A stretch of 49,085 nt of DNA from Oscillospiraceae bacterium (lineage in GTDB: Bacteria > Bacillota > Clostridia > Oscillospirales > CAG-272). The notes beneath the pieces were generated by a model. It did no database searches. It was not told the DNA's origin and saw only the letters and a list, made by a program, of their open reading frames with translations. Below are positions 1-49,085 of this stretch, piece after piece (positions within the stretch are counted from its first letter, which is position 1; each line of letters starts with the position of its first letter). The stretch is from positions 1 through 49,085 of the forward strand of contig SVSS01000010.1 in NCBI GenBank assembly GCA_015064185.1, written 5' to 3'. The translations under genes were made by a program, and so were the position numbers.

Positions 1-124
1 CCTCAAGGAGAAGCCTTATGTAACGATACACTCTATACAAAAGGGGTATAACCCATTGTTCCCCACCCGCATAGCGGGTGGTTGTCTGTTTCGCACTTCG
101 TGCGGGGGTGCCTGAAGGCACTAA
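1..124. repeat. Terminal inverted repeat, left copy
   Basis: These 124 bases match the reverse complement of 48959-49082 without a mismatch. The copy holds three small hairpins: 63-70 with 74-81, 92-96 with 100-104 (loop TTC), and 108-112 with 117-121. No protein is credible inside it. A dispersed palindromic or MITE-like repeat that broke the assembly is the simplest reading; a true terminal repeat of a linear element is possible but unsupported. Confidence 0.9.
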
Positions 125-128
125 AACG

Positions 129-163
129 AACCCCGACAGACATCAAAAAAATCTGTCGGGGTT
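129..163. terminator. Bidirectional hairpin, terminator of the metallo-hydrolase gene
   Basis: A 12-bp perfect stem (129-140 with 152-163) encloses a 7-A run and lies downstream of the minus-strand metallo-hydrolase gene. The T-run after the stem is weak on both strands. Confidence 0.6.
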
Positions 164-198
164 AATCTTTGTCTTCTGCGTTGCATTTATACCTTTGC

Positions 199-220
199 GG
201 ACAGTCGAGGACGCCTGTCC
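199..220. repeat. Small palindrome, probable dispersed repeat
   Basis: GGACAG at 199-204 pairs with CTGTCC at 215-220 in a non-coding stretch next to the terminal repeat. It looks like an intergenic repeat piece. I see no gene between 164 and 277. Confidence 0.35.
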
Positions 221-277
221 CTACAAGGAGAAATTAAACTTCCTTATGAGAAGGAGCCTTTGGGGTGATTTTTTTCT

Positions 278-1096
278 TTATAGGTCAACGGCACAGCCGT
301 CGTAGGAAACAAGATAGCCGTCATCCTTCACAAGTGCTTCGATATCGGCGTGCAACGCCTCTCCGTTGTGCGAAAAATGGCTGATGCTATGAACCGTTTT
401 TTCGGTTGCTACGCCAAGCGCGCGGAGCTTTTCCACGACCTTGCGGATCCTGTGAACGCCCATGTGCCCGATGATGTGCGGCCATGCACGCTCCACGAGC
501 GAGCAATCGTACACGGCAAGATCGAGTTTTACGTTGTGGGCGGCGAGGTAGTCGAACACCTCGTCGTAAAAATAACCCGAATCAAGCGCGTAAAGCACCG
601 TCTTTTCTCCTACGATCAGGTAAATGACCGCTTCGTCACCCTTGTGGTGGTTGGCGGGCAGGGCGGTTACTTGATATTTGCCGACGGAGAAGGGCTCGAA
701 GGGCTTGATGAGGTGAAGCTTTACGTAATCCTCGCGGGGCGCTACGGCTTGAATGGCATCGTAAGAGCCCTTGCTGCACCACACGTGTAATACGTCAATC
801 TCCATATTGCTGCAACGCCCGGGGCCGCGGTTGTGCAGCTCTTTTGGGATAAGATGGTCGGAATGAGAGTGTGTGAGTAGCAGATGCCTCAGCTTGTGTC
901 CTTCAATGCCCTGCGTTTGAAAATGATAGAGCGTGTCGGGGGGCAGATCGATCAAAATATCGTCATCGATCAGCGCCTGTGTGCGCGTTCTGATGTTTTT
1001 GCCACCCAGTGCTCTTGCTGCTGCACAGCGCGGGCAGTTGCAAAACAGCGCAGGGATCCCCTCGCAGGACGCAGTGCCGAGAAAAGTGAATTTCAT
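278..1096 (-). CDS. PhnP-like metallo-beta-lactamase-fold hydrolase
   Basis: A 272-residue cytosolic hydrolase of the metallo-beta-lactamase fold. The zinc motif HSHSDH is at residues 76-81. The N-terminus carries C11, C19, C21 and C24 in a CxCxxC cluster followed by AAAR, as in PhnP-type cyclic phosphodiesterases that bind a structural zinc. Further His residues occur at NHHKGD and in the C-terminal SISHFSHNG stretch. PhnP acts on ribose 1,2-cyclic phosphate in phosphonate use, but no phn genes are nearby, so the substrate is open. The gene is monocistronic; a terminator-like hairpin follows at 129-163. Confidence 0.75.
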   Translation of the reverse strand: MKFTFLGTASCEGIPALFCNCPRCAAARALGGKNIRTRTQALIDDDILIDLPPDTLYHFQTQGIEGHKLRHLLLTHSHSDHLIPKELHNRGPGRCSNMEIDVLHVWCSKGSYDAIQAVAPREDYVKLHLIKPFEPFSVGKYQVTALPANHHKGDEAVIYLIVGEKTVLYALDSGYFYDEVFDYLAAHNVKLDLAVYDCSLVERAWPHIIGHMGVHRIRKVVEKLRALGVATEKTVHSISHFSHNGEALHADIEALVKDDGYLVSYDGCAVDL

Positions 1097-1160
1097 ATCT
1101 TGAAACCTCTTTTTGCTGAAATTGATACTATTATAGCATATAAAAAAGTGAAAAGCAAGT

Positions 1161-1195
1161 AAAAAGACCGCGCGGCATGCCGCGCGGTGCAGTTT
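1161..1195 (-). terminator. Terminator of the perR-rbr operon
   Basis: A self-complementary GC stem (1168-1187, CCGCGCGG halves around CATG) is followed by TCTTTTT on the minus strand, just after the rubrerythrin stop. A T-run also follows on the plus strand. Confidence 0.8.
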
Positions 1196-1207
1196 TTGTT
1201 TAAAACA

Positions 1208-1747
1208 TTAGTAGTTTTCTGCGCGAACCTCAAAGAAGCTCTGCGGATGTACGCAAACAGGGCAAACCTGAGGTGCCTTCTTACCCATAACAAGGTGACC
1301 GCAGTTGCGGCACTCCCACATGGTTTCCTCGCTCTTTGCAAACACTGCTTGCATCTCTACGTTCTTAAGCAGAGCGCGGTAACGCTCCTCGTGTGCCTTC
1401 TCGATCTTTGCAACGGCACGGAACTTTGCGGCGATCTCGGTAAAGCCCTCGGCATCTGCCTCATCGGCAAAGGTGGCGTACATATCGGTCCATTCGTAGT
1501 TCTCGCCTGCGGCGGCAGCGGCAAGATTTTCGGCAGTGTTGCCAAGCTCGCCAAGAAGCTTGAACCACATTTTTGCGTGCTCCTTCTCGTTTTCAGCGGT
1601 CTTTGCAAAAATGGCGCTGATCTGCTCATAGCCCTCTTTTTTTGCTACGCTTGCAAAATAGGTGTACTTGTTGCGTGCTTGGCTCTCGCCCGAGAAGGCG
1701 GCAAGCAGATTTTGCTCGGTTTTGGTGCCCTTAAGTTCTTTGCTCAT
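1208..1747 (-). CDS. rbr: Rubrerythrin
   Basis: A 179-residue non-heme iron protein that reduces hydrogen peroxide in anaerobes. The ferritin-like four-helix domain carries the first ExxH at E54-H57 with E21, and a second Glu-rich ExxH (EKAH) near residue 115. The C-terminal rubredoxin-like domain has C146/C149 and C162/C165 for one iron. The length is normal for the family. The start has a strong AAGGAG site. It lies 20 bp after perR on the same strand, so the two should be co-transcribed from the peroxide-controlled promoter at 2180-2208. Confidence 0.95.
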
Positions 1748-1767
1748 GATATGATCTCCTTTTTGTT

Positions 1768-2148
1768 TTAAATGTTGTTTTCATCGCATCCGCTGTCACA
1801 ATCAGGGCAAACGGTATGCAAAATAAGGTCGTAAGAAATGACGGGGATGTCGGCACGCTCGTGCAGCAGGGCGGCAAGATCGCCAAGATCGGCATCGATC
1901 AGCTTGCCGCAATTTATGCACAGCGCGTGCTCGTGCGGTGTGGGTGTCTTATCGTAAAAATCGGCACCCGTTGCGGTTTTTATGTGTCTGATATAGCCGT
2001 CATTTGTAAGTGCGTGCAGGTTATTGTAAACCGTGGCAAGCACCATGTTGGGGTAGTATTGCTTTACACGCCGAAAGATCTCATCGGCCTGCAAATGCCC
2101 CTCGGAGCTTCGCAGTACCTCTAAGACGGCGGCTCTTTTTTGAACCAT
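1768..2148 (-). CDS. perR: Fur-family peroxide repressor (PerR type)
   Basis: A 126-residue winged-helix metalloregulator. The recognition segment is [10 protein letters not shown] at 38-47. Zinc-site cysteines are C77/C80 and C114/C117, and the HEH cluster is at 72-74. H18 in GHLQADEI aligns with the peroxide-sensing His37 of Bacillus PerR by motif context. It is about 20 residues shorter than typical PerR at the N-terminus. No upstream in-frame start fits, because the ATG follows an AAGGAGG site directly. Pairing with rubrerythrin and a Per-box-like operator favours PerR over Fur or Zur. Confidence 0.85.
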
Positions 2149-2158
2149 AAGCGCCTCC

Positions 2159-2208
2159 TTTTAGAATTGTTCTAAAAAGAGTATAGCATATTCTTTGATT
2201 GCTGTCAA
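2159..2208 (-). promoter_or_regulatory. perR-rbr promoter with palindromic Per-box
   Basis: On the minus strand, TTGACA (2203-2208), a 17-bp spacer and TATACT (2180-2185) form a near-consensus sigma-A promoter. A perfect 19-bp palindrome, TTTTAGAA-TTG-TTCTAAAA, lies at 2159-2177 between the -10 and the ribosome binding site. It resembles the PerR box (TTATAATnATTATAA) and fits autorepression at the transcription start. Confidence 0.8.
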
Positions 2209-2259
2209 GATATTTTTAAAATATTTCTAATTTTTTAACATTTGTTTTTGATCTGTTGC

Positions 2260-2297
2260 AAAAAGTGTCCTGCAGCAAATGCAGCAGGACACTTTTT
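2260..2297. terminator. Terminator after the CD1247-type gene
   Basis: A perfect 14-bp stem (2260-2273 with 2284-2297) is flanked by A and T runs, so it can act in both directions. It sits directly after the stop codon of the minus-strand gene at 2300. Confidence 0.8.
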
Positions 2298-2299
2298 AC

Positions 2300-2707
2300 T
2301 TATTCTTCACCCTCAAGCAGCTTTCCGCCACATGCGGGGCAGGCAAGCTCAGCGGGATCAACGCTTTCATCAAAGCAAACCGTTTCGCCACAGCCGGGGC
2401 ACTCTACCTCATAGGTGTCGTCGCACAGCTCGCACTCATCTGCAAAATCGCAGCAATCGCACTCGCCGTCACACTCGTCGTCATACTCGTCAAGGAGCAC
2501 CTCCTCAACGTCGTGCAGGTCCTCATCAAGCTCCTCGCAGTAATCATTGAGCTCCTCAACGTCGAGGTCAAGCTCTTCAACCTTGTTAGCCAGCGCATCG
2601 ACCATATCGATAAGCGCCTTGATCAGCTTGCCCTCCTTGGTCTCCTCGGTGAGAGAAAGACCGTCAGCCAAGCCCTTAAGATAAGCTGCCTTTTCAGTCA
2701 AATTCAT
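2300..2707 (-). CDS. CD1247-type acidic zinc-ribbon protein
   Basis: A 135-residue, very acidic protein of unknown function. The N-terminus (MNLTEKAAYLKGLADGL) matches what I recall of the CD1247 N-terminal domain of Clostridia. Residues about 35-75 look like a Glu/Asp-rich coiled coil. A Cys-rich middle (CDGECDCCDF, CELC) precedes a zinc ribbon with CPGCG and CPACG. No membrane segment or signal peptide is seen. It starts just downstream of efp on the same strand (22 bp), so co-transcription is likely. The role is unknown. Confidence 0.7.
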   Translation of the reverse strand: MNLTEKAAYLKGLADGLSLTEETKEGKLIKALIDMVDALANKVEELDLDVEELNDYCEELDEDLHDVEEVLLDEYDDECDGECDCCDFADECELCDDTYEVECPGCGETVCFDESVDPAELACPACGGKLLEGEE

Positions 2708-2729
2708 GGTGCTTCTCCTTTTTGCTTTA

Positions 2730-3290
2730 TTATGCGCGGGAGAGGTACTCGCCCGTGCGGGTGTCGATCTTCAGTACGTCGCCCTCGTTGATGAAGAGCG
2801 GAACCTTGATCTCAGCGCCCGTTTCAAGTGTTGCGGGCTTGAGGGTGTTGGTTGCGGTGTTGCCTGCAAAGCCGGGGTCGGTGTTGGCAACAGCAAGCTC
2901 AACAAATGTGGGGGGCTCTACGCCAAATACATTGCCCTTGTAGGAAATGATCTTGCAAAGCATTTCCTCTTTTACAAACTTAAAGCTGTCGGGCAGCTTG
3001 TCGCTGTTCAGGGGCATCATATCGAAGGTTTCCATATCCATGAAGTAGTAAAGATCGCCGTCGTTGTAGGAGTACTGCATTTCTTTACGCTCGATATACG
3101 CATTCTCAAATTTGTCAGTGGGGTTGAAGGTCTTTTCGATCACAGCGCCCGTGATCACGTTCTTCAGCTTGGTGCGAACGAATGCCGCGCCCTTGCCGGG
3201 CTTTACATGCTGAAACTCAACTACCTGCAACACGTTGCCCTGACCGTCGTCAAAGGTTACGCCGTTTTTAAAATCGCCTGCTACTACCAT
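2730..3290 (-). CDS. efp: Translation elongation factor P
   Basis: A 186-residue EF-P with the usual three beta-barrel domains. It helps ribosomes through polyproline stretches. The loop PGKGAAF, near residue 33, presents the conserved lysine that is modified in some species; no modification gene is in view. The C-terminal signature region is present ([21 protein letters not shown]). An in-frame ATG 57 nt upstream exists, but the ATG at 3290 has GGAGG at proper spacing and gives the standard N-terminus [10 protein letters not shown]. Confidence 0.95.
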
Positions 3291-3464
3291 TTTATACCTC
3301 CGAAGTATGGTTGATTTACATGTTTTTTGCTTTGCAAATGTTGGCAAAGCATATGGTTAATCTTATTTTACCTTATTTTGCCCCTGTTTGCAAGGGGGTT
3401 TTTGAATTTTTTTTGCTTTGGGCTTAAAAATTTGACTTTGGCAAAAAGAATTTTAACTACAAGA

Positions 3465-3493
3465 TTGACAAGAACAATTATTTGTATTATAAT
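3465..3493 (+). promoter_or_regulatory. Promoter of the remA-gmk-rpoZ operon
   Basis: TTGACA at 3465-3470, 17 bp, TATAAT at 3488-3493: full consensus at both hexamers. The 3303-3464 stretch between the divergent efp and remA genes is AT-rich, with nothing else recognisable. Confidence 0.85.
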
Positions 3494-3534
3494 ATACTCT
3501 GTATAAATGTTAAATCCGAAAGGAAGCGTGTAAA

Positions 3535-3807
3535 ATGAAATTTATAAACATTGGCTTTGGTAATATGGTTGCGGCAAACCGTATGGTGGCATTGGTCAGC
3601 CCCGATTCTGCGCCCGTCAAGCGCCTCATACAGGATGCAAAGGATGAGGGCAGAACTATCGACGTGACGTGCGGTCGCCGCACGCGCGCGGTGATCATTA
3701 CCGACAGTGAGCACGTGATCCTGTCTGCCATTCAGGCAGAAACCATTGCCAATCGCCTTGAGGATGAAAGCATTGGCGACGATGAGGAGACGGAGGACGA
3801 GGGATGA
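3535..3807 (+). CDS. remA: RemA-family DNA-binding regulator (DUF370)
   Basis: A 90-residue protein of the RemA/YlzA family (DUF370). In Bacillus RemA activates matrix and osmoprotection genes as a ring-shaped DNA binder. The conserved N-terminus ([27 protein letters not shown]), the [17 protein letters not shown] core and [16 protein letters not shown] are all present. An acidic tail follows. Its place before gmk is standard in Bacilli and Clostridia. Its stop overlaps the gmk start (ATGA). Confidence 0.9.
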
Positions 3808-4421
3808 GCGACAGCGCAAAAAGGGGCTTGCTGATCGTTGTCTCGGGCCCTGCCGGCAGCGGCAAGGGCACAGTGCTCGGATCCTTGCTTGAGGATAGCG
3901 AATATCGCTATTCGATCTCCGCTACCACGCGCGCACCCCGCCCCGGTGAGGTTGACGGTGTGAATTATCATTACCTTACGCGCCAGGAGTTTGAGGCACG
4001 CATTAAAGCGGGCGCGATGCTTGAATATACCGAATATTGCGGCAACTATTACGGCACACCCAAAAAGGAGGCCGAGGCGGTGCTTGCCGGTGGGTGCAAC
4101 CTTTTGCTGGAAATTGAGGTAGAGGGCGCACGCAACGTGAAAAGGGCATACCCCGAGGCAGTGCTTATTATGCTGCTGCCCCCCTCGTTTGCTGTGCAGG
4201 AGGCGCGCCTCAGGGGCCGCGGCACGGAAACCGAGGAAAAGATCAGGGAGCGACTTGCGCGTACGCGCGAGGAGGTGCCCTGTATCGGTGATTACGATTA
4301 CGTGATCTATAACCGTGACGGCAGGGCGGATGAGGCGGTAGCCGACATTCGTGCTATCGTGCGCGCCGAGACCTGCGCGATTGCCCGTAACAAAAACGCG
4401 GCCGAGGATTATTTTCGCTAA
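3804..4421 (+). CDS. gmk: Guanylate kinase
   Basis: A 205-residue cytosolic enzyme converting GMP and ATP to GDP and ADP. The P-loop GPAGSGKG is at residues 15-22. The GMP-binding [18 protein letters not shown] segment and the [13 protein letters not shown] region follow, and the lid contains [17 protein letters not shown]. Length is typical. It is translationally coupled to remA through a 4-base overlap and followed after 38 bp by rpoZ. Confidence 0.96.
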
Positions 4422-4459
4422 AAAATATTGAACATATAAAATTTCGAAGGAGAACCAAG

Positions 4460-4768
4460 ATGATCTACCCTACTATTGATGAGCTTACAAAAGGCAATTA
4501 CAACCGCTACCAGCTTGCCATTGCTACCGCAAAGTGCGCACGCCTGATTACCGATGAATATGTAAGACAGCGCGCGAGTGCCGAAAATGCATTGACGGGC
4601 ACCAAGGAGGGGGGCGGCAGCATCGTGTCCCTGATTGACCAGGACCTTGCTGACAAAAAGGCGGTAAAGAATGCGATCGACAGCATTTACAAGGGAGATT
4701 ACAATATTGTAGATGCCCCTGCTGCCGAGGAAGAAGCCACCGTTGAGGAAGCGGCTGCTGAAGAGTAA
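4460..4768 (+). CDS. rpoZ: RNA polymerase omega subunit
   Basis: A 102-residue small subunit that stabilises beta-prime during RNA polymerase assembly. The N-terminus MIYPTIDELTKGNYNRYQLAIATAKCAR and the RxR/NAL region match Clostridial omega. The tail after residue 85 is Glu/Ala rich. It has a good AAGGAG site and the expected place after gmk. Confidence 0.9.
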   Translation: MIYPTIDELTKGNYNRYQLAIATAKCARLITDEYVRQRASAENALTGTKEGGGSIVSLIDQDLADKKAVKNAIDSIYKGDYNIVDAPAAEEEATVEEAAAEE

Positions 4769-4815
4769 GAAATTATTACAACGGATCTGTTATTTTGTGA
4801 GAAAGGAGGGGCACC

Positions 4816-7293
4816 ATGTCAAGCTATGCAAGGGTCAGATTGCTGGATGCCCCCCGCTTTCTTGATAAGGAATACGACTACAGCATTCCAAGGGCGCTTG
4901 AAAAAGAGATCGGGCGGGGCAGCTTTGTCACCGTGCCGTTCGGTGGAGGCAATCGCCGTCATATGGGGCTTGTTGTCGATATCGCGACAGATACCGTGTA
5001 CGATGCCGTAAAGCCCATTTTTTCGGTTACAACGCCTCGCATTTCGCTCACGGAGGAAATGCTGGGGCTTGTCTGCTTTTTAAGAGAAACTACGCTGTGC
5101 GCAACGGGTGACGCGGTGCATGCCATGATCCCCTCGGGTGCCTTTTCGGGGCTGGTGGAATACTATCGCCCCACGGGTGCTGTGCCAAAGGAGGTATCAA
5201 AGCTCTCCGCCGAGGAGGCATTTGTGCTCTCGCATCTTTCGCGTATCGGGGGGGCGGGCATTGACACCCTTTCCTCGCGCTTTGGCGGTGATGTAGAAGC
5301 ATCCCTCAAGCGCCTTGTGCGCATGGGCCTCGCCACGCGCGAGTTTGAGCAAAAAAGCGCAATGGGCGAAAAGCAAAGGACCATATATGCCCTTGCCGCA
5401 GATGCTAAGCTTGCCACCGCCTTGGCAAACGGCAGTGAAAAAAAGCCGCGCCTTGGTGAGAGGCAGCGCGCCGCGCTTGGGGTGCTGCTTTCCGGTGAGC
5501 AGACGGGTGAGCAGCTGCGTGAGGCGGGCTTTTCAAAGCCCGTGCTTGATGCTCTCGTGGAAAAGGGGCTGATTTCGCGCCGCGTTGAGCGCGTATGGCG
5601 CAATTCGTATGAGGATGTGCCGACAGGTGGCGGGCTTTCGCCCGATTTTGTGCTCAACGAGGAGCAGGCCGAGGCATTTTCCACACTAAAAGAGCTTGCC
5701 GATGACGGCAAGGCGCACGCGGTGCTGCTGCACGGCGTGACGGGAAGCGGCAAAACGCCGATGATGCTAAAGACCATTGACCACATGCTTTCCGGCGGCA
5801 AGGGCGTGATCGTGCTGCTGCCCGAAATTGCTCTAACGCCCCAAACGCTTTCTATCTTTTGCTCGCGGTACGGTAAGCGCGTTGCCGTGATGCACTCCGC
5901 CCTTTCGGCGGGAGAGCGCCTTGACACCTATTACCGTATTCTTGAGGGAGAGGCAGATGTTGTGGTGGGCACGCGCTCAGCGGTGTTTGCGCCTGTTAAA
6001 GATCTTGGACTGATCGTGATCGATGAGGAGCACGAGCACACCTACAAATCGGATATGAATCCGAAGTACCACGCGCGTGACGTAGCGCGCTGGCGCTGTG
6101 CAAAAAATAACGCGACGCTCCTGCTTTGCTCCGCTACGCCCTCACTTGAAAGCTACAAGCGTGCGCTTGAAGGGCGCTACACGCTTCTGAAATTAAAGCA
6201 TCGCCATGCGGGCGCAAAGCTGCCGACCGTTAAGATCGCGGATATGCGCGATGAGGCAAGAGAGGGGAATCTTTCCCCCATTGGGCGCGAGCTGCGTGAG
6301 ATCCTAACGGAAAACACCGCGGCGGGCAACCAATCGATCCTGTTTCTCAATCGCCGTGGGTACAATCACGTGGTGTCCTGTCGCTCCTGCGGTGAGGCGC
6401 TGACCTGTCCCTCGTGCAGCGTTACGCTTACCTATCACACCAAAGGGAATACCTATGACGAGGGTTATCTTTTGTGCCATTTTTGCGGCAGAAAAAAGCC
6501 GTTGCCAAAGGTCTGCCCCTCGTGTGGCTCGGCGCATCTTTCGCGCCTTGGTTACGGCACGCAGCGCGTAGAGCAGGAGCTTGGCACGCTTTTGCCGGAT
6601 AAGAAGATCCTGCGCATGGATACCGATACCACGGGCGCGCGCTTTTCCTACGATGAAATGCTTGGTGCCTTTCGCCGTCACGAGGCGGATGTACTGCTTG
6701 GCACGCAAATGGTCACAAAGGGACATGATTTCCCCGATGTGACGCTGGTGGGTGTGCTGATGGCGGACACCTCGCTTTATCTTGACGATTACCGCGCCGC
6801 GGAGCGCACCTTTTCGATGCTGACACAGGTCATTGGCCGCGCAGGGCGCGCAAAAAAAGAAGGGATGGCAGTTATTCAGACAAACAACCCCGACCATGAG
6901 GTAATACGGCTTGCCTGTGGGCAGGATTACGAGGCGTTTTATGAGCGCGAGATCAGACTACGGCGCGCGCTTGTCTTTCCGCCGTTTTGCGACATTGCGC
7001 TGCTCACGCTCTCGCACACCGATGAGCGAAAGCTGTTGCCTGCGGCAAAGGTGCTTGCCGATGAGCTAGCCGGCCTGATCGCCGCGGAGTACCGCGACGT
7101 GCAGATCATTGCCTTCGGTCCCTTTGAGGCACCCGTTTATCGCGCTGACGGAAAATTCCGTATGCGTATGGTCGTAAAATGTGCGCTGAATCATCGCACG
7201 CGCGAAATGTTTGGAGCGCTGCTTGATATTTTTGGCAAGCAAAAGCCGCAAACACCGCTTTTGACGGTTGATTTTAATCCTTCGGCTTTATAG
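4816..7293 (+). CDS. priA: Primosomal helicase PriA
   Basis: An 825-residue 3'-5' helicase that reloads the replisome at stalled forks. In order: an N-terminal fork-binding domain (to about 110), a winged-helix part, Walker A GVTGSGKT near 306-313, the DEEH Walker B box near 402, a zinc-binding insert between about 521 and 576 with CRSCG, CPSC, CHFCG and CPSCG, then the second helicase lobe with GTQMVTKGHDFPDV and QVIGRAGRA. Length is normal. The coaBC gene often found just upstream in related genomes is absent. Confidence 0.95.
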   Translation: MSSYARVRLLDAPRFLDKEYDYSIPRALEKEIGRGSFVTVPFGGGNRRHMGLVVDIATDTVYDAVKPIFSVTTPRISLTEEMLGLVCFLRETTLCATGDAVHAMIPSGAFSGLVEYYRPTGAVPKEVSKLSAEEAFVLSHLSRIGGAGIDTLSSRFGGDVEASLKRLVRMGLATREFEQKSAMGEKQRTIYALAADAKLATALANGSEKKPRLGERQRAALGVLLSGEQTGEQLREAGFSKPVLDALVEKGLISRRVERVWRNSYEDVPTGGGLSPDFVLNEEQAEAFSTLKELADDGKAHAVLLHGVTGSGKTPMMLKTIDHMLSGGKGVIVLLPEIALTPQTLSIFCSRYGKRVAVMHSALSAGERLDTYYRILEGEADVVVGTRSAVFAPVKDLGLIVIDEEHEHTYKSDMNPKYHARDVARWRCAKNNATLLLCSATPSLESYKRALEGRYTLLKLKHRHAGAKLPTVKIADMRDEAREGNLSPIGRELREILTENTAAGNQSILFLNRRGYNHVVSCRSCGEALTCPSCSVTLTYHTKGNTYDEGYLLCHFCGRKKPLPKVCPSCGSAHLSRLGYGTQRVEQELGTLLPDKKILRMDTDTTGARFSYDEMLGAFRRHEADVLLGTQMVTKGHDFPDVTLVGVLMADTSLYLDDYRAAERTFSMLTQVIGRAGRAKKEGMAVIQTNNPDHEVIRLACGQDYEAFYEREIRLRRALVFPPFCDIALLTLSHTDERKLLPAAKVLADELAGLIAAEYRDVQIIAFGPFEAPVYRADGKFRMRMVVKCALNHRTREMFGALLDIFGKQKPQTPLLTVDFNPSAL

Positions 7294-7344
7294 TCTGAAA
7301 ATTTACAGTCTGAAAAGTTATGATTACCAAAAGGAGCTTTTGAA

Positions 7345-7809
7345 ATGGCAAAATTACAAATTCGCACCGTGGGCGATGACGTGCTGCGCAAGACCTGCCG
7401 TCCTGTTGAGGAAATTACGCCCCGTGTGCTGACATTGCTTGATGATATGATCGAAACGATGCGCGCCGCAAACGGCGTGGGACTTGCAGCACCCCAGGTG
7501 GGGATCCTCAGACGCATTGCGGTGGTTGAGGTCGAGGAGGGAGAGATCTATGAATTGATCAATCCTAAGATCGTGGCGAGCGCAGGTGAGCAGGAGGGCG
7601 CCGAGGGTTGCCTTTCGGTGCCCGGTCGTTACGGTCTTGTAACGCGCCCGAAGCATGTAACCGTGCGTGCGCTCAACCGCAAGGGCGAGGAATATGAGAT
7701 TACCGCGCACGATTTTTTGGCGCGCGCCTTTTGCCACGAGATCGAGCATCTTGACGGCAAACTCTATATTGACAAAGTAACCCGCATGCTTAGCGAGGAG
7801 GAGTATTGA
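7345..7809 (+). CDS. def: Peptide deformylase
   Basis: A 154-residue metalloenzyme that removes the formyl group from new polypeptides. All three family motifs are seen: GVGLAAPQVG, EGCLSVPG (metal Cys) and HEIEHLDG (two metal His and the catalytic Glu). It is followed without a gap by fmt, whose product adds the formyl group to the initiator tRNA. Confidence 0.96.
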   Translation: MAKLQIRTVGDDVLRKTCRPVEEITPRVLTLLDDMIETMRAANGVGLAAPQVGILRRIAVVEVEEGEIYELINPKIVASAGEQEGAEGCLSVPGRYGLVTRPKHVTVRALNRKGEEYEITAHDFLARAFCHEIEHLDGKLYIDKVTRMLSEEEY

Positions 7810-8741
7810 TGCGTGTATTGTTTATGGGCACGCCCGATTTTGCGCTTTTTACACTGAAGGCGCTTGTCACGGCGGGCGAGGAGATCGTGGGTGTTGTGAC
7901 ACAGCCCGATAAGCCAAGGGGGCGCGGCTACGAGCTGCAGCCGCCGCCCGTTAAGGTGTATGCGACCGAGCAGGGCATCCCCGTATATCAGCCTGCGACC
8001 CTCAAGAATGGCGCGTTTGATGCCGAGCTTGCGGCACTTGCACCCGATGTGATCGTGGTGGTGGCGTACGGCAAGATCCTGCCCCCCTCGGTGCTGAATT
8101 ACCCCCGTTACGGGTGCGTAAACGTGCACGGGTCGCTCCTTCCGCGCTACCGCGGTGCCGCACCTATGCAGCGCGCCATCATGGAGGGTAATGCCGAAAC
8201 AGGCGTGACTACCATGCTGATGAACGAGGGGCTTGACACGGGTGACATGCTGCTGACGGCACGTGTGCCGATTAGAGAAAACGATAATTTTGAGGATATT
8301 CACGATAAGCTTGGCGAGGCGGGTGCCGTCCTGCTGATCGAAACGCTCCAGGCGCTCGAGGCAGGCACAGTCACGCCAAAGGCACAGGCACACGAGTGTG
8401 CCACCTATGCCGCCAAGATCGAAAAGGCGGATTGCCTGATTGATTTTACGAAAAATGCACATACTGTGCATAACACCATACGCGGGCTTTCTCCCATTCC
8501 GCTTGCTTTTACGCACACGCCCGACGGCAAACTATTAAAGGTCATAGGGGCGCGTGTCGGAAAGACGGTTGGCGCTTTGGCGGCGCCCGGCACGGTGCTT
8601 TCGCTTGAGGGCGAAATAGAGGTTGCGTGCGGTGAGGGCAGTGTTTTTCTCACGCGTGTGTTGCCCGAGGGCAAGGGACGCATGAGTGCTGCCGATTATA
8701 TTCGGGGCAGAAGGCTTAGCATCAATGATACTTTGAATTAA
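7809..8741 (+). CDS. fmt: Methionyl-tRNA formyltransferase
   Basis: A 310-residue enzyme that formylates Met-tRNAfMet with 10-formyl-THF. The N-terminal hydrolase fold carries NVHGSLLPRYRGAAP with catalytic Asn and His, and the GLDTGDM loop with the catalytic Asp. The C-terminal tRNA-binding barrel follows. I choose the ATG at 7809, which shares one base with the def stop (tgATG), over the in-frame TTG three bases earlier. Confidence 0.95.
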   Translation: MRVLFMGTPDFALFTLKALVTAGEEIVGVVTQPDKPRGRGYELQPPPVKVYATEQGIPVYQPATLKNGAFDAELAALAPDVIVVVAYGKILPPSVLNYPRYGCVNVHGSLLPRYRGAAPMQRAIMEGNAETGVTTMLMNEGLDTGDMLLTARVPIRENDNFEDIHDKLGEAGAVLLIETLQALEAGTVTPKAQAHECATYAAKIEKADCLIDFTKNAHTVHNTIRGLSPIPLAFTHTPDGKLLKVIGARVGKTVGALAAPGTVLSLEGEIEVACGEGSVFLTRVLPEGKGRMSAADYIRGRRLSINDTLN

Positions 8742-8756
8742 AGAAAGGATAGCAGC

Positions 8757-9473
8757 ATGTTTGGATTTTTTTGGTGGGATTGGACCCTGCTGATCGTGCT
8801 TCCCGGCTTATTTCTCTCGCTGTGGGCGCAGTTCAAGGTAAAATCCTCGTACCGTGCGGGCGCACAGCAGCTTTTGCGCCACGGTATGACGGGGGGCGCG
8901 GTTGCCCGCCGTATTCTTGACAGCAACGGCTTATCCGACGTATCGATCGAAATGACACGTGGGGAGCTTACCGATCATTATGATCCCCGCTCTCGCGTAT
9001 TACGACTTTCCGAGGGTGTGTATCACGGCAATAACGTTGCCGCTGTTGGCGTTGCCGCGCATGAGGCAGGGCACGCCATGCAGCACAGCAAGGGCTATCT
9101 GCCCTTAAAGCTTCGCTCGGCACTTGTGCCCGTTTGCAACGTGGGGTCAAGGCTTGCTATGCCGATGTTTTTGATCGGTCTCTTTCTCGCGTACACCGCA
9201 CCCTTTGTGGGGGAGTGGCTGATGTTTGTTGGCATTGCCGCGTATTCGCTTGCGGTTGTCTTTCAGTTGGTAACCCTGCCCGTTGAGTTTAACGCCAGCC
9301 GCCGCGCGATGCGTTGTCTTGCGGGGTCGGGAACGATGAGTGATGAGGAATTAAAGGGCTCGCGCCGCGTGCTCAGTGCCGCTGCCATGACCTATGTGGC
9401 GGCGCTTGCCGTGGGGCTTTTGAGCGTCCTTCGGTTGTTGGTAATTGCGGGTAGCCATTCCCGCCGTCGCTGA
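8757..9473 (+). CDS. YugP-type membrane zinc metallopeptidase
   Basis: A 238-residue membrane protein of the YugP family. The first hydrophobic segment is at residues 1-22, the zinc motif HEAGHA near 101-106, and two or three more membrane segments lie from about 130 to 180 and 210 to 230. The substrate is not known for the family. It is common between fmt and rsmB in Clostridia and is coupled to rsmB by a 1-base stop/start overlap. Confidence 0.85.
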   Translation: MFGFFWWDWTLLIVLPGLFLSLWAQFKVKSSYRAGAQQLLRHGMTGGAVARRILDSNGLSDVSIEMTRGELTDHYDPRSRVLRLSEGVYHGNNVAAVGVAAHEAGHAMQHSKGYLPLKLRSALVPVCNVGSRLAMPMFLIGLFLAYTAPFVGEWLMFVGIAAYSLAVVFQLVTLPVEFNASRRAMRCLAGSGTMSDEELKGSRRVLSAAAMTYVAALAVGLLSVLRLLVIAGSHSRRR

Positions 9474-10774
9474 TGCCGCGCCCGAATGCGCGCGGTGTAG
9501 CGCAGGAGATATTGCTTCGCGCCGAGGCGGCAGGGCAGTATGCCGACCGCGCACTTGATGCGGCGCTTTCGCGCGAGAAGGAGCTTGGAGCGCAGGACAA
9601 AGCGCTTGTTACCACGCTTTTTTACGGGGTGATCGAGCACCGCATCACGCTTGACTATATCATTGACGGGCTTTCGAGCCTTGCGCCTTCGTCGATCGAG
9701 CGCAGTGTGCGCATGACGTTGCGCGTAGCGCTTTACCAGCTTTTATATTTAGACCGTATTCCCGATCATGCCGCAATTAATGAGGCGGTGGAGCTGACGC
9801 CGCGCCGCAGTAAGGGCTTTGTCAATGCGCTGCTGCGCGCGTTTTGCCGCCAAGGCAAGGCGGTGGCTTATCCCGACTGCGCGTGTGCGCCATTTGACTA
9901 TCTTTCCGTGCGGTATTCTGTACCCACTGATACGGCAGAAGCACTTTGCCGTATCTTCGGGCTTGACCGTGCCGAGGCGCTGCTTGCGGCATTTGAAAAG
10001 CATCCGCCCATTACGGTGCGCACAAACACCCTAAAGCTTTCGCGCGAGGAGCTTCTTTCTCGCGTGCCCGGTGCTACACCCACAAAAAACGCCCCGTTTG
10101 GGGTCGTTTTGCCGAGCGATGCACCCTTACATACCCTCATTTCCGAGGGGCTTTGCTTTGTGCAGGATGAGGCTTCACAGCTTGCGGTCGCGGCATTGGC
10201 GGCAGAGCCCAACATGCGCGTGCTTGATCTTTGCGCCGCGCCCGGCTCCAAATCGTTTGGCGCAGCCATGGATATGGCAAACACGGGCGAGGTCAACAGC
10301 TTTGATCTGCATGAAAACAAGCTTTCGCTGATCCGCCGCGGTGCGGCGGGGCTTGGTATTACCACCCTTACCGCTGCTGCGGGGGATGCGCGCGCGGCGC
10401 GCCCTGAGGTGCTGGGCACCTATGAGCGTGTCATTTGCGACGTGCCCTGCTCCGGGTTTGGCGTGCTTGCCAAAAAGCCCGATATACGTTATAAGGATAT
10501 CCGTGAGGCGGCAGGGCTTGTGCCTGTGCAGGCGGCGATCCTTCAAGCGGCCGCCGCATTGGTGGCGCCGGGTGGCATTCTGCTTTACTCTACCTGCACG
10601 CTGTTGCCTTGGGAAAACGAGGAGCAGGTAAAGGCATTTTTGCGCACGCACAGTGACTTTTCGCTTGAGGCATGGTCGGTGGGAGATATTGCCTGTGAGG
10701 GCATGCTGACCTTAGCGCCCGATACGCATGGCACCGACGGATTTTTCATTGCGCGCTTGCGCCGGCAGGAGTAA
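9473..10774 (+). CDS. rsmB: 16S rRNA m5C967 methyltransferase RsmB
   Basis: A 433-residue SAM-dependent RNA methyltransferase. The N-terminal NusB-like domain covers about 1-135. The SAM motif DLCAAPGSKSF is near 250-260. The two cysteines of the mechanism are in CDVPCSGFGVL (near 325) and YSTCTLLPWENE (near 373). The start overlaps the previous stop by one base (tgATG). The rlmN start follows after 7 bases. Confidence 0.94.
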   Translation: MPRPNARGVAQEILLRAEAAGQYADRALDAALSREKELGAQDKALVTTLFYGVIEHRITLDYIIDGLSSLAPSSIERSVRMTLRVALYQLLYLDRIPDHAAINEAVELTPRRSKGFVNALLRAFCRQGKAVAYPDCACAPFDYLSVRYSVPTDTAEALCRIFGLDRAEALLAAFEKHPPITVRTNTLKLSREELLSRVPGATPTKNAPFGVVLPSDAPLHTLISEGLCFVQDEASQLAVAALAAEPNMRVLDLCAAPGSKSFGAAMDMANTGEVNSFDLHENKLSLIRRGAAGLGITTLTAAAGDARAARPEVLGTYERVICDVPCSGFGVLAKKPDIRYKDIREAAGLVPVQAAILQAAAALVAPGGILLYSTCTLLPWENEEQVKAFLRTHSDFSLEAWSVGDIACEGMLTLAPDTHGTDGFFIARLRRQE

Positions 10775-10781
10775 AGGTAAT

Positions 10782-11858
10782 ATGGAAGAAAAAAAGGAAT
10801 TGCTCTCGCTTGACAAGCAGGAGCTGGAGGCATTGCTGGGGGAGCTTGGTGAGCCGCGCTACCGTGCGGGGCAGATCTTTCCTCAGCTCCATCGCGGCAT
10901 CTCGCCCGATGAGATGACCAATATCGGAAGGGTGACAAGAGAGCGGCTTGCCAAGGTTGCCTTCTATCACCTGCCGCGCGTGCGGAAAAAGCTTGTTTCC
11001 GCCATTGACGGCACTATAAAATATTTGTTTGAGCTTGCCGACGGGCATTGCGTTGAGAGCGTGCTGATGCACTATGAGCACGGCACCACGATTTGCATCT
11101 CCTCGCAGGTTGGGTGTGCAATGGGATGCAAATTCTGTGCCTCTACCATCGGCGGCAAGGTGCGCAATCTTACGGCGGGCGAGCTTGTGGGGCAGGTGAT
11201 CGCCGCCGCCAAGGATAGCGGTGAGCGTATTGGCGGCATTGTGATGATGGGCATTGGCGAGCCGCTTGATAATTTTGATAACGTGGTGAAGTTTTTGCAG
11301 CTGGTCAATCATGCCGAGGGGCAAAATATCGGCTACCGCCACATTTCGCTTTCGACCTGCGGCTTGGTGGACCGCATCGATCGCTTGGCGGCGCTCTCGC
11401 TGCCCATCACGCTTTCGATCTCTCTGCACGCCGCAGACGATGAAACGCGCAGTGCTATCATGCCTGTGAATCGCCGTTATAACATTGCTGCGCTTCTCGA
11501 TGCCTGCCGCCGTTATTACGCAAAAACAGGCAGACGTATCTCCTTTGAGTATACGTTGATCGCGGGCAAAAACGATGCGCCCGAGGCGGCAAAGCGCTTG
11601 GCACTGCTCCTGAATCGCAGTCTGCGCACGCGCACGGAAACGATGCCTATACACGTCAATCTGATTCCCGTTAACGAGGTTGCCGAAACCGGCTTTCAGC
11701 GTGCGGACAAGCGTGCCGTATCGCGCTTTTGCGCGGTTCTTGAGGAAAACGGCATCCGTGCAACGGTCCGCCGCCGCTTAGGCTCGGATATCAATGCCTC
11801 GTGCGGTCAGCTGCGCCGTGCTGATCTGACCGAGAGCGAGGATGCAAAAAATCAATAA
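10782..11858 (+). CDS. rlmN: Dual-specificity RNA methyltransferase RlmN
   Basis: A 358-residue radical SAM enzyme that makes m2A2503 in 23S rRNA and m2A37 in some tRNAs. The CxxxCxxC cluster is in GCAMGCKFC (about 111-119). GIGEPLDN and the C-terminal Cys in NASCGQLR, which takes the methyl intermediate, are present. The ATG at 10782 follows the rsmB stop closely and gives the family N-terminus; the longer reading upstream overlaps rsmB and is not favoured. Confidence 0.95.
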   Translation: MEEKKELLSLDKQELEALLGELGEPRYRAGQIFPQLHRGISPDEMTNIGRVTRERLAKVAFYHLPRVRKKLVSAIDGTIKYLFELADGHCVESVLMHYEHGTTICISSQVGCAMGCKFCASTIGGKVRNLTAGELVGQVIAAAKDSGERIGGIVMMGIGEPLDNFDNVVKFLQLVNHAEGQNIGYRHISLSTCGLVDRIDRLAALSLPITLSISLHAADDETRSAIMPVNRRYNIAALLDACRRYYAKTGRRISFEYTLIAGKNDAPEAAKRLALLLNRSLRTRTETMPIHVNLIPVNEVAETGFQRADKRAVSRFCAVLEENGIRATVRRRLGSDINASCGQLRRADLTESEDAKNQ

Positions 11859-11914
11859 AAAACCCAAAAACGGGGCAAGATAAGGGAACCGAAACGAAAG
11901 GGAGGACCCCTGAA

Positions 11915-12064
11915 TTGCAAAAGGAAAAGCAAAAGGAAAAACGGGGAACGGTGAAGCGCTTGCTGCTTGCCAATTTGTTTGCCCTGTTTGCACTTTTTTT
12001 CGTCACCGTTGTGGCACTTTGGGCAATGGGGCTGCTTGGCAGCATACTTGCATTTATTTTTTAG
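11915..12064 (+). CDS. Small single-pass membrane protein in the stp-prkC position
   Basis: A 49-residue reading frame from TTG, with GGGAGG nine bases upstream and no in-frame ATG. The first 15 residues are Lys/Arg/Glu rich (MQKEKQKEKRGTVKR), followed by one strong membrane helix (residues 16-49), so it is probably N-in. It stops 12 bases before rsgA, which has its own site. In many relatives stp and prkC sit between rlmN and rsgA; here only this frame remains. I do not recognise the family. Conservation would decide whether it is real. Confidence 0.6.
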   Translation: MQKEKQKEKRGTVKRLLLANLFALFALFFVTVVALWAMGLLGSILAFIF

Positions 12065-12076
12065 AAAGGAAACGGC

Positions 12077-13048
12077 ATGCAATACGAGGAGTGTGGAAGA
12101 CTGATACGCGGTCTTGGCGGTCTTTACGAGATCAAATTGGATAATGGCTGCACGCCGCTTTCGGGGCGCACGGTGGCATCGCGCGCCAAGGGAAATTTCC
12201 GCCATGCGGGGTTATCGCCTCTGGTGGGTGACCGCGTGCGCGTGCTGTATGACGACGTGGCGGTTTCGCGTTATACGGGGGAGCGCACACAAACCGACGA
12301 CGGTGGCGGTGTTGTAATTGCCGATATCTTGCCGCGCACCTGTGCTCTGATCCGCCCGCCTATGGCAAATCTTGGGGTGCTTTTCATCACCTTTGCGGCG
12401 GCAAAGCCTGACCCTGTTACCGAAACCATCGACAAGCTCATCGCCATTGCGGAGCACAACGGCATTGAGCCGATCCCCGTGATCTGCAAGCGCGATATCG
12501 CGCCCGAGCGCGCGGCGGAGTTGAAGGCTATTTATGAAAACGCGGGTTTTACTGCCTTTTCGATCTCCTCGCTTGAGGATCAAGGCATTGCGGAGCTGCG
12601 CGAGTGGATCAACTGCAATCTCGGGGATCGCATTGCGGCATTTTCGGGGGCTTCGGGCGTTGGAAAATCCACACTGCTCAATGCCCTATACCCCGAGCTT
12701 GGGCTTGCGACAGGTGAGATCAGCCAAAAGATCTCGCGCGGCAAGCACACAACAAGGCGCGTGGAGCTTTATCCCGTGGGTGAGGGGTATGTTGCCGACA
12801 CACCCGGCTTTAGTATGCTCGACTTCGTGCGCTTTGATTTCTTTAAAAAAGAGGATCTGCCCTTTGTGATGCGTGAATTCGCGCCCTATATCGGTGCTTG
12901 TCGCTATACCAAATGCACGCATACCAAGGAGGAGGGGTGTGCCATCCTTGCGGCGGTGCAGGCGGGCAGGATCTCCGTTTCCCGTCACCGCGGGTTCCTT
13001 GCTATGTTTGAGGAGCTGAAACATAAAAACGATTGGAGCAAAAAATAA
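12077..13048 (+). CDS. rsgA: Ribosome small-subunit GTPase RsgA
   Basis: A 323-residue circularly permuted GTPase that checks late 30S assembly. Order: N-terminal OB fold (about 1-85), G4, G1 GASGVGKST near 192-200, G3 DTPGFS near 240, and a C-terminal zinc finger CRYTKCTHTKEEGC near 274-287. The G4 box, usually NKxD or TKxD, reads CKRD near 136-139, which is unusual for guanine recognition. It overlaps thiN by one base. Confidence 0.93.
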   Translation: MQYEECGRLIRGLGGLYEIKLDNGCTPLSGRTVASRAKGNFRHAGLSPLVGDRVRVLYDDVAVSRYTGERTQTDDGGGVVIADILPRTCALIRPPMANLGVLFITFAAAKPDPVTETIDKLIAIAEHNGIEPIPVICKRDIAPERAAELKAIYENAGFTAFSISSLEDQGIAELREWINCNLGDRIAAFSGASGVGKSTLLNALYPELGLATGEISQKISRGKHTTRRVELYPVGEGYVADTPGFSMLDFVRFDFFKKEDLPFVMREFAPYIGACRYTKCTHTKEEGCAILAAVQAGRISVSRHRGFLAMFEELKHKNDWSKK

Positions 13049-13668
13049 TGCGTGCGTACATCTATGTGGGGGGTGCGATCGACCCTGTCTCGATCACCGA
13101 GCGCCCAAAGGCACAGGATTTGACAATTGCCGCTGACAGCGGCTGGAACAATGCCGAGCTGCTTGGCGTGAAGCCGCAGATCCTGCTGGGCGATTTTGAT
13201 TCGATCGGCAGGGATATACTGCCAAAGGCACAGGAGATCTTGCAGGTTCCGCCTGAAAAGGACCTGACAGACACCCAGCTTGCCGTTGATCTTGCGCTTT
13301 CAAGAGGCGCAAACGACCTTGTGCTGGTTGGTGGGCTTTCGGGTCGCCTTGATCACACGCTCTCCAATCTATCTATTCTTGAGTATCTTTCCGAGCGCGG
13401 CGCGCATGCTGTGATGACCGACGGCTTTAACCGTGTGCGTCTTTTGCGTAATAACGGTGCGTTGATCGCACACAGCGCATATACCTATCTTTCGCTGATC
13501 GTGGTGGGAGAGGTTGCCAAGGGTGTTAGCGTTGACGGATGCAAGTATCCTCTTAAGAACGCTAAACTAAAGCGTACCTGTCAATATGCCGTGAGCAATG
13601 AGATCACGGGAAATTGCGCGCTTGTTGAGGTGCGCCGAGGGTCACTTTTGGTGGTAGAAAGTAAATAA
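13048..13668 (+). CDS. thiN: Thiamine pyrophosphokinase
   Basis: A 206-residue kinase making thiamine diphosphate from thiamine and ATP. Characteristic motifs are AADSGWNNAELLGVKPQ, LGDFDSI, KDLTDTQLA and GGLSGRLDHTLSNL. I use the ATG at 13048 (taATG overlap with rsgA) over the TTG 15 bases earlier. rpe, often found between rsgA and thiN, is absent. A cruciform-like terminator follows. Confidence 0.94.
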   Translation: MRAYIYVGGAIDPVSITERPKAQDLTIAADSGWNNAELLGVKPQILLGDFDSIGRDILPKAQEILQVPPEKDLTDTQLAVDLALSRGANDLVLVGGLSGRLDHTLSNLSILEYLSERGAHAVMTDGFNRVRLLRNNGALIAHSAYTYLSLIVVGEVAKGVSVDGCKYPLKNAKLKRTCQYAVSNEITGNCALVEVRRGSLLVVESK

Positions 13669-13671
13669 TAG

Positions 13672-13720
13672 AAAAGGGGCTGCCGCAAATGCCAAGGCAT
13701 TTGATCGACAGCCCTTTTTT
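13672..13720. terminator. Branched bidirectional terminator between thiN and spoVM
   Basis: An outer GGGCTG/CAGCCC stem with A/T flanks encloses a perfect 8-bp inner hairpin CAAATGCC/GGCATTTG. T6 follows on the plus strand and TTTT on the minus strand, so it can serve both convergent genes. Confidence 0.75.
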
Positions 13721-13731
13721 GCTTGCGCCCC

Positions 13732-13812
13732 TTACTTTTTCTTTCGAATGTGAAAGATGCGGCGCAAAAGCGGCGCCAGCACCGTAGGGGATCTCATCAA
13801 AACGATCTTCAT
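13732..13812 (-). CDS. spoVM: SpoVM-like amphipathic coat-assembly peptide
   Basis: A 26-residue frame on the minus strand with AGGAG upstream of its ATG. It begins MKIVLMRSP and ends FHIRKKK. Bacillus SpoVM is also 26 residues, and both have Pro9, Leu12 and Arg17 at the same positions. SpoVM senses the convex forespore membrane and tethers SpoIVA. It lies next to thiN, as in Bacillus, though inverted here. A GCATATTCTG box is about 60 bp upstream (13871-13880), similar to the boxes before other spore genes in the window. Confidence 0.8.
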   Translation of the reverse strand: MKIVLMRSPTVLAPLLRRIFHIRKKK

Positions 13813-13870
13813 GCCCTTCTCCTGTTCTTAGTAATATGTGATCGCGCAACCTGCGGGATCTCTCCCTTGG

Positions 13871-13880
13871 CAGAATATGC
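13871..13880 (-). promoter_or_regulatory. Possible sigma-E/K -10 element for spoVM
   Basis: GCATATTCTG on the minus strand fits the mother-cell -10 pattern CATAnnnT and differs by one base from the boxes before cotJA and the amidase gene. No convincing -35 is seen. Confidence 0.35.
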
Positions 13881-13924
13881 ACCGCGCGGCTTGCTCGCTC
13901 ATACGATGTAGCGAGGTGAGGCTT

Positions 13925-15748
13925 ATGTGTTCGATAAACGGGTGCATTGATTTTGTAAACCCGAAATTCACTCAAGAAGAAGTGATGGCGGCGGGGCAAG
14001 CAATGGCGCACCGCGGGCCCGATGCAAACGGCGTGCATGCATTTGGCGGCGTTTGTTTTTATCATAATCGCTTGGCGGTCATGGATCCCGAAAGGGGCAA
14101 GCAGCCCATGAGCGCGATCTTTCGCCGCAAACGCTATACCATTGTTTACAACGGCGAAATTTACAACTCGCGAGAGCTGCGGCGGGAGCTAAAGGCGCAG
14201 GGCGCGGTGTTTTTTACCGAATGTGATACCGAAACGGTGCTTTGGTCGTATATCATTTGGGGGGATGCGGCACCAACGTATCTCAATGGCATTTTTGCCT
14301 TTGCCGTGCACAATGAGAGTGACGGCACGGTCTTTTTTGCAAGAGATCGCCTTGGTGTAAAGCCGCTTTATTACGCACAAGTGGGCGGTAAGTTCTATTT
14401 TGCCTCTGAGGTGAAGGCGCTGCTGCAGCATAGCGCGATCCCTGCCGAGGTCGATGAGGTGGGGCTTTGGCAGCTTTTGTATCTTGCGCCTGTCACCCTG
14501 CCGGGGCAGAGCGTATTTCGGCATATCAAGGCGATTTTGCCTGGGCACTGCGCCACGCTTTCCTGCGAGGGATTTTTTGAAAAGCCCTATTGGCAGCTAA
14601 AGGCACTGCCCTGCTATGACGATGCCGCAGCCGCCGCCGCCCGTGTGCGAGAGCTTTTTGTGGATGCTGTTACCCGTCAGCTTGAGAGTGATGTGCCCCT
14701 TGCGGTGCTACTTTCGGGCGGGCTTGATTCCTCGGCGATCACCGCCGTTGCCGCGCGTGTGCTTGGCGCGCGAGGGAAACCGCTTGACACCTATTCGTTT
14801 GAGTATGAGGGCAATCGGGAAAGCTTTGCGGCAACCCTGTTTCAACCGCAGGGGGACGATGACTTTGCGGCGGCGCTCGCTGCCGACCTTGGCACCGCGC
14901 ACACCGTGCTGACAGCACCGACCGAGGCTGTGGCGGAATTGCTTTTTGCCGCTACCGCCGCGCGCGATCTGCCGGGGCAGGCGGATATCGACTCCTCGCT
15001 CGTGTGGTTTTGCGGTGAGATCAAAAAAAGGCATACAGTGGTGCTTTCGGGCGAGTGCTCTGATGAGATATTCGGTGGCTATCCGTGGTTTTACCGCCCC
15101 GAAATGCTTTATCGCGATTTCTTTCCTTGGCTGCACGATCCGCACACCCGCGTAGGGCTGTTTGATGACAGTGTGGTGCATGCCGCGCGCGGCTTTGAAT
15201 TTATGAAGGAGGCCTATCGGCAAAGCCTTGCCGATTGCCCTGTGCTTGAGGGGGAGCCGGAGAGCGACCGCGTGGCGCGGCATGCGACATGGCTTTCCAC
15301 GCGCTATTTTATGGCAAATCTTTTAGAGCGTAAGGATCGCATGAGCATGCATGCGGCGGTGGAGGTGCGCGTGCCCTTTGCCGATCACCGTATTCTCGAA
15401 TACGTTTTCAATGTCCCGTGGCATATCAAATATGAAAATGGGCAGGAGAAGGCGCTGCTGCGCCGCGCCATGCAAGGGTTTTTGCCCGACCGCATTCTTT
15501 TTCGCAAGAAAAGCCCCTACCCGAAAACGCACAACCCGGCATACGAGGCACTTGTACGGCACATGCTTGAGGGGCGGCTTGGCGCGGGCGGCTTTTTGAG
15601 TGAGGCGCTTGACCGCAAAAAGCTACAGGCGCTGCTTGAGGGTGATAATGTGACTTGGTTTGGACAGCTGATGTCCCGACCGCAGCTTGTTGCATGGCTG
15701 TGTCAGCTTGATTTTTGGTTTGAGAGGTACAGCGTAAGGCTGATCTGA
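13925..15748 (+). CDS. asnB: Asparagine synthase (glutamine-hydrolysing)
   Basis: A 607-residue enzyme making asparagine from aspartate, glutamine and ATP. The start at 13925 puts the nucleophile at Cys2 (MCSINGC), as the mature enzyme needs. The glutaminase part has RGPD, NGEIYN and the DRLG region. The synthetase part has the PP-loop LSGGLDSS near 264-271 and GECSDEIFGGYPWF. The reading frame runs open further upstream, but those residues are not family-like. A divergent, sporulation-linked neighbour leaves open an AsnO-like role. Confidence 0.93.
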   Translation: MCSINGCIDFVNPKFTQEEVMAAGQAMAHRGPDANGVHAFGGVCFYHNRLAVMDPERGKQPMSAIFRRKRYTIVYNGEIYNSRELRRELKAQGAVFFTECDTETVLWSYIIWGDAAPTYLNGIFAFAVHNESDGTVFFARDRLGVKPLYYAQVGGKFYFASEVKALLQHSAIPAEVDEVGLWQLLYLAPVTLPGQSVFRHIKAILPGHCATLSCEGFFEKPYWQLKALPCYDDAAAAAARVRELFVDAVTRQLESDVPLAVLLSGGLDSSAITAVAARVLGARGKPLDTYSFEYEGNRESFAATLFQPQGDDDFAAALAADLGTAHTVLTAPTEAVAELLFAATAARDLPGQADIDSSLVWFCGEIKKRHTVVLSGECSDEIFGGYPWFYRPEMLYRDFFPWLHDPHTRVGLFDDSVVHAARGFEFMKEAYRQSLADCPVLEGEPESDRVARHATWLSTRYFMANLLERKDRMSMHAAVEVRVPFADHRILEYVFNVPWHIKYENGQEKALLRRAMQGFLPDRILFRKKSPYPKTHNPAYEALVRHMLEGRLGAGGFLSEALDRKKLQALLEGDNVTWFGQLMSRPQLVAWLCQLDFWFERYSVRLI

Positions 15749-15755
15749 ATTTTAC

Positions 15756-15793
15756 AAAAGGGTGATGTGCCGAGAGGTGTTCATCGCCCTTTT
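15756..15793 (+). terminator. Terminator of asnB
   Basis: The 12-bp stem AAAAGGGTGATG/CATCGCCCTTTT (one T-G wobble) is followed by T-rich sequence a few bases past the asnB stop. The rest of 15794-16042 holds only the next promoter and leader. Confidence 0.75.
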
Positions 15794-15936
15794 AACATTT
15801 TGTTCACAAACGAAGCCGCTTATTTAAATATTTTTGATGTAGAAAATATTTGAAAAACAGGCAAAAACATGCAAAAGGACGTTCTTTTGTGATGGTTTTG
15901 TGAAGAAAATAATTCGATATTTTTACCGAAATGCTC

Positions 15937-15965
15937 TTGACACAAAAAGAAAAATTTGTTATAAT
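15937..15965 (+). promoter_or_regulatory. Promoter of the solute-binding lipoprotein gene
   Basis: TTGACA (15937-15942), 17 bp, TATAAT (15960-15965), with TG before the -10: a strong consensus promoter. Confidence 0.85.
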
Positions 15966-16003
15966 TTACAGGAACTCTATCAACCCAAATTCAAAAAAAC
16001 ACA

Positions 16004-16042
16004 AAAGGAGGGAGTTCTCACTTTTAGTGAGAGCAGAGAACA
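16004..16042 (+). promoter_or_regulatory. Hairpin between ribosome binding site and start codon
   Basis: AGGAGGGA at about 16004-16012 lies some 30 nt before the ATG, too far for normal use. The interval folds: GTTCTC (16012-16017) with GAGAAC (16036-16041), and inside it TCTCAC with GTGAGA. Folding would bring the site to within a few bases of the ATG. An in-frame TGA at 16028 rules out an upstream start. Confidence 0.6.
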
Positions 16043-17707
16043 ATGAAAAAATTTGCACGTGTGATCTGTCTTGTGCTGGCTTGCTTGTTCTGCTTGCTTG
16101 CTGTTGCTGCTTGTGACAATAGTAAGAAAAAGAACAATGGCACGCAAACCGGTGCGATCAAAACCGACGCAAACGGCGTAAGATGGGCAGTAGACGAATG
16201 GGGCACCTGGCGTGAATACGACGATCTGCCCGACGACCTTGATTATAACAACGACACCATTACGTTCCTTTACTGGACCAGCGAGTCGGGTGTACACCCC
16301 GAGTTTGCGCAGAGCGAAGATGTTGACAACGCAGTTCTTTCCGCTGTTTATAAGCGCAACGAGGCGGTCCAGGGCCGTCTTGGCGTTGAGTTTAACTTCA
16401 TTGCCGAGCCCGGAAACAATAATGACCGTCAAGCCTTTATCGCTCGTGTACAGCGCGCTGACGAGGCTGATACGCACGACTTTGACCTGATCGGCGCCTA
16501 TTCATGCAATGCAGGTGCCTTGTTGGTAGCAGGTCTTATTCAGAACATCACCGCTACCGAAAACAATTACATTGATATTTATAAGCCCTGGTGGCCCAAG
16601 AACCTGACGCACAACTTGGCGATTGCCAACAACCTGTATTTCGTATCCGGTGACTGCTCTACCAACTCGATCTACCAGATGATCGGTATATTCTTCAACA
16701 AGGATTTGGTCAACGAGCGTTACGAGCAGGAGGCAGAGGCATACTTTGCAAGCAATCCTCACGTAAAAACTCCCGAGAGTGGCGCTGAAGGTGGCAACAC
16801 TGCAACTAACATGATCTACGAGAAGGTGTATGCCGGCAAGTGGACGCTTGATGAGCTCATTCACCTTACAGCAAACACCTATGTTGATAAGTACGGTGAT
16901 GGCGTTTCGATTGACGACACGTACGGCCTTTGCGGCAGAGAGAATGTAGCCTGCGCCTTCTACGGTGGCTCTAATCTGCGTATCATCGAGCACACCACCG
17001 ACGGTAGCGTTATGAAGATCTCCGATGACTATACCTCTTCTAAGACAGTTAGATTGACAGCTAAGCTGTACACCGTGCTTGGCACCAACTCTTACCACAA
17101 CGAATACTCAACCGGTAAAGGATATAATGAGCCTTTCTACAGCGGTACCTCCTACTTCATGATTGGTTACATGCAGTATGCAGAGTCCAGGTTGGTTAAC
17201 AACGACGTGGTAGAAAACTACGGTATTCTTCCTATTCCGAAGTATGACCTCAACCAGAAGAACTACTACACCACTCTTGGTAACGGATTCTCCCTTTACT
17301 GTATCTTCGTTGACTTTGACACCCGTGGCAATTTCCAGGAAACGCTTTCTATGTTTACTGCAGTGCTTGAGTGCTGGGGGTCTGAGGCATACCGTAAGAC
17401 TACACCCGTTATTTTCGAGCTGAACATGAAGCTGAAGTCCTCCCCCACTCAGTGTGAGGCTGATATGTGTGAGATCATCAGAGCTTCTATTGAGGTTGAG
17501 CTCTCCCGTATAGTCCGTTCTGCTCTTGCAGGCTCTCCTGCCAAGGTTTACCCGGCAGACTACATGCCGATCAGATGTGCTGTGTCCGGTACATCCTGGA
17601 CTTCTTATTATTCTGCAGACATGACAATGATTACGAACAATCTTGCTAAGTTTGTTAAAGATTTGAAAGAGACTCTTGTCGATACTGACACACTGAACAA
17701 GCAATAA
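16043..17707 (+). CDS. Extracellular solute-binding lipoprotein
   Basis: A 554-residue surface lipoprotein. A signal peptide with lipobox LAVAAC places the lipidated Cys at 24, and a Lys/Asn-rich linker follows. The rest resembles ABC-transporter family 1 solute-binding proteins, probably for an oligosaccharide, with aromatic-rich segments (WGTWREYDD, YKPWWPKN). No permease or ATPase gene is within the window, so its partner must be elsewhere. Its strong promoter and a shift to AGA and other non-GC codons suggest high expression. Ligand unknown. Confidence 0.8.
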   Translation: MKKFARVICLVLACLFCLLAVAACDNSKKKNNGTQTGAIKTDANGVRWAVDEWGTWREYDDLPDDLDYNNDTITFLYWTSESGVHPEFAQSEDVDNAVLSAVYKRNEAVQGRLGVEFNFIAEPGNNNDRQAFIARVQRADEADTHDFDLIGAYSCNAGALLVAGLIQNITATENNYIDIYKPWWPKNLTHNLAIANNLYFVSGDCSTNSIYQMIGIFFNKDLVNERYEQEAEAYFASNPHVKTPESGAEGGNTATNMIYEKVYAGKWTLDELIHLTANTYVDKYGDGVSIDDTYGLCGRENVACAFYGGSNLRIIEHTTDGSVMKISDDYTSSKTVRLTAKLYTVLGTNSYHNEYSTGKGYNEPFYSGTSYFMIGYMQYAESRLVNNDVVENYGILPIPKYDLNQKNYYTTLGNGFSLYCIFVDFDTRGNFQETLSMFTAVLECWGSEAYRKTTPVIFELNMKLKSSPTQCEADMCEIIRASIEVELSRIVRSALAGSPAKVYPADYMPIRCAVSGTSWTSYYSADMTMITNNLAKFVKDLKETLVDTDTLNKQ

Positions 17708-17718
17708 AATGAAATAAG

Positions 17719-17756
17719 AGCCCCCCTCCGTTACAAAACGGAGGGGGGCTTTTTAT
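17719..17756 (+). terminator. Terminator of the lipoprotein gene
   Basis: A perfect 12-bp GC stem (17719-17730 with 17739-17750) is followed by TTTTTAT. Confidence 0.9.
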
Positions 17757-17792
17757 CATCTGGGCTCGGGCATTATTAGCTTGCAGGGAAGA

Positions 17793-18566
17793 TTATTTTT
17801 GCAAAATTACAACGCGATCGTTACCGCCAAAATCCTTTTTTACCGTAGATGAAAATCCGAATTCTGTGGCAAGGTCTTGCAGTGCCTTGCCCTGATCGTA
17901 GCCGATCTCAAGAATAAGCAAGCCCTGCGGCTTTAGCAGCACACACCATTTTTCTAAGATCGCACGGTAAAAATCAAGTCCGTCAGTGCCACCCCTCAGT
18001 GCGGCGCTCGGCTCAAAGCCAACCTCGCGCTGCAGGGTAGGTACAACGTCGTTTCGGATATAAGGCGGATTTGAAAGAATGGCGTCAAAGCTGCCGTTAG
18101 CAAGCGCCTCGGGTGGGGGTGTGAGCACGTTGTGGCACAAAAGATCAATGCGCGAGGAAACACCGTTTTTGCTTGCGTTTCGCTTGGCTAATGCAAGGGT
18201 TTTTGGGAAAAGGTCAACAGCCGTTGCAACGGTATCCGTACGGTTTGCCAGCGTTGAGATCGCCACACAGCCGCTACCCGTGCATAGATCCAAAAATCTT
18301 GCCCCGTTTGGTAGCATTTTTATTGCCACATCTACCAAGATCTCGGTGTCAGAGCGTGGGATCAGGCAATCCTCACTGACCTCATAGCACTCACGGTAAA
18401 AGTACCATTCGCCCAAAATATATTGCAGCGGGTAGTGCTCCTTGCGGCGTTCTACCGCCCTTGTGAGGGCTTCACCGGATAGGGCTTCGAAAAGCAGCCT
18501 TGCTTCCCACGTTGCGTTTTCGATGCCTGCCGCCTTTAATATTGCTGCAATTTCTTGCTGTGTCAT
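17793..18566 (-). CDS. prmC: Release factor glutamine methyltransferase
   Basis: A 257-residue SAM enzyme that methylates the Gln of GGQ in peptide release factors. The N-terminal helical domain contains the PLQYILGEWYF motif. The SAM site is DLCTGSGCVAIS (from residue 93), and the substrate-binding NPPY is at 166-169. Slightly shorter than the usual 280 or so residues. prfA, its common neighbour, is not here; the gene stands alone on the minus strand. Confidence 0.93.
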   Translation of the reverse strand: MTQQEIAAILKAAGIENATWEARLLFEALSGEALTRAVERRKEHYPLQYILGEWYFYRECYEVSEDCLIPRSDTEILVDVAIKMLPNGARFLDLCTGSGCVAISTLANRTDTVATAVDLFPKTLALAKRNASKNGVSSRIDLLCHNVLTPPPEALANGSFDAILSNPPYIRNDVVPTLQREVGFEPSAALRGGTDGLDFYRAILEKWCVLLKPQGLLILEIGYDQGKALQDLATEFGFSSTVKKDFGGNDRVVILQK

Positions 18567-18595
18567 AAAAATTCCTCACATTTTTCTGATTTCTC

Positions 18596-18624
18596 TTGTA
18601 ATTTGTATCCAAGTATGCTACAAT
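18596..18624 (+). promoter_or_regulatory. Promoter of the small acidic membrane protein gene
   Basis: TTGTAA (18596-18601), 17 bp, TACAAT (18619-18624), preceded by TG. Confidence 0.7.
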
Positions 18625-18657
18625 AACATCAGCAATACGCGAAAGGAGGATCGGTTT

Positions 18658-18912
18658 ATGAATGAAAAAACCAACTACGGCAAGATCATTGCCATCACGT
18701 TGTCGGTCATCACTGCCGCCGCAGCCATTGCTTTTGTTGTGTATCGTCTGATCCGCAATTTGATCACATTCTGCACCGTATATGACGATCCCGAAGAAGT
18801 AGAGGATTGTGTTGACTTTGATGAGATCGAAGAGGAGCCTGCTGTCGAGGATAGCCTTGATGCTCCCGAGCAGGATGAGGACCAAGCCACCGAGGATGTA
18901 GCGGAGGGCTAA
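18658..18912 (+). CDS. Small membrane protein with acidic tail
   Basis: An 84-residue protein that I do not recognise. One membrane helix spans about residues 9-29, followed by Arg residues and a tail of about 45 residues rich in Asp and Glu, ending in DEDQATEDVAEG. The ATG at 18658 follows AAAGGAGG; a longer frame from 18442 lies inside the divergent prmC and is not favoured. It has its own promoter and terminator, so it is a monocistronic gene. The topology suggests a cytosolic acidic tail. Confidence 0.7.
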   Translation: MNEKTNYGKIIAITLSVITAAAAIAFVVYRLIRNLITFCTVYDDPEEVEDCVDFDEIEEEPAVEDSLDAPEQDEDQATEDVAEG

Positions 18913-18919
18913 AGCTTTT

Positions 18920-18943
18920 GCCGCAACAGCGCGCTGTTGCGGC
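18920..18943 (+). terminator. Terminator of the acidic membrane protein gene
   Basis: A 10-bp stem, GCCGCAACAG/CTGTTGCGGC, with a 4-base loop, followed by a T-rich run. Confidence 0.8.
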
Positions 18944-19002
18944 TATCTTTATTTTACCTTTTTTTTCGTTTCTGTCAAGTACATGCCGTGTATTTAGCAT
19001 GC

Positions 19003-19031
19003 TTGCAGGATGCTTTTGAATATGCTATAGC
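19003..19031 (+). promoter_or_regulatory. Promoter of the flavin reductase-proA operon
   Basis: TTGCAG (19003-19008), 17 bp, TATAGC (19026-19031), with TG before the -10. Confidence 0.55.
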
Positions 19032-19072
19032 GAGCCCGTGTGCGAAACAAAACCATAAAATAGGAGAATACT

Positions 19073-19594
19073 ATGCAAAACTTTCATAAGCTTGCGCCGC
19101 AAGAGCTTGACGGCGTTTTTGATCTCATCGGCCGAGATTGGATGCTGATCACAGCCGCCGGCAAAAATGAAAACGGCGAGGATGCCGTGAATACCATGAC
19201 CGCCTCTTGGGGCGGCATGGGCTTTCTTTGGAACCGCCCTGTTGCCTTTTGCTTCGTGAGACCCCAGCGCTATACTTTTTCTCTCACCGAGCAATCTGAG
19301 CGCTTCTCACTTTCCTTTTTTGATGAGTCCTACCGCAGTGCGCTTCGTCTGTGCGGTACAAAAAGCGGCAGAGATCTCAATAAATTTGAGGCGGCGGGGC
19401 TGACGCCCCTGTTACACGATGGCACGCCCATAATCGCTGAAGCGCGCCTTAATCTTATTTGCCGTAAGCTGTATGCGGATACTCTAAGGGAGGAGGGCTT
19501 TGCCCTGCCCGAGCTGCTGCAAAATTATAGCGCGGGAGATTATCACCGCATGTACGTGGTAGAAATAGAGCAAATTTTGGAAAGAGAAGAATAA
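19073..19594 (+). CDS. Flavin reductase family protein
   Basis: A 173-residue protein of the FMN-binding split-barrel family. The motif NTMTASWGGMGFLWNRPVAF fits FMN-phosphate binding, and FVRPQRYT(F) follows as in related Clostridial proteins. These use flavin to reduce small substrates or serve as reductase partners; the substrate here is unknown. It sits three bases upstream of proA, so the two genes are co-transcribed. Cys residues in the middle (RLCGTKSGRD) are typical of this subgroup. Confidence 0.8.
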   Translation: MQNFHKLAPQELDGVFDLIGRDWMLITAAGKNENGEDAVNTMTASWGGMGFLWNRPVAFCFVRPQRYTFSLTEQSERFSLSFFDESYRSALRLCGTKSGRDLNKFEAAGLTPLLHDGTPIIAEARLNLICRKLYADTLREEGFALPELLQNYSAGDYHRMYVVEIEQILEREE

Positions 19595-19597
19595 AAA

Positions 19598-20851
19598 ATG
19601 GATAATGCATTTGAACACGTAAGAGAGCTGTGCAGTCGCGTGCGTGCGGCGGCACCTACGGTAGCGGTTCTTGATCACGCAGCACGCTGTGCTGTTTTGC
19701 GCGCTATGGCACGCGGGCTTGTGGCAAATACCGAAGCCATACTTGCCGCGAATGCCGCGGATCTTGCGAGCGCCGCCGAAAACGGTGTACCCACCGTCAT
19801 GATGGACCGATTGAAGTTAACATCCGAGCGCATTGGTGCAATTGCTGAGGGAGTGGAGGCGCTGATCGCGCTACCCGATCCGCTTGCGGGTGGGGATAGC
19901 TGGGATCGCCCCTCAGGGCTTCACATCATGCGCCGGCGTGTGCCCTTTGGTGTGGTTGCCATGATCTATGAGGCGCGCCCTAACGTTACCGCGGATGCAG
20001 CGGCGCTTGCGATAAAATCGGGCAATGCCGTTGTTTTGCGCGGTGGCAAGGAGGCGATCAAAACCAACTGCGCCATTGTGGCGGCGCTTGGCAAGGCACT
20101 GTCGGCGTGCGGTATTTCGCCTGATGCCGTCGGGCTTGTGACCGACACCTCGCGCGGTAGCGCCGAGGCACTGCTGTCGATGCGCGGGTTGATAGATGTG
20201 CTGATCCCGCGCGGCGGCAAGGGGCTGATCCGCAATTGCGTGGACAATGCCAAGGTGCCCGTGATCGAAACGGGCGCGGGAAACTGTCACATTTATGTAG
20301 ATGCCGATGCCGATCTTGAAAAGGCACTGCGCGTGGCGGTAAATGCCAAGTGTCAGCGCCCATCGGTTTGCAACGCGGCGGAGAGCCTGCTTTGCCACCG
20401 CGCTGTAGCAGAAAAATTTTTGCCCGATTTTTATGCGGCAACGAGAAAGTGGAACGTGGCATTTCGCGCGTGCCCGTTGTCGCTTCCGCTTTTGCCCGAA
20501 GCCGTTCCTGCTACTGAGGATGATTTTTATACGGAATACAATGACTATATCATGTCGGTAAAGGTGGTGGATTCCGTGCTTGAGGCGGTGGAGCATATCA
20601 ACCGAACGGGCACGGGTCACAGTGAGGCGATCATAACGGAAAACGATGAAGCCGCGGCTGTGTTTATGAGTTTGGTGGACGCTGCGGCAATTTACCGCAA
20701 TGCCTCTACCCGTTTTACAGATGGGGGCGAGTTTGGCTTTGGCGCGGAGATCGGTATTTCCACGCAAAAGATGCACGCACGCGGCCCGATGGGTCCCGAG
20801 GCACTAACAACTGTTAAGTATTTGATCGAGGGCAACGGCACTGTTCGCTAA
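19598..20851 (+). CDS. proA: Glutamate-5-semialdehyde dehydrogenase
   Basis: A 417-residue NADPH enzyme that reduces gamma-glutamyl phosphate in proline synthesis. The catalytic Cys is C258 in RPSVCNAAESLL. The NAD-binding and EARPNVTADAAALA segments and the C-terminal GPMGPEALTT motif are present. Full length. proB is not adjacent, which is unusual since proB-proA normally pair; here the partner is a flavin reductase. Confidence 0.95.
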   Translation: MDNAFEHVRELCSRVRAAAPTVAVLDHAARCAVLRAMARGLVANTEAILAANAADLASAAENGVPTVMMDRLKLTSERIGAIAEGVEALIALPDPLAGGDSWDRPSGLHIMRRRVPFGVVAMIYEARPNVTADAAALAIKSGNAVVLRGGKEAIKTNCAIVAALGKALSACGISPDAVGLVTDTSRGSAEALLSMRGLIDVLIPRGGKGLIRNCVDNAKVPVIETGAGNCHIYVDADADLEKALRVAVNAKCQRPSVCNAAESLLCHRAVAEKFLPDFYAATRKWNVAFRACPLSLPLLPEAVPATEDDFYTEYNDYIMSVKVVDSVLEAVEHINRTGTGHSEAIITENDEAAAVFMSLVDAAAIYRNASTRFTDGGEFGFGAEIGISTQKMHARGPMGPEALTTVKYLIEGNGTVR

Positions 20852-20860
20852 AAAACAAAA

Positions 20861-20896
20861 AAGATCGCCTATGCGCCACAGCGCATAGGCGATCTT
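20861..20896. terminator. Bidirectional terminator between proA and ddl
   Basis: A perfect 16-bp stem (20861-20876 with 20881-20896) with a 4-base loop separates the convergent genes. A-runs upstream act as T-runs on the minus strand. Confidence 0.9.
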
Positions 20897-20902
20897 CTCA
20901 TT

Positions 20903-21820
20903 TTACGGTGCCTCGGATATGTTATTTTTTCTTTTGGCGGCGGCTTGCGCCATGCGCTCAATAAGCGCGGGGAAGGAGATACCTGCCGCGCTTGCCGCAA
21001 GCGGCAAAAGGCTTGTTTGTGTGAGCCCGGGCAAGGTATTTGCCTCAAGGAAGCAGGGTGTGCCCTCGGCGTTTTCCTTAAAATCAATACGGGCAAAATC
21101 ACGCAGACCGAGTGCCCGAAAGGCGCGCATGGCAAAATCTTTTAGCAGCGCCGCCTTCTCCTTGTCAAGCGCCGCGGGGCAAATCTCCTTGGTTGCGCCT
21201 GCGGTGTATTTGTGCTTGTAGTCATAGATGCCGCCGCGCGGAATGATCTCAACTGCGGGCAATGCGGTATCTTCCAAAACGCCTACCGTAAACTCTCTGC
21301 CCGAAAGAAATTCCTCTACAAGCAATGGCTCACTTACGGGGCAGGCGGCAAAATCCCCCTCGCCTTCAATTTTTTTGAGGCCTACGCTTGATCCGCCAAA
21401 CACGGGCTTGACAATAGCGGGCAAGGGAATTGCGGGGGGCGGTGTGCTTGGCTGCCAGATCGCCCCTTGCGCGATTGGCACACCCACCTCGCTCACGCGC
21501 TGTTTGGCGCTTGCCTTATCCAGCGCGCGTGAAGCCCCCCTTGCATCACTGCCCGTATAATGAAATATACCCGCGTGCTCGAGCGCATTTTGCAGAACGC
21601 CCCCCTCTCCGTCACCGCCGTGCAGTGCAAGAAATACAGCATCACTTTCTCTCGCCAAGCGCAAAAGCGGCGCACTTGGTTTGGCGCCCTGATAATCACA
21701 TGCGATCACGCGGTGCGCAGTGCCCGCAAACGCCTCTATGACGCGCAATGCGCTGCTGATCGATACGGCACGCTCTGTACTGTTGCCGCCGTATAATACC
21801 AAAATATTCGTAACAATCAC
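20903..21820 (-). CDS. ddl: D-alanine--D-alanine ligase
   Basis: A 305-residue ATP-grasp enzyme making the D-Ala-D-Ala end of peptidoglycan precursors. Motifs: LYGGNSTERAVS at the N-terminus, LHGGDGEGG, KPVFGGSSVGL, FARIDF and EANTLPGLTQTSLLP. The start is GTG at 21820 with a weak site; a TTG or ATT slightly inside would also give a viable N-terminus, so the exact start is uncertain. It is monocistronic and divergent from the CvpA-like gene. Confidence 0.92.
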   Translation of the reverse strand: MIVTNILVLYGGNSTERAVSISSALRVIEAFAGTAHRVIACDYQGAKPSAPLLRLARESDAVFLALHGGDGEGGVLQNALEHAGIFHYTGSDARGASRALDKASAKQRVSEVGVPIAQGAIWQPSTPPPAIPLPAIVKPVFGGSSVGLKKIEGEGDFAACPVSEPLLVEEFLSGREFTVGVLEDTALPAVEIIPRGGIYDYKHKYTAGATKEICPAALDKEKAALLKDFAMRAFRALGLRDFARIDFKENAEGTPCFLEANTLPGLTQTSLLPLAASAAGISFPALIERMAQAAAKRKNNISEAP

Positions 21821-21869
21821 CCTTGGCAGGGTATGAAAAAAGGCGGGATGCTGTTACTCAGCGCAGTTC

Positions 21870-21898
21870 TTGACAAGCGCCTTCAAATGGGATATAAT
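21870..21898 (+). promoter_or_regulatory. Promoter of the CvpA-like gene
   Basis: TTGACA (21870-21875), 17 bp, TATAAT (21893-21898). Confidence 0.85.
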
Positions 21899-21943
21899 GG
21901 CATTGTAAGAAAATATTGATTTAGAAATATAAAGGGGGATCCT

Positions 21944-23440
21944 ATGGAGCTGATACTTTTGGCATTTTGTGCGTTTCTTTTAATTTCCAACATCTTCCTT
22001 GCGTTTACCAGAGGCTTGCGCAAGTCACTTTTACGCTTGGCAACGGCAGTGCTTGCCGTAGTGGCGGCGTATTTCCTTTCGCGCGCGATTGCCGCAAGCA
22101 TTGGCTCGGAGATCGCCCTGTGGCTTAAGGTAACGTTTGGCGGTAATCCCAACTTTGCCCCTATGTTTTCTGGCGAGGCGGGTGCTGATAAGGCGGTGGG
22201 CACATTGGCGCAAATGCTGGTGGCACCCCTGCTGTTTTTGCTGCTTTATTGGGTATTAAAGGCGGTTTTGCTTTTGCTGTATTGGCTTTTGTCGGCGGTT
22301 ACGCGTCCTGCAACCGTGGATAGCGCTTCCAGCCGTTTTATTGCGTTGCCGATCGGCATTTTGATTGCTTTTATTGGTATTTTTGCGTTTGTGTCGCCCG
22401 TCATGGGATACCTTGACGTTGCTTCGGCTACCATAGCAGAGGTGGATGCGGGCGAATCAATAGAAGAGGTTGAGGAGCTTTCTGCTTATAATGCCGATCT
22501 GGTCGTTCCCGCACTGCAAACGCCCGTGATTTCCTCGCTTTATGGCACACTTGGTGAAAAGCTGTTTGAGGGGCTGACGCAGGGTGAGTGGGATGGAGAA
22601 AAGCTTCATCTGAAAACAGAGCTTACAATGCTTGGCAAGGTTGCGGGCAACGCGCAGCTGCTGGGCGCTACGCCTGCTGAGCAATACGGCGAGGTCGAGT
22701 GCGCGGCTGTGGATGCGCTGGCGCAAAATATCAGCGATTCTCATATGCTATCGGTTTTGTGTGCCGGTGTTTTAAATACCGCCTCTAACCATTGGCTCTC
22801 GGGCGAGAGCTTTTTGGGCATTCAGCCGCCCGATCTCGGCGCAAACGGCAACCTTTTGCTAAACGCCTTTCTTCAGGTGTTTTCAACGTCGAGCCGTGAA
22901 AATCTTGGTGAGGATCTTGATTTCTTTGCAGACGTATTCGCACTTGCTGTTCGCTATGACGTGCTTGCCAATATTGGCAATGCTGATGAAAATGCGCTGG
23001 CAGATCTGATTGCCAACAGCGGCTTTTTGGCGGATACACAGGTGCTGCTCCAAACGCACCCGCGCATGGATCCCGTCGGCAAGGCGATGATCGATGTCGG
23101 CATGCGCTGCGCATTAAGCGCTATGGGGCTACCCGAGGATCTCGGACAGAGCTGTGGCGAGATCCTAACGGATATGACCACGGTTTTGAAGGAAACGCCT
23201 GTAAAGGAAGATGGCTCGATCGATGATGAGGCGCTTGCAAGCAGCCTTACCGAGGTTTTTGCCGAGCATGAGATCCCGATTGGCGAAGCGGCTGTTTCGC
23301 TGGTGGCACAGGGCATTGCGGATCACTTTACAAGCGAAGAGCTGCAAAGCCTTTCGATCGAGGATGCCGTTGATAAGCTGATTGAGCGTTTTGGCAGCGT
23401 GGATATCAGTGGTCTTACAGCCAATGGATTTACTGAGTGA
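21944..23440 (+). CDS. CvpA-like multi-pass membrane protein
   Basis: A 498-residue membrane protein. The first half has about four hydrophobic segments (near 1-20, 32-50, 90-118 and 127-150), with a charged FTRGLRKS loop after the first, as in CvpA family proteins. The second half (from about 165) is a long soluble, acidic, Ala/Leu-rich region with several repeated helical blocks and no known motif. The family assignment rests on topology and is tentative. A strong promoter precedes it and a 17-bp stem terminator follows. Confidence 0.55.
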   Translation: MELILLAFCAFLLISNIFLAFTRGLRKSLLRLATAVLAVVAAYFLSRAIAASIGSEIALWLKVTFGGNPNFAPMFSGEAGADKAVGTLAQMLVAPLLFLLLYWVLKAVLLLLYWLLSAVTRPATVDSASSRFIALPIGILIAFIGIFAFVSPVMGYLDVASATIAEVDAGESIEEVEELSAYNADLVVPALQTPVISSLYGTLGEKLFEGLTQGEWDGEKLHLKTELTMLGKVAGNAQLLGATPAEQYGEVECAAVDALAQNISDSHMLSVLCAGVLNTASNHWLSGESFLGIQPPDLGANGNLLLNAFLQVFSTSSRENLGEDLDFFADVFALAVRYDVLANIGNADENALADLIANSGFLADTQVLLQTHPRMDPVGKAMIDVGMRCALSAMGLPEDLGQSCGEILTDMTTVLKETPVKEDGSIDDEALASSLTEVFAEHEIPIGEAAVSLVAQGIADHFTSEELQSLSIEDAVDKLIERFGSVDISGLTANGFTE

Positions 23441-23461
23441 GAGAAGGAACAACATAAATAT

Positions 23462-23502
23462 CAAAGGGCACCCAAATGTGTTTTGCATTTGGGTGCCCTT
23501 TG
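23462..23502. terminator. Terminator after the CvpA-like gene
   Basis: A perfect 17-bp stem (23462-23478 with 23486-23502) with a 7-base loop; no long T-run follows. It ends at the GCATATACTG box of the next gene. Confidence 0.75.
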
Positions 23503-23511
23503 CATATACTG
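23502..23511 (+). promoter_or_regulatory. Possible sporulation-type -10 box of the amidase gene
   Basis: GCATATACTG is identical in all ten bases to the box before cotJA (36197-36206) and fits CATAnnnT. No clear -35 is seen because the terminator stem occupies that place. Confidence 0.35.
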
Positions 23512-23527
23512 TACCGAGGTGATGAAG

Positions 23528-24097
23528 ATGATCGCATATAAGGCATACGATCGCGCGCGTGCGGTGGAATATGCGCGCCGCTATGCGTTTTCGCGCAATC
23601 CGCTGTTTTACAATTTTACCGGCGTTGGCGGCGATTGCACAAATTTTGTTTCGCAGGCATTGCTTGCGGGGAGCTGCGTGATGAATTATACGCCCGATTT
23701 CGGCTGGTATTACCGTTCTGCTGATGACCGTGCGCCTGCATGGACAGGAGTGGAGTTTTTTTGGGATTATATGACCGAGGCACCCACCTTTGTGGCAGCG
23801 GGCGGTGACACGGGCCCTTTTGGCAGGGAAGCAACACGAGAGGAGCTGATGGTGGGAGATGTGATACAGCTTGCCGACAGCACAGGTGATTTTTATCATA
23901 CCCTGTTGGTTACGGGCTTTTCGGGCTCAACGCCCTTGGTTGCGGCACATTCCATTGATACGCTGGATAGACCCCTTAGTGATTACAACTATACAAGCCT
24001 GCGGTATTTGCATATCATCGGCGTGCGTGTGCCTGTGGATACCCCCGATTGCTTTGCAGATCTCTTGGCGGGGCGCGCACTGCCAAAAGAGGTTTAA
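23528..24097 (+). CDS. Amidase_6-domain protein
   Basis: A 189-residue protein matching the putative amidase domain family Amidase_6. The N-terminus YDRARAVEYARRYAFSRNP is typical. The presumed nucleophile is Cys37 in GGDCTNFVSQALLAG; the candidate His is in FYHTLLVTG and an AAHS segment follows. No signal peptide is seen, so it may act in the mother cell. Either ATG (23522 or 23528) is possible; GAGGTG spacing favours the second. In related species such proteins are often linked to sporulation; the box at 23502-23511 agrees. Confidence 0.75.
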   Translation: MIAYKAYDRARAVEYARRYAFSRNPLFYNFTGVGGDCTNFVSQALLAGSCVMNYTPDFGWYYRSADDRAPAWTGVEFFWDYMTEAPTFVAAGGDTGPFGREATREELMVGDVIQLADSTGDFYHTLLVTGFSGSTPLVAAHSIDTLDRPLSDYNYTSLRYLHIIGVRVPVDTPDCFADLLAGRALPKEV

Positions 24098-24177
24098 TTT
24101 TTTGGAGAGCTATTGCTTTTGCACCGGAAATGTGTTAGAATAAATCGGCTTTCAAAATTTCGGCTAGAGGTATAAAA

Positions 24178-25467
24178 ATGACAGCGGTGATTTTTATTTT
24201 TGCACTATCGGTTTTGGCAATGCTTTTGCTGGTGTTCCTAAAGCCTGCGGTGCACGTGGGGCAGGTGGCAATCAGCATATTTTGGGTCGCTCCCGTTTGC
24301 GGCGTTTTGGCGCTTGTCATTGGCGGCAGGCTCAGCCTGTCCGAGATCGCGGCGGGGCTTACCGCACCGGGTGCTGTCAATCCCATACAAATATTGGTGC
24401 TCTTTTTTTCCATGACGCTTCTGTCGGTCTTTCTTGATGAGGCAGGCTTTTTTCGCTACCTTGCGGGCGGGATCATGCGTCGCGCGGGCACAGGGCAAGT
24501 AAAACTGTTTGTTAGCCTATATTTGGTGGTGTCGGTGCTCACGGTTTTTACCTCAAACGATATTATCGTGCTTACTTTTACACCCTTTATCTGCTATTTT
24601 GCAAAAAACGCGAAGATAGATCCGTTGCCCTATCTTTTTTGTGAATTTGTATCGGCAAACACCTGGAGCATGATGCTGATCATCGGTAACCCCACCAACA
24701 TCTATCTTGCGGCAAGCAACGGTGTTGATTTTGCGGCATACACGGCACAAATGCTGTTGCCTACCGTGCTGGCAGGCAGCGCATCGTTTGCCATGCTTTG
24801 GCTTTTGTTTCGCAAAAAGCTCTCGGCGCCGATCGGCGGCAATGCCCCGGATACGCTGCCTATGGATACGCCCGCTGTATGGATCGGCAGTGTGGCGCTT
24901 GGTGCGTGTGTGATATTTTTGGTGCTTTCCTCGCATCTTTCGCTTCCCATGTGGCTGATCGCCGCCGCTTTTTGCGGGGCGCTGTATCTGGTGGCAACCG
25001 TAATGCAGTTGGCACGCGGGCGCGGTGTGCGCCTCATTAAAAGAAGCCTGCTGCGCGCGCCGCTTGACGTCATCCCCTTTGTGCTTTCCATGTTTGTGCT
25101 TGTGTTGGCGCTGGAGAAGGTGGAGGCAACCGCGCTCTTTGCCAAATGGCTTGTGGGCGGAGGTGAGGTGCTTCGGTTAGGTGTGGCTTCCTTTCTTGCA
25201 TCAAACGTGCTCAATAACATCCCCATGAGCGTGCTTTTTGCTTCGATCGTAGGGGCGGGCGGTGCCTCTGCTTCTGCTTTGTATGCCTGTGTGATCGGCT
25301 CTAACATCGGCGCTTTTCTTACCCCCATGGGGGCGCTTGCGGGCATTATGTGGATCGCCATGCTAAAGGACCAGGAAATTTCGCTTTCCTTTGGAAAATT
25401 CACCTTGCTTGGCGCGGCAATCTCTGTTCCTACACTGATGGCGGCATTGCTTGGACTTGTGATTTAA
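24178..25467 (+). CDS. ArsB/SLC13-type permease (ion transporter superfamily)
   Basis: A 429-residue membrane permease with about 11 hydrophobic segments. Two inverted-repeat signature regions are seen: FTSNDIIVLTFTP with SANTWSMMLIIGNPTN, and SNVLNNIPMSV with GSNIGAFLTPMGALAG. This fits the ArsB/NhaD/SLC13 superfamily of anion or arsenite carriers. No ars regulator or reductase lies next to it, so arsenite export is only one option. A possible promoter (TTGCTT, 17 bp, TAGAAT) ends about 35 bp upstream of the ATG. Confidence 0.8.
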   Translation: MTAVIFIFALSVLAMLLLVFLKPAVHVGQVAISIFWVAPVCGVLALVIGGRLSLSEIAAGLTAPGAVNPIQILVLFFSMTLLSVFLDEAGFFRYLAGGIMRRAGTGQVKLFVSLYLVVSVLTVFTSNDIIVLTFTPFICYFAKNAKIDPLPYLFCEFVSANTWSMMLIIGNPTNIYLAASNGVDFAAYTAQMLLPTVLAGSASFAMLWLLFRKKLSAPIGGNAPDTLPMDTPAVWIGSVALGACVIFLVLSSHLSLPMWLIAAAFCGALYLVATVMQLARGRGVRLIKRSLLRAPLDVIPFVLSMFVLVLALEKVEATALFAKWLVGGGEVLRLGVASFLASNVLNNIPMSVLFASIVGAGGASASALYACVIGSNIGAFLTPMGALAGIMWIAMLKDQEISLSFGKFTLLGAAISVPTLMAALLGLVI

Positions 25468-25472
25468 AAAGA

Positions 25473-25500
25473 AAACGGGCGCTTTACAAAGCGCCCGTTT
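25473..25500. terminator. Terminator of the permease gene
   Basis: A perfect 13-bp stem, AAACGGGCGCTTT/AAAGCGCCCGTTT, with a two-base loop. Confidence 0.85.
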
Positions 25501-25506
25501 CCCTTG

Positions 25507-25532
25507 TACGGGCGATTCATGAATCGCCCGTA
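25507..25532. repeat. 26-bp perfect palindrome, likely dispersed repeat
   Basis: Two 13-base halves (TACGGGCGATTCA and its complement) meet with no loop, just past the permease terminator and next to the minus-strand kinase stop. The exact symmetry and REP-like look suggest a dispersed intergenic element that may also stop transcription of the kinase gene. Confidence 0.6.
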
Positions 25533-25533
25533 T

Positions 25534-26157
25534 TTAATTGTTTTTATAAAGAACGTTAATATAGTGTTCAATGATATCCACACAGCGCTCAAACCCGAGC
25601 TCCTCGGTGTTGAGGCAGAGGTCGTAATTGCGCGCGTTATCCCAATCGCTGCCCGTGTAGTAGCGATAATAGGTGCTGCGGGCACGGTCGATCTTTTCAA
25701 TCTTTTTCTCGGCTTCCTTGCGAGAGAGCCCGTAAAGCTCTACCACCTTGTCAATGCAGAATTCCATTGAAGAGTAAATAAAGATGCGCAACACATTTTT
25801 CTCGCCCTGCAGTATGTGGTCGGCACAGCGCCCCACAATAACAGCGCTTTCCTTTTGCGCGATCTCCTTGATGACCTTGGATTGGAAATTGAACAGATTG
25901 TCATCGGAGGTAAATTCGCCGCGATCGGGCGGAATGATCTCTTTGCCAAAGGAACGGTCGTAACGCTTAAAGAGCGCTACCTTGCCTGCCTCATCTGCTT
26001 TGTGAAAGAGATCCAGACTAATGCCGCTTTGCTCTGAGGCGAGCTCCATGATCTCGCGGTCGTAAAAACGGATGTTAAGGCGTTCTGCCAGCATTTTTCC
26101 AATGGTGCGACCACCACTGCCAAAGCCGCGCGCGATAGTTACGGTGAAGTTTGCCAT
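25534..26157 (-). CDS. Cytidylate-kinase-like protein
   Basis: A 207-residue protein of the cytidylate-kinase-like family. It begins with a P-loop variant, ARGFGSGGRTIG, where Arg replaces the usual Lys, as is common in this family. NIRFYDREIMELASEQSG and VIVGRCADHIL follow. It probably phosphorylates a nucleotide or other small substrate, but a true cmk cannot be claimed. It has a consensus promoter and a good AAGGAGG site. Confidence 0.8.
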   Translation of the reverse strand: MANFTVTIARGFGSGGRTIGKMLAERLNIRFYDREIMELASEQSGISLDLFHKADEAGKVALFKRYDRSFGKEIIPPDRGEFTSDDNLFNFQSKVIKEIAQKESAVIVGRCADHILQGEKNVLRIFIYSSMEFCIDKVVELYGLSRKEAEKKIEKIDRARSTYYRYYTGSDWDNARNYDLCLNTEELGFERCVDIIEHYINVLYKNN

Positions 26158-26210
26158 AAATGCCTCCTTAAAGTCAATGACTTTTATGCGATCGTTTTGA
26201 TGGTAATTTT

Positions 26211-26239
26211 ATTATAACACTGTAATTTGCGTTTGTCAA
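26211..26239 (-). promoter_or_regulatory. Promoter of the cytidylate-kinase-like gene
   Basis: On the minus strand: TTGACA (26234-26239), 17 bp, TATAAT (26211-26216). Confidence 0.85.
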
Positions 26240-26269
26240 AGGGTATTGTGCTGTTTTGTGCGATAAGTC

Positions 26270-26298
26270 TTGACAAATGCTTCTTTTTGTGTTATGAT
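26270..26298 (+). promoter_or_regulatory. Promoter of tRNA-Leu
   Basis: TTGACA (26270-26275), 17 bp, TATGAT (26293-26298), with TG before the -10. Confidence 0.85.
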
Positions 26299-26397
26299 AA
26301 CACCCGCGAGCATGCGAGGATCTTGTTTTGTCGCAGACCTTGCAGCACTTTGCGGGTGTGTGCGAACCCATTTCGCCACAACCGCTCGTTACACTTC

Positions 26398-26482
26398 GCG
26401 GGTGTGGCGAAATTGGCATACGCATAAGATTTAGGATCTTACGCCGTGAGGCGTGCAGGTTCGACCCCTGTCACCCGCACCA
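26398..26482 (+). tRNA. tRNA-Leu (anticodon TAG)
   Basis: Acceptor stem GCGGGTG/CACCCGC with A73 and an encoded CCA (26480-26482). The anticodon stem TAAGA/TCTTA holds loop TTTAGGA, anticodon TAG. A long variable arm (ACGCCGTGAGGCGT) marks class II. The T-arm is GCAGGTTCGACCCCTGT. Its own 15-base 5' end has an almost complementary stretch in the leader at 26371-26385. Confidence 0.97.
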
Positions 26483-26518
26483 AAAAGAGAGGGCGCCCTT
26501 GTGGCGCCCTCTCTTTTT
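26483..26518 (+). terminator. Terminator after tRNA-Leu
   Basis: The stem AAAGAGAGGGCGCC, loop CTTGT and its complement end in TTTTT directly after the CCA. It is also the first module of the tRNA-linked repeat unit that follows. Confidence 0.9.
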
Positions 26519-26675
26519 GGTGCAGGTACGGAGCCGAACCCCCACGCGAGCAAAATGAAGAGTTTAGTACTTGGCACAAACGCGTGGGGGAAGGAGCGCG
26601 GTCTGCGGGGAGCAGTGCGGCGGTGCCGCAAGCGGTCCTTCCACTCTCGCCACGGCGAGAGAGACGACCCCTCAA
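26519..26675 (+). repeat. tRNA-Leu-linked modular repeat unit
   Basis: After the terminator come: CGGAGCCGAACCC (26529-26541); a 10-bp stem CCCCCACGCG (26539-26548) with CGCGTGGGGG (26581-26590) around a 32-nt AT-rich spacer; a GC-rich stretch; a hairpin CTCTCGCC/GGCGAGAG (26644-26661); and CGACCCCT (26665-26672), which repeats part of the tRNA-Leu T-arm about 203 bp downstream. The two units after tRNA-His have the same order. No coding content is credible. Confidence 0.65.
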
Positions 26676-26676
26676 A

Positions 26677-26705
26677 TCATAATTCAATCGTGCCGCGCAT
26701 AGAAT
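26677..26705 (+). promoter_or_regulatory. Possible sigma-E promoter of the SipL-like gene
   Basis: TCATAATT (26677-26684), 13 bp, CATAGAAT (26698-26705): a fair match to the mother-cell sigma-E pattern (GHATAnnT, 14-15 bp, CATACAnT). Confidence 0.4.
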
Positions 26706-26736
26706 AAACCGACTTTCAAAAAAAGGAGAGGGGTTT

Positions 26737-28284
26737 ATGGAATATCGCGATGAAAAAAACACCTGCATCCAATCGCAGGTGACTGATAAAACCGTATCGT
26801 TTGAGCAAAACGCTGAGTTATCCTTGCCGGATTATTTGGGTGAGGTAAGCCGTCTTTTGTGGGTGCGTCCCACAATTTTGCCGCCCGCCCGCTTTTTGAA
26901 TGGCGCAAATGCTGAATTCACGGGACGGATCTGTTATGATGCGCTGTATGCGAGTGCAGACGGGAAGCTCTATCACGCGGGCATGGAGGACACGTACTCC
27001 TTTTCCGTTCCCACAACGGCGGGGCGCGCGGATATGCTTTGTGCTGCGGTGTATCCTGACGTCATGGTTGGCCGTGTGGCAGCACCGCGCAAGCTGACGC
27101 TGCGGTGTCGGTTACACGCGCACGTATGCGGCTATGACGAAAAAAACATCGGCACGGTGCTGGCACCTGAGCTGCAGGACACTGTTTGCCGCCTTGGTGA
27201 TATGGTGGAGTGCGGCAAGCTTTACTCGGCAGTGGGAGAGGCGGTGGAGATTTATGACGAAATAGATGTGGGAGATGCGGGCGAGCTGCGTGTGATCTCC
27301 TCGCGTGCGGAGATCTATTTGCCTGAGGTCAGTACCCACGCGGGTGTTGTGCGCTGCCGTGGAGAGGCAATTGTTACATTGCTTTGCTGCAAGGAGACGG
27401 AAGCGGAGCTTGAGGAGGGAGAGAATCAGGGTAGCTTTGCGCCCTATACAACGGTGCGGCGCTTGCCGCTTTCGCTTGAGGTGCCGCTTGAGGATGTTAC
27501 TGCGGATTTTGCAGCGCGTGCGTGTGCGATTGCCGAGGAGGTGCGCGCGGTGCAGGATCAAGGCAAGATCTCGCTTGCGGTGCGTGTGATACCGCAGGTG
27601 GAGGCACAGTGCAGTGAGCCTGTCTGCTACACCAAGGATCTTTTTGTGCCGGGCTCGCGTACGGAATGCCATTGCACCGAGGAAAAAATTTGGATCCCAC
27701 AGGTGTGCTGCAACAAAAATTACAGTATTTCCAATACGTTTTTGCCGAGTGAGATCGGCATGCCTTCAGGGGCAGAGGTGATCGATGCCATTGCTGAGGC
27801 GGAGGTGAAGGATAAGAGCGCTGACGGAAAAAATATCATCATGGCAGGGGAGATACACTGTCACGTGCTCTATTGCCAAGGCGGCGAATACGGTGTGAGC
27901 GATGTGACGCTGCCCTTCCGTGTGAGCAGTGAGGGGAGCTTTGAAGCCATTTCTGTGCTTGCCGCTGCGCCTGTGCTGCGCGTGCAATGGGAGCGTGAGC
28001 AGATCCGCGTAGATGCCGAGCTGATGCTCTCGGTGCGCGGTGTTAGCTTTGCTACCGTCAAGCCTGTTTGCGAGGCAAAGCTATCACCTTGTGAAAAGCG
28101 CTCGTTTGCCGATCTGGAGTTGTGCTATCCCGCTGTGGGAGAAAGCTTGTGGGAGGTGAGCCGAAGATATGCAGTGCCGCCTGCGGATATTGCCGTTGCC
28201 AACGGCATTGGTATGGATGAAATGGATTCTGCCGAGTCGCTGAAGACAGTGCGGTACTTGATGATTCCTACAGCGAAGCCCTGA
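26737..28284 (+). CDS. SPOCS/LysM spore morphogenesis protein (SipL-like)
   Basis: A 515-residue soluble protein. The body resembles repeated SPOCS (DUF3794) domains; one clear unit lies around residues 150-340, another from about 340 to 450. The C-terminus (about 462-515) is a LysM module (YPAVGESLWEVSRRYAVPPADIAVANG, ending YLMIPT). In Clostridioides, SipL has this arrangement and binds SpoIVA through LysM to attach the coat. That makes a role at the forespore surface likely, in line with the spoVM-like gene at 13732. Cys residues are unusually frequent. Confidence 0.75.
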   Translation: MEYRDEKNTCIQSQVTDKTVSFEQNAELSLPDYLGEVSRLLWVRPTILPPARFLNGANAEFTGRICYDALYASADGKLYHAGMEDTYSFSVPTTAGRADMLCAAVYPDVMVGRVAAPRKLTLRCRLHAHVCGYDEKNIGTVLAPELQDTVCRLGDMVECGKLYSAVGEAVEIYDEIDVGDAGELRVISSRAEIYLPEVSTHAGVVRCRGEAIVTLLCCKETEAELEEGENQGSFAPYTTVRRLPLSLEVPLEDVTADFAARACAIAEEVRAVQDQGKISLAVRVIPQVEAQCSEPVCYTKDLFVPGSRTECHCTEEKIWIPQVCCNKNYSISNTFLPSEIGMPSGAEVIDAIAEAEVKDKSADGKNIIMAGEIHCHVLYCQGGEYGVSDVTLPFRVSSEGSFEAISVLAAAPVLRVQWEREQIRVDAELMLSVRGVSFATVKPVCEAKLSPCEKRSFADLELCYPAVGESLWEVSRRYAVPPADIAVANGIGMDEMDSAESLKTVRYLMIPTAKP

Positions 28285-28391
28285 TTTTTCCCGTAAAAAT
28301 GTTACTGCCAAAAGGCTTGTGTAAAAAATGTGTATGTAAGGTGAAATTTTACATAAAGTGCACAAAAAGAGAATTAAATTTGAAAAACTTA

Positions 28392-28420
28392 TTGACAAAA
28401 GGGAGCAATTGTATTATAAT
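28392..28420 (+). promoter_or_regulatory. Promoter of the secreted LTD-like protein gene
   Basis: TTGACA (28392-28397), 17 bp, TATAAT (28415-28420): full consensus. Confidence 0.88.
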
Positions 28421-28455
28421 GGGAGTACCAATATAAAAAAAGGAAGGTACTAACC

Positions 28456-30054
28456 ATGCGTAAATTTATTGCAGTTGCTTTGGCTGTGCTTATGCTTGTG
28501 TCGGTTCTTGCTGTACTCCCTGTATCTGCAGCAGCGCCCGCAACATATGACGGTACCACTAAGGATACCGCCGGCCTTAATCAACTCTTCATTACTGAGG
28601 TTGCTGCGGCAACGCAGTATAACCCTGCAGGTCAAACTACGGTTCAAGATGAAAACGCGTTTAACTATGTAGAGCTCTATAACAACGGCGCAACTGACAT
28701 TGATCTTACCACGATCAGCCTTTTGCGTGCTACGAAAATGGAAGAAGAGCCCGACGACGATGCGAATCCCTACTTTACCAACACCAATGCAGCCGGCACC
28801 AAGAAGCTGTGGCAAGTTTGGAAAGATGAGTACAAGTTCGTTTCTAAGATCGACATCAAAGCAGATAAGATCGTAACTGATGCTGCTGCGAAGAAGACCG
28901 CAGCGTTTGTTGATAACATTGCTATAACGCCTGAAATTGACGGTGATGAGTGCTTTAACCTTCTTACCAATGCCGGTGTGGATATGACTCTTTCCAACGG
29001 TGAGGTTACGGTAATTTGGTTTGTTGGTCCTGCTACTATTAGCTGGATGAACAAGCAGATCATCAAGAACGATGCCGGCACCTTCAATCCCAGAACTGCT
29101 TTCCTGAAGTACTACTACGGTGCAGAGGCAGACGTTTCCAATTACAACGTTGTAATGGTATGGGCATGGAGTGATTTTGAGGTTGAGGGCGGCAGCGAGA
29201 CCGATTACCTCGCTTCCGATATGTTTACCCTCAGCACGCTGCCTGCATTTGACCTTGATAACTTCGAGTATATCCTTGGCGTTGCAAAGAACACCTGGGA
29301 GCTTGAGGTTGATCAGGCATACAACAAGACCACCGGAACTTGCAATGCCGATCTTTACAGCATGACGGTTTTGGGTAGATCGTCTCCCAAGTATAACTTC
29401 TCTTACGAGAACGAATACAGAAGACCCGACACATCGGCAACCTTTGTGCCTTCCACCTCCGTGCCTTTCCTTGTAAATGCATATGAGGCACTTTCCGCAA
29501 TCGGAACCCCCACCGTTTATGCCGATTACGTTGCAGCAGGCTACGTAAAGAGTTATCGCGAGACCGGTGCTGTTGACTGGACCGGCAAAATGACTCCCGG
29601 CAGCATGCCTGATTGGCAGTGGGCTGTGATCGATCCCAGCAATGCAAAAGCTCCCGATACGCTGAAGACCAACGGCGTAGCAGATGAAGCCAAAATCAAG
29701 GTAGCTACGGATGCGCTCCTCAAAGAGTTTAAGCTTCTTGACGACGGTTCTACTTCCGGCCGTAATGAGGATGATGAGCGTGACTACAACTTCGAGAGCC
29801 AAGAGGATATCAAAAATCGTTTCTTTGGTACGAAGGATGAGGTTAAAGAGGAAGAAGGATTCCCGCTTGTTGCGTTGATCTTCATTATCGTTGGCGGTGT
29901 TCTCGTTGTTGGCGGTGGTGTTGCTGCTGCAGTTATCTTCTTGGTTGTATTGCCTAAGAAGAAAGCAGCTGCTGCGGCTGCTGCAGAGGATGCTCCTGCT
30001 GAGGATACTCCCGCTGAGGATACTCCCGCTGAGGATACTCCCGCTGAGGAATAA
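28456..30054 (+). CDS. Secreted membrane-anchored surface protein, possible lamin-tail-like domain
   Basis: A 532-residue exported protein. A signal peptide (1 to about 26, ending PVSAAA) is followed by a region starting LNQLFITEV with NYVELYNNGATDIDLT, which looks like the start of a lamin-tail-type beta domain. The large middle has no motif I know. A membrane helix near 471-497 is followed by KKK, an Ala run and PAEDT repeats, giving a cytosolic tail. Strong promoter and codon choice suggest abundance. Ligand and role unknown. Confidence 0.65.
   Translation: MRKFIAVALAVLMLVSVLAVLPVSAAAPATYDGTTKDTAGLNQLFITEVAAATQYNPAGQTTVQDENAFNYVELYNNGATDIDLTTISLLRATKMEEEPDDDANPYFTNTNAAGTKKLWQVWKDEYKFVSKIDIKADKIVTDAAAKKTAAFVDNIAITPEIDGDECFNLLTNAGVDMTLSNGEVTVIWFVGPATISWMNKQIIKNDAGTFNPRTAFLKYYYGAEADVSNYNVVMVWAWSDFEVEGGSETDYLASDMFTLSTLPAFDLDNFEYILGVAKNTWELEVDQAYNKTTGTCNADLYSMTVLGRSSPKYNFSYENEYRRPDTSATFVPSTSVPFLVNAYEALSAIGTPTVYADYVAAGYVKSYRETGAVDWTGKMTPGSMPDWQWAVIDPSNAKAPDTLKTNGVADEAKIKVATDALLKEFKLLDDGSTSGRNEDDERDYNFESQEDIKNRFFGTKDEVKEEEGFPLVALIFIIVGGVLVVGGGVAAAVIFLVVLPKKKAAAAAAAEDAPAEDTPAEDTPAEDTPAEE
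29986..30051 (+). repeat. 15-bp tandem repeat in the C-terminal tail
   Basis: GAGGATACTCCCGCT occurs three times exactly (30001-30045), preceded by one diverged copy (29986-30000) and followed by GAGGAA. It encodes EDTPA repeats, so the copy number may vary by slippage without a frameshift. Confidence 0.9.
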
Positions 30055-30087
30055 AAACATAAACGGAATGTAAATCAACCGTTTGAA

Positions 30088-30120
30088 AAAGGGCAGTCAC
30101 CCGTTGGGTGACTGCCCTTT
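30088..30120 (+). terminator. Terminator of the secreted protein gene
   Basis: A perfect 15-bp stem (30088-30102 with 30106-30120) with a 3-base loop. Confidence 0.88.
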
Positions 30121-30145
30121 AACGTTTGTCGGATTGTTTTAAAAG

Positions 30146-30730
30146 TTATAGAAAAGCAGGCTCCTCGTCGCATTCCCGTGAATTGCAAAGAGATATGAAA
30201 ATATTTTTTTTAAGGTATGAAAAAAAGCGTACGCCCTTACTTTCTTCAAATTTCGGAGCCATGGTGTCGGTTTTTGACAGATGTGCGCCAAGCCCGTCGC
30301 CGCAATATTTTGCATACGCCTCCTTTCGCACAAAAACCTTGGTAAAAGCTGCTTGCCGATCTGTGGCGTTTTCGATATAGTCTTGCTCATGTTTGCCGAA
30401 AAAGCGAAGAGAAAAGCGCTTTATTTCGGCGTCGCTGTAATGCGTTCGCGCTTCCGCATCAACGCCTACTCGTGGGATCGTGCCGTTATCGCAGCTTTGC
30501 AGGGCACAAATGGCAAAGCCATCCGTGTGAGCCAGGCTAAAATCAACTGTAGGCAGATCCTTAAAGTAAGGTCTGCCTTTCTCTGCGGTTACAATGGGGG
30601 AGTGGGGAAGGTTCAGCGCTTGCACGATCTCGTCAAGCAGCATGTGTGCGGCTTCACTTTGAGCCTTGTGCAATGTGTGGCGGCTGTGTTGCAAGAGGGT
30701 AGAGAGGTGTCTGTAATGCAGAATCAGCAT
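30146..30730 (-). CDS. 4'-phosphopantetheinyl transferase (Sfp type)
   Basis: A 194-residue enzyme that moves phosphopantetheine from CoA to carrier proteins. Motifs: GRPYF (52-56), DFSLAHTDGFAICAL (63-77), VGVDAE with D91 and E93 for magnesium, and FVRKEAYAKYCGDGLG with K136-E137. No carrier protein or biosynthetic cluster is in view, so the target may be the fatty-acid carrier. It starts 4 bases after the AbrB-zinc ribbon gene, so the two form one operon. Confidence 0.88.
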   Translation of the reverse strand: MLILHYRHLSTLLQHSRHTLHKAQSEAAHMLLDEIVQALNLPHSPIVTAEKGRPYFKDLPTVDFSLAHTDGFAICALQSCDNGTIPRVGVDAEARTHYSDAEIKRFSLRFFGKHEQDYIENATDRQAAFTKVFVRKEAYAKYCGDGLGAHLSKTDTMAPKFEESKGVRFFSYLKKNIFISLCNSRECDEEPAFL

Positions 30731-30734
30731 ACGG

Positions 30735-30977
30735 TCACATGTTTTTTAACTGAGCCAGGCACGTGGGACATACGCGTTTGTGTGCGAATAAAACCACGTT
30801 TTCAACTTCGCCGCAGAAAATGCAACCGGGAACGTATTTTTGCAGAATGATGCGATCGCCCTCGGTGTAGATCTCAAGCTTGTCGTTGTTGTTCAACTCA
30901 AACGAACGGCGCAATTCCTTGGGAATGACAAAACGCCCAAGGTCATCAATGGGTCTGGTAATGCCTGTGGATTTCAT
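30735..30977 (-). CDS. AbrB/SpoVT-type regulator with C-terminal zinc ribbon
   Basis: An 80-residue protein. The swapped-hairpin DNA-binding domain begins MKSTGITRPIDDLGRFVIPKELRR, the classical AbrB signature. It is joined to a small zinc ribbon with C52/C55 and C70/C73. The start at 30977 has GGAGG and is preceded by a consensus promoter; the longer upstream frame is not family-like. It leads an operon with the phosphopantetheinyl transferase. The target genes are unknown. Confidence 0.85.
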   Translation of the reverse strand: MKSTGITRPIDDLGRFVIPKELRRSFELNNNDKLEIYTEGDRIILQKYVPGCIFCGEVENVVLFAHKRVCPTCLAQLKNM

Positions 30978-31058
30978 AGTACATTCCTCCTTTGTTTTTT
31001 GTAGTCGAAGTGAACTAAGTCTGTAAGTCCTTCGCCACGTAAATTTTGGTATAATTTT

Positions 31059-31087
31059 ATTATAATCGGTCGAGAAATGGTTGTCAA
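31059..31087 (-). promoter_or_regulatory. Promoter of the AbrB-zinc ribbon operon
   Basis: On the minus strand: TTGACA (31082-31087), 17 bp, TATAAT (31059-31064). Confidence 0.85.
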
Positions 31088-31197
31088 TAGCAAAAAATGG
31101 AAAATTATAGATTTCTTGATTTATTTTATTAAGCGGAAAAATTTTGACAAAAAGTGCACATACGTGCGTAAAAAATGTGTTTGCCGGAGGCAGACCA

Positions 31198-31296
31198 GTG
31201 ATTGAAGCGATTTCTTTTGGCAAATACTGCTTATGTATCGGTCAAGATGGCGAGCCTATCTTTATTGTACGCTGCGCAAAACACTTTCTTGGCTAA
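31198..31296 (+). CDS. Candidate 32-residue peptide
   Basis: A GTG-started frame with GGAGG seven bases upstream. It begins MIEAISFGKYCLC and ends IVRCAKHFLG, with three Cys. It ends 11 bases before the next gene, so it may be a leader or a real small protein. A TTGACA lies at 31144 but no good -10 follows. Family unknown; evidence is only the ribosome binding site and the position. Confidence 0.35.
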   Translation: MIEAISFGKYCLCIGQDGEPIFIVRCAKHFLG

Positions 31297-31307
31297 AACG
31301 GGGGAAT

Positions 31308-31574
31308 ATGATGTTACGCGGATGCCAAAAGCAAATGATTGTATTACAAACGCCTGAGAGCGGTGTGTTTGAGAGTGCTTTTTTTGTGTTGCGAAGGGAT
31401 AATCAGTCGGTTGGACATGACGATATGATTGCGGAAGCCAATCGGATCATCGGAAACGGCGCCCGTGTGCGGCGTCGGGCACGGCGCATGCCTGAACGCT
31501 TGCTGATCTTTTTGCTGGGGGTTGCGTTCGGAGTTGGTATTTTTACACTCATTTATTTTTTGCGACAGATATGA
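31308..31574 (+). CDS. Small C-terminally anchored membrane protein
   Basis: An 88-residue protein from ATG at 31308 (or 31311). A soluble N-terminal part of about 60 residues ends in a run of Arg (RVRRRARRMPER) followed by one membrane helix (about 66-86). A longer frame from 31233 exists but has no ribosome binding site. I do not recognise the family. It may be co-transcribed with the 32-residue frame before it. Confidence 0.5.
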   Translation: MMLRGCQKQMIVLQTPESGVFESAFFVLRRDNQSVGHDDMIAEANRIIGNGARVRRRARRMPERLLIFLLGVAFGVGIFTLIYFLRQI

Positions 31575-31577
31575 TAC

Positions 31578-31606
31578 TTGACAAGCGTATATAAAATGTG
31601 TATAAT
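31578..31606 (+). promoter_or_regulatory. Promoter of rnj
   Basis: TTGACA (31578-31583), 17 bp, TATAAT (31601-31606). The transcript would begin near 31613 and carry a leader of about 160 nt. Confidence 0.85.
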
Positions 31607-31612
31607 AAATAT

Positions 31613-31771
31613 TATGTTAAAGTAATAAGTGTGCTCGGCCGTGCGGCTGTGCGCTGTATCATTTAGATAAATACATGGGGAGATCCACAGGCGGCAGGAG
31701 CGTTGTGCCGTGTAAAGGGTCTTCGTTTCTTATGCTTATTGTGTGTAATATTTTGAAGTTAAGGAGGACTT
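31613..31771 (+). promoter_or_regulatory. Long structured 5' leader of rnj
   Basis: About 160 nt lie between promoter and ATG with no reading frame of note. A GC-rich part (about 31633-31660) can fold on itself, and TACATGG (31673-31679) can pair with CCGTGTA (31709-31715) around CCACA/TGTG-type pairs. No known riboswitch motif is recognised. A control region that RNase J itself might act on is plausible but inferred. Confidence 0.35.
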
Positions 31772-33454
31772 ATGCCGAAAGCAAAAAAAGAAAAGGGTAA
31801 AATTCGTATTATACCGCTTGGCGGGTTACACGAGATCGGTAAAAACATTACCGTGATCGAATATGAAAACGATATGATTGCCGTGGATTGCGGTCTTGCA
31901 TTCCCGGATGAGGATATGCTTGGTGTGGATCTGGTTATTCCCGATATCACCTATCTTGAGCAAAATGCGGACCGTTTGCGCGGTATTTTTCTCACACACG
32001 GTCACGAGGACCACATTGGTGCCATTCCGTATGCGTTGCGCACCGTCAATGCTCCTGTGTACGGTACAAAGCTGACGCTTGGGATCTTAAAGCACAAATT
32101 GGAGGAGCATTCGCTCCCGTGGGAGCCCGATCTTCGCACGGTCAATGCAGGCACAACAGTTCGTGCCGGGGCGCTCAATGTAGAATTTATCCGTGTCAAC
32201 CACTCGATTGCCGATGCTTGCTGCCTTGCGATCCATACCCCGCTTGGCACGATCGTTCACACGGGTGATTTTAAGCTCGATATTACACCCATTGAGGGGG
32301 AAATGATGAATATCACCCGTCTTGGTGAGCTTGGCAACAAGGGCGTTTTGCTCTTGATGTGCGAATCCACCAACGCGGAGCGCGCGGGCTTTGCCCCCTC
32401 CGAAAAGAAGGTTGGTGCATCGCTTGAATACGTCTTTACAAAAAATGCAGATAAGCGTATTGTCATTGCGACCTTCTCCTCTAACGTACACCGCGTGCAG
32501 CAGATCATCGATATTAGCGCGCGACACGGTAGAAAGGTTGCCGTAACAGGGCGCAGCATGCTCAATATCGTGGGTGCCGCGGTTGAGCTTGGCTATATGA
32601 AGGTGCCCAAGGACACCCTTATCGATATTGGAGATATCAAGCGTTACCGCCCCAGTGAGATCACGCTGATCACCACGGGCAGCCAGGGTGAGCCTATGTC
32701 TGCACTGTACCGCATGGCGTATTCCGATCATCAGCAGGTTACGCTTGGCAGAAACGATCTTGTCATTCTTTCCTCACACGCGATTCCCGGTAACGAAAAG
32801 CTGGTTGGACGTGTGATCAACGAGCTTGCAAGAAACGGCGTTGAGGTCCTTCACGACGCGGCGCTTGAGGTACACGCCTCAGGGCACGCCTGTGCAGAGG
32901 AGTTAAAGTTGATGCAGGCGCTTACCAAGCCGCGTTATTTTATGCCCATACACGGCGAATTCCGTCATATGGCAGCCAACCGTGAGTTGGCATTGGAAAT
33001 GGGTATGCCCGATCGCAATATATTCCTTTCCGATATCGGCAAGGTGCTTGAGATCGATGCAAAGGGCGCACGCTTTGCGGGCGCTGTGCCTGCGGGGCAG
33101 GTCTTGGTTGACGGCTACGGCGTTGGTGACGTTGGCAATATCGTGCTGCGTGACCGCAAGCATCTTTCGCAAGACGGGCTTATCGTAGTGGTGGCAACGG
33201 TCGATGAGGAGCGCTCACAGCTCCTGTCGGGACCTGATATCGTATCGCGCGGCTTCGTGTACGTGCGTGAGAACGAGCCCTTGATGGAGGAAGCGAGAAA
33301 GATCGTTTTAAAATCGATTGAAAAATGTCTTGGCGGCAGACAGTCGCGAGACCGTGTGCATTTGAAAAACACGGTGCGTGATGAGCTTTCCAAGTTCCTC
33401 TTTGCAAGAACGGGCAGAAAGCCCATGGTTTTACCTGTCATTATGAATGTTTAA
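31772..33454 (+). CDS. rnj: Ribonuclease J
   Basis: A 560-residue metallo-beta-lactamase/beta-CASP ribonuclease with 5'-3' exonuclease and endonuclease activity in mRNA decay and rRNA maturation. The zinc motif HGHEDH is at residues 76-81. HTGDFKLD, STNAERAG, TGSQGEP and the HASGHA and PIHGEFRHM motifs follow in order, then the C-terminal domain. Length is standard. Only one copy is in the window, so J1 or J2 cannot be told apart. Confidence 0.95.
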   Translation: MPKAKKEKGKIRIIPLGGLHEIGKNITVIEYENDMIAVDCGLAFPDEDMLGVDLVIPDITYLEQNADRLRGIFLTHGHEDHIGAIPYALRTVNAPVYGTKLTLGILKHKLEEHSLPWEPDLRTVNAGTTVRAGALNVEFIRVNHSIADACCLAIHTPLGTIVHTGDFKLDITPIEGEMMNITRLGELGNKGVLLLMCESTNAERAGFAPSEKKVGASLEYVFTKNADKRIVIATFSSNVHRVQQIIDISARHGRKVAVTGRSMLNIVGAAVELGYMKVPKDTLIDIGDIKRYRPSEITLITTGSQGEPMSALYRMAYSDHQQVTLGRNDLVILSSHAIPGNEKLVGRVINELARNGVEVLHDAALEVHASGHACAEELKLMQALTKPRYFMPIHGEFRHMAANRELALEMGMPDRNIFLSDIGKVLEIDAKGARFAGAVPAGQVLVDGYGVGDVGNIVLRDRKHLSQDGLIVVVATVDEERSQLLSGPDIVSRGFVYVRENEPLMEEARKIVLKSIEKCLGGRQSRDRVHLKNTVRDELSKFLFARTGRKPMVLPVIMNV

Positions 33455-33470
33455 AATTTTGATGTTATTC

Positions 33471-33499
33471 ACAGGGCGTTCAATCGCAAAACACCCTGT
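33471..33499 (+). terminator. Possible terminator of rnj
   Basis: ACAGGGCGTT pairs with AACACCCTGT (one C-A mismatch) just after the rnj stop. The T-run is short. Confidence 0.5.
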
Positions 33500-33554
33500 T
33501 TGATTAGAATAAAGTCACATGACTGTACAAAAAACTGAAAGGTGGTTCCTTAAA

Positions 33555-35342
33555 ATGGGAAAAGGAAACAGAACAAAACAGCAGCAGGCCGCTAATATTT
33601 TAAGCGGCACCGGCAAGAAGAGAAATGCCGGCAAAAAGCGCGAAATGCCCACGTGGGCAGGCACACTGATCGTGGTTTTGGTGCTTGTTGCAGTAGTACT
33701 CTTTTCGGTATTCTGCATCCTCAATTCACGCGGCGTGTTTTTGCGTAATAAAACCATTGTAAAGAGCGAGCATTTTGAAGTCAATGTGCCGATGATGTCT
33801 TATATGGTATATACCGAATATCAGAATTGGGTAAACAATTACCAAAACAGCGGTTATATGCAGTACATCAAGGGCGAGGGCGGTGACGGTCTTAACACTT
33901 CGCTTCCCCTTCGCGAGCAGAATTACAGCGTAACGACCGACTCCGCAACGGGTGCAACCACCACGGTGACTTGGTTTGATTATTTTGCAAATCAGGCGGC
34001 ATCCAGCGTAGAGCAGGTTATTGTACTTTGCGAGCAGGCACATAGCCTTGGCATTACCCTCACGGAGGAGGAGCTGGCAAAGATCGACTCATCGATACAG
34101 ATGATCGAGCTCTATGCTGCATACAGCGGCTATACTACCTCGGGCTATCTTGCCGCTATGTACGGTAAGGGTGTTGGCTTGAAGGATGTGCGCGAGATGA
34201 CAGAGCTCATTGAGCTTGCCACCAAGATGACCAACCTTAAGACCGAGGAATTCAAAAATGGCGCAACCGACGTGCGTGTGGATAACTACTATAACGAGAA
34301 CAAAAAGGATCTTGATATTTACGTAGACTTTATCGCCTATACCTTTGTAGCTACCTTTACGCCCACGGCAAGTAGCGAGGCGGATGCAGATGCCAAGAAT
34401 GAGGAAGCTTACGAAAAATATGAGGACGATAAGGCGTTGTACCAGGAGCGTGTGGATGCACTTGCCGCATGCACTACGGCAGAGGAGTTCTGCGACCTTT
34501 TGATCGAGTATCTGATAGAGGACGGCATGACCGAGGTTGAGGCGATCCAAAAGCAATCTGACGCGCACAATATCAATTACGAGAGAGATGAGCTTGATAT
34601 CGATCTTGAGGATTGGCTTTTCGATACCGAGTCGCCTGTGCAGGCAGGCGATACGACTGCCCTCAAGGACAAGGGCTCTGAGGCACGTGAGGAAGATGAA
34701 GAGGGTGGTTACGTCTATAAGAAGGCCAATGCCACCTATACCGCATGCTTTGTTCTTAAGCCCGTACACAGAGATGATGCTTATCTGCAAAACGTAGGTC
34801 ATATCCTGTTCAAAACCGATACCTTTAAGGACATTAAGGATGCGAGCGGTCTTTCCAAGCTTTCCGGCAAGACCAAGGAGCTGGCACAAAGCCTTTTGGA
34901 TAAGGGACAGACCGTATCCTCTGAGAACATGGCAAAGGCTCTTGTAGAGCTTATGATCGCTGAGGGTAAGATGGTTACCAAGACCGCTGAAAACGGTGAG
35001 ACCTACTACTACATGGAAAAGGACGCTTTTGAGGCATACGCTAAGGAGTATACCGAGGATAGCGGTGTGTTCTATGAGGACGTGAAGAGAGGCGACATGG
35101 TAAGCGAGTTTGACGCTTGGCTTTACGATGATGCCCGTATTCAAAACGAGGTTTCTCCCTCTGCAGTTAAGACGACCTATGGGCATCATATTATGTTCTA
35201 CAACGGTCATACCGATGAGATCAACTGGAGAGTAGCGGCAAGCGAAGCCATTGCTACTAAGGAGTATGAGGATTGGTACAAGGCTGCATCGTCTGCATGC
35301 GTGATTGACGTAACTGCAGAATATTGGGCAAAGATCAACTGA
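33555..35342 (+). CDS. Membrane-anchored peptidyl-prolyl isomerase/foldase-like protein
   Basis: A 595-residue protein. A Lys/Arg-rich cytosolic N-terminus (to about 30) is followed by one membrane helix (about 34-56), so most of it is outside. A SurA/PrsA-like helical chaperone region with many acidic residues follows. A parvulin-like piece is suggested by VGHILFKTD and YGHHIMFY near the C-terminus, separated by a long insertion. The start at 33555 is preferred for AAAGGTGG spacing; a frame 36 bases longer exists. Not a canonical lipoprotein PrsA. Folding of exported proteins is the likely role. Confidence 0.65.
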   Translation: MGKGNRTKQQQAANILSGTGKKRNAGKKREMPTWAGTLIVVLVLVAVVLFSVFCILNSRGVFLRNKTIVKSEHFEVNVPMMSYMVYTEYQNWVNNYQNSGYMQYIKGEGGDGLNTSLPLREQNYSVTTDSATGATTTVTWFDYFANQAASSVEQVIVLCEQAHSLGITLTEEELAKIDSSIQMIELYAAYSGYTTSGYLAAMYGKGVGLKDVREMTELIELATKMTNLKTEEFKNGATDVRVDNYYNENKKDLDIYVDFIAYTFVATFTPTASSEADADAKNEEAYEKYEDDKALYQERVDALAACTTAEEFCDLLIEYLIEDGMTEVEAIQKQSDAHNINYERDELDIDLEDWLFDTESPVQAGDTTALKDKGSEAREEDEEGGYVYKKANATYTACFVLKPVHRDDAYLQNVGHILFKTDTFKDIKDASGLSKLSGKTKELAQSLLDKGQTVSSENMAKALVELMIAEGKMVTKTAENGETYYYMEKDAFEAYAKEYTEDSGVFYEDVKRGDMVSEFDAWLYDDARIQNEVSPSAVKTTYGHHIMFYNGHTDEINWRVAASEAIATKEYEDWYKAASSACVIDVTAEYWAKIN

Positions 35343-35348
35343 TTTCTG

Positions 35349-35381
35349 CGGGGGACTGTCGCCAATATAGCGGCAGTCCCC
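35349..35381 (+). terminator. Hairpin after the PPIase-like gene
   Basis: A 12-bp stem, GGGGACTGTCGC/GCGGCAGTCCCC with one wobble, lies just after the stop, but without a T-run. Confidence 0.5.
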
Positions 35382-35410
35382 AACTGTAAGTATGATCGCG
35401 CCATTCATAG

Positions 35411-35420
35411 GCATACTATA
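35411..35420 (+). promoter_or_regulatory. Possible sigma-E -10 box of the Cys-rich protein gene
   Basis: GCATACTATA (CATAnnnT) sits about 30 bp before the ATG; a partial -35, GTATGAT, lies about 14 bp upstream. The core CATACTAT is the same as in the DUF421 gene promoter. Confidence 0.4.
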
Positions 35421-35449
35421 CTGCGGATAGATTCCTGAAAGGAGCACAC

Positions 35450-36100
35450 ATGGTACTCAATACAAAGCAAACGACTGTGGCATATCGCTGCCCGTACTGC
35501 GGCGCAGGTGTGATGAGTGCGGTCAGTCCCTTTAACCTGCGCGGCAATATGCTGCGCCTGAAATGCACATGTGGAAAAAGCGTGATGGAGATAGAGCCCG
35601 CGGGGCAGGGCAAGGTGCGCATGACGGTGCCTTGTATCATTTGTCCCAAGCCCCATCACTATACCGTGAGCGAAAAAATACTGTTTGGGGAAGAGCTTTT
35701 TGTGCTGCCTTGTGCGTATTCCGATATCAACATTGCGGCTATGGGTGAGCTCAATCACGTAAAGGCTGAGCTCGCACGCACCGAGCTGGAGCTGCTTGAT
35801 CTTATGGAGGAGAATGGCATTAGCGATTTCTCTAAGCTTCATGAGGAGGCCGAAGAATTTGTTAGCGATCCGCAGGTGCTGGATATCTTAATGTTTGTGA
35901 TACGCGACCTTGACGCGGAGGGAAAGATCTATTGCCGCTGTGATAAGAGCGAGGGTAAGGAGGGCGACTTTGATGTGGAGGTAACGCCACAGGGTGTGTG
36001 TGTCACCTGCCGTAAATGCGGTGCCACAAAGACTCTGCCGGCGGGGTCCCTGCTTGAGGCGCACGATTTTCTCAATGCTGATTCTTTAAAATTAGAATAA
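35450..36100 (+). CDS. Cys-rich multi-zinc-ribbon protein
   Basis: A 216-residue soluble protein with several zinc-binding pairs: CPYCG at 14-18, CTCG near 39-42, CIIC near 62-65, and a C-terminal pair of knuckles, CRC and CRKCG. The middle (about 100-160) is helical and acidic. I cannot name the family. The promoter box before it and its place between a foldase and cotJ suggest a sporulation role, but that is inference. A stem terminator follows. Confidence 0.6.
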   Translation: MVLNTKQTTVAYRCPYCGAGVMSAVSPFNLRGNMLRLKCTCGKSVMEIEPAGQGKVRMTVPCIICPKPHHYTVSEKILFGEELFVLPCAYSDINIAAMGELNHVKAELARTELELLDLMEENGISDFSKLHEEAEEFVSDPQVLDILMFVIRDLDAEGKIYCRCDKSEGKEGDFDVEVTPQGVCVTCRKCGATKTLPAGSLLEAHDFLNADSLKLE

Positions 36101-36112
36101 CGCATGAATTAA

Positions 36113-36154
36113 GGCGGTCGCCAAGTGTATTTCACTTGGCGACCGCCCTTTTTT
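36113..36154 (+). terminator. Terminator of the Cys-rich protein gene
   Basis: A perfect 15-bp stem (36113-36127 with 36133-36147) followed by T6. Confidence 0.9.
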
Positions 36155-36196
36155 ATGGCATCAAATTCGACCCTGTTCGACAACCCTTGCCCCATT

Positions 36197-36206
36197 GCAT
36201 ATACTG
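36197..36206 (+). promoter_or_regulatory. Possible sporulation-type -10 box of cotJABC
   Basis: GCATATACTG, a CATAnnnT match identical to the box before the amidase gene. The -35 is not clear. The leader contains a small hairpin GAGCAT/ATGCTC. Confidence 0.4.
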
Positions 36207-36279
36207 AAAATGAGCATGCGTTTTATGCTCAAATTCCAAGGCTGCTACGCGGTGGCTTTTGGTAAGAAGGAGATATACT

Positions 36280-36543
36280 TTGATCAGTAATTATAACAAC
36301 GATCCGCTTTTCCGCTTCCTTGACACGGAGGATGAGGGAATGCGTAGCACTTGTCGGGGACAGGGGCTTGTAAGCAACCCCTCGATGCCGGAAAACGGGT
36401 GTCTTTCGGGGCGGAGCCTTGCCATGGTATATTCGCCCTGTCAGGAGTTTGAAGGCGTTTATGAGCCTGCGGCAGGGCTTATGGCGGGCACGATCTTCCG
36501 TGAGCTTGAAAAGCCCTTTTACGGGGCAAGGAGGCTGAAATGA
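36280..36543 (+). CDS. cotJA: Spore coat protein CotJA
   Basis: An 87-residue spore coat-associated protein. The family part is LAMVYSPCQEFEGVYEPAAGLMAGTIFRELEKPF near the C-terminus. I choose the TTG at 36280, six bases after AAGGAGATA; an in-frame start 21 bases upstream would overlap the ribosome binding site. The stop overlaps the cotJB start (ATGA). CotJ proteins belong to the inner spore coat. Confidence 0.85.
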   Translation: MISNYNNDPLFRFLDTEDEGMRSTCRGQGLVSNPSMPENGCLSGRSLAMVYSPCQEFEGVYEPAAGLMAGTIFRELEKPFYGARRLK

Positions 36544-36827
36544 ACAACAATATGATGAACGGCAATCAAAACGGCAACGGCGCGGGCAGCCTCCTGCGGC
36601 GTATTCAGGCAGAGGATTTTGCTCTTTATGAGGCGGTGCTCTATCTTGATGCGTATCCCACAAACAAAAAAGCGCTTGCCTTTTATCAGGAGCACCGAAA
36701 GATTTTGGATGCGCTGAAGGAAGAATATCGGCAAAAATACGGTCCCCTTACCATTTATGATAACGTTGACCCAAATGAGTGGGACTGGGTAAAGGGCCCT
36801 TGGCCGTGGGAAAGGGAGGCAAACTGA
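36540..36827 (+). CDS. cotJB: Spore coat protein CotJB
   Basis: A 95-residue coat protein. An Asn/Gly-rich N-terminus (to 15) is followed by the CotJB domain with FALYEAVLYLDAYPTNKKALAFYQEHRK and the aromatic end PNEWDWVKGPWPWE. Coupled to cotJA by a 4-base overlap and to cotJC by a 3-base gap. Confidence 0.9.
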   Translation: MNNNMMNGNQNGNGAGSLLRRIQAEDFALYEAVLYLDAYPTNKKALAFYQEHRKILDALKEEYRQKYGPLTIYDNVDPNEWDWVKGPWPWEREAN

Positions 36828-36830
36828 GTT

Positions 36831-37427
36831 ATGTGGATCTATGATAAAAAGCTGCAATATCCGGTAAAGATCAAAAACCCCAATGCAAATTACGCAAAGA
36901 TCATTATTAGCCAATTGGGCGGGCCCGACGGTGAGCTTGCCGCCTCGCAGCGGTATTTGCATCAGCGGTACAGCATGCCCTACGACAAGGTCAAGGGGAT
37001 TCTTACGGATGTTGGCACAGAGGAGCTGGCGCACCTTGAAATGATTGCCGCGATCCTGTATCAGCTCACAAAAGGGCTCTCGCCTGAGGAGATCAAAAAG
37101 GCGGGCATGGATATCTATTTTGTGGATCACACGATAGGACTTTATCCCGTTGCTGCTTCGGGCGTGCCCTTTGATATGAAGTACGTTGGTGTGAAGGGCG
37201 ACGTGATTGCGGACCTCAATGAGGACCTTGCGGCAGAGCAAAAGGCGCGCGTCACGTATGACAATATTTTGCGCATGGTTGACGACCCCGACGTGCGCGA
37301 GCCTATCAAGTATCTGCGTCAGCGCGAGCTGGTGCACTACCAGCGCTTCGGCGATGCGCTGCGCATTGCGCAGGATAATCTTGATAGCAAGAACTTTTAT
37401 GCCTTCAATCCGTCTTACGACAAGTAA
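36831..37427 (+). CDS. cotJC: Spore coat manganese catalase CotJC
   Basis: A 198-residue ferritin-like protein of the manganese catalase family. Metal ligands are suggested by QRYLHQRYS, GTEELAHLEMIA and DLAAEQKARVTYDNIL with RELVHYQRFGDAL. Full length for CotJC. It would protect the spore coat from peroxide or use peroxide for cross-linking. Last gene of the cotJ operon; a terminator follows. Confidence 0.93.
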   Translation: MWIYDKKLQYPVKIKNPNANYAKIIISQLGGPDGELAASQRYLHQRYSMPYDKVKGILTDVGTEELAHLEMIAAILYQLTKGLSPEEIKKAGMDIYFVDHTIGLYPVAASGVPFDMKYVGVKGDVIADLNEDLAAEQKARVTYDNILRMVDDPDVREPIKYLRQRELVHYQRFGDALRIAQDNLDSKNFYAFNPSYDK

Positions 37428-37451
37428 GGGCGTGGATCGTGTAACAAAAAA

Positions 37452-37482
37452 GGCAAGCACCAATTTTGGTGCTTGCCCTTTT
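37452..37482. terminator. Terminator after cotJC
   Basis: A 12-bp stem (37452-37463 with 37466-37477) with A-run and T-run flanks; it can also serve the convergent gene at 37485. Confidence 0.85.
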
Positions 37483-37484
37483 CA

Positions 37485-37943
37485 TTATGCGATGGGATTT
37501 TCCTTGATATAGGCATCAAGGATATCCGCTGCCTCGCCCACCAGCTCTACGCAGGGGCGTTTTTCGTAATATGCTTTGGTACGGTCAGCGGGGGTGGCGG
37601 TGGTATCTCTGCCCTCGGTGCCAAGCAAATCGCGGCAAATAATACTGCCGCCTGCACGCTGGCGGAAGTGCTCGCATAACTCCTGTACCATTTTGTAGTG
37701 TGCCGCTTTGGCGGCTTTATCGTTGGTATCCTCATAGCCATAGAGCGCACCTGCCACCAGGCACATGCCTGAAACCGCACCGCAGACCTCGCGCTGACGG
37801 CCAATGCCGCCGCCAAAGGGTGCTGCCAAGCGGAGTGCTGTTTTTTGATCAAAGCCTGTCAGGTCACAAAAGGCGAGAAAAACCGATTGCGCGCAGTTGT
37901 AGCCCTCTCTAAAATATGCCATAGCCCGTTCTTTTCGTGTCAT
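37485..37943 (-). CDS. C_GCAxxG_C_C family protein
   Basis: A 152-residue protein of the C_GCAxxG_C_C family, named for its Cys pattern. The N-terminus has YFREGYNCAQSVF, then GGGIGRQREVCGAVSGMCLVAGALYG, and later two more Cys (ELC and RPC). A redox or metal role is assumed for the family; nothing is proven. I use the ATG at 37943, which has AAGGAG upstream, over a longer reading without a site. Confidence 0.85.
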   Translation of the reverse strand: MTRKERAMAYFREGYNCAQSVFLAFCDLTGFDQKTALRLAAPFGGGIGRQREVCGAVSGMCLVAGALYGYEDTNDKAAKAAHYKMVQELCEHFRQRAGGSIICRDLLGTEGRDTTATPADRTKAYYEKRPCVELVGEAADILDAYIKENPIA

Positions 37944-38006
37944 TTTCCATATCTCCTTGGTTTGCTGATTAACATTATTGTAGCACAAAAGTCCGAGCTT
38001 TGCAAT

Positions 38007-38041
38007 AAAAAAGCCGATACAAATTTTGTATCGGCTTTTTT
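38007..38041. terminator. Hairpin between the symporter and C_GCAxxG genes
   Basis: AAAAAGCCGATACAAA and its complement form a stem with T5 on the plus strand and A5 on the other, just after the symporter stop on the minus strand. Confidence 0.8.
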
Positions 38042-38045
38042 ATGG

Positions 38046-39692
38046 TTAACCCAAGGAATCGGTAATATCCGTGGTAACGCAGTGATCAAAGCAGCCAAAG
38101 ATCTCCTCGGTTTCCTTGGGTACCCAACGCTGTGTAAACGCGCTGACAAGGGGTACAAGCACAAGCCCGCCAAGCATGGCGAACACGCCCGAGTAGAGCG
38201 AGTTTTTAAAGAGGAACCCAAAGAAGCCGCTATCTACGGTAAAGACCTTCATGCTAATGAGGAGCTGTACGATCTCGAGTCCCGTGCCAAACAGGAAGCA
38301 GGTGGCAACGGCGGGCTTGGAGATCTTTTTACTGTAGAGGCCATATAGGAAGGGAGCAAGGAATGCACCCGCCAGCGCACCCCAGGAAACACCCATCATT
38401 TGCGCAATGAATACCGAATCTGCCCAAATCGTATCCTTGAGAATGGCGATGACAGCGGAAAGCGCAACAAAGAATACGATCAAAAGGCGCATAAAGAGCA
38501 CCGATTTTTCCTCATCAATTCTTTTTTTGCGCTTTTTGCTTGCAAGGGGAAGGATGACGTCAAGTGCAAGCGTGGACGAGGAGGTAAGCGCGAGGGAGGA
38601 CAGGGTCGACATCGATGCCGAGAGCACCAACACGATCACGAGTGCAATGATGATTGCGGGGAGCGATGCCAGCATGGTTGGTACGATACGGTCGTTTAAC
38701 ACCGTGCCGCCAACGATACCGTCCTTATAAATCGCGGGGTTGGTGGCGTAGAGTCTGCCAAAGCCGCCAAGGAAGTAGCAGCCGCCCGCAACCACAACGG
38801 CAAACAGGGTCGAGATAATGGTGCCCTTTTTAATGGCGTCCTCGTTTTTGATAGAGTAAAATTTGCCCACCATTTGCGGCAAGCCCCAGGTGCCGAGCGA
38901 GGTGAGAAGCACCACGATCAGCAGGTAAAAGGGCTGTGTGCCGAAGAAGGAGGTAAAGGCGCCTGCCTGCCCTGCGGTTTCGGGATAGGGGGAGGGGATC
39001 TGCGAGAGCTTGAAGATCGCCTCGCCGGCGCCGCCGTTTGCGTTTATCACGGCAACGATCACAACTATGATGCCCACAAGCATGATAATGCCCTGAATAA
39101 AGTCATTGATAGCGGTTGCCATGTAGCCGCCAAAGATCACATACACACCCGTCAGAGCCGCCATTATGATCACCACTGCGGCGTAAGGAACGTCAAAGGC
39201 AGAGTTGAAAAGCCCCGAAAGCCCGTTGTAGAGCGATGCGGTGTAGGGGATCAGAAATACGAAAACGATGACAGAAGCCGCGATTTTTAACTTGGGAGAT
39301 CTGTAGCGCTTTTCAAAGAAATCGGGCATGGTGCGTGAGCCAAGCGCTTGCGTCATAATGCGGGTGCGCCTGCCAAGCACCACCCACGCGAGCAGCGAGC
39401 CGATAAAGGCGTTGCCAAGACCGATCCAAGTAGAGGCAAGGCCGAAGTTCCAGCCAAATTGCCCTGCATACCCGACAAAGATCACGGCAGAGAAGTAAGA
39501 AGTGCCAAAGGCAAAGGCGGTAAGCCACGGGCCTACGTTACGACCGCCAAGCACAAACCCTGTTACGTTGGTTGCGTGACGGCGGCAATAGAAGCCCACA
39601 AAAAGCATCAGTCCGAAAAAGACCAGAATAAACGGTAGTGTTACCAGCACATTTGTGGTGGTGGAGGAGAGTGGGGTTGCTGCGAGTGCCAT
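38046..39692 (-). CDS. Sodium:solute symporter (SSS family), probably for tyrosine
   Basis: A 548-residue membrane carrier of the SSS family, with about 13 helices. The family signature region GLASTWIGLGNAFIGSLLAWVVLGRRTR and the sodium-site helix SASMSTLSSLALTSSS are present. Similar carriers move proline, pantothenate or other small solutes. A T-box leader upstream (39751-40020) has the specifier UAC, so tyrosine is the likely substrate. No enzyme gene follows, which fits a carrier regulated by charged tRNA-Tyr. Confidence 0.85.
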   Translation of the reverse strand: MALAATPLSSTTTNVLVTLPFILVFFGLMLFVGFYCRRHATNVTGFVLGGRNVGPWLTAFAFGTSYFSAVIFVGYAGQFGWNFGLASTWIGLGNAFIGSLLAWVVLGRRTRIMTQALGSRTMPDFFEKRYRSPKLKIAASVIVFVFLIPYTASLYNGLSGLFNSAFDVPYAAVVIIMAALTGVYVIFGGYMATAINDFIQGIIMLVGIIVVIVAVINANGGAGEAIFKLSQIPSPYPETAGQAGAFTSFFGTQPFYLLIVVLLTSLGTWGLPQMVGKFYSIKNEDAIKKGTIISTLFAVVVAGGCYFLGGFGRLYATNPAIYKDGIVGGTVLNDRIVPTMLASLPAIIIALVIVLVLSASMSTLSSLALTSSSTLALDVILPLASKKRKKRIDEEKSVLFMRLLIVFFVALSAVIAILKDTIWADSVFIAQMMGVSWGALAGAFLAPFLYGLYSKKISKPAVATCFLFGTGLEIVQLLISMKVFTVDSGFFGFLFKNSLYSGVFAMLGGLVLVPLVSAFTQRWVPKETEEIFGCFDHCVTTDITDSLG

Positions 39693-39750
39693 AGATCATC
39701 AATCCTTTCTTTGTAAGATTTTATAGGAGGGAACGGAAGGCACAAAAAAA

Positions 39751-40020
39751 CCGCCCCTCTGCCAAAAAGCCTGAGGGCGGATCACAAATGCGATACGCGG
39801 TACCACCTCTTTTTACCGCCCCCTCACGAGTGGCGGCCTTTGCGACACAATCATGTCTTCTCGCGGTAACGGGCGACCCCGGCACAGCCTACCGCGCATA
39901 AGGCGTTTCGGTGTGCGGCTCTCGAAATGTATTCGGCACAGTATGTCTACCGCCTTACACCAACCGGCGGCTCTCTTTGCGATATATCCGTGCGTACTGA
40001 TTTTCGGTCACAGCCTTTAT
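39751..40020 (-). promoter_or_regulatory. T-box riboswitch, specifier UAC (Tyr)
   Basis: Read on the minus strand: AGTA box (CAGTACG), AGAGAG, the GGTTGGTG apical loop, then GAATACA (39928-39934), where codon TAC (39929-39931) follows GAA as usual for the specifier. The conserved T-box sequence GAGGTGGTACCGC is at 39797-39809. The terminator, stem 39751-39759 with 39773-39780 and T7, ends the leader. Order and spacing are those of a complete class I T-box. The Tyr assignment rests on the GAA-codon-A rule. Confidence 0.93.
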
Positions 40021-40026
40021 GCGGAT

Positions 40027-40055
40027 AGTTTAGCACATGCTGTTTCGTTTGTCAA
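40027..40055 (-). promoter_or_regulatory. Promoter of the T-box transcript
   Basis: On the minus strand: TTGACA (40050-40055), 17 bp, TAAACT (40027-40032), with TG before the -10. Confidence 0.8.
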
Positions 40056-40139
40056 GCACTTTTTGAAAAAATATTCAAAAGAGTGAAAAGTATAAGGTAC
40101 ACAGAACGCTCGCACACTTTTTGTGTGAAAAGCAACATG

Positions 40140-40316
40140 TTACATGCTTTTGTTGGCGCAGCTTGCGCGCAAGGATTGTTGCGTTGCAATGGTCGTTAGC
40201 GTATCACCAAGCTGAGTTATGATGACTGCTAAGAATACGATTTCGTCTGTTGAGAGCATGCATGCGATGGCATTAGCAAGTGCCGTAATAGATGAGGTCA
40301 ATTCTGCGCTGTTCAT
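40140..40316 (-). CDS. 58-residue DUF6774-like protein
   Basis: A small frame with GGAGG before its ATG, 47 bp downstream of the DUF421 gene. It begins MNSAELTSSITALANAIAC and includes LSTDEIVFLAVIITQLGDTL. From memory this matches DUF6774-type proteins of Clostridia, which have no known role; the name should be checked. Moderately hydrophobic, with two Cys near the ends. Likely co-transcribed with the DUF421 gene. A CACAC/GTGTG hairpin follows. Confidence 0.6.
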   Translation of the reverse strand: MNSAELTSSITALANAIACMLSTDEIVFLAVIITQLGDTLTTIATQQSLRASCANKSM

Positions 40317-40363
40317 ATACCTGTGTGCCTCCTGCGGTTTGGTTCCTTATAGTATATGTGAGA

Positions 40364-41041
40364 TCAGGAAAGTGGGTACAGGGAGAGTGTATCCGTTTCC
40401 TTTTGGTAGATGCCAAGCAGGATATCCCTTGCGCTATCATAGCCCTGTAAGCGGAGCTTTTCGTTAAGCCATTTTTTGTCGCGCCCGCAGCGGGAAAGAT
40501 TTTCTCCCATAATTCTGCCGTCCATGATCAGCTCTGTTCCGATATGCGTTGCCTTTGCCGTGATCTTAAGATCCATGGGGGTAACGGGGCGGCTTGCCGC
40601 CTTGGGTAGGATCGACAACTTGCCGTTGTGCTCGAAAACGGCGGTTTGGATCTCGTCAAGATCAAAATAGCCCTGCTCGCGGCAGAGTAGCAAAAATTCG
40701 GAGAGATCGATTTTTGCTTGCTTTAAATTCTTTCGATAGAGCTTGCCGCTGTTAAAAAGGATCGTGGGTGTGCCGTTGATATATTTTCTTGTTCTTGGTA
40801 GCTTGTGTGACGCCAAGCTCAAAAGGAGTGAGGCAATACAGTAGATCACCAAGGCGATCAAAGGCTGCAGGGGTTCCTCTAATTCTGTTGCAAGCTCCGC
40901 ACCGATCGAGCCTATGGTAATACCGCAGACGTAATCAAAAAAATCAAGCTGTGCCACCTGCTTATGCCCCATTAATTTTGTGATGATGAACAATGCAATA
41001 ACAGATAAAATTGAGGTGAATATGACCTTTAAAATGTTCAT
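40364..41041 (-). CDS. DUF421 membrane protein (YetF-like)
   Basis: A 225-residue membrane protein of the DUF421/YetF family. Two or three N-terminal helices (about 5-75) precede a soluble domain with GTPTILFNSGKLYRKNL and GYFDLDEIQTAVFEHNGKLS. In Bacillus, family members are made during sporulation and sit in the spore inner membrane. The start at 41041 fits the promoter at 41065-41092; a longer frame would overlap that promoter. DUF1657, the usual second domain of 2Duf proteins, is absent. Confidence 0.85.
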   Translation of the reverse strand: MNILKVIFTSILSVIALFIITKLMGHKQVAQLDFFDYVCGITIGSIGAELATELEEPLQPLIALVIYCIASLLLSLASHKLPRTRKYINGTPTILFNSGKLYRKNLKQAKIDLSEFLLLCREQGYFDLDEIQTAVFEHNGKLSILPKAASRPVTPMDLKITAKATHIGTELIMDGRIMGENLSRCGRDKKWLNEKLRLQGYDSARDILLGIYQKETDTLSLYPLS

Positions 41042-41064
41042 TTTTCGCTCCCGTGGATTTTGGA

Positions 41065-41092
41065 ATAGTATGCCCGTTGGGAGTGAAAATAT
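41065..41092 (-). promoter_or_regulatory. Sigma-E-like promoter of the DUF421 operon
   Basis: On the minus strand, CATATTT-type -35 (ATATTT at 41087-41092), 14 bp, CATACTAT -10 (41065-41072). This is the best sigma-E match in the window (consensus KMATATTT, 14-15 bp, CATACAnT). Confidence 0.6.
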
Positions 41093-41122
41093 GTAAGGCC
41101 GCATTGATTGTGCAACGCAAAA

Positions 41123-41150
41123 AGGATAGAGAACAAAAATTCTCTATCCC
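41123..41150. terminator. Terminator of the XRE regulator gene
   Basis: GGATAGAGAA (41124-41133) pairs with TTCTCTATCC (41140-41149), with A and T runs on either side. It lies downstream of the minus-strand regulator. Confidence 0.8.
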
Positions 41151-41163
41151 TTTGAAGAGCATA

Positions 41164-41403
41164 TTAAATCAAATCATCAAGCGATACACAAAATATTTGG
41201 GAAAATGCCTTAAGCTCAATATCGGTAACAAAGCGCTTGCCGCACTCGATTCTTTGAATGGCATTTTTATCAACATCAATGCCGATCAACTGCATCTTGT
41301 CTGCAAGGGCTCGTTGGGAGAGCTTTGTGGGATAGGTAAGACGTAGTGAGCGAATTTTATCGCCGCAAAGATTGTTTTTGTTGTTATTTTTGTTTTTAAA
41401 CAT
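41164..41403 (-). CDS. XRE-family repressor
   Basis: A 79-residue helix-turn-helix protein of the XRE/Cro type. The HTH covers about residues 12-66: LRLTYPTKLSQRALADKMQL and DVDKNAIQRIECGKR for the recognition helix, then LKAFSQIFCVSLDDLI. I use the ATG at 41403; the in-frame GTG two codons earlier is less likely. It is divergent from an AbrB-type gene with operator-like repeats between. Probably autoregulatory. Confidence 0.85.
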   Translation of the reverse strand: MFKNKNNNKNNLCGDKIRSLRLTYPTKLSQRALADKMQLIGIDVDKNAIQRIECGKRFVTDIELKAFSQIFCVSLDDLI

Positions 41404-41418
41404 AAACACCGCCTATTT

Positions 41419-41489
41419 TTGACATTCAGTGATTGACATTTTTATTATAGTGTGTTAAAATAGGTGTGTTGACATTTTGTAAATGTCAA
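41419..41489. promoter_or_regulatory. XRE/AbrB divergent promoter with TTGACATT operators
   Basis: TTGACATT occurs at 41419-41426, 41433-41440 and 41469-41476, plus its complement at 41482-41489. The last two form a perfect 21-bp palindrome (41469-41489). The plus-strand promoter TTGACA (41433-41438), 17 bp, TAAAAT (41456-41461) overlaps one copy, so binding would block it. On the minus strand a TATAAT is present with a poor -35. Confidence 0.75.
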
Positions 41490-41525
41490 CTGAGTTTAAA
41501 TCAATTTTTGTGGGGGACGCGAGAG

Positions 41526-41711
41526 ATGAATAAAACAGTTGGCATTATGAAAAATATTGACAATCTTGGCAGGGTTGTTATTCCCAAGGAATTCAGAGAT
41601 AGATTAGGGCTTGAAAAGGGGGTCGAGATCGTTTTAACAAGGGAAGGGGTTTTGATTCGCAATTCAAAGTATGAATTGGTGATGAAAGAGGAAGTTTCAA
41701 GTGTAAAATAA
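41526..41711 (+). CDS. AbrB-family transition-state regulator
   Basis: A 61-residue AbrB/SpoVT DNA-binding protein: MNKTVGIMKNIDNLGRVVIPKEFRDRLGL is the family signature, followed by a short tail. The ATG follows GGGGGACG. The longer frame from 41466 overlaps the operator and is not favoured. A stem terminator follows. It may be controlled by the divergent XRE repressor. Confidence 0.85.
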   Translation: MNKTVGIMKNIDNLGRVVIPKEFRDRLGLEKGVEIVLTREGVLIRNSKYELVMKEEVSSVK

Positions 41712-41730
41712 AGATGTACGCATTTCAAAG

Positions 41731-41762
41731 AAAAAGCCGTTCGCAAAAGCGGACGGCTTTTT
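41731..41762 (+). terminator. Terminator after the AbrB gene; also last module of the tRNA-linked array
   Basis: A 14-bp stem (41731-41744 with 41749-41762) with A5 and T5 at the ends; bidirectional. Confidence 0.85.
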
Positions 41763-41933
41763 GGGTGATGAGATGTCGACTCTCCTCGCACTGCGTGCGA
41801 GGATGGAAGAACCCCTTGGCGCCTGAACGGCACCACCGCACAGCGGATCGGTGTTCTTCCCCTCGCGTTCTACAGACAGCAAAATTTGCAAGTTTAAGTT
41901 ACGCGAGGGGGTTCGCGCCCAAATCACCCACGC
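41762..41933 (-). repeat. tRNA-His-linked repeat unit A
   Basis: On the minus strand the unit begins GGGTGATTTGGGCGCGAACCC, then a 9-bp stem CCCCTCGCG/CGCGAGGGG (41902-41910 with 41859-41867) around 34 AT-rich nt, a GC-rich stretch, a hairpin CCTCGCAC/GTGCGAGG (41784-41802), and a decayed copy of the tRNA-His 3' end (41762-41779). Same order as the unit after tRNA-Leu. No credible gene in this stretch. Confidence 0.65.
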
Positions 41934-41976
41934 CATATGCAAAAAAGGCACCCGATTGGATGCCTTTTGCATATGG
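41933..41976 (-). terminator. Terminator hairpin between units A and B
   Basis: CCATATGCAAAA pairs with TTTTGCATATGG (41933-41944 with 41965-41976), with an inner GGCA/TGCC stem and T-runs. It stands in the place of the tRNA terminator. Confidence 0.7.
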
Positions 41977-42105
41977 GGTGGGTGATGGGAAGTCGATTTA
42001 TTTCGCACTCGCGCGCTCGCGCGAAATGGAAAGTTTCGTATAATATAATTTAAATTTTAAGTAACTACGGAAACTTTCAGGGTTCGGCTCCGACATCACC
42101 CAAAA
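41974..42105 (-). repeat. tRNA-His-linked repeat unit B
   Basis: On the minus strand: GGGTGATGTCGGAGCCGAACCC start (the 13-mer CGGAGCCGAACCC at 42080-42092 is shared with the tRNA-Leu unit), a stem GAAAGTTTC/GAAACTTTC-type (42029-42040 with 42066-42078) around an AT-rich spacer, a hairpin ATTTCGC/GCGAAAT (42000-42027), and a copy of the last 22 bases of tRNA-His including CCA (41974-41996) with one inserted base. Confidence 0.7.
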
Positions 42106-42110
42106 ACGCA

Positions 42111-42137
42111 AAAAGCACCCCGCGAGGGGGTGCTTTT
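42111..42137 (-). terminator. Terminator after tRNA-His
   Basis: AAAAGCACCCC (42111-42121) pairs with GGGGTGCTTTT (42127-42137), directly downstream of the last tRNA. Confidence 0.85.
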
Positions 42138-42143
42138 CGTGTT

Positions 42144-42221
42144 TGGGGTGGGTGATGGGAGTCGAACCCACGACCTCCAGGGCCACAACCTGGCGCTCTA
42201 ACCAACTGAGCTACACTCACC
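42144..42221 (-). tRNA. tRNA-His (anticodon GTG)
   Basis: Minus strand, with G-1 (42221) facing C73 as expected for tRNA-His. The acceptor GTGAGTG/CACCCAC has one A-C mismatch at pair 4-69. The anticodon stem CCAGG/CCTGG holds loop TTGTGGC. The T-arm is GTGGGTTCGACTCCCAT. CCA is encoded (42144-42146). Last gene of a Gly-Arg-His operon. Confidence 0.95.
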
Positions 42222-42237
42222 ATATTTGATTTTGCAG

Positions 42238-42314
42238 TGGCGCGCCTTGAGGGACTCGAACCCCCGACCTACTGCTTAGAAGGCAGTTGCTCTATCCAGC
42301 TGAGCTAAAGGCGC
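42238..42314 (-). tRNA. tRNA-Arg (anticodon TCT)
   Basis: Minus strand. Acceptor GCGCCTT/AAGGCGC, discriminator G and encoded CCA (42238-42240). The anticodon stem ACTGC/GCAGT holds loop CTTCTAA. T-arm GGGGGTTCGAGTCCCTC. Confidence 0.97.
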
Positions 42315-42319
42315 GTACT

Positions 42320-42393
<74 letters not shown>

Positions 42394-42421
42394 CTGTGGT
42401 GCGTTTCAAAACTGCCCTACA

Positions 42422-42451
42422 ATCATACCACAATGCCACACCCTTTGTCAA
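42422..42451 (-). promoter_or_regulatory. Promoter of the Gly-Arg-His tRNA operon
   Basis: On the minus strand: TTGACA (42446-42451), 18 bp, TATGAT (42422-42427). The remaining 42452-42594 stretch holds only AT-rich sequence and a possible yqeG promoter (TTGCCA, 18 bp, TAAAAT near 42530-42560). Confidence 0.8.
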
Positions 42452-42594
42452 GAGCAATTTCAAAAAAACTGTGCTTTTTTTGCAAAAATTAATCTTTTGT
42501 CATAGCATTGGCTTTTTTTGCGTGCGGTACTTGCCAAAAATACAGATATTATGTTAAAATATAATAGTATTAAAATAAAGGAGGGGGCTCTTAT

Positions 42595-43152
42595 ATGCCG
42601 TTGCTTGCACCACACTACACCTTTTGTGCATATTTTCATGTGACACCGACATTTTTAAAAGAGAAGGGCATTCGTGTGCTGTTGCTTGATATTGATAACA
42701 CGCTTGCGCCTTATGAGCAGCCCTTGCCCGATGAACGGCTGAAAAATTGGCTTGAGAGTTTGATGGCTGAGGGTATTTCGGTGGCGTTTCTTTCTAACAA
42801 TCACGGTGAGCGTGTAGAGCTTTTTAATAAGAGCCTTGGCTTGCCCTGCCGCTACGACGCGCACAAGCCCCTTACGCGCCGCGCGAAAAAGCTGTTTTTG
42901 AGTCTTGGCGGTACGAAAAAGACCACTGCCTTTATGGGAGATCAGATATTTACCGATGTGTTGTGCGCAAGGCTAGCGGGAGCAACCGCCATATTGGTGC
43001 CCCCCATTTGGGATAGGCGGGATGTAGGCACGCGCTTTAAGCGCCGTCTTGAAAAGGGTATTCTGCGTCGATTTTATAAAAAGCATCCCACACAGCCCGA
43101 CGTGAGAGAGGGCAACCCCATTACCGAAGAAATAAGAGAGAGTATGAAATGA
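42595..43152 (+). CDS. yqeG: YqeG-family HAD phosphatase
   Basis: A 185-residue HAD-type phosphatase of the YqeG family. Motif I is LLLDIDNTLAPYE (near 28-40), motif II FLSNN (near 65), and the motif IV region MGDQIFTDV near 115. Substrate not established. The stop overlaps the next start (ATGA), giving a three-gene operon. A GGAGG site precedes the ATG. Confidence 0.9.
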   Translation: MPLLAPHYTFCAYFHVTPTFLKEKGIRVLLLDIDNTLAPYEQPLPDERLKNWLESLMAEGISVAFLSNNHGERVELFNKSLGLPCRYDAHKPLTRRAKKLFLSLGGTKKTTAFMGDQIFTDVLCARLAGATAILVPPIWDRRDVGTRFKRRLEKGILRRFYKKHPTQPDVREGNPITEEIRESMK

Positions 43153-44009
43153 GAAAGCAAGCAATTTTTGGCCCCGGGGGTAATAGCGAAAGCTTTTACG
43201 CCGCAGGCTATAAATCTACCACACAGGCACCTGCCTATCTTGCCGCCCTTGGGCTTGGTGCTTACGAGTTTGAGGCGGGCAATGGCCTCAATGCCGGGGA
43301 AAAGACCCTGCGCGCCATTGGCGAGGAAGCAGTAAAATACGGCATTGAGCTTTCTTTGCACACACCTTATTTTATTTCGCTGTCGGGTGTTGACCCCGAA
43401 AAGCGCCTAAAGAGCGTAGGGTATATCGAGCGGTCGCTCGCGGCAGCGGCATGGCTTGGCGCCGATACCATTGTGGTGCATTGCGGCTCTGCCGCCAAGA
43501 TCAGCCGTGAGGAGGCAATGTCGCTTGCCAAGGATACGCTTACCAAGACTCTTGAGGCAGTAGGAGATACGCCGATCCATATCGGGCTTGAAACGATGGG
43601 CAAGATCAATCAGCTTGGCACGCTTGACGAAATGATCGAGCTTTGCATGCTTGACAGGCATCTTTATCCCGTGGTTGATTTCGGGCACATGAATGCAAGA
43701 GAGCGCGGCGGATTTTTCTCCGACTGCGACAGTTATCGCAGGATATTTGACAAGGTTGCCGAAAGGCTTGGTGATGAAAAGGCGCGGTATATGCACTGCC
43801 ATTTTTCAAAGATCGAATTTACCGACGCGGGCGAGAAGCGGCATCTTACCTTTGCAGATACCGTATACGGCCCGCATTTTGAGCCGCTTGCCAAGGCGCT
43901 GGCAACAGACGGACTTTGCCCGCGTATCATTTGCGAGTCGGCAGGCACGATGACTGAGGATGCGCTGTTCATGCAAGCGGCATACAACCGCGCAAGGGGG
44001 GCGAAATAA
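43149..44009 (+). CDS. TIM-barrel protein of the AP-endonuclease 2 / endonuclease IV type
   Basis: A 286-residue TIM barrel related to endonuclease IV and xylose-isomerase-like enzymes. Metal-binding motifs are seen: SLHTPYF, VVHCGSAA, GLETMG, PVVDFGHMNA, MHCHFSK. Endonuclease IV cuts DNA at abasic sites; the similarity is clear, but the true activity cannot be fixed from sequence alone. Translationally coupled to yqeG and to the next gene (taATG). Confidence 0.8.
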   Translation: MRKQAIFGPGGNSESFYAAGYKSTTQAPAYLAALGLGAYEFEAGNGLNAGEKTLRAIGEEAVKYGIELSLHTPYFISLSGVDPEKRLKSVGYIERSLAAAAWLGADTIVVHCGSAAKISREEAMSLAKDTLTKTLEAVGDTPIHIGLETMGKINQLGTLDEMIELCMLDRHLYPVVDFGHMNARERGGFFSDCDSYRRIFDKVAERLGDEKARYMHCHFSKIEFTDAGEKRHLTFADTVYGPHFEPLAKALATDGLCPRIICESAGTMTEDALFMQAAYNRARGAK

Positions 44010-44719
44010 TGGCGATAAAGGCGGTTTTGTTTGACCTTGACGGAACACTGCTCCCCATGGACCAAAATCAGTTTTTAAAGGGGTATTTTGGGCTTCTTAC
44101 CGAGAAAATGGTGAAAAGCGGATACGATGCCAAAACCTTTATGAAGGCATTGCTCACGGGCACCGATGCCATGGTGGCAAATGACGGAGCCATGACCAAC
44201 GAGGCGCTGTTTTGGCGCGAGTTTGGAAAATTTTACACCCCCAAAACGCTTCCCCCGATCACGCTTTTTGATGAGTTTTATGAAAAGGATTTCCCCAAAA
44301 CCAGGGCATTTTGCGGCTATGATGCGCGCCCACGCAAGATCGTGGATGCCGTAAAGGAAAAGGGGCTTTTGTCGGTGCTTGCCACCGCCCCCGCCTTTCC
44401 CGCCATTGCCACCGAAACGCGCATGGGGTATGTAGGGCTCTCACCCGACGATTTTTTGCTTTACACCACCTACGAAAACTGCACCTACTGTAAGCCGAGC
44501 GAGGGATATTACCGTGAGGTGCTTGCTAAGATCGGCTGCGCTCCCTCTGAGTGCCTGATGGTCGGCAACGACGTGACCGACGATATGGTGCCTGCAAGCG
44601 CTGTCGGCATGCAGGTGTTTTTGCTTACCGACTACCTTATCAACAAAAACGGCGCAGATATCAGTGCTTACCGCCATGGCAATTACGACGATCTGCTATG
44701 CTTCATACAAAGCCTTTGA
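44009..44719 (+). CDS. HAD-family hydrolase
   Basis: A 236-residue HAD enzyme with motif I VLFDLDGTLLPMD (6-18), a cap domain, motif II in SVLATAPAFP near 131-140 and motif IV GNDVTDDMVPA near 190. Members act as small-molecule phosphatases. The substrate is unknown. Last gene of the yqeG operon; a terminator follows. Confidence 0.88.
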   Translation: MAIKAVLFDLDGTLLPMDQNQFLKGYFGLLTEKMVKSGYDAKTFMKALLTGTDAMVANDGAMTNEALFWREFGKFYTPKTLPPITLFDEFYEKDFPKTRAFCGYDARPRKIVDAVKEKGLLSVLATAPAFPAIATETRMGYVGLSPDDFLLYTTYENCTYCKPSEGYYREVLAKIGCAPSECLMVGNDVTDDMVPASAVGMQVFLLTDYLINKNGADISAYRHGNYDDLLCFIQSL

Positions 44720-44774
44720 TAGAAATGGGGCTGATTCATTGGCACCGAACAAAAAACAAGATAAGTATAAAAAG

Positions 44775-44818
44775 AAGCCGCTTTGCCATCAAAAAAGTGA
44801 TGGCGAAGCGGCTTTTCG
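44775..44818. terminator. Terminator after the HAD gene
   Basis: A 16-base stem AAGCCGCTTTGCCATC/GATGGCGAAGCGGCTT (one T-G pair) followed by TTTT. The stretch 44819-44947 shows no gene or further element. Confidence 0.85.
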
Positions 44819-44947
44819 GTAGAAATCTTATCGAATTTTATTTTTTGTGCTTTTTTAAATGCGCTCTCAGCACTCGACGTACATTATACGCCTATCGTAC
44901 CGAGATCACAACTTCTGCATCTAACGACTCAGCCCCTTGCTTGTTTA

Positions 44948-45826
44948 TCAATAGGGCACAACGTTGACACCAAGTGCCTTCATTTTTTCACTTGCCGCCG
45001 CGATCTCCTCTTTGGTGGGCGTGGGAACGTTGGGGATGGGATAGGTCATGCCAAGGCAGGTGTATTTATGCTCGGCGTAGCTATGGTAGGGCAGGATGCG
45101 CACCGCCTTTACCGACTTTAGCTTTGCGATAAACGCGCCGATCTTTTCTACCTCGCCGTCGTTCATCCCGGGCACATACGGGTAGCGGATCTCCATCGGG
45201 ATACCAAGACTATCCACGTACTTGATGTTTTCAAGAATTTGCTTGTTGTAAACGCCCGTGCAGGCAAAATGCACATCCTCGTCGATCGCCTTGATGTCAA
45301 ACAAAAACATATCGGCGAAGGGTATGATCTTGTCAATCGCCTCACGCGCGACAAACGCACTTGTATCAATGGCAAGGTTGATGTCATGCGCCTTAAGGAG
45401 CTTTGCCACCTTTACGCAGTAATCGACCTGCATCAGGGGCTCGCCGCCCGAGAAGGTGACACCGCCGCCGCTGCCCTTCATGATCAGCTCGTCGCGGAGC
45501 AGCTCCTCGACAAGTGCTTCGGGTGTGATATCGTAGCCCGAAACGCTGAATGCCTCGGCAGGGCAAACCTCTACGCACTTTTCACAGCGTACACATTTGT
45601 CGCGCAAAAATACGTGCTTGCCGTCGACGGCAATATTGGCTTCGCAGAGCCCGACGCACTTATGGCAGTTTTTGCACACGCCCTCGTCGTACATGATCTG
45701 CTTTTTAAAGGCAAACGATTCCGGATTGTGACACCATTTGCATCGCAAAGGGCATCCCTTAAAAAACACGGTGGTGCGAATACCGTCGCCGTCGTGGATC
45801 TCAAAGGGCTTTGTGGCAAAGATCAT
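44948..45826 (-). CDS. Glycyl radical enzyme activase
   Basis: A 292-residue radical SAM activase that makes the glycyl radical of its partner. The SAM cluster is C25/C29/C32 in GCPLRCKWC. Two extra 4Fe-4S clusters sit in an inserted ferredoxin-like domain: C51/C54/C57/C61 and C78/C81/C84/C88. GGEPLMQ and FDIKAID follow. The layout matches activases of dehydratase-type glycyl radical enzymes rather than PFL activase, which lacks the extra domain. Coupled to the enzyme gene by a taATG overlap. Confidence 0.92.
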   Translation of the reverse strand: MIFATKPFEIHDGDGIRTTVFFKGCPLRCKWCHNPESFAFKKQIMYDEGVCKNCHKCVGLCEANIAVDGKHVFLRDKCVRCEKCVEVCPAEAFSVSGYDITPEALVEELLRDELIMKGSGGGVTFSGGEPLMQVDYCVKVAKLLKAHDINLAIDTSAFVAREAIDKIIPFADMFLFDIKAIDEDVHFACTGVYNKQILENIKYVDSLGIPMEIRYPYVPGMNDGEVEKIGAFIAKLKSVKAVRILPYHSYAEHKYTCLGMTYPIPNVPTPTKEEIAAASEKMKALGVNVVPY

Positions 45827-48027
45827 TATCCCGACACCTCACATTGCTTGATGAACAGATCCTGCTTTACCTTACTGAGCTTAACGAAGTATTCGTTCCA
45901 GCCGCAAACGCGAACCTGTAGAGTGGAATATTTTTCGGGGTTTGCCTGCGCGTCCTTGAGCATCTCGCCACTGACGATATTGCCCTGCGCCGCAAAGCCA
46001 CCGCCGGCAAAAAAGATCTTCATCAGGGATTCAAAGTCGTTAAGACCCTTGTCGCCCTCAACAGCCGAGGGGTGCATAATGAAGTCGAAAATGGTGGCGT
46101 CGACAAAATCGGCTGCATCTACCTTAAGGAGTGATTGCATGAGTGCCGTGATGCCGCCGCGATCCTGACCCTCGGTTGCACACATATTCTTCGAGAAGGG
46201 TGTGCCGCAATTTCTGCCGTTGGGGGAGGCTGCCGTCATTTCACCAAATGCGACACAGTGATATACCGAGTCAAGGCCAAGACGCAAAACGCCGCCGCGC
46301 TTGAGCTTTCTCGCGCAGTAGCGGTCAGCCCAGTGCTTGGTGATCTTGACCATAAGGGCATCGGGCAGGGGCAGATTGTTGCCGTATTTCTCGGTGTCCT
46401 TAATGATTCTTGTTTGCAGATCCTCATAGCCGCGCCAATCGTTTTTGAGTGCCTCGGTCAGCTCCGCAAGGGTAATTTCCTTTTTCTCAAACACGTACTT
46501 CTTGATCGCCATAAGAGAGTCTACTACCGTAGCAAGGCCCAAATGCTTGATCGAGAGGTTGTTGTACTTCAAGGGATATTCGTGTACGTCGCGGCCCTTT
46601 TCGATGCACGCATCAAACGTGCTTGAGTAAATGGGGGCGGGATTGATCATGGTGTTATACACGCTCTGATCGCGCAGGAAATCAAGCGACCACTCGGTGC
46701 AGTAATCGACCTGATCGAGGAACAGCTGGAAGAACTGCTCAAAGCTGGTAATGTCGGTGGTGCTCTCAAATCCGACCTGATCACCCGTGATGAGGTCCTT
46801 GCCACCATTGAGCGCAAACTCAATGCATTTCACGGTATTGAGGCGCACGGGCGCGATCTCACCTTCCTCCTCACCCATAATAATGGGCTCGTAGCAGCCA
46901 AGCACGACGTAGTTTTGCGCATCCTCTACGGGGATGCCGATGCGCTCGTAGCCTGAAAACACGGCCGCGTCGTTGATGATACAAATGCTGCTGTGACCGC
47001 CGCGGATCATCTTCAGTGCCTGACGGAAGATCTTGTTGTCAAGATTCTTGTGATAGCGAACCTGGATCTTGGGGTCGTAGATATTAAGCTCATCGTAGAT
47101 CTCAAGGAGCTTTAAGCTCAGCTCGTTTGAAAGATCGTTCCCATCCTTGTCACAGCCACAGATGGTAAAGGGCTGCTCGGCATATCTCTTTGCCGCGGTG
47201 AAGTGGATAAAGTAGTAGCGGAACAGATCATCGATCTCCTCCATGGGCACACCGTTTGCAAGATCGTTTTTGTAGTAGGGCAGATACATGCGGTCAATGG
47301 GGCCAAGGGTTCTGCCGCGCTCACGGCCAAACTCCTCGAAATTGAGGTAGAGTGCCGAAATGAGCATGACCTCGTAAAGCGTTTCGGGCGCTTTGGTGGT
47401 GAGGTTTTTGATTGCCGCCGAGAATGCGGGTACATCAAACTTAAGAGAGTACTCGTAAACGCGGTTTAAGAGGCGCAGGATCGCCTCGTAGCAGATGATG
47501 ACCGAGTCAAAGAAGTTGATCTGATCCTGATCGATCTTACCGCTGTCAAGCCATTTTTGCTTCGATGTCTTGGTGTTTTCAAGAATGCCTGCAAAGCCGT
47601 ATTTGATCACGTTGGTCCAATTGGGAACCGTGTGCCAGAAGTCGGTGAAGAAGTAGCCAACACCTACCTTGCGGAAAAGCTCTGCCTTCTTGAGGTCCTC
47701 GGGCATCTTCTCGCGCAGTACCTTGGTGCGCTGAGGGCGGGACATAACGGTTTCAAGAATGCTGTTGGTGGCAAAGTAGCTGTAATCAATGCCAACATTA
47801 AATTTTACGGAAAAGGGTGTGTGCTCGTTGATCTCAAGCTGAAGGTTGTCGAGCAAATAGGCGTATGCCTTGGCAAAGACCAGCGCACGGGGCTCATCGG
47901 TAGGTGTATCCTGGATCTCCTGCAGCTTTTGGCGCAGGATCTCGACATCAAGACCCGTGGCGGGGTCGAAATTGGCAAGCTCATATTCGTTTTCAATCAT
48001 GGGGCGGTTTTGAGTAAAAGATTTCAT
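45826..48027 (-). CDS. Glycyl radical enzyme of unknown substrate
   Basis: A 733-residue glycyl radical enzyme. The catalytic Cys is C378 in VVLGCYEP, close to the GCxEP motif of dehydratases and C-N/C-O lyases; PFL uses a CC pair instead. The glycyl radical site is G709 in RVCGWNEYF, with the unusual Cys708 next to it. Full length. No microcompartment genes, so it differs from choline or propanediol systems of that type. The start has a strong AGGAGG site. Neighbouring AraC regulator and operator suggest induction by its substrate. I cannot assign the substrate. Confidence 0.88.
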   Translation of the reverse strand: MKSFTQNRPMIENEYELANFDPATGLDVEILRQKLQEIQDTPTDEPRALVFAKAYAYLLDNLQLEINEHTPFSVKFNVGIDYSYFATNSILETVMSRPQRTKVLREKMPEDLKKAELFRKVGVGYFFTDFWHTVPNWTNVIKYGFAGILENTKTSKQKWLDSGKIDQDQINFFDSVIICYEAILRLLNRVYEYSLKFDVPAFSAAIKNLTTKAPETLYEVMLISALYLNFEEFGRERGRTLGPIDRMYLPYYKNDLANGVPMEEIDDLFRYYFIHFTAAKRYAEQPFTICGCDKDGNDLSNELSLKLLEIYDELNIYDPKIQVRYHKNLDNKIFRQALKMIRGGHSSICIINDAAVFSGYERIGIPVEDAQNYVVLGCYEPIIMGEEEGEIAPVRLNTVKCIEFALNGGKDLITGDQVGFESTTDITSFEQFFQLFLDQVDYCTEWSLDFLRDQSVYNTMINPAPIYSSTFDACIEKGRDVHEYPLKYNNLSIKHLGLATVVDSLMAIKKYVFEKKEITLAELTEALKNDWRGYEDLQTRIIKDTEKYGNNLPLPDALMVKITKHWADRYCARKLKRGGVLRLGLDSVYHCVAFGEMTAASPNGRNCGTPFSKNMCATEGQDRGGITALMQSLLKVDAADFVDATIFDFIMHPSAVEGDKGLNDFESLMKIFFAGGGFAAQGNIVSGEMLKDAQANPEKYSTLQVRVCGWNEYFVKLSKVKQDLFIKQCEVSG

Positions 48028-48048
48028 TTTCCGTCACCTCCTAGTTGC

Positions 48049-48077
48049 ATTGTATCATTTTGGCGGGCATGAGTAAA
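48049..48077 (-). promoter_or_regulatory. Promoter of the glycyl radical enzyme operon
   Basis: On the minus strand: TTTACT (48072-48077, poor -35), 17 bp, TACAAT (48049-48054, good -10). The poor -35 next to an AraC-type half-site fits activator dependence. Confidence 0.55.
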
Positions 48078-48084
48078 TACAGTT

Positions 48085-48113
48085 ATCCGTCAAAAAAATA
48101 TAAAAATCCGTCA
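48085..48113. promoter_or_regulatory. AraC-type operator: two ATCCGTCA half-sites
   Basis: ATCCGTCA at 48085-48092 and again at 48106-48113, exactly 21 bp apart (two helix turns) as direct repeats, the usual geometry for AraC-family sites. The first lies 7 bp from the enzyme operon -35; the second abuts the -35 of the araC-type gene. Confidence 0.75.
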
Positions 48114-48142
48114 TTGACAAGAGGCGCACCATGTGCTATACT
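48114..48142 (+). promoter_or_regulatory. Promoter of the AraC regulator gene
   Basis: TTGACA (48114-48119), 17 bp, TATACT (48137-48142), with TG before the -10. The operator half-site touches its -35, which suggests autorepression. Confidence 0.85.
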
Positions 48143-48168
48143 GCAATTGACAGGGGGGGTGAATTGCC

Positions 48169-48945
48169 GTGTTAAACGATCTTGTGATCAAAAACGTGGT
48201 GCGTGCGTATTACGCAAAGCACCTTGCGTGGGAGCGAAATCGCTTCTCGCCGCGTGGGGCAGATGCGATCGTTTTATTTACTGAAGGTAAGATAGAGTAC
48301 CACTTTGAGGGGAAGACACTCATTGCAGGGAAGGGAGATTTCCTTCTCTTACCGGCAGACCTTCCTTATTCGGGCAGGAAGCTTGCGGATAAGTGTGCGT
48401 TTTTCGTGCTTGATTTTGAGTGTGCGCCAAGGGACGCATTTGAAAAATTCCCCGCGCCCGCGGTGGTGCCTGCAGGGGATTTTGAGGAAGCGGTCAGGCT
48501 CTTTTCCGATGCGATCAATGTATGGAATGAGCATAGAAGCAATGTGAGTTTTAAAATAAAGGCGATTGCCTACCAGCTCCTTTGCGAGGTATTAAAGGAG
48601 AGCACGGTGCAAAAAAACACCGTGCCTGTCGATGTGATCGTTTCATATATCGCCAAAAATATCGGTGATTCCACACTATCCGTAGCGGACCTTTGCCGTA
48701 AATTTTTCATCTCCGAGTCGCAGCTGCGCCGCAACATCCAGCGCGCCACGCGTCTAACACCAAGTGAGTATATTTTAACGCTCCGCCTCAATCGCGCGAA
48801 AAACGAGCTTTCCTACACCGACCGTTCCGTCAAGGAGATCGCCGCGCGGTGCGGGTTTGCCAGCCCCTATTATTTTTCGCGATGCTTTTCAGAGGAAATG
48901 GGTATGTCGCCTCTTGCATACAGAAAAAACAGCAGATCGATGTGA
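48169..48945 (+). CDS. AraC-family transcriptional regulator
   Basis: A 258-residue regulator. The N-terminal half is a cupin-like sensor (GKIEYHFEGKTLIAGKGDFLLLPADLPYS). The C-terminal half has two helix-turn-helix motifs: TLSVADLCRKFFISESQLRRN and VKEIAARCGFASPYYFSRCFSEEMGMSPLAYR, the AraC signature. The start is GTG at 48169, after GGGGGGGTG. It is divergent from the glycyl radical operon and shares the operator at 48085-48113. The ligand is probably the enzyme substrate. Confidence 0.9.
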   Translation: MLNDLVIKNVVRAYYAKHLAWERNRFSPRGADAIVLFTEGKIEYHFEGKTLIAGKGDFLLLPADLPYSGRKLADKCAFFVLDFECAPRDAFEKFPAPAVVPAGDFEEAVRLFSDAINVWNEHRSNVSFKIKAIAYQLLCEVLKESTVQKNTVPVDVIVSYIAKNIGDSTLSVADLCRKFFISESQLRRNIQRATRLTPSEYILTLRLNRAKNELSYTDRSVKEIAARCGFASPYYFSRCFSEEMGMSPLAYRKNSRSM

Positions 48946-48958
48946 TCTGCTGCTTTTA
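48931..48958 (+). terminator. Terminator of the AraC regulator gene
   Basis: AGCAGATC (48931-48938) pairs with GATCTGCT (48944-48951), followed by a T-rich run. The stem overlaps the stop codon region. Confidence 0.8.
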
Positions 48959-49082
48959 TTAGTGCCTTCAGGCACCCCCGCACGAAGTGCGAAACAGACA
49001 ACCACCCGCTATGCGGGTGGGGAACAATGGGTTATACCCCTTTTGTATAGAGTGTATCGTTACATAAGGCTTCTCCTTGAGG
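48959..49082. repeat. Terminal inverted repeat, right copy
   Basis: Exact reverse complement of positions 1-124. It begins directly after the AraC gene terminator. The last three bases (49083-49085) extend beyond the left copy. Confidence 0.9.
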
Positions 49083-49085
49083 AGA

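Follow-up and report, generated by a model that had tools for sequence, protein, structure and literature searches.

Small structured units bounded by copies of tRNA 3' ends behind tRNA genes of an Oscillospiraceae bacterium

The array behind tRNA-His

The window analysed here is the whole stretch of 49,085 nucleotides of contig SVSS01000010.1 (C4), part of the 1.53-Mb assembly GCA_015064185.1 of an Oscillospiraceae bacterium (G000, the source genome). On its minus strand, the tRNA-His gene is followed by two tandem units, with the features listed below.

42144-42220, minus strand: tRNA-His (gtg), found by ARAGORN and Rfam; the tail T1 comprises its 27 3'-terminal bases (42144-42170)
42104-42144, minus strand: terminator-like hairpin of unit 1, arms 42104-42121 and 42127-42144 (inverted repeat I3)
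42080-42102, minus strand: A1 of unit 1, antisense of the T-arm and acceptor 3' strand of tRNA-His, TGGGTGATGTCGGAGCCGAACCC
42029-42079, minus strand: core of unit 1, an AT-rich loop closed by the stem GAAAGTTTCCG..CGAAACTTTC (fold)
42000-42027, minus strand: GC hairpin of unit 1 (sequence and fold)
41974-41996, minus strand: T2, the tRNA-His tail repeated in sense orientation, a single T inserted, TCGACTTCCCATCACCCACCCCA
41934-41975, minus strand: terminator-like hairpin of unit 2 (inverted repeat I1)
41909-41935, minus strand: A1 of unit 2, antisense tail copy
41859-41910, minus strand: P2 of unit 2, stem CCCCTCGCG / CGCGAGGGG with an AT-rich loop (fold)
41805-41860, minus strand: P3 of unit 2, conserved branched stem (covariance model R1, 59.9 bits, E 9.2e-14; this copy is one of the ten training sequences of R1)
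41783-41803, minus strand: P4 of unit 2, GC hairpin (fold)
41762-41779, minus strand: T3, decayed sense tail copy, TCGACATCTCATCACCCA
41731-41762, minus strand: last terminator-like hairpin of the array (inverted repeat I4)

The layout behind tRNA-His runs from the tRNA tail through a terminator, an antisense tail copy (A1) and a structured core to a sense tail copy (T2). An earlier note on this DNA had described two downstream copies of the tRNA-His tail, and these are indeed present at 41974-41996 (with one inserted base) and 41762-41779, at spacings of 170 and 212 bp; so is the order that it gave, namely tail, terminator hairpin, GAACCC, stem with AT-rich loop, GC hairpin and tail copy. What that note took for a GAACCC core is in fact where A1 ends, A1 being the T-arm and acceptor strand of the same tRNA copied in antisense; the boundaries of each unit are therefore formed by the tRNA 3' end as an inverted repeat. 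The proposal of a core common to three units, two here and one behind a tRNA-Leu, does not hold either: the core of His unit 1 is different and shorter, and P3 is common to His unit 2 and the Leu unit. Neither the antisense arm nor the versions with genes, reported below, figured in that note.

The predicted folds of units 1 and 2 have z-scores of -5.0 and -5.2, with none of 200 shuffles as stable in either case, and the whole 501-nt array reaches -14.8 (100 shuffles). The stem type of the unit 1 core recurs in the first unit behind tRNA-Leu(caa). In unit 2, the terminator-like hairpin plus A1 and T2 gives 22-nt arms (41923-41944 and 41965-41986). The computed duplex of unit 1 A1 is about -35 kcal/mol with T1 and about -22 kcal/mol with T2.

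Using Rfam 15 on the window at the gathering score, and on three loci (L003, L004 and L012) and window positions 41600-42400 at E up to 1, only tRNAs and a T-box of the window passed the gathering score. This T-box leader (39770-40020, minus strand, 100 bits) lies upstream of an ORF (38046-39692, minus strand) named symporter-like by eye. On the other side of the array, the ORFs at 44948-48945 presumably encode a glycyl-radical enzyme-like protein, its activase and a divergent AraC-like regulator.

A related unit behind tRNA-Leu(tag)

The second locus in the window lies on the plus strand.

26398-26482, plus strand: tRNA-Leu (tag), found by ARAGORN
26473-26527, plus strand: terminator-like palindrome running into the tRNA-Leu tail (inverted repeat, 25-nt arms, 96%)
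26518-26540, plus strand: A1 of the Leu unit
26539-26590, plus strand: P2 of the Leu unit, 26539-26548 with 26581-26590 (fold)
26590-26642, plus strand: P3 of the Leu unit (R1, 34.9 bits, E 1.9e-6; also among the ten sequences of the model)
26644-26661, plus strand: P4 hairpin of the Leu unit (sequence and fold)
26665-26672, plus strand: T2 of the Leu unit, CGACCCCT, tRNA positions 56-63 (short; sense score 8, alone not significant)

The earlier note had assigned to this unit the order seen behind tRNA-His and a bounding copy, CGACCCCT. The order stands; the copy is found at 26665-26672 but is too short to be significant alone. The 13-mer CGGAGCCGAACCC, reported as common to this unit and His unit 2, was recovered in both. 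The Leu unit folds more weakly than the His units (z -2.3), two of 200 shuffles being as stable.

The P3 core and its distribution

P3, which is common to several units, consists of a stem enclosing a small hairpin and a hairpin of the form GGYGG..TTYAG..CCRCC. A covariance model built from ten P3 copies (R1) returned 21 full-length and two partial hits in the source genome. Searches with R1 covered 20 genus mates, 27 family members and 31 order members; hits were obtained in 17 of the genus mates (up to 20 copies), two of the family members and two of the order members. Several of the assemblies are incomplete (76-88%), and fragmentation may conceal or collapse copies. Three of these four positive genomes outside the genus are doubtful or possibly mis-binned. 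Among individual hits, that in G027 is doubtful, lying by eye inside a coding-like region; that in G069 is doubtful at 33 bases; that in G018 is doubtful, with no tail copies visible by eye; and that in G058 sits on a 3-kb contig that may be mis-binned. A collection of named genomes contained nine stretches with the P3 pattern, from Clostridia bacterium MAGs of sheep, goat and roe deer gut. In a sister genus (G022), a P2-P3-like core with no clear T2 lies behind tRNA-Leu(gag) (L104, 1501-1557) and may be an older or decayed form.

The earlier note had expected compensatory changes in the stems, and P3 provides them. In 63 distinct aligned copies, 94.2% of cells pair, compared with 80.4% after shuffling (the alignment being fitted to R1). 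Changes on both sides occur in 11 of 15 pairs, a number reached by 25 of 500 shuffles, and the covariation score is 0.436 as against 0.180 for shuffled alignments (0 of 500) and at most 0.134 for slid versions. It had likewise predicted that model hits would lie mostly 3' of tRNA genes. For the positions, 74 hits were hand-listed from 85 matches after self-matches on the reverse strand and places repeated in overlapping loci had been removed, though a few repeats may be left. Of these hits, 57 fall no more than 800 nt past the 3' end of a tRNA, on the strand of that tRNA in 53 cases and on the opposite strand in four. The other 17 have no tRNA there, several being at contig edges or in gene arrays. 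P3 is inverted relative to the upstream tRNA behind Gly(ccc) of the source genome (L080, 1501-1558 and 1760-1817) and behind Glu(ctc) of G020 (L157, 583-639 and 976-1032).

Matching of the copies to the adjacent tRNA

To each tRNA's own tail and to the tails of other tRNAs, we assigned a score on the first 300 downstream bases. The scoring set comprised the 27 operon-terminal tRNAs of the source genome, drawn from 39 distinct sequences (42 matches); the other genomes sampled contributed 32 distinct sequences of 39 matches (G015), 29 of 39 (G011), 30 of 40 (G028) and 37 of 54 (G055). In the source genome, the mean antisense score was 11.2 for own tails and 7.4 for other tails, and the mean sense score 12.2 and 7.35, respectively; neither sum was reached in 10000 permutations. 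Permutation results were equally clear in the close relative G015 (0 of 10000 for both copies) and in the genus mate G011 (1 and 0 of 10000), in contrast to G028, of the same family but another genus, and G055, of the same order, where p ranged from 0.25 to 0.90.

An A1 or T2 score above 11 was found for 18 of the 27 operon-terminal tRNAs of the source genome (both copies in 10), 18 of 21 in G015 and eight of 20 in G011, as against none of 20 in G028 and none of 24 in G055, where one sense score equalled 11. The pattern described in the earlier note is real, and it is more widespread than first noted. G011 has no P3 hit among the R1 matches and yet has copies of its own tails; its elements therefore have other cores.

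Terminator-centred palindromes reaching at least 8 nt into the tRNA were seen at seven of 27 tRNAs in the source genome, eight of 22 in G015, one of 20 in G011 and none of 44 in G028 and G055 combined. That tail, terminator and A1 can form a single palindrome lends something to an explanation in which no element of its own kind is needed: at tRNA terminators, the tail would be copied in inverted and direct orientation by template switching and fold-back synthesis, and slippage and homologous recombination would multiply the copies, consistent with a tandem copy number that varies. We consider this quite unlikely, since it leaves unexplained both the cores conserved in sequence and structure across tRNAs and species and the stretches that bear genes.

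Several further sequences resemble parts of tRNAs or of units. In L003 (about 1490-1770), an intergenic inverted pair, TATAGCCGAAGGGAGCCGAACCC..GCTCGACTCCCTTCGGCTATA, is A1/T2-like in a locus with no tRNA, and L004 holds a similar inverted pair within about 290 bp. An intergenic motif like a tRNA 3' half, about GGGTTCGAYTCCCGTGCGGCTA, occurs in L004 (about 1490-1775), L056 (about 1483-1523) and L062 (about 2287-2316), and with one change behind tRNA-Leu(aag) of G015; no tRNA of matching acceptor was among the tRNAs seen. At the start of contig C10 of the source genome (L083, 1-490), a tRNA-Pro-like 5' half, judged by eye, stops near the anticodon and joins other sequence, and two further copies of this 5' end lie close by, around a P3-like hit.

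Edges of the copies, pairing and strand

For the edges we used 42 units, among the loci given, with an antisense score of at least 9 and a sense score of at least 11. Both arms were found at 22 tRNA types, and the A1-to-T2 spans measure 57-287 nt, a range that includes spans with two units in tandem. In 34 of the 42 units, the longest run of T2 identical to the tRNA has its first base at tRNA positions 56-62 (peaks at 56 and 60-61), which places it in the T-loop or at the beginning of the 3' strand of the T-stem. These numbers are not independent, because T2 was chosen by its tail match and the set includes homologous loci from both G000 and G015. At the 3' edge, the runs end anywhere between positions 63 and 76, and 12 units reach the CCA end. 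An identity peak of T2 at positions 60-66 was discounted in favour of these exact-match edges, since local alignment favours the middle of a match. In tRNA-targeting islands, an intact tRNA is accompanied by a displaced 3' tRNA fragment, and the crossover subsites known for them include the T loop and the T/acceptor junction (PMC4383910). The narrow near edge and free far edge of T2 would be as expected of such tRNA-targeted integration.

A different interpretation is that the units act as structured RNA: with occasional read-through of the terminator, P1-P4 would fold, and A1 would pair by turns with the tRNA tail and with T2, a switch that would control maturation or turnover of the tRNA. 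The strong covariation of P3 speaks for it, as do the ability of A1 to pair with both T1 and T2 and the fact that 53 of the 57 tRNA-linked P3 hits share the strand of the tRNA. The P3 pairs include 42 of the G.T type and 17 of the A.C type, or 24 and 14 when one column pair is removed (R1 itself favours G.T); this excess of G.U-type pairs fits an RNA, and it weakly suggests that the tRNA-sense strand is the one folded, as DNA or RNA, rather than a bottom strand as in integrons. But A1 lies after a terminator-like hairpin with a T-run and would therefore rarely be transcribed. The pairing of A1, for its part, counts against the cassette reading set out below. Its helix with T2 reaches 8 pairs in the free fold in only 25 of the 42 units, and in 40 of 42 A1 has a better partner in the tRNA tail than in T2, a preference biased because both arms were picked by tail match. 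The differences between A1 and the tail show no excess of wobble-preserving changes over their mirror images (24 compared with 25), which is what one would expect were A1 not maintained as antisense RNA to the tRNA, and that role for A1 was set aside as unsupported by this test. Against a regulatory RNA there are also the inversion of P3 in some arrays, the occurrence of sites behind protein genes, with no adjacent tRNA to regulate, and the variation of the cores between loci and between close species. We rate the RNA interpretation, which is the main rival, as rather unlikely and favour a DNA attachment site.

Differences between close relatives

The earlier note had looked to empty sites in some strains. 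Copy number and content do differ at the same tRNA between close assemblies, tandem collapse being possible, but a clean empty site with undisturbed flanks, as it would look before insertion, was not seen in any of them. Compared with G015, the source genome has one extra unit at Arg(ccg), at Tyr and at a Gly operon, while at Gly(ccc) its copies are more numerous; as the G015 assembly is fragmented and 83% complete, collapsed repeats could explain part of these copy-number differences. At one tRNA-Met, the tRNA, T2 and the outer flank are the same in the two genomes, and the terminator and core differ. At Ala(ggc), an element follows the tRNA in the source genome and other genes follow it in G015. 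The order in G015 behind Gln(ctg) is gene, terminator, A1, core and T2.

Behind Leu(aag) in G015, a shared gene is reached after 570 bases of gene-less units. In the source genome, this gene starts at C15:7895, behind genes and three sites (at least 7.8 kb); the tRNA-Leu(aag) of the source genome lies at the end of contig C12, and C12 and C15 are therefore probably neighbours there. One G015 row labelled Tyr in our data is the His locus: the tRNA at this position (C24:12000-12073) differs by one base from the copy of the source genome and has the anticodon GTA, which may be an assembly error or real.

Genes between sites

Some of the stretches between sites carry genes. On C15 of the source genome, three sites alternate with a membrane-protein gene and an ORF of 152 aa, each of these features lying on one and the same strand, and one T2 ends with the last 15 bases of the tRNA-Leu(aag) tail. 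On C14, tRNA-Met is followed by genes and then by a site that ends in the tail of the same tRNA-Met. Behind tRNA-Leu(aag) of G012 come a site, a small opposite-strand ORF, a BspA-like ORF, a further site and the membrane-protein gene also present on C15, while in G016 two sites flank a response-regulator/sensor-kinase pair and an opposite-strand ORF. Gene and site orientation is uniform on C15 and C14 and in G015; with the opposite-strand ORFs between sites in G012 and G016, gene orientation therefore follows that of the site mostly, not always.

The membrane protein P0002, encoded between two sites of the source genome, occurs in four other genomes at 86-88% identity with different flanks, and has two more distant homologues (41-43%). 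In G012, its gene lies within the Leu(aag) array. In G017, a P3 site lies upstream and what we take to be a dxs-like gene downstream. In G005, the gene is preceded by a T2-like GGTTCAACGTCCC, and no P3 was found beside it there or in G014.

Two further features were noticed behind genes or tails. A block of about 140 bp ending in ATGCATCTAAATTGACCACACTAGCCAA recurs before the terminator behind genes (L115, 4979-5119 and 6414-6441; L321, 995-1022). In L116, an ORF resembling a four-helix bundle (1715-2068), presumably akin to 23S intervening-sequence proteins, and a second, apparently shortened one (from about 3753) each start soon after a tRNA-Met tail copy.

Search for a mobiliser

The search for a recombinase used the profile PF00589 and the IntI profile TIGR02249, and among the matches examined none was tied to the elements. 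The source genome encodes two PF00589 proteins. One, L118, is nearest to XerC and XerD, under their cut-offs. The gene for the other, P0001, has its start some 170 bp upstream of tRNA-Val(gac) and is directed away from this tRNA. As a mobiliser P0001 is unsupported, because homologues were not found in the element-rich genus mates G001, G009 and G020 (assemblies 83-88% complete) and because a tRNA is present in only three of 30 fetched P0001 loci, two of these being those of the source genome and G015.

Each of the 21 genus genomes has one to six PF00589 matches (subfamilies pooled); G012, with three P3 hits, has a single one. Other tyrosine recombinases were considered as helpers and dropped, only one of 17 PF00589 loci checked having a tRNA within its flanks (L229; subfamilies pooled). 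None of the 79 genomes has an IntI match over the 265-bit cut-off of TIGR02249; eight match at 75-83 bits, none of them in the genus, and the two recombinases of the source genome score 77 and 64 bits. No integrase was present among eight scanned proteins of the gene arrays. Spread by phages or plasmids found no match in one blastn query per collection and three viral-contig scans.

Comparison with known systems

The tRNA-targeted islands of tyrosine integrases, such as those catalogued by Islander, resemble the present elements in having an intact tRNA at one end, a displaced 3' fragment at the other, an edge near the T-loop and tandem arrays. The displaced fragment here also starts at a crossover subsite known from islands (T2 5' edge at 56-62 in 34 of 42 units; subsites from PMC4383910). 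Unlike such islands, the elements are without an integrase, for which the A1-to-T2 spans of only 57-287 nt leave no room, and they have an antisense tail copy and a folded core in one layout at 22 tRNA types. The same source states that Islander drops candidates that are under 2 kb or lack an integrase (PMC4383910).

Integrons and CALIN elements offer a second likeness, in that gene stretches end in an imperfect palindrome conserved mainly in structure, with a branched terminal structure and unpaired stem bases; these are the attC features given in PMC2727003. Here, in contrast, the target is the T-arm of a tRNA, a terminator precedes the sites examined, and gene orientation is mixed in two arrays. 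attC sites are bounded by the boxes R'' RYYYAAC and R' GTTRRRY. Paired boxes of this kind occur in none of eight gene-array sites and none of the 42 tRNA units, GTTRRRY itself being found in none of the eight. With both IntI over the cut-off in the 79 genomes and paired attC boxes missing, membership of the integrons was rejected. Integrons have been reported to be extremely rare in Firmicutes (PMC9024848).

A third likeness is to MITEs and PATEs, which are short, non-coding, repeated and hairpin-rich (PMC3119063), and with it comes another candidate explanation: miniature transposable elements with terminal inverted repeats, or palindrome elements moved by HUH enzymes (IS200/IS605-like), would prefer tRNA ends, A1 and T2 being their terminal repeats. 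Such an origin would account for the inverted repeat around the core and for the inverted pairs of L003 and L004, in loci where no tRNA was found, and hairpin-rich non-autonomous elements have been described (PATEs, PMC3119063). Yet the terminal repeats differ from locus to locus and match the neighbouring tRNA, unlike ordinary transposon ends and those of MITEs and PATEs, and the 5' edges of the sense copy fall in a narrow range; we judge a transposon of this type decidedly improbable.

Finally, Tycheposons, marine tRNA-associated integrative elements, are alike in their tRNA copies at the ends and their gene cargo. They are several kb long and carry their own recombinase. By titles and the starts of abstracts, we found no description of elements of the present type in the open-licence PMC literature, the body covered by this search. 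The elements combine island-like ends with an integron-cassette-like folded site and gene arrays, and fail the tested defining features of each; there is a real chance that they are a new kind of system.

Proposed mechanism and implications

The reading that we prefer, and to which we would give somewhat less than an even chance, is that these are tiny integrative cassettes, most of them devoid of genes, which enter tRNA genes by recombination in the T-arm and bear a folded site resembling that of integrons. Its observed basis lies in the anatomy of the sequence, the matching of tails, the covariation of P3, the edge of T2, the differences between species and the gene-bearing versions. Insertion and mobility would follow from these only by way of site-specific recombination, recognition by shape, single-strand folding of the site and a recombinase acting in trans, all of which we infer. 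Weighing against this reading are the pair types of P3, the incomplete A1:T2 helices, the opposite-strand ORFs of G012 and G016, the P0002 genes with no P3 beside them in G005 and G014, copy-number differences that may stem from assembly collapse, and the negative outcome, within the scope given above, of looking for a linked recombinase, a phage or plasmid carrier and a clean empty site.

Under the cassette reading, integration would split the tRNA at the T-loop. The incoming cassette would bring a replacement 3' end, so that the tRNA stays intact, and the old 3' end would be displaced to the far side of the insert as T2. The cassette would have its own terminator and a folded attachment site formed from A1, stems P2-P4 and the tail. 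As A1 is complementary to the tail, this site could be recognised by its shape, as is integron attC, and not by its letters, and by such recognition one system could serve 22 tRNA types. Tandem units would arise by repeated integration or slippage; most cassettes would be empty, and some of the stretches between sites would carry genes. A bolder form of this proposal, which we think unlikely, is a second gene-cassette system apart from integrons, in which entry would be at tRNA T-arms throughout the genome, the arms of the folded site would copy the 3' half of the host tRNA and a single recombinase would act by shape.

The elements may represent an undescribed way of adding DNA behind tRNA genes. 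If the RNA interpretation were true instead, they would form a genus-wide layer of control on tRNA genes. If the cassette reading is true, tRNA-ended islands would exist below the 2-kb limit of Islander, and modular DNA of very small size would land at many tRNA genes of a genus of gut bacteria. Attachment-site arms would change with the host tRNA, and cassette recombination recognised by shape would become testable outside integrons.
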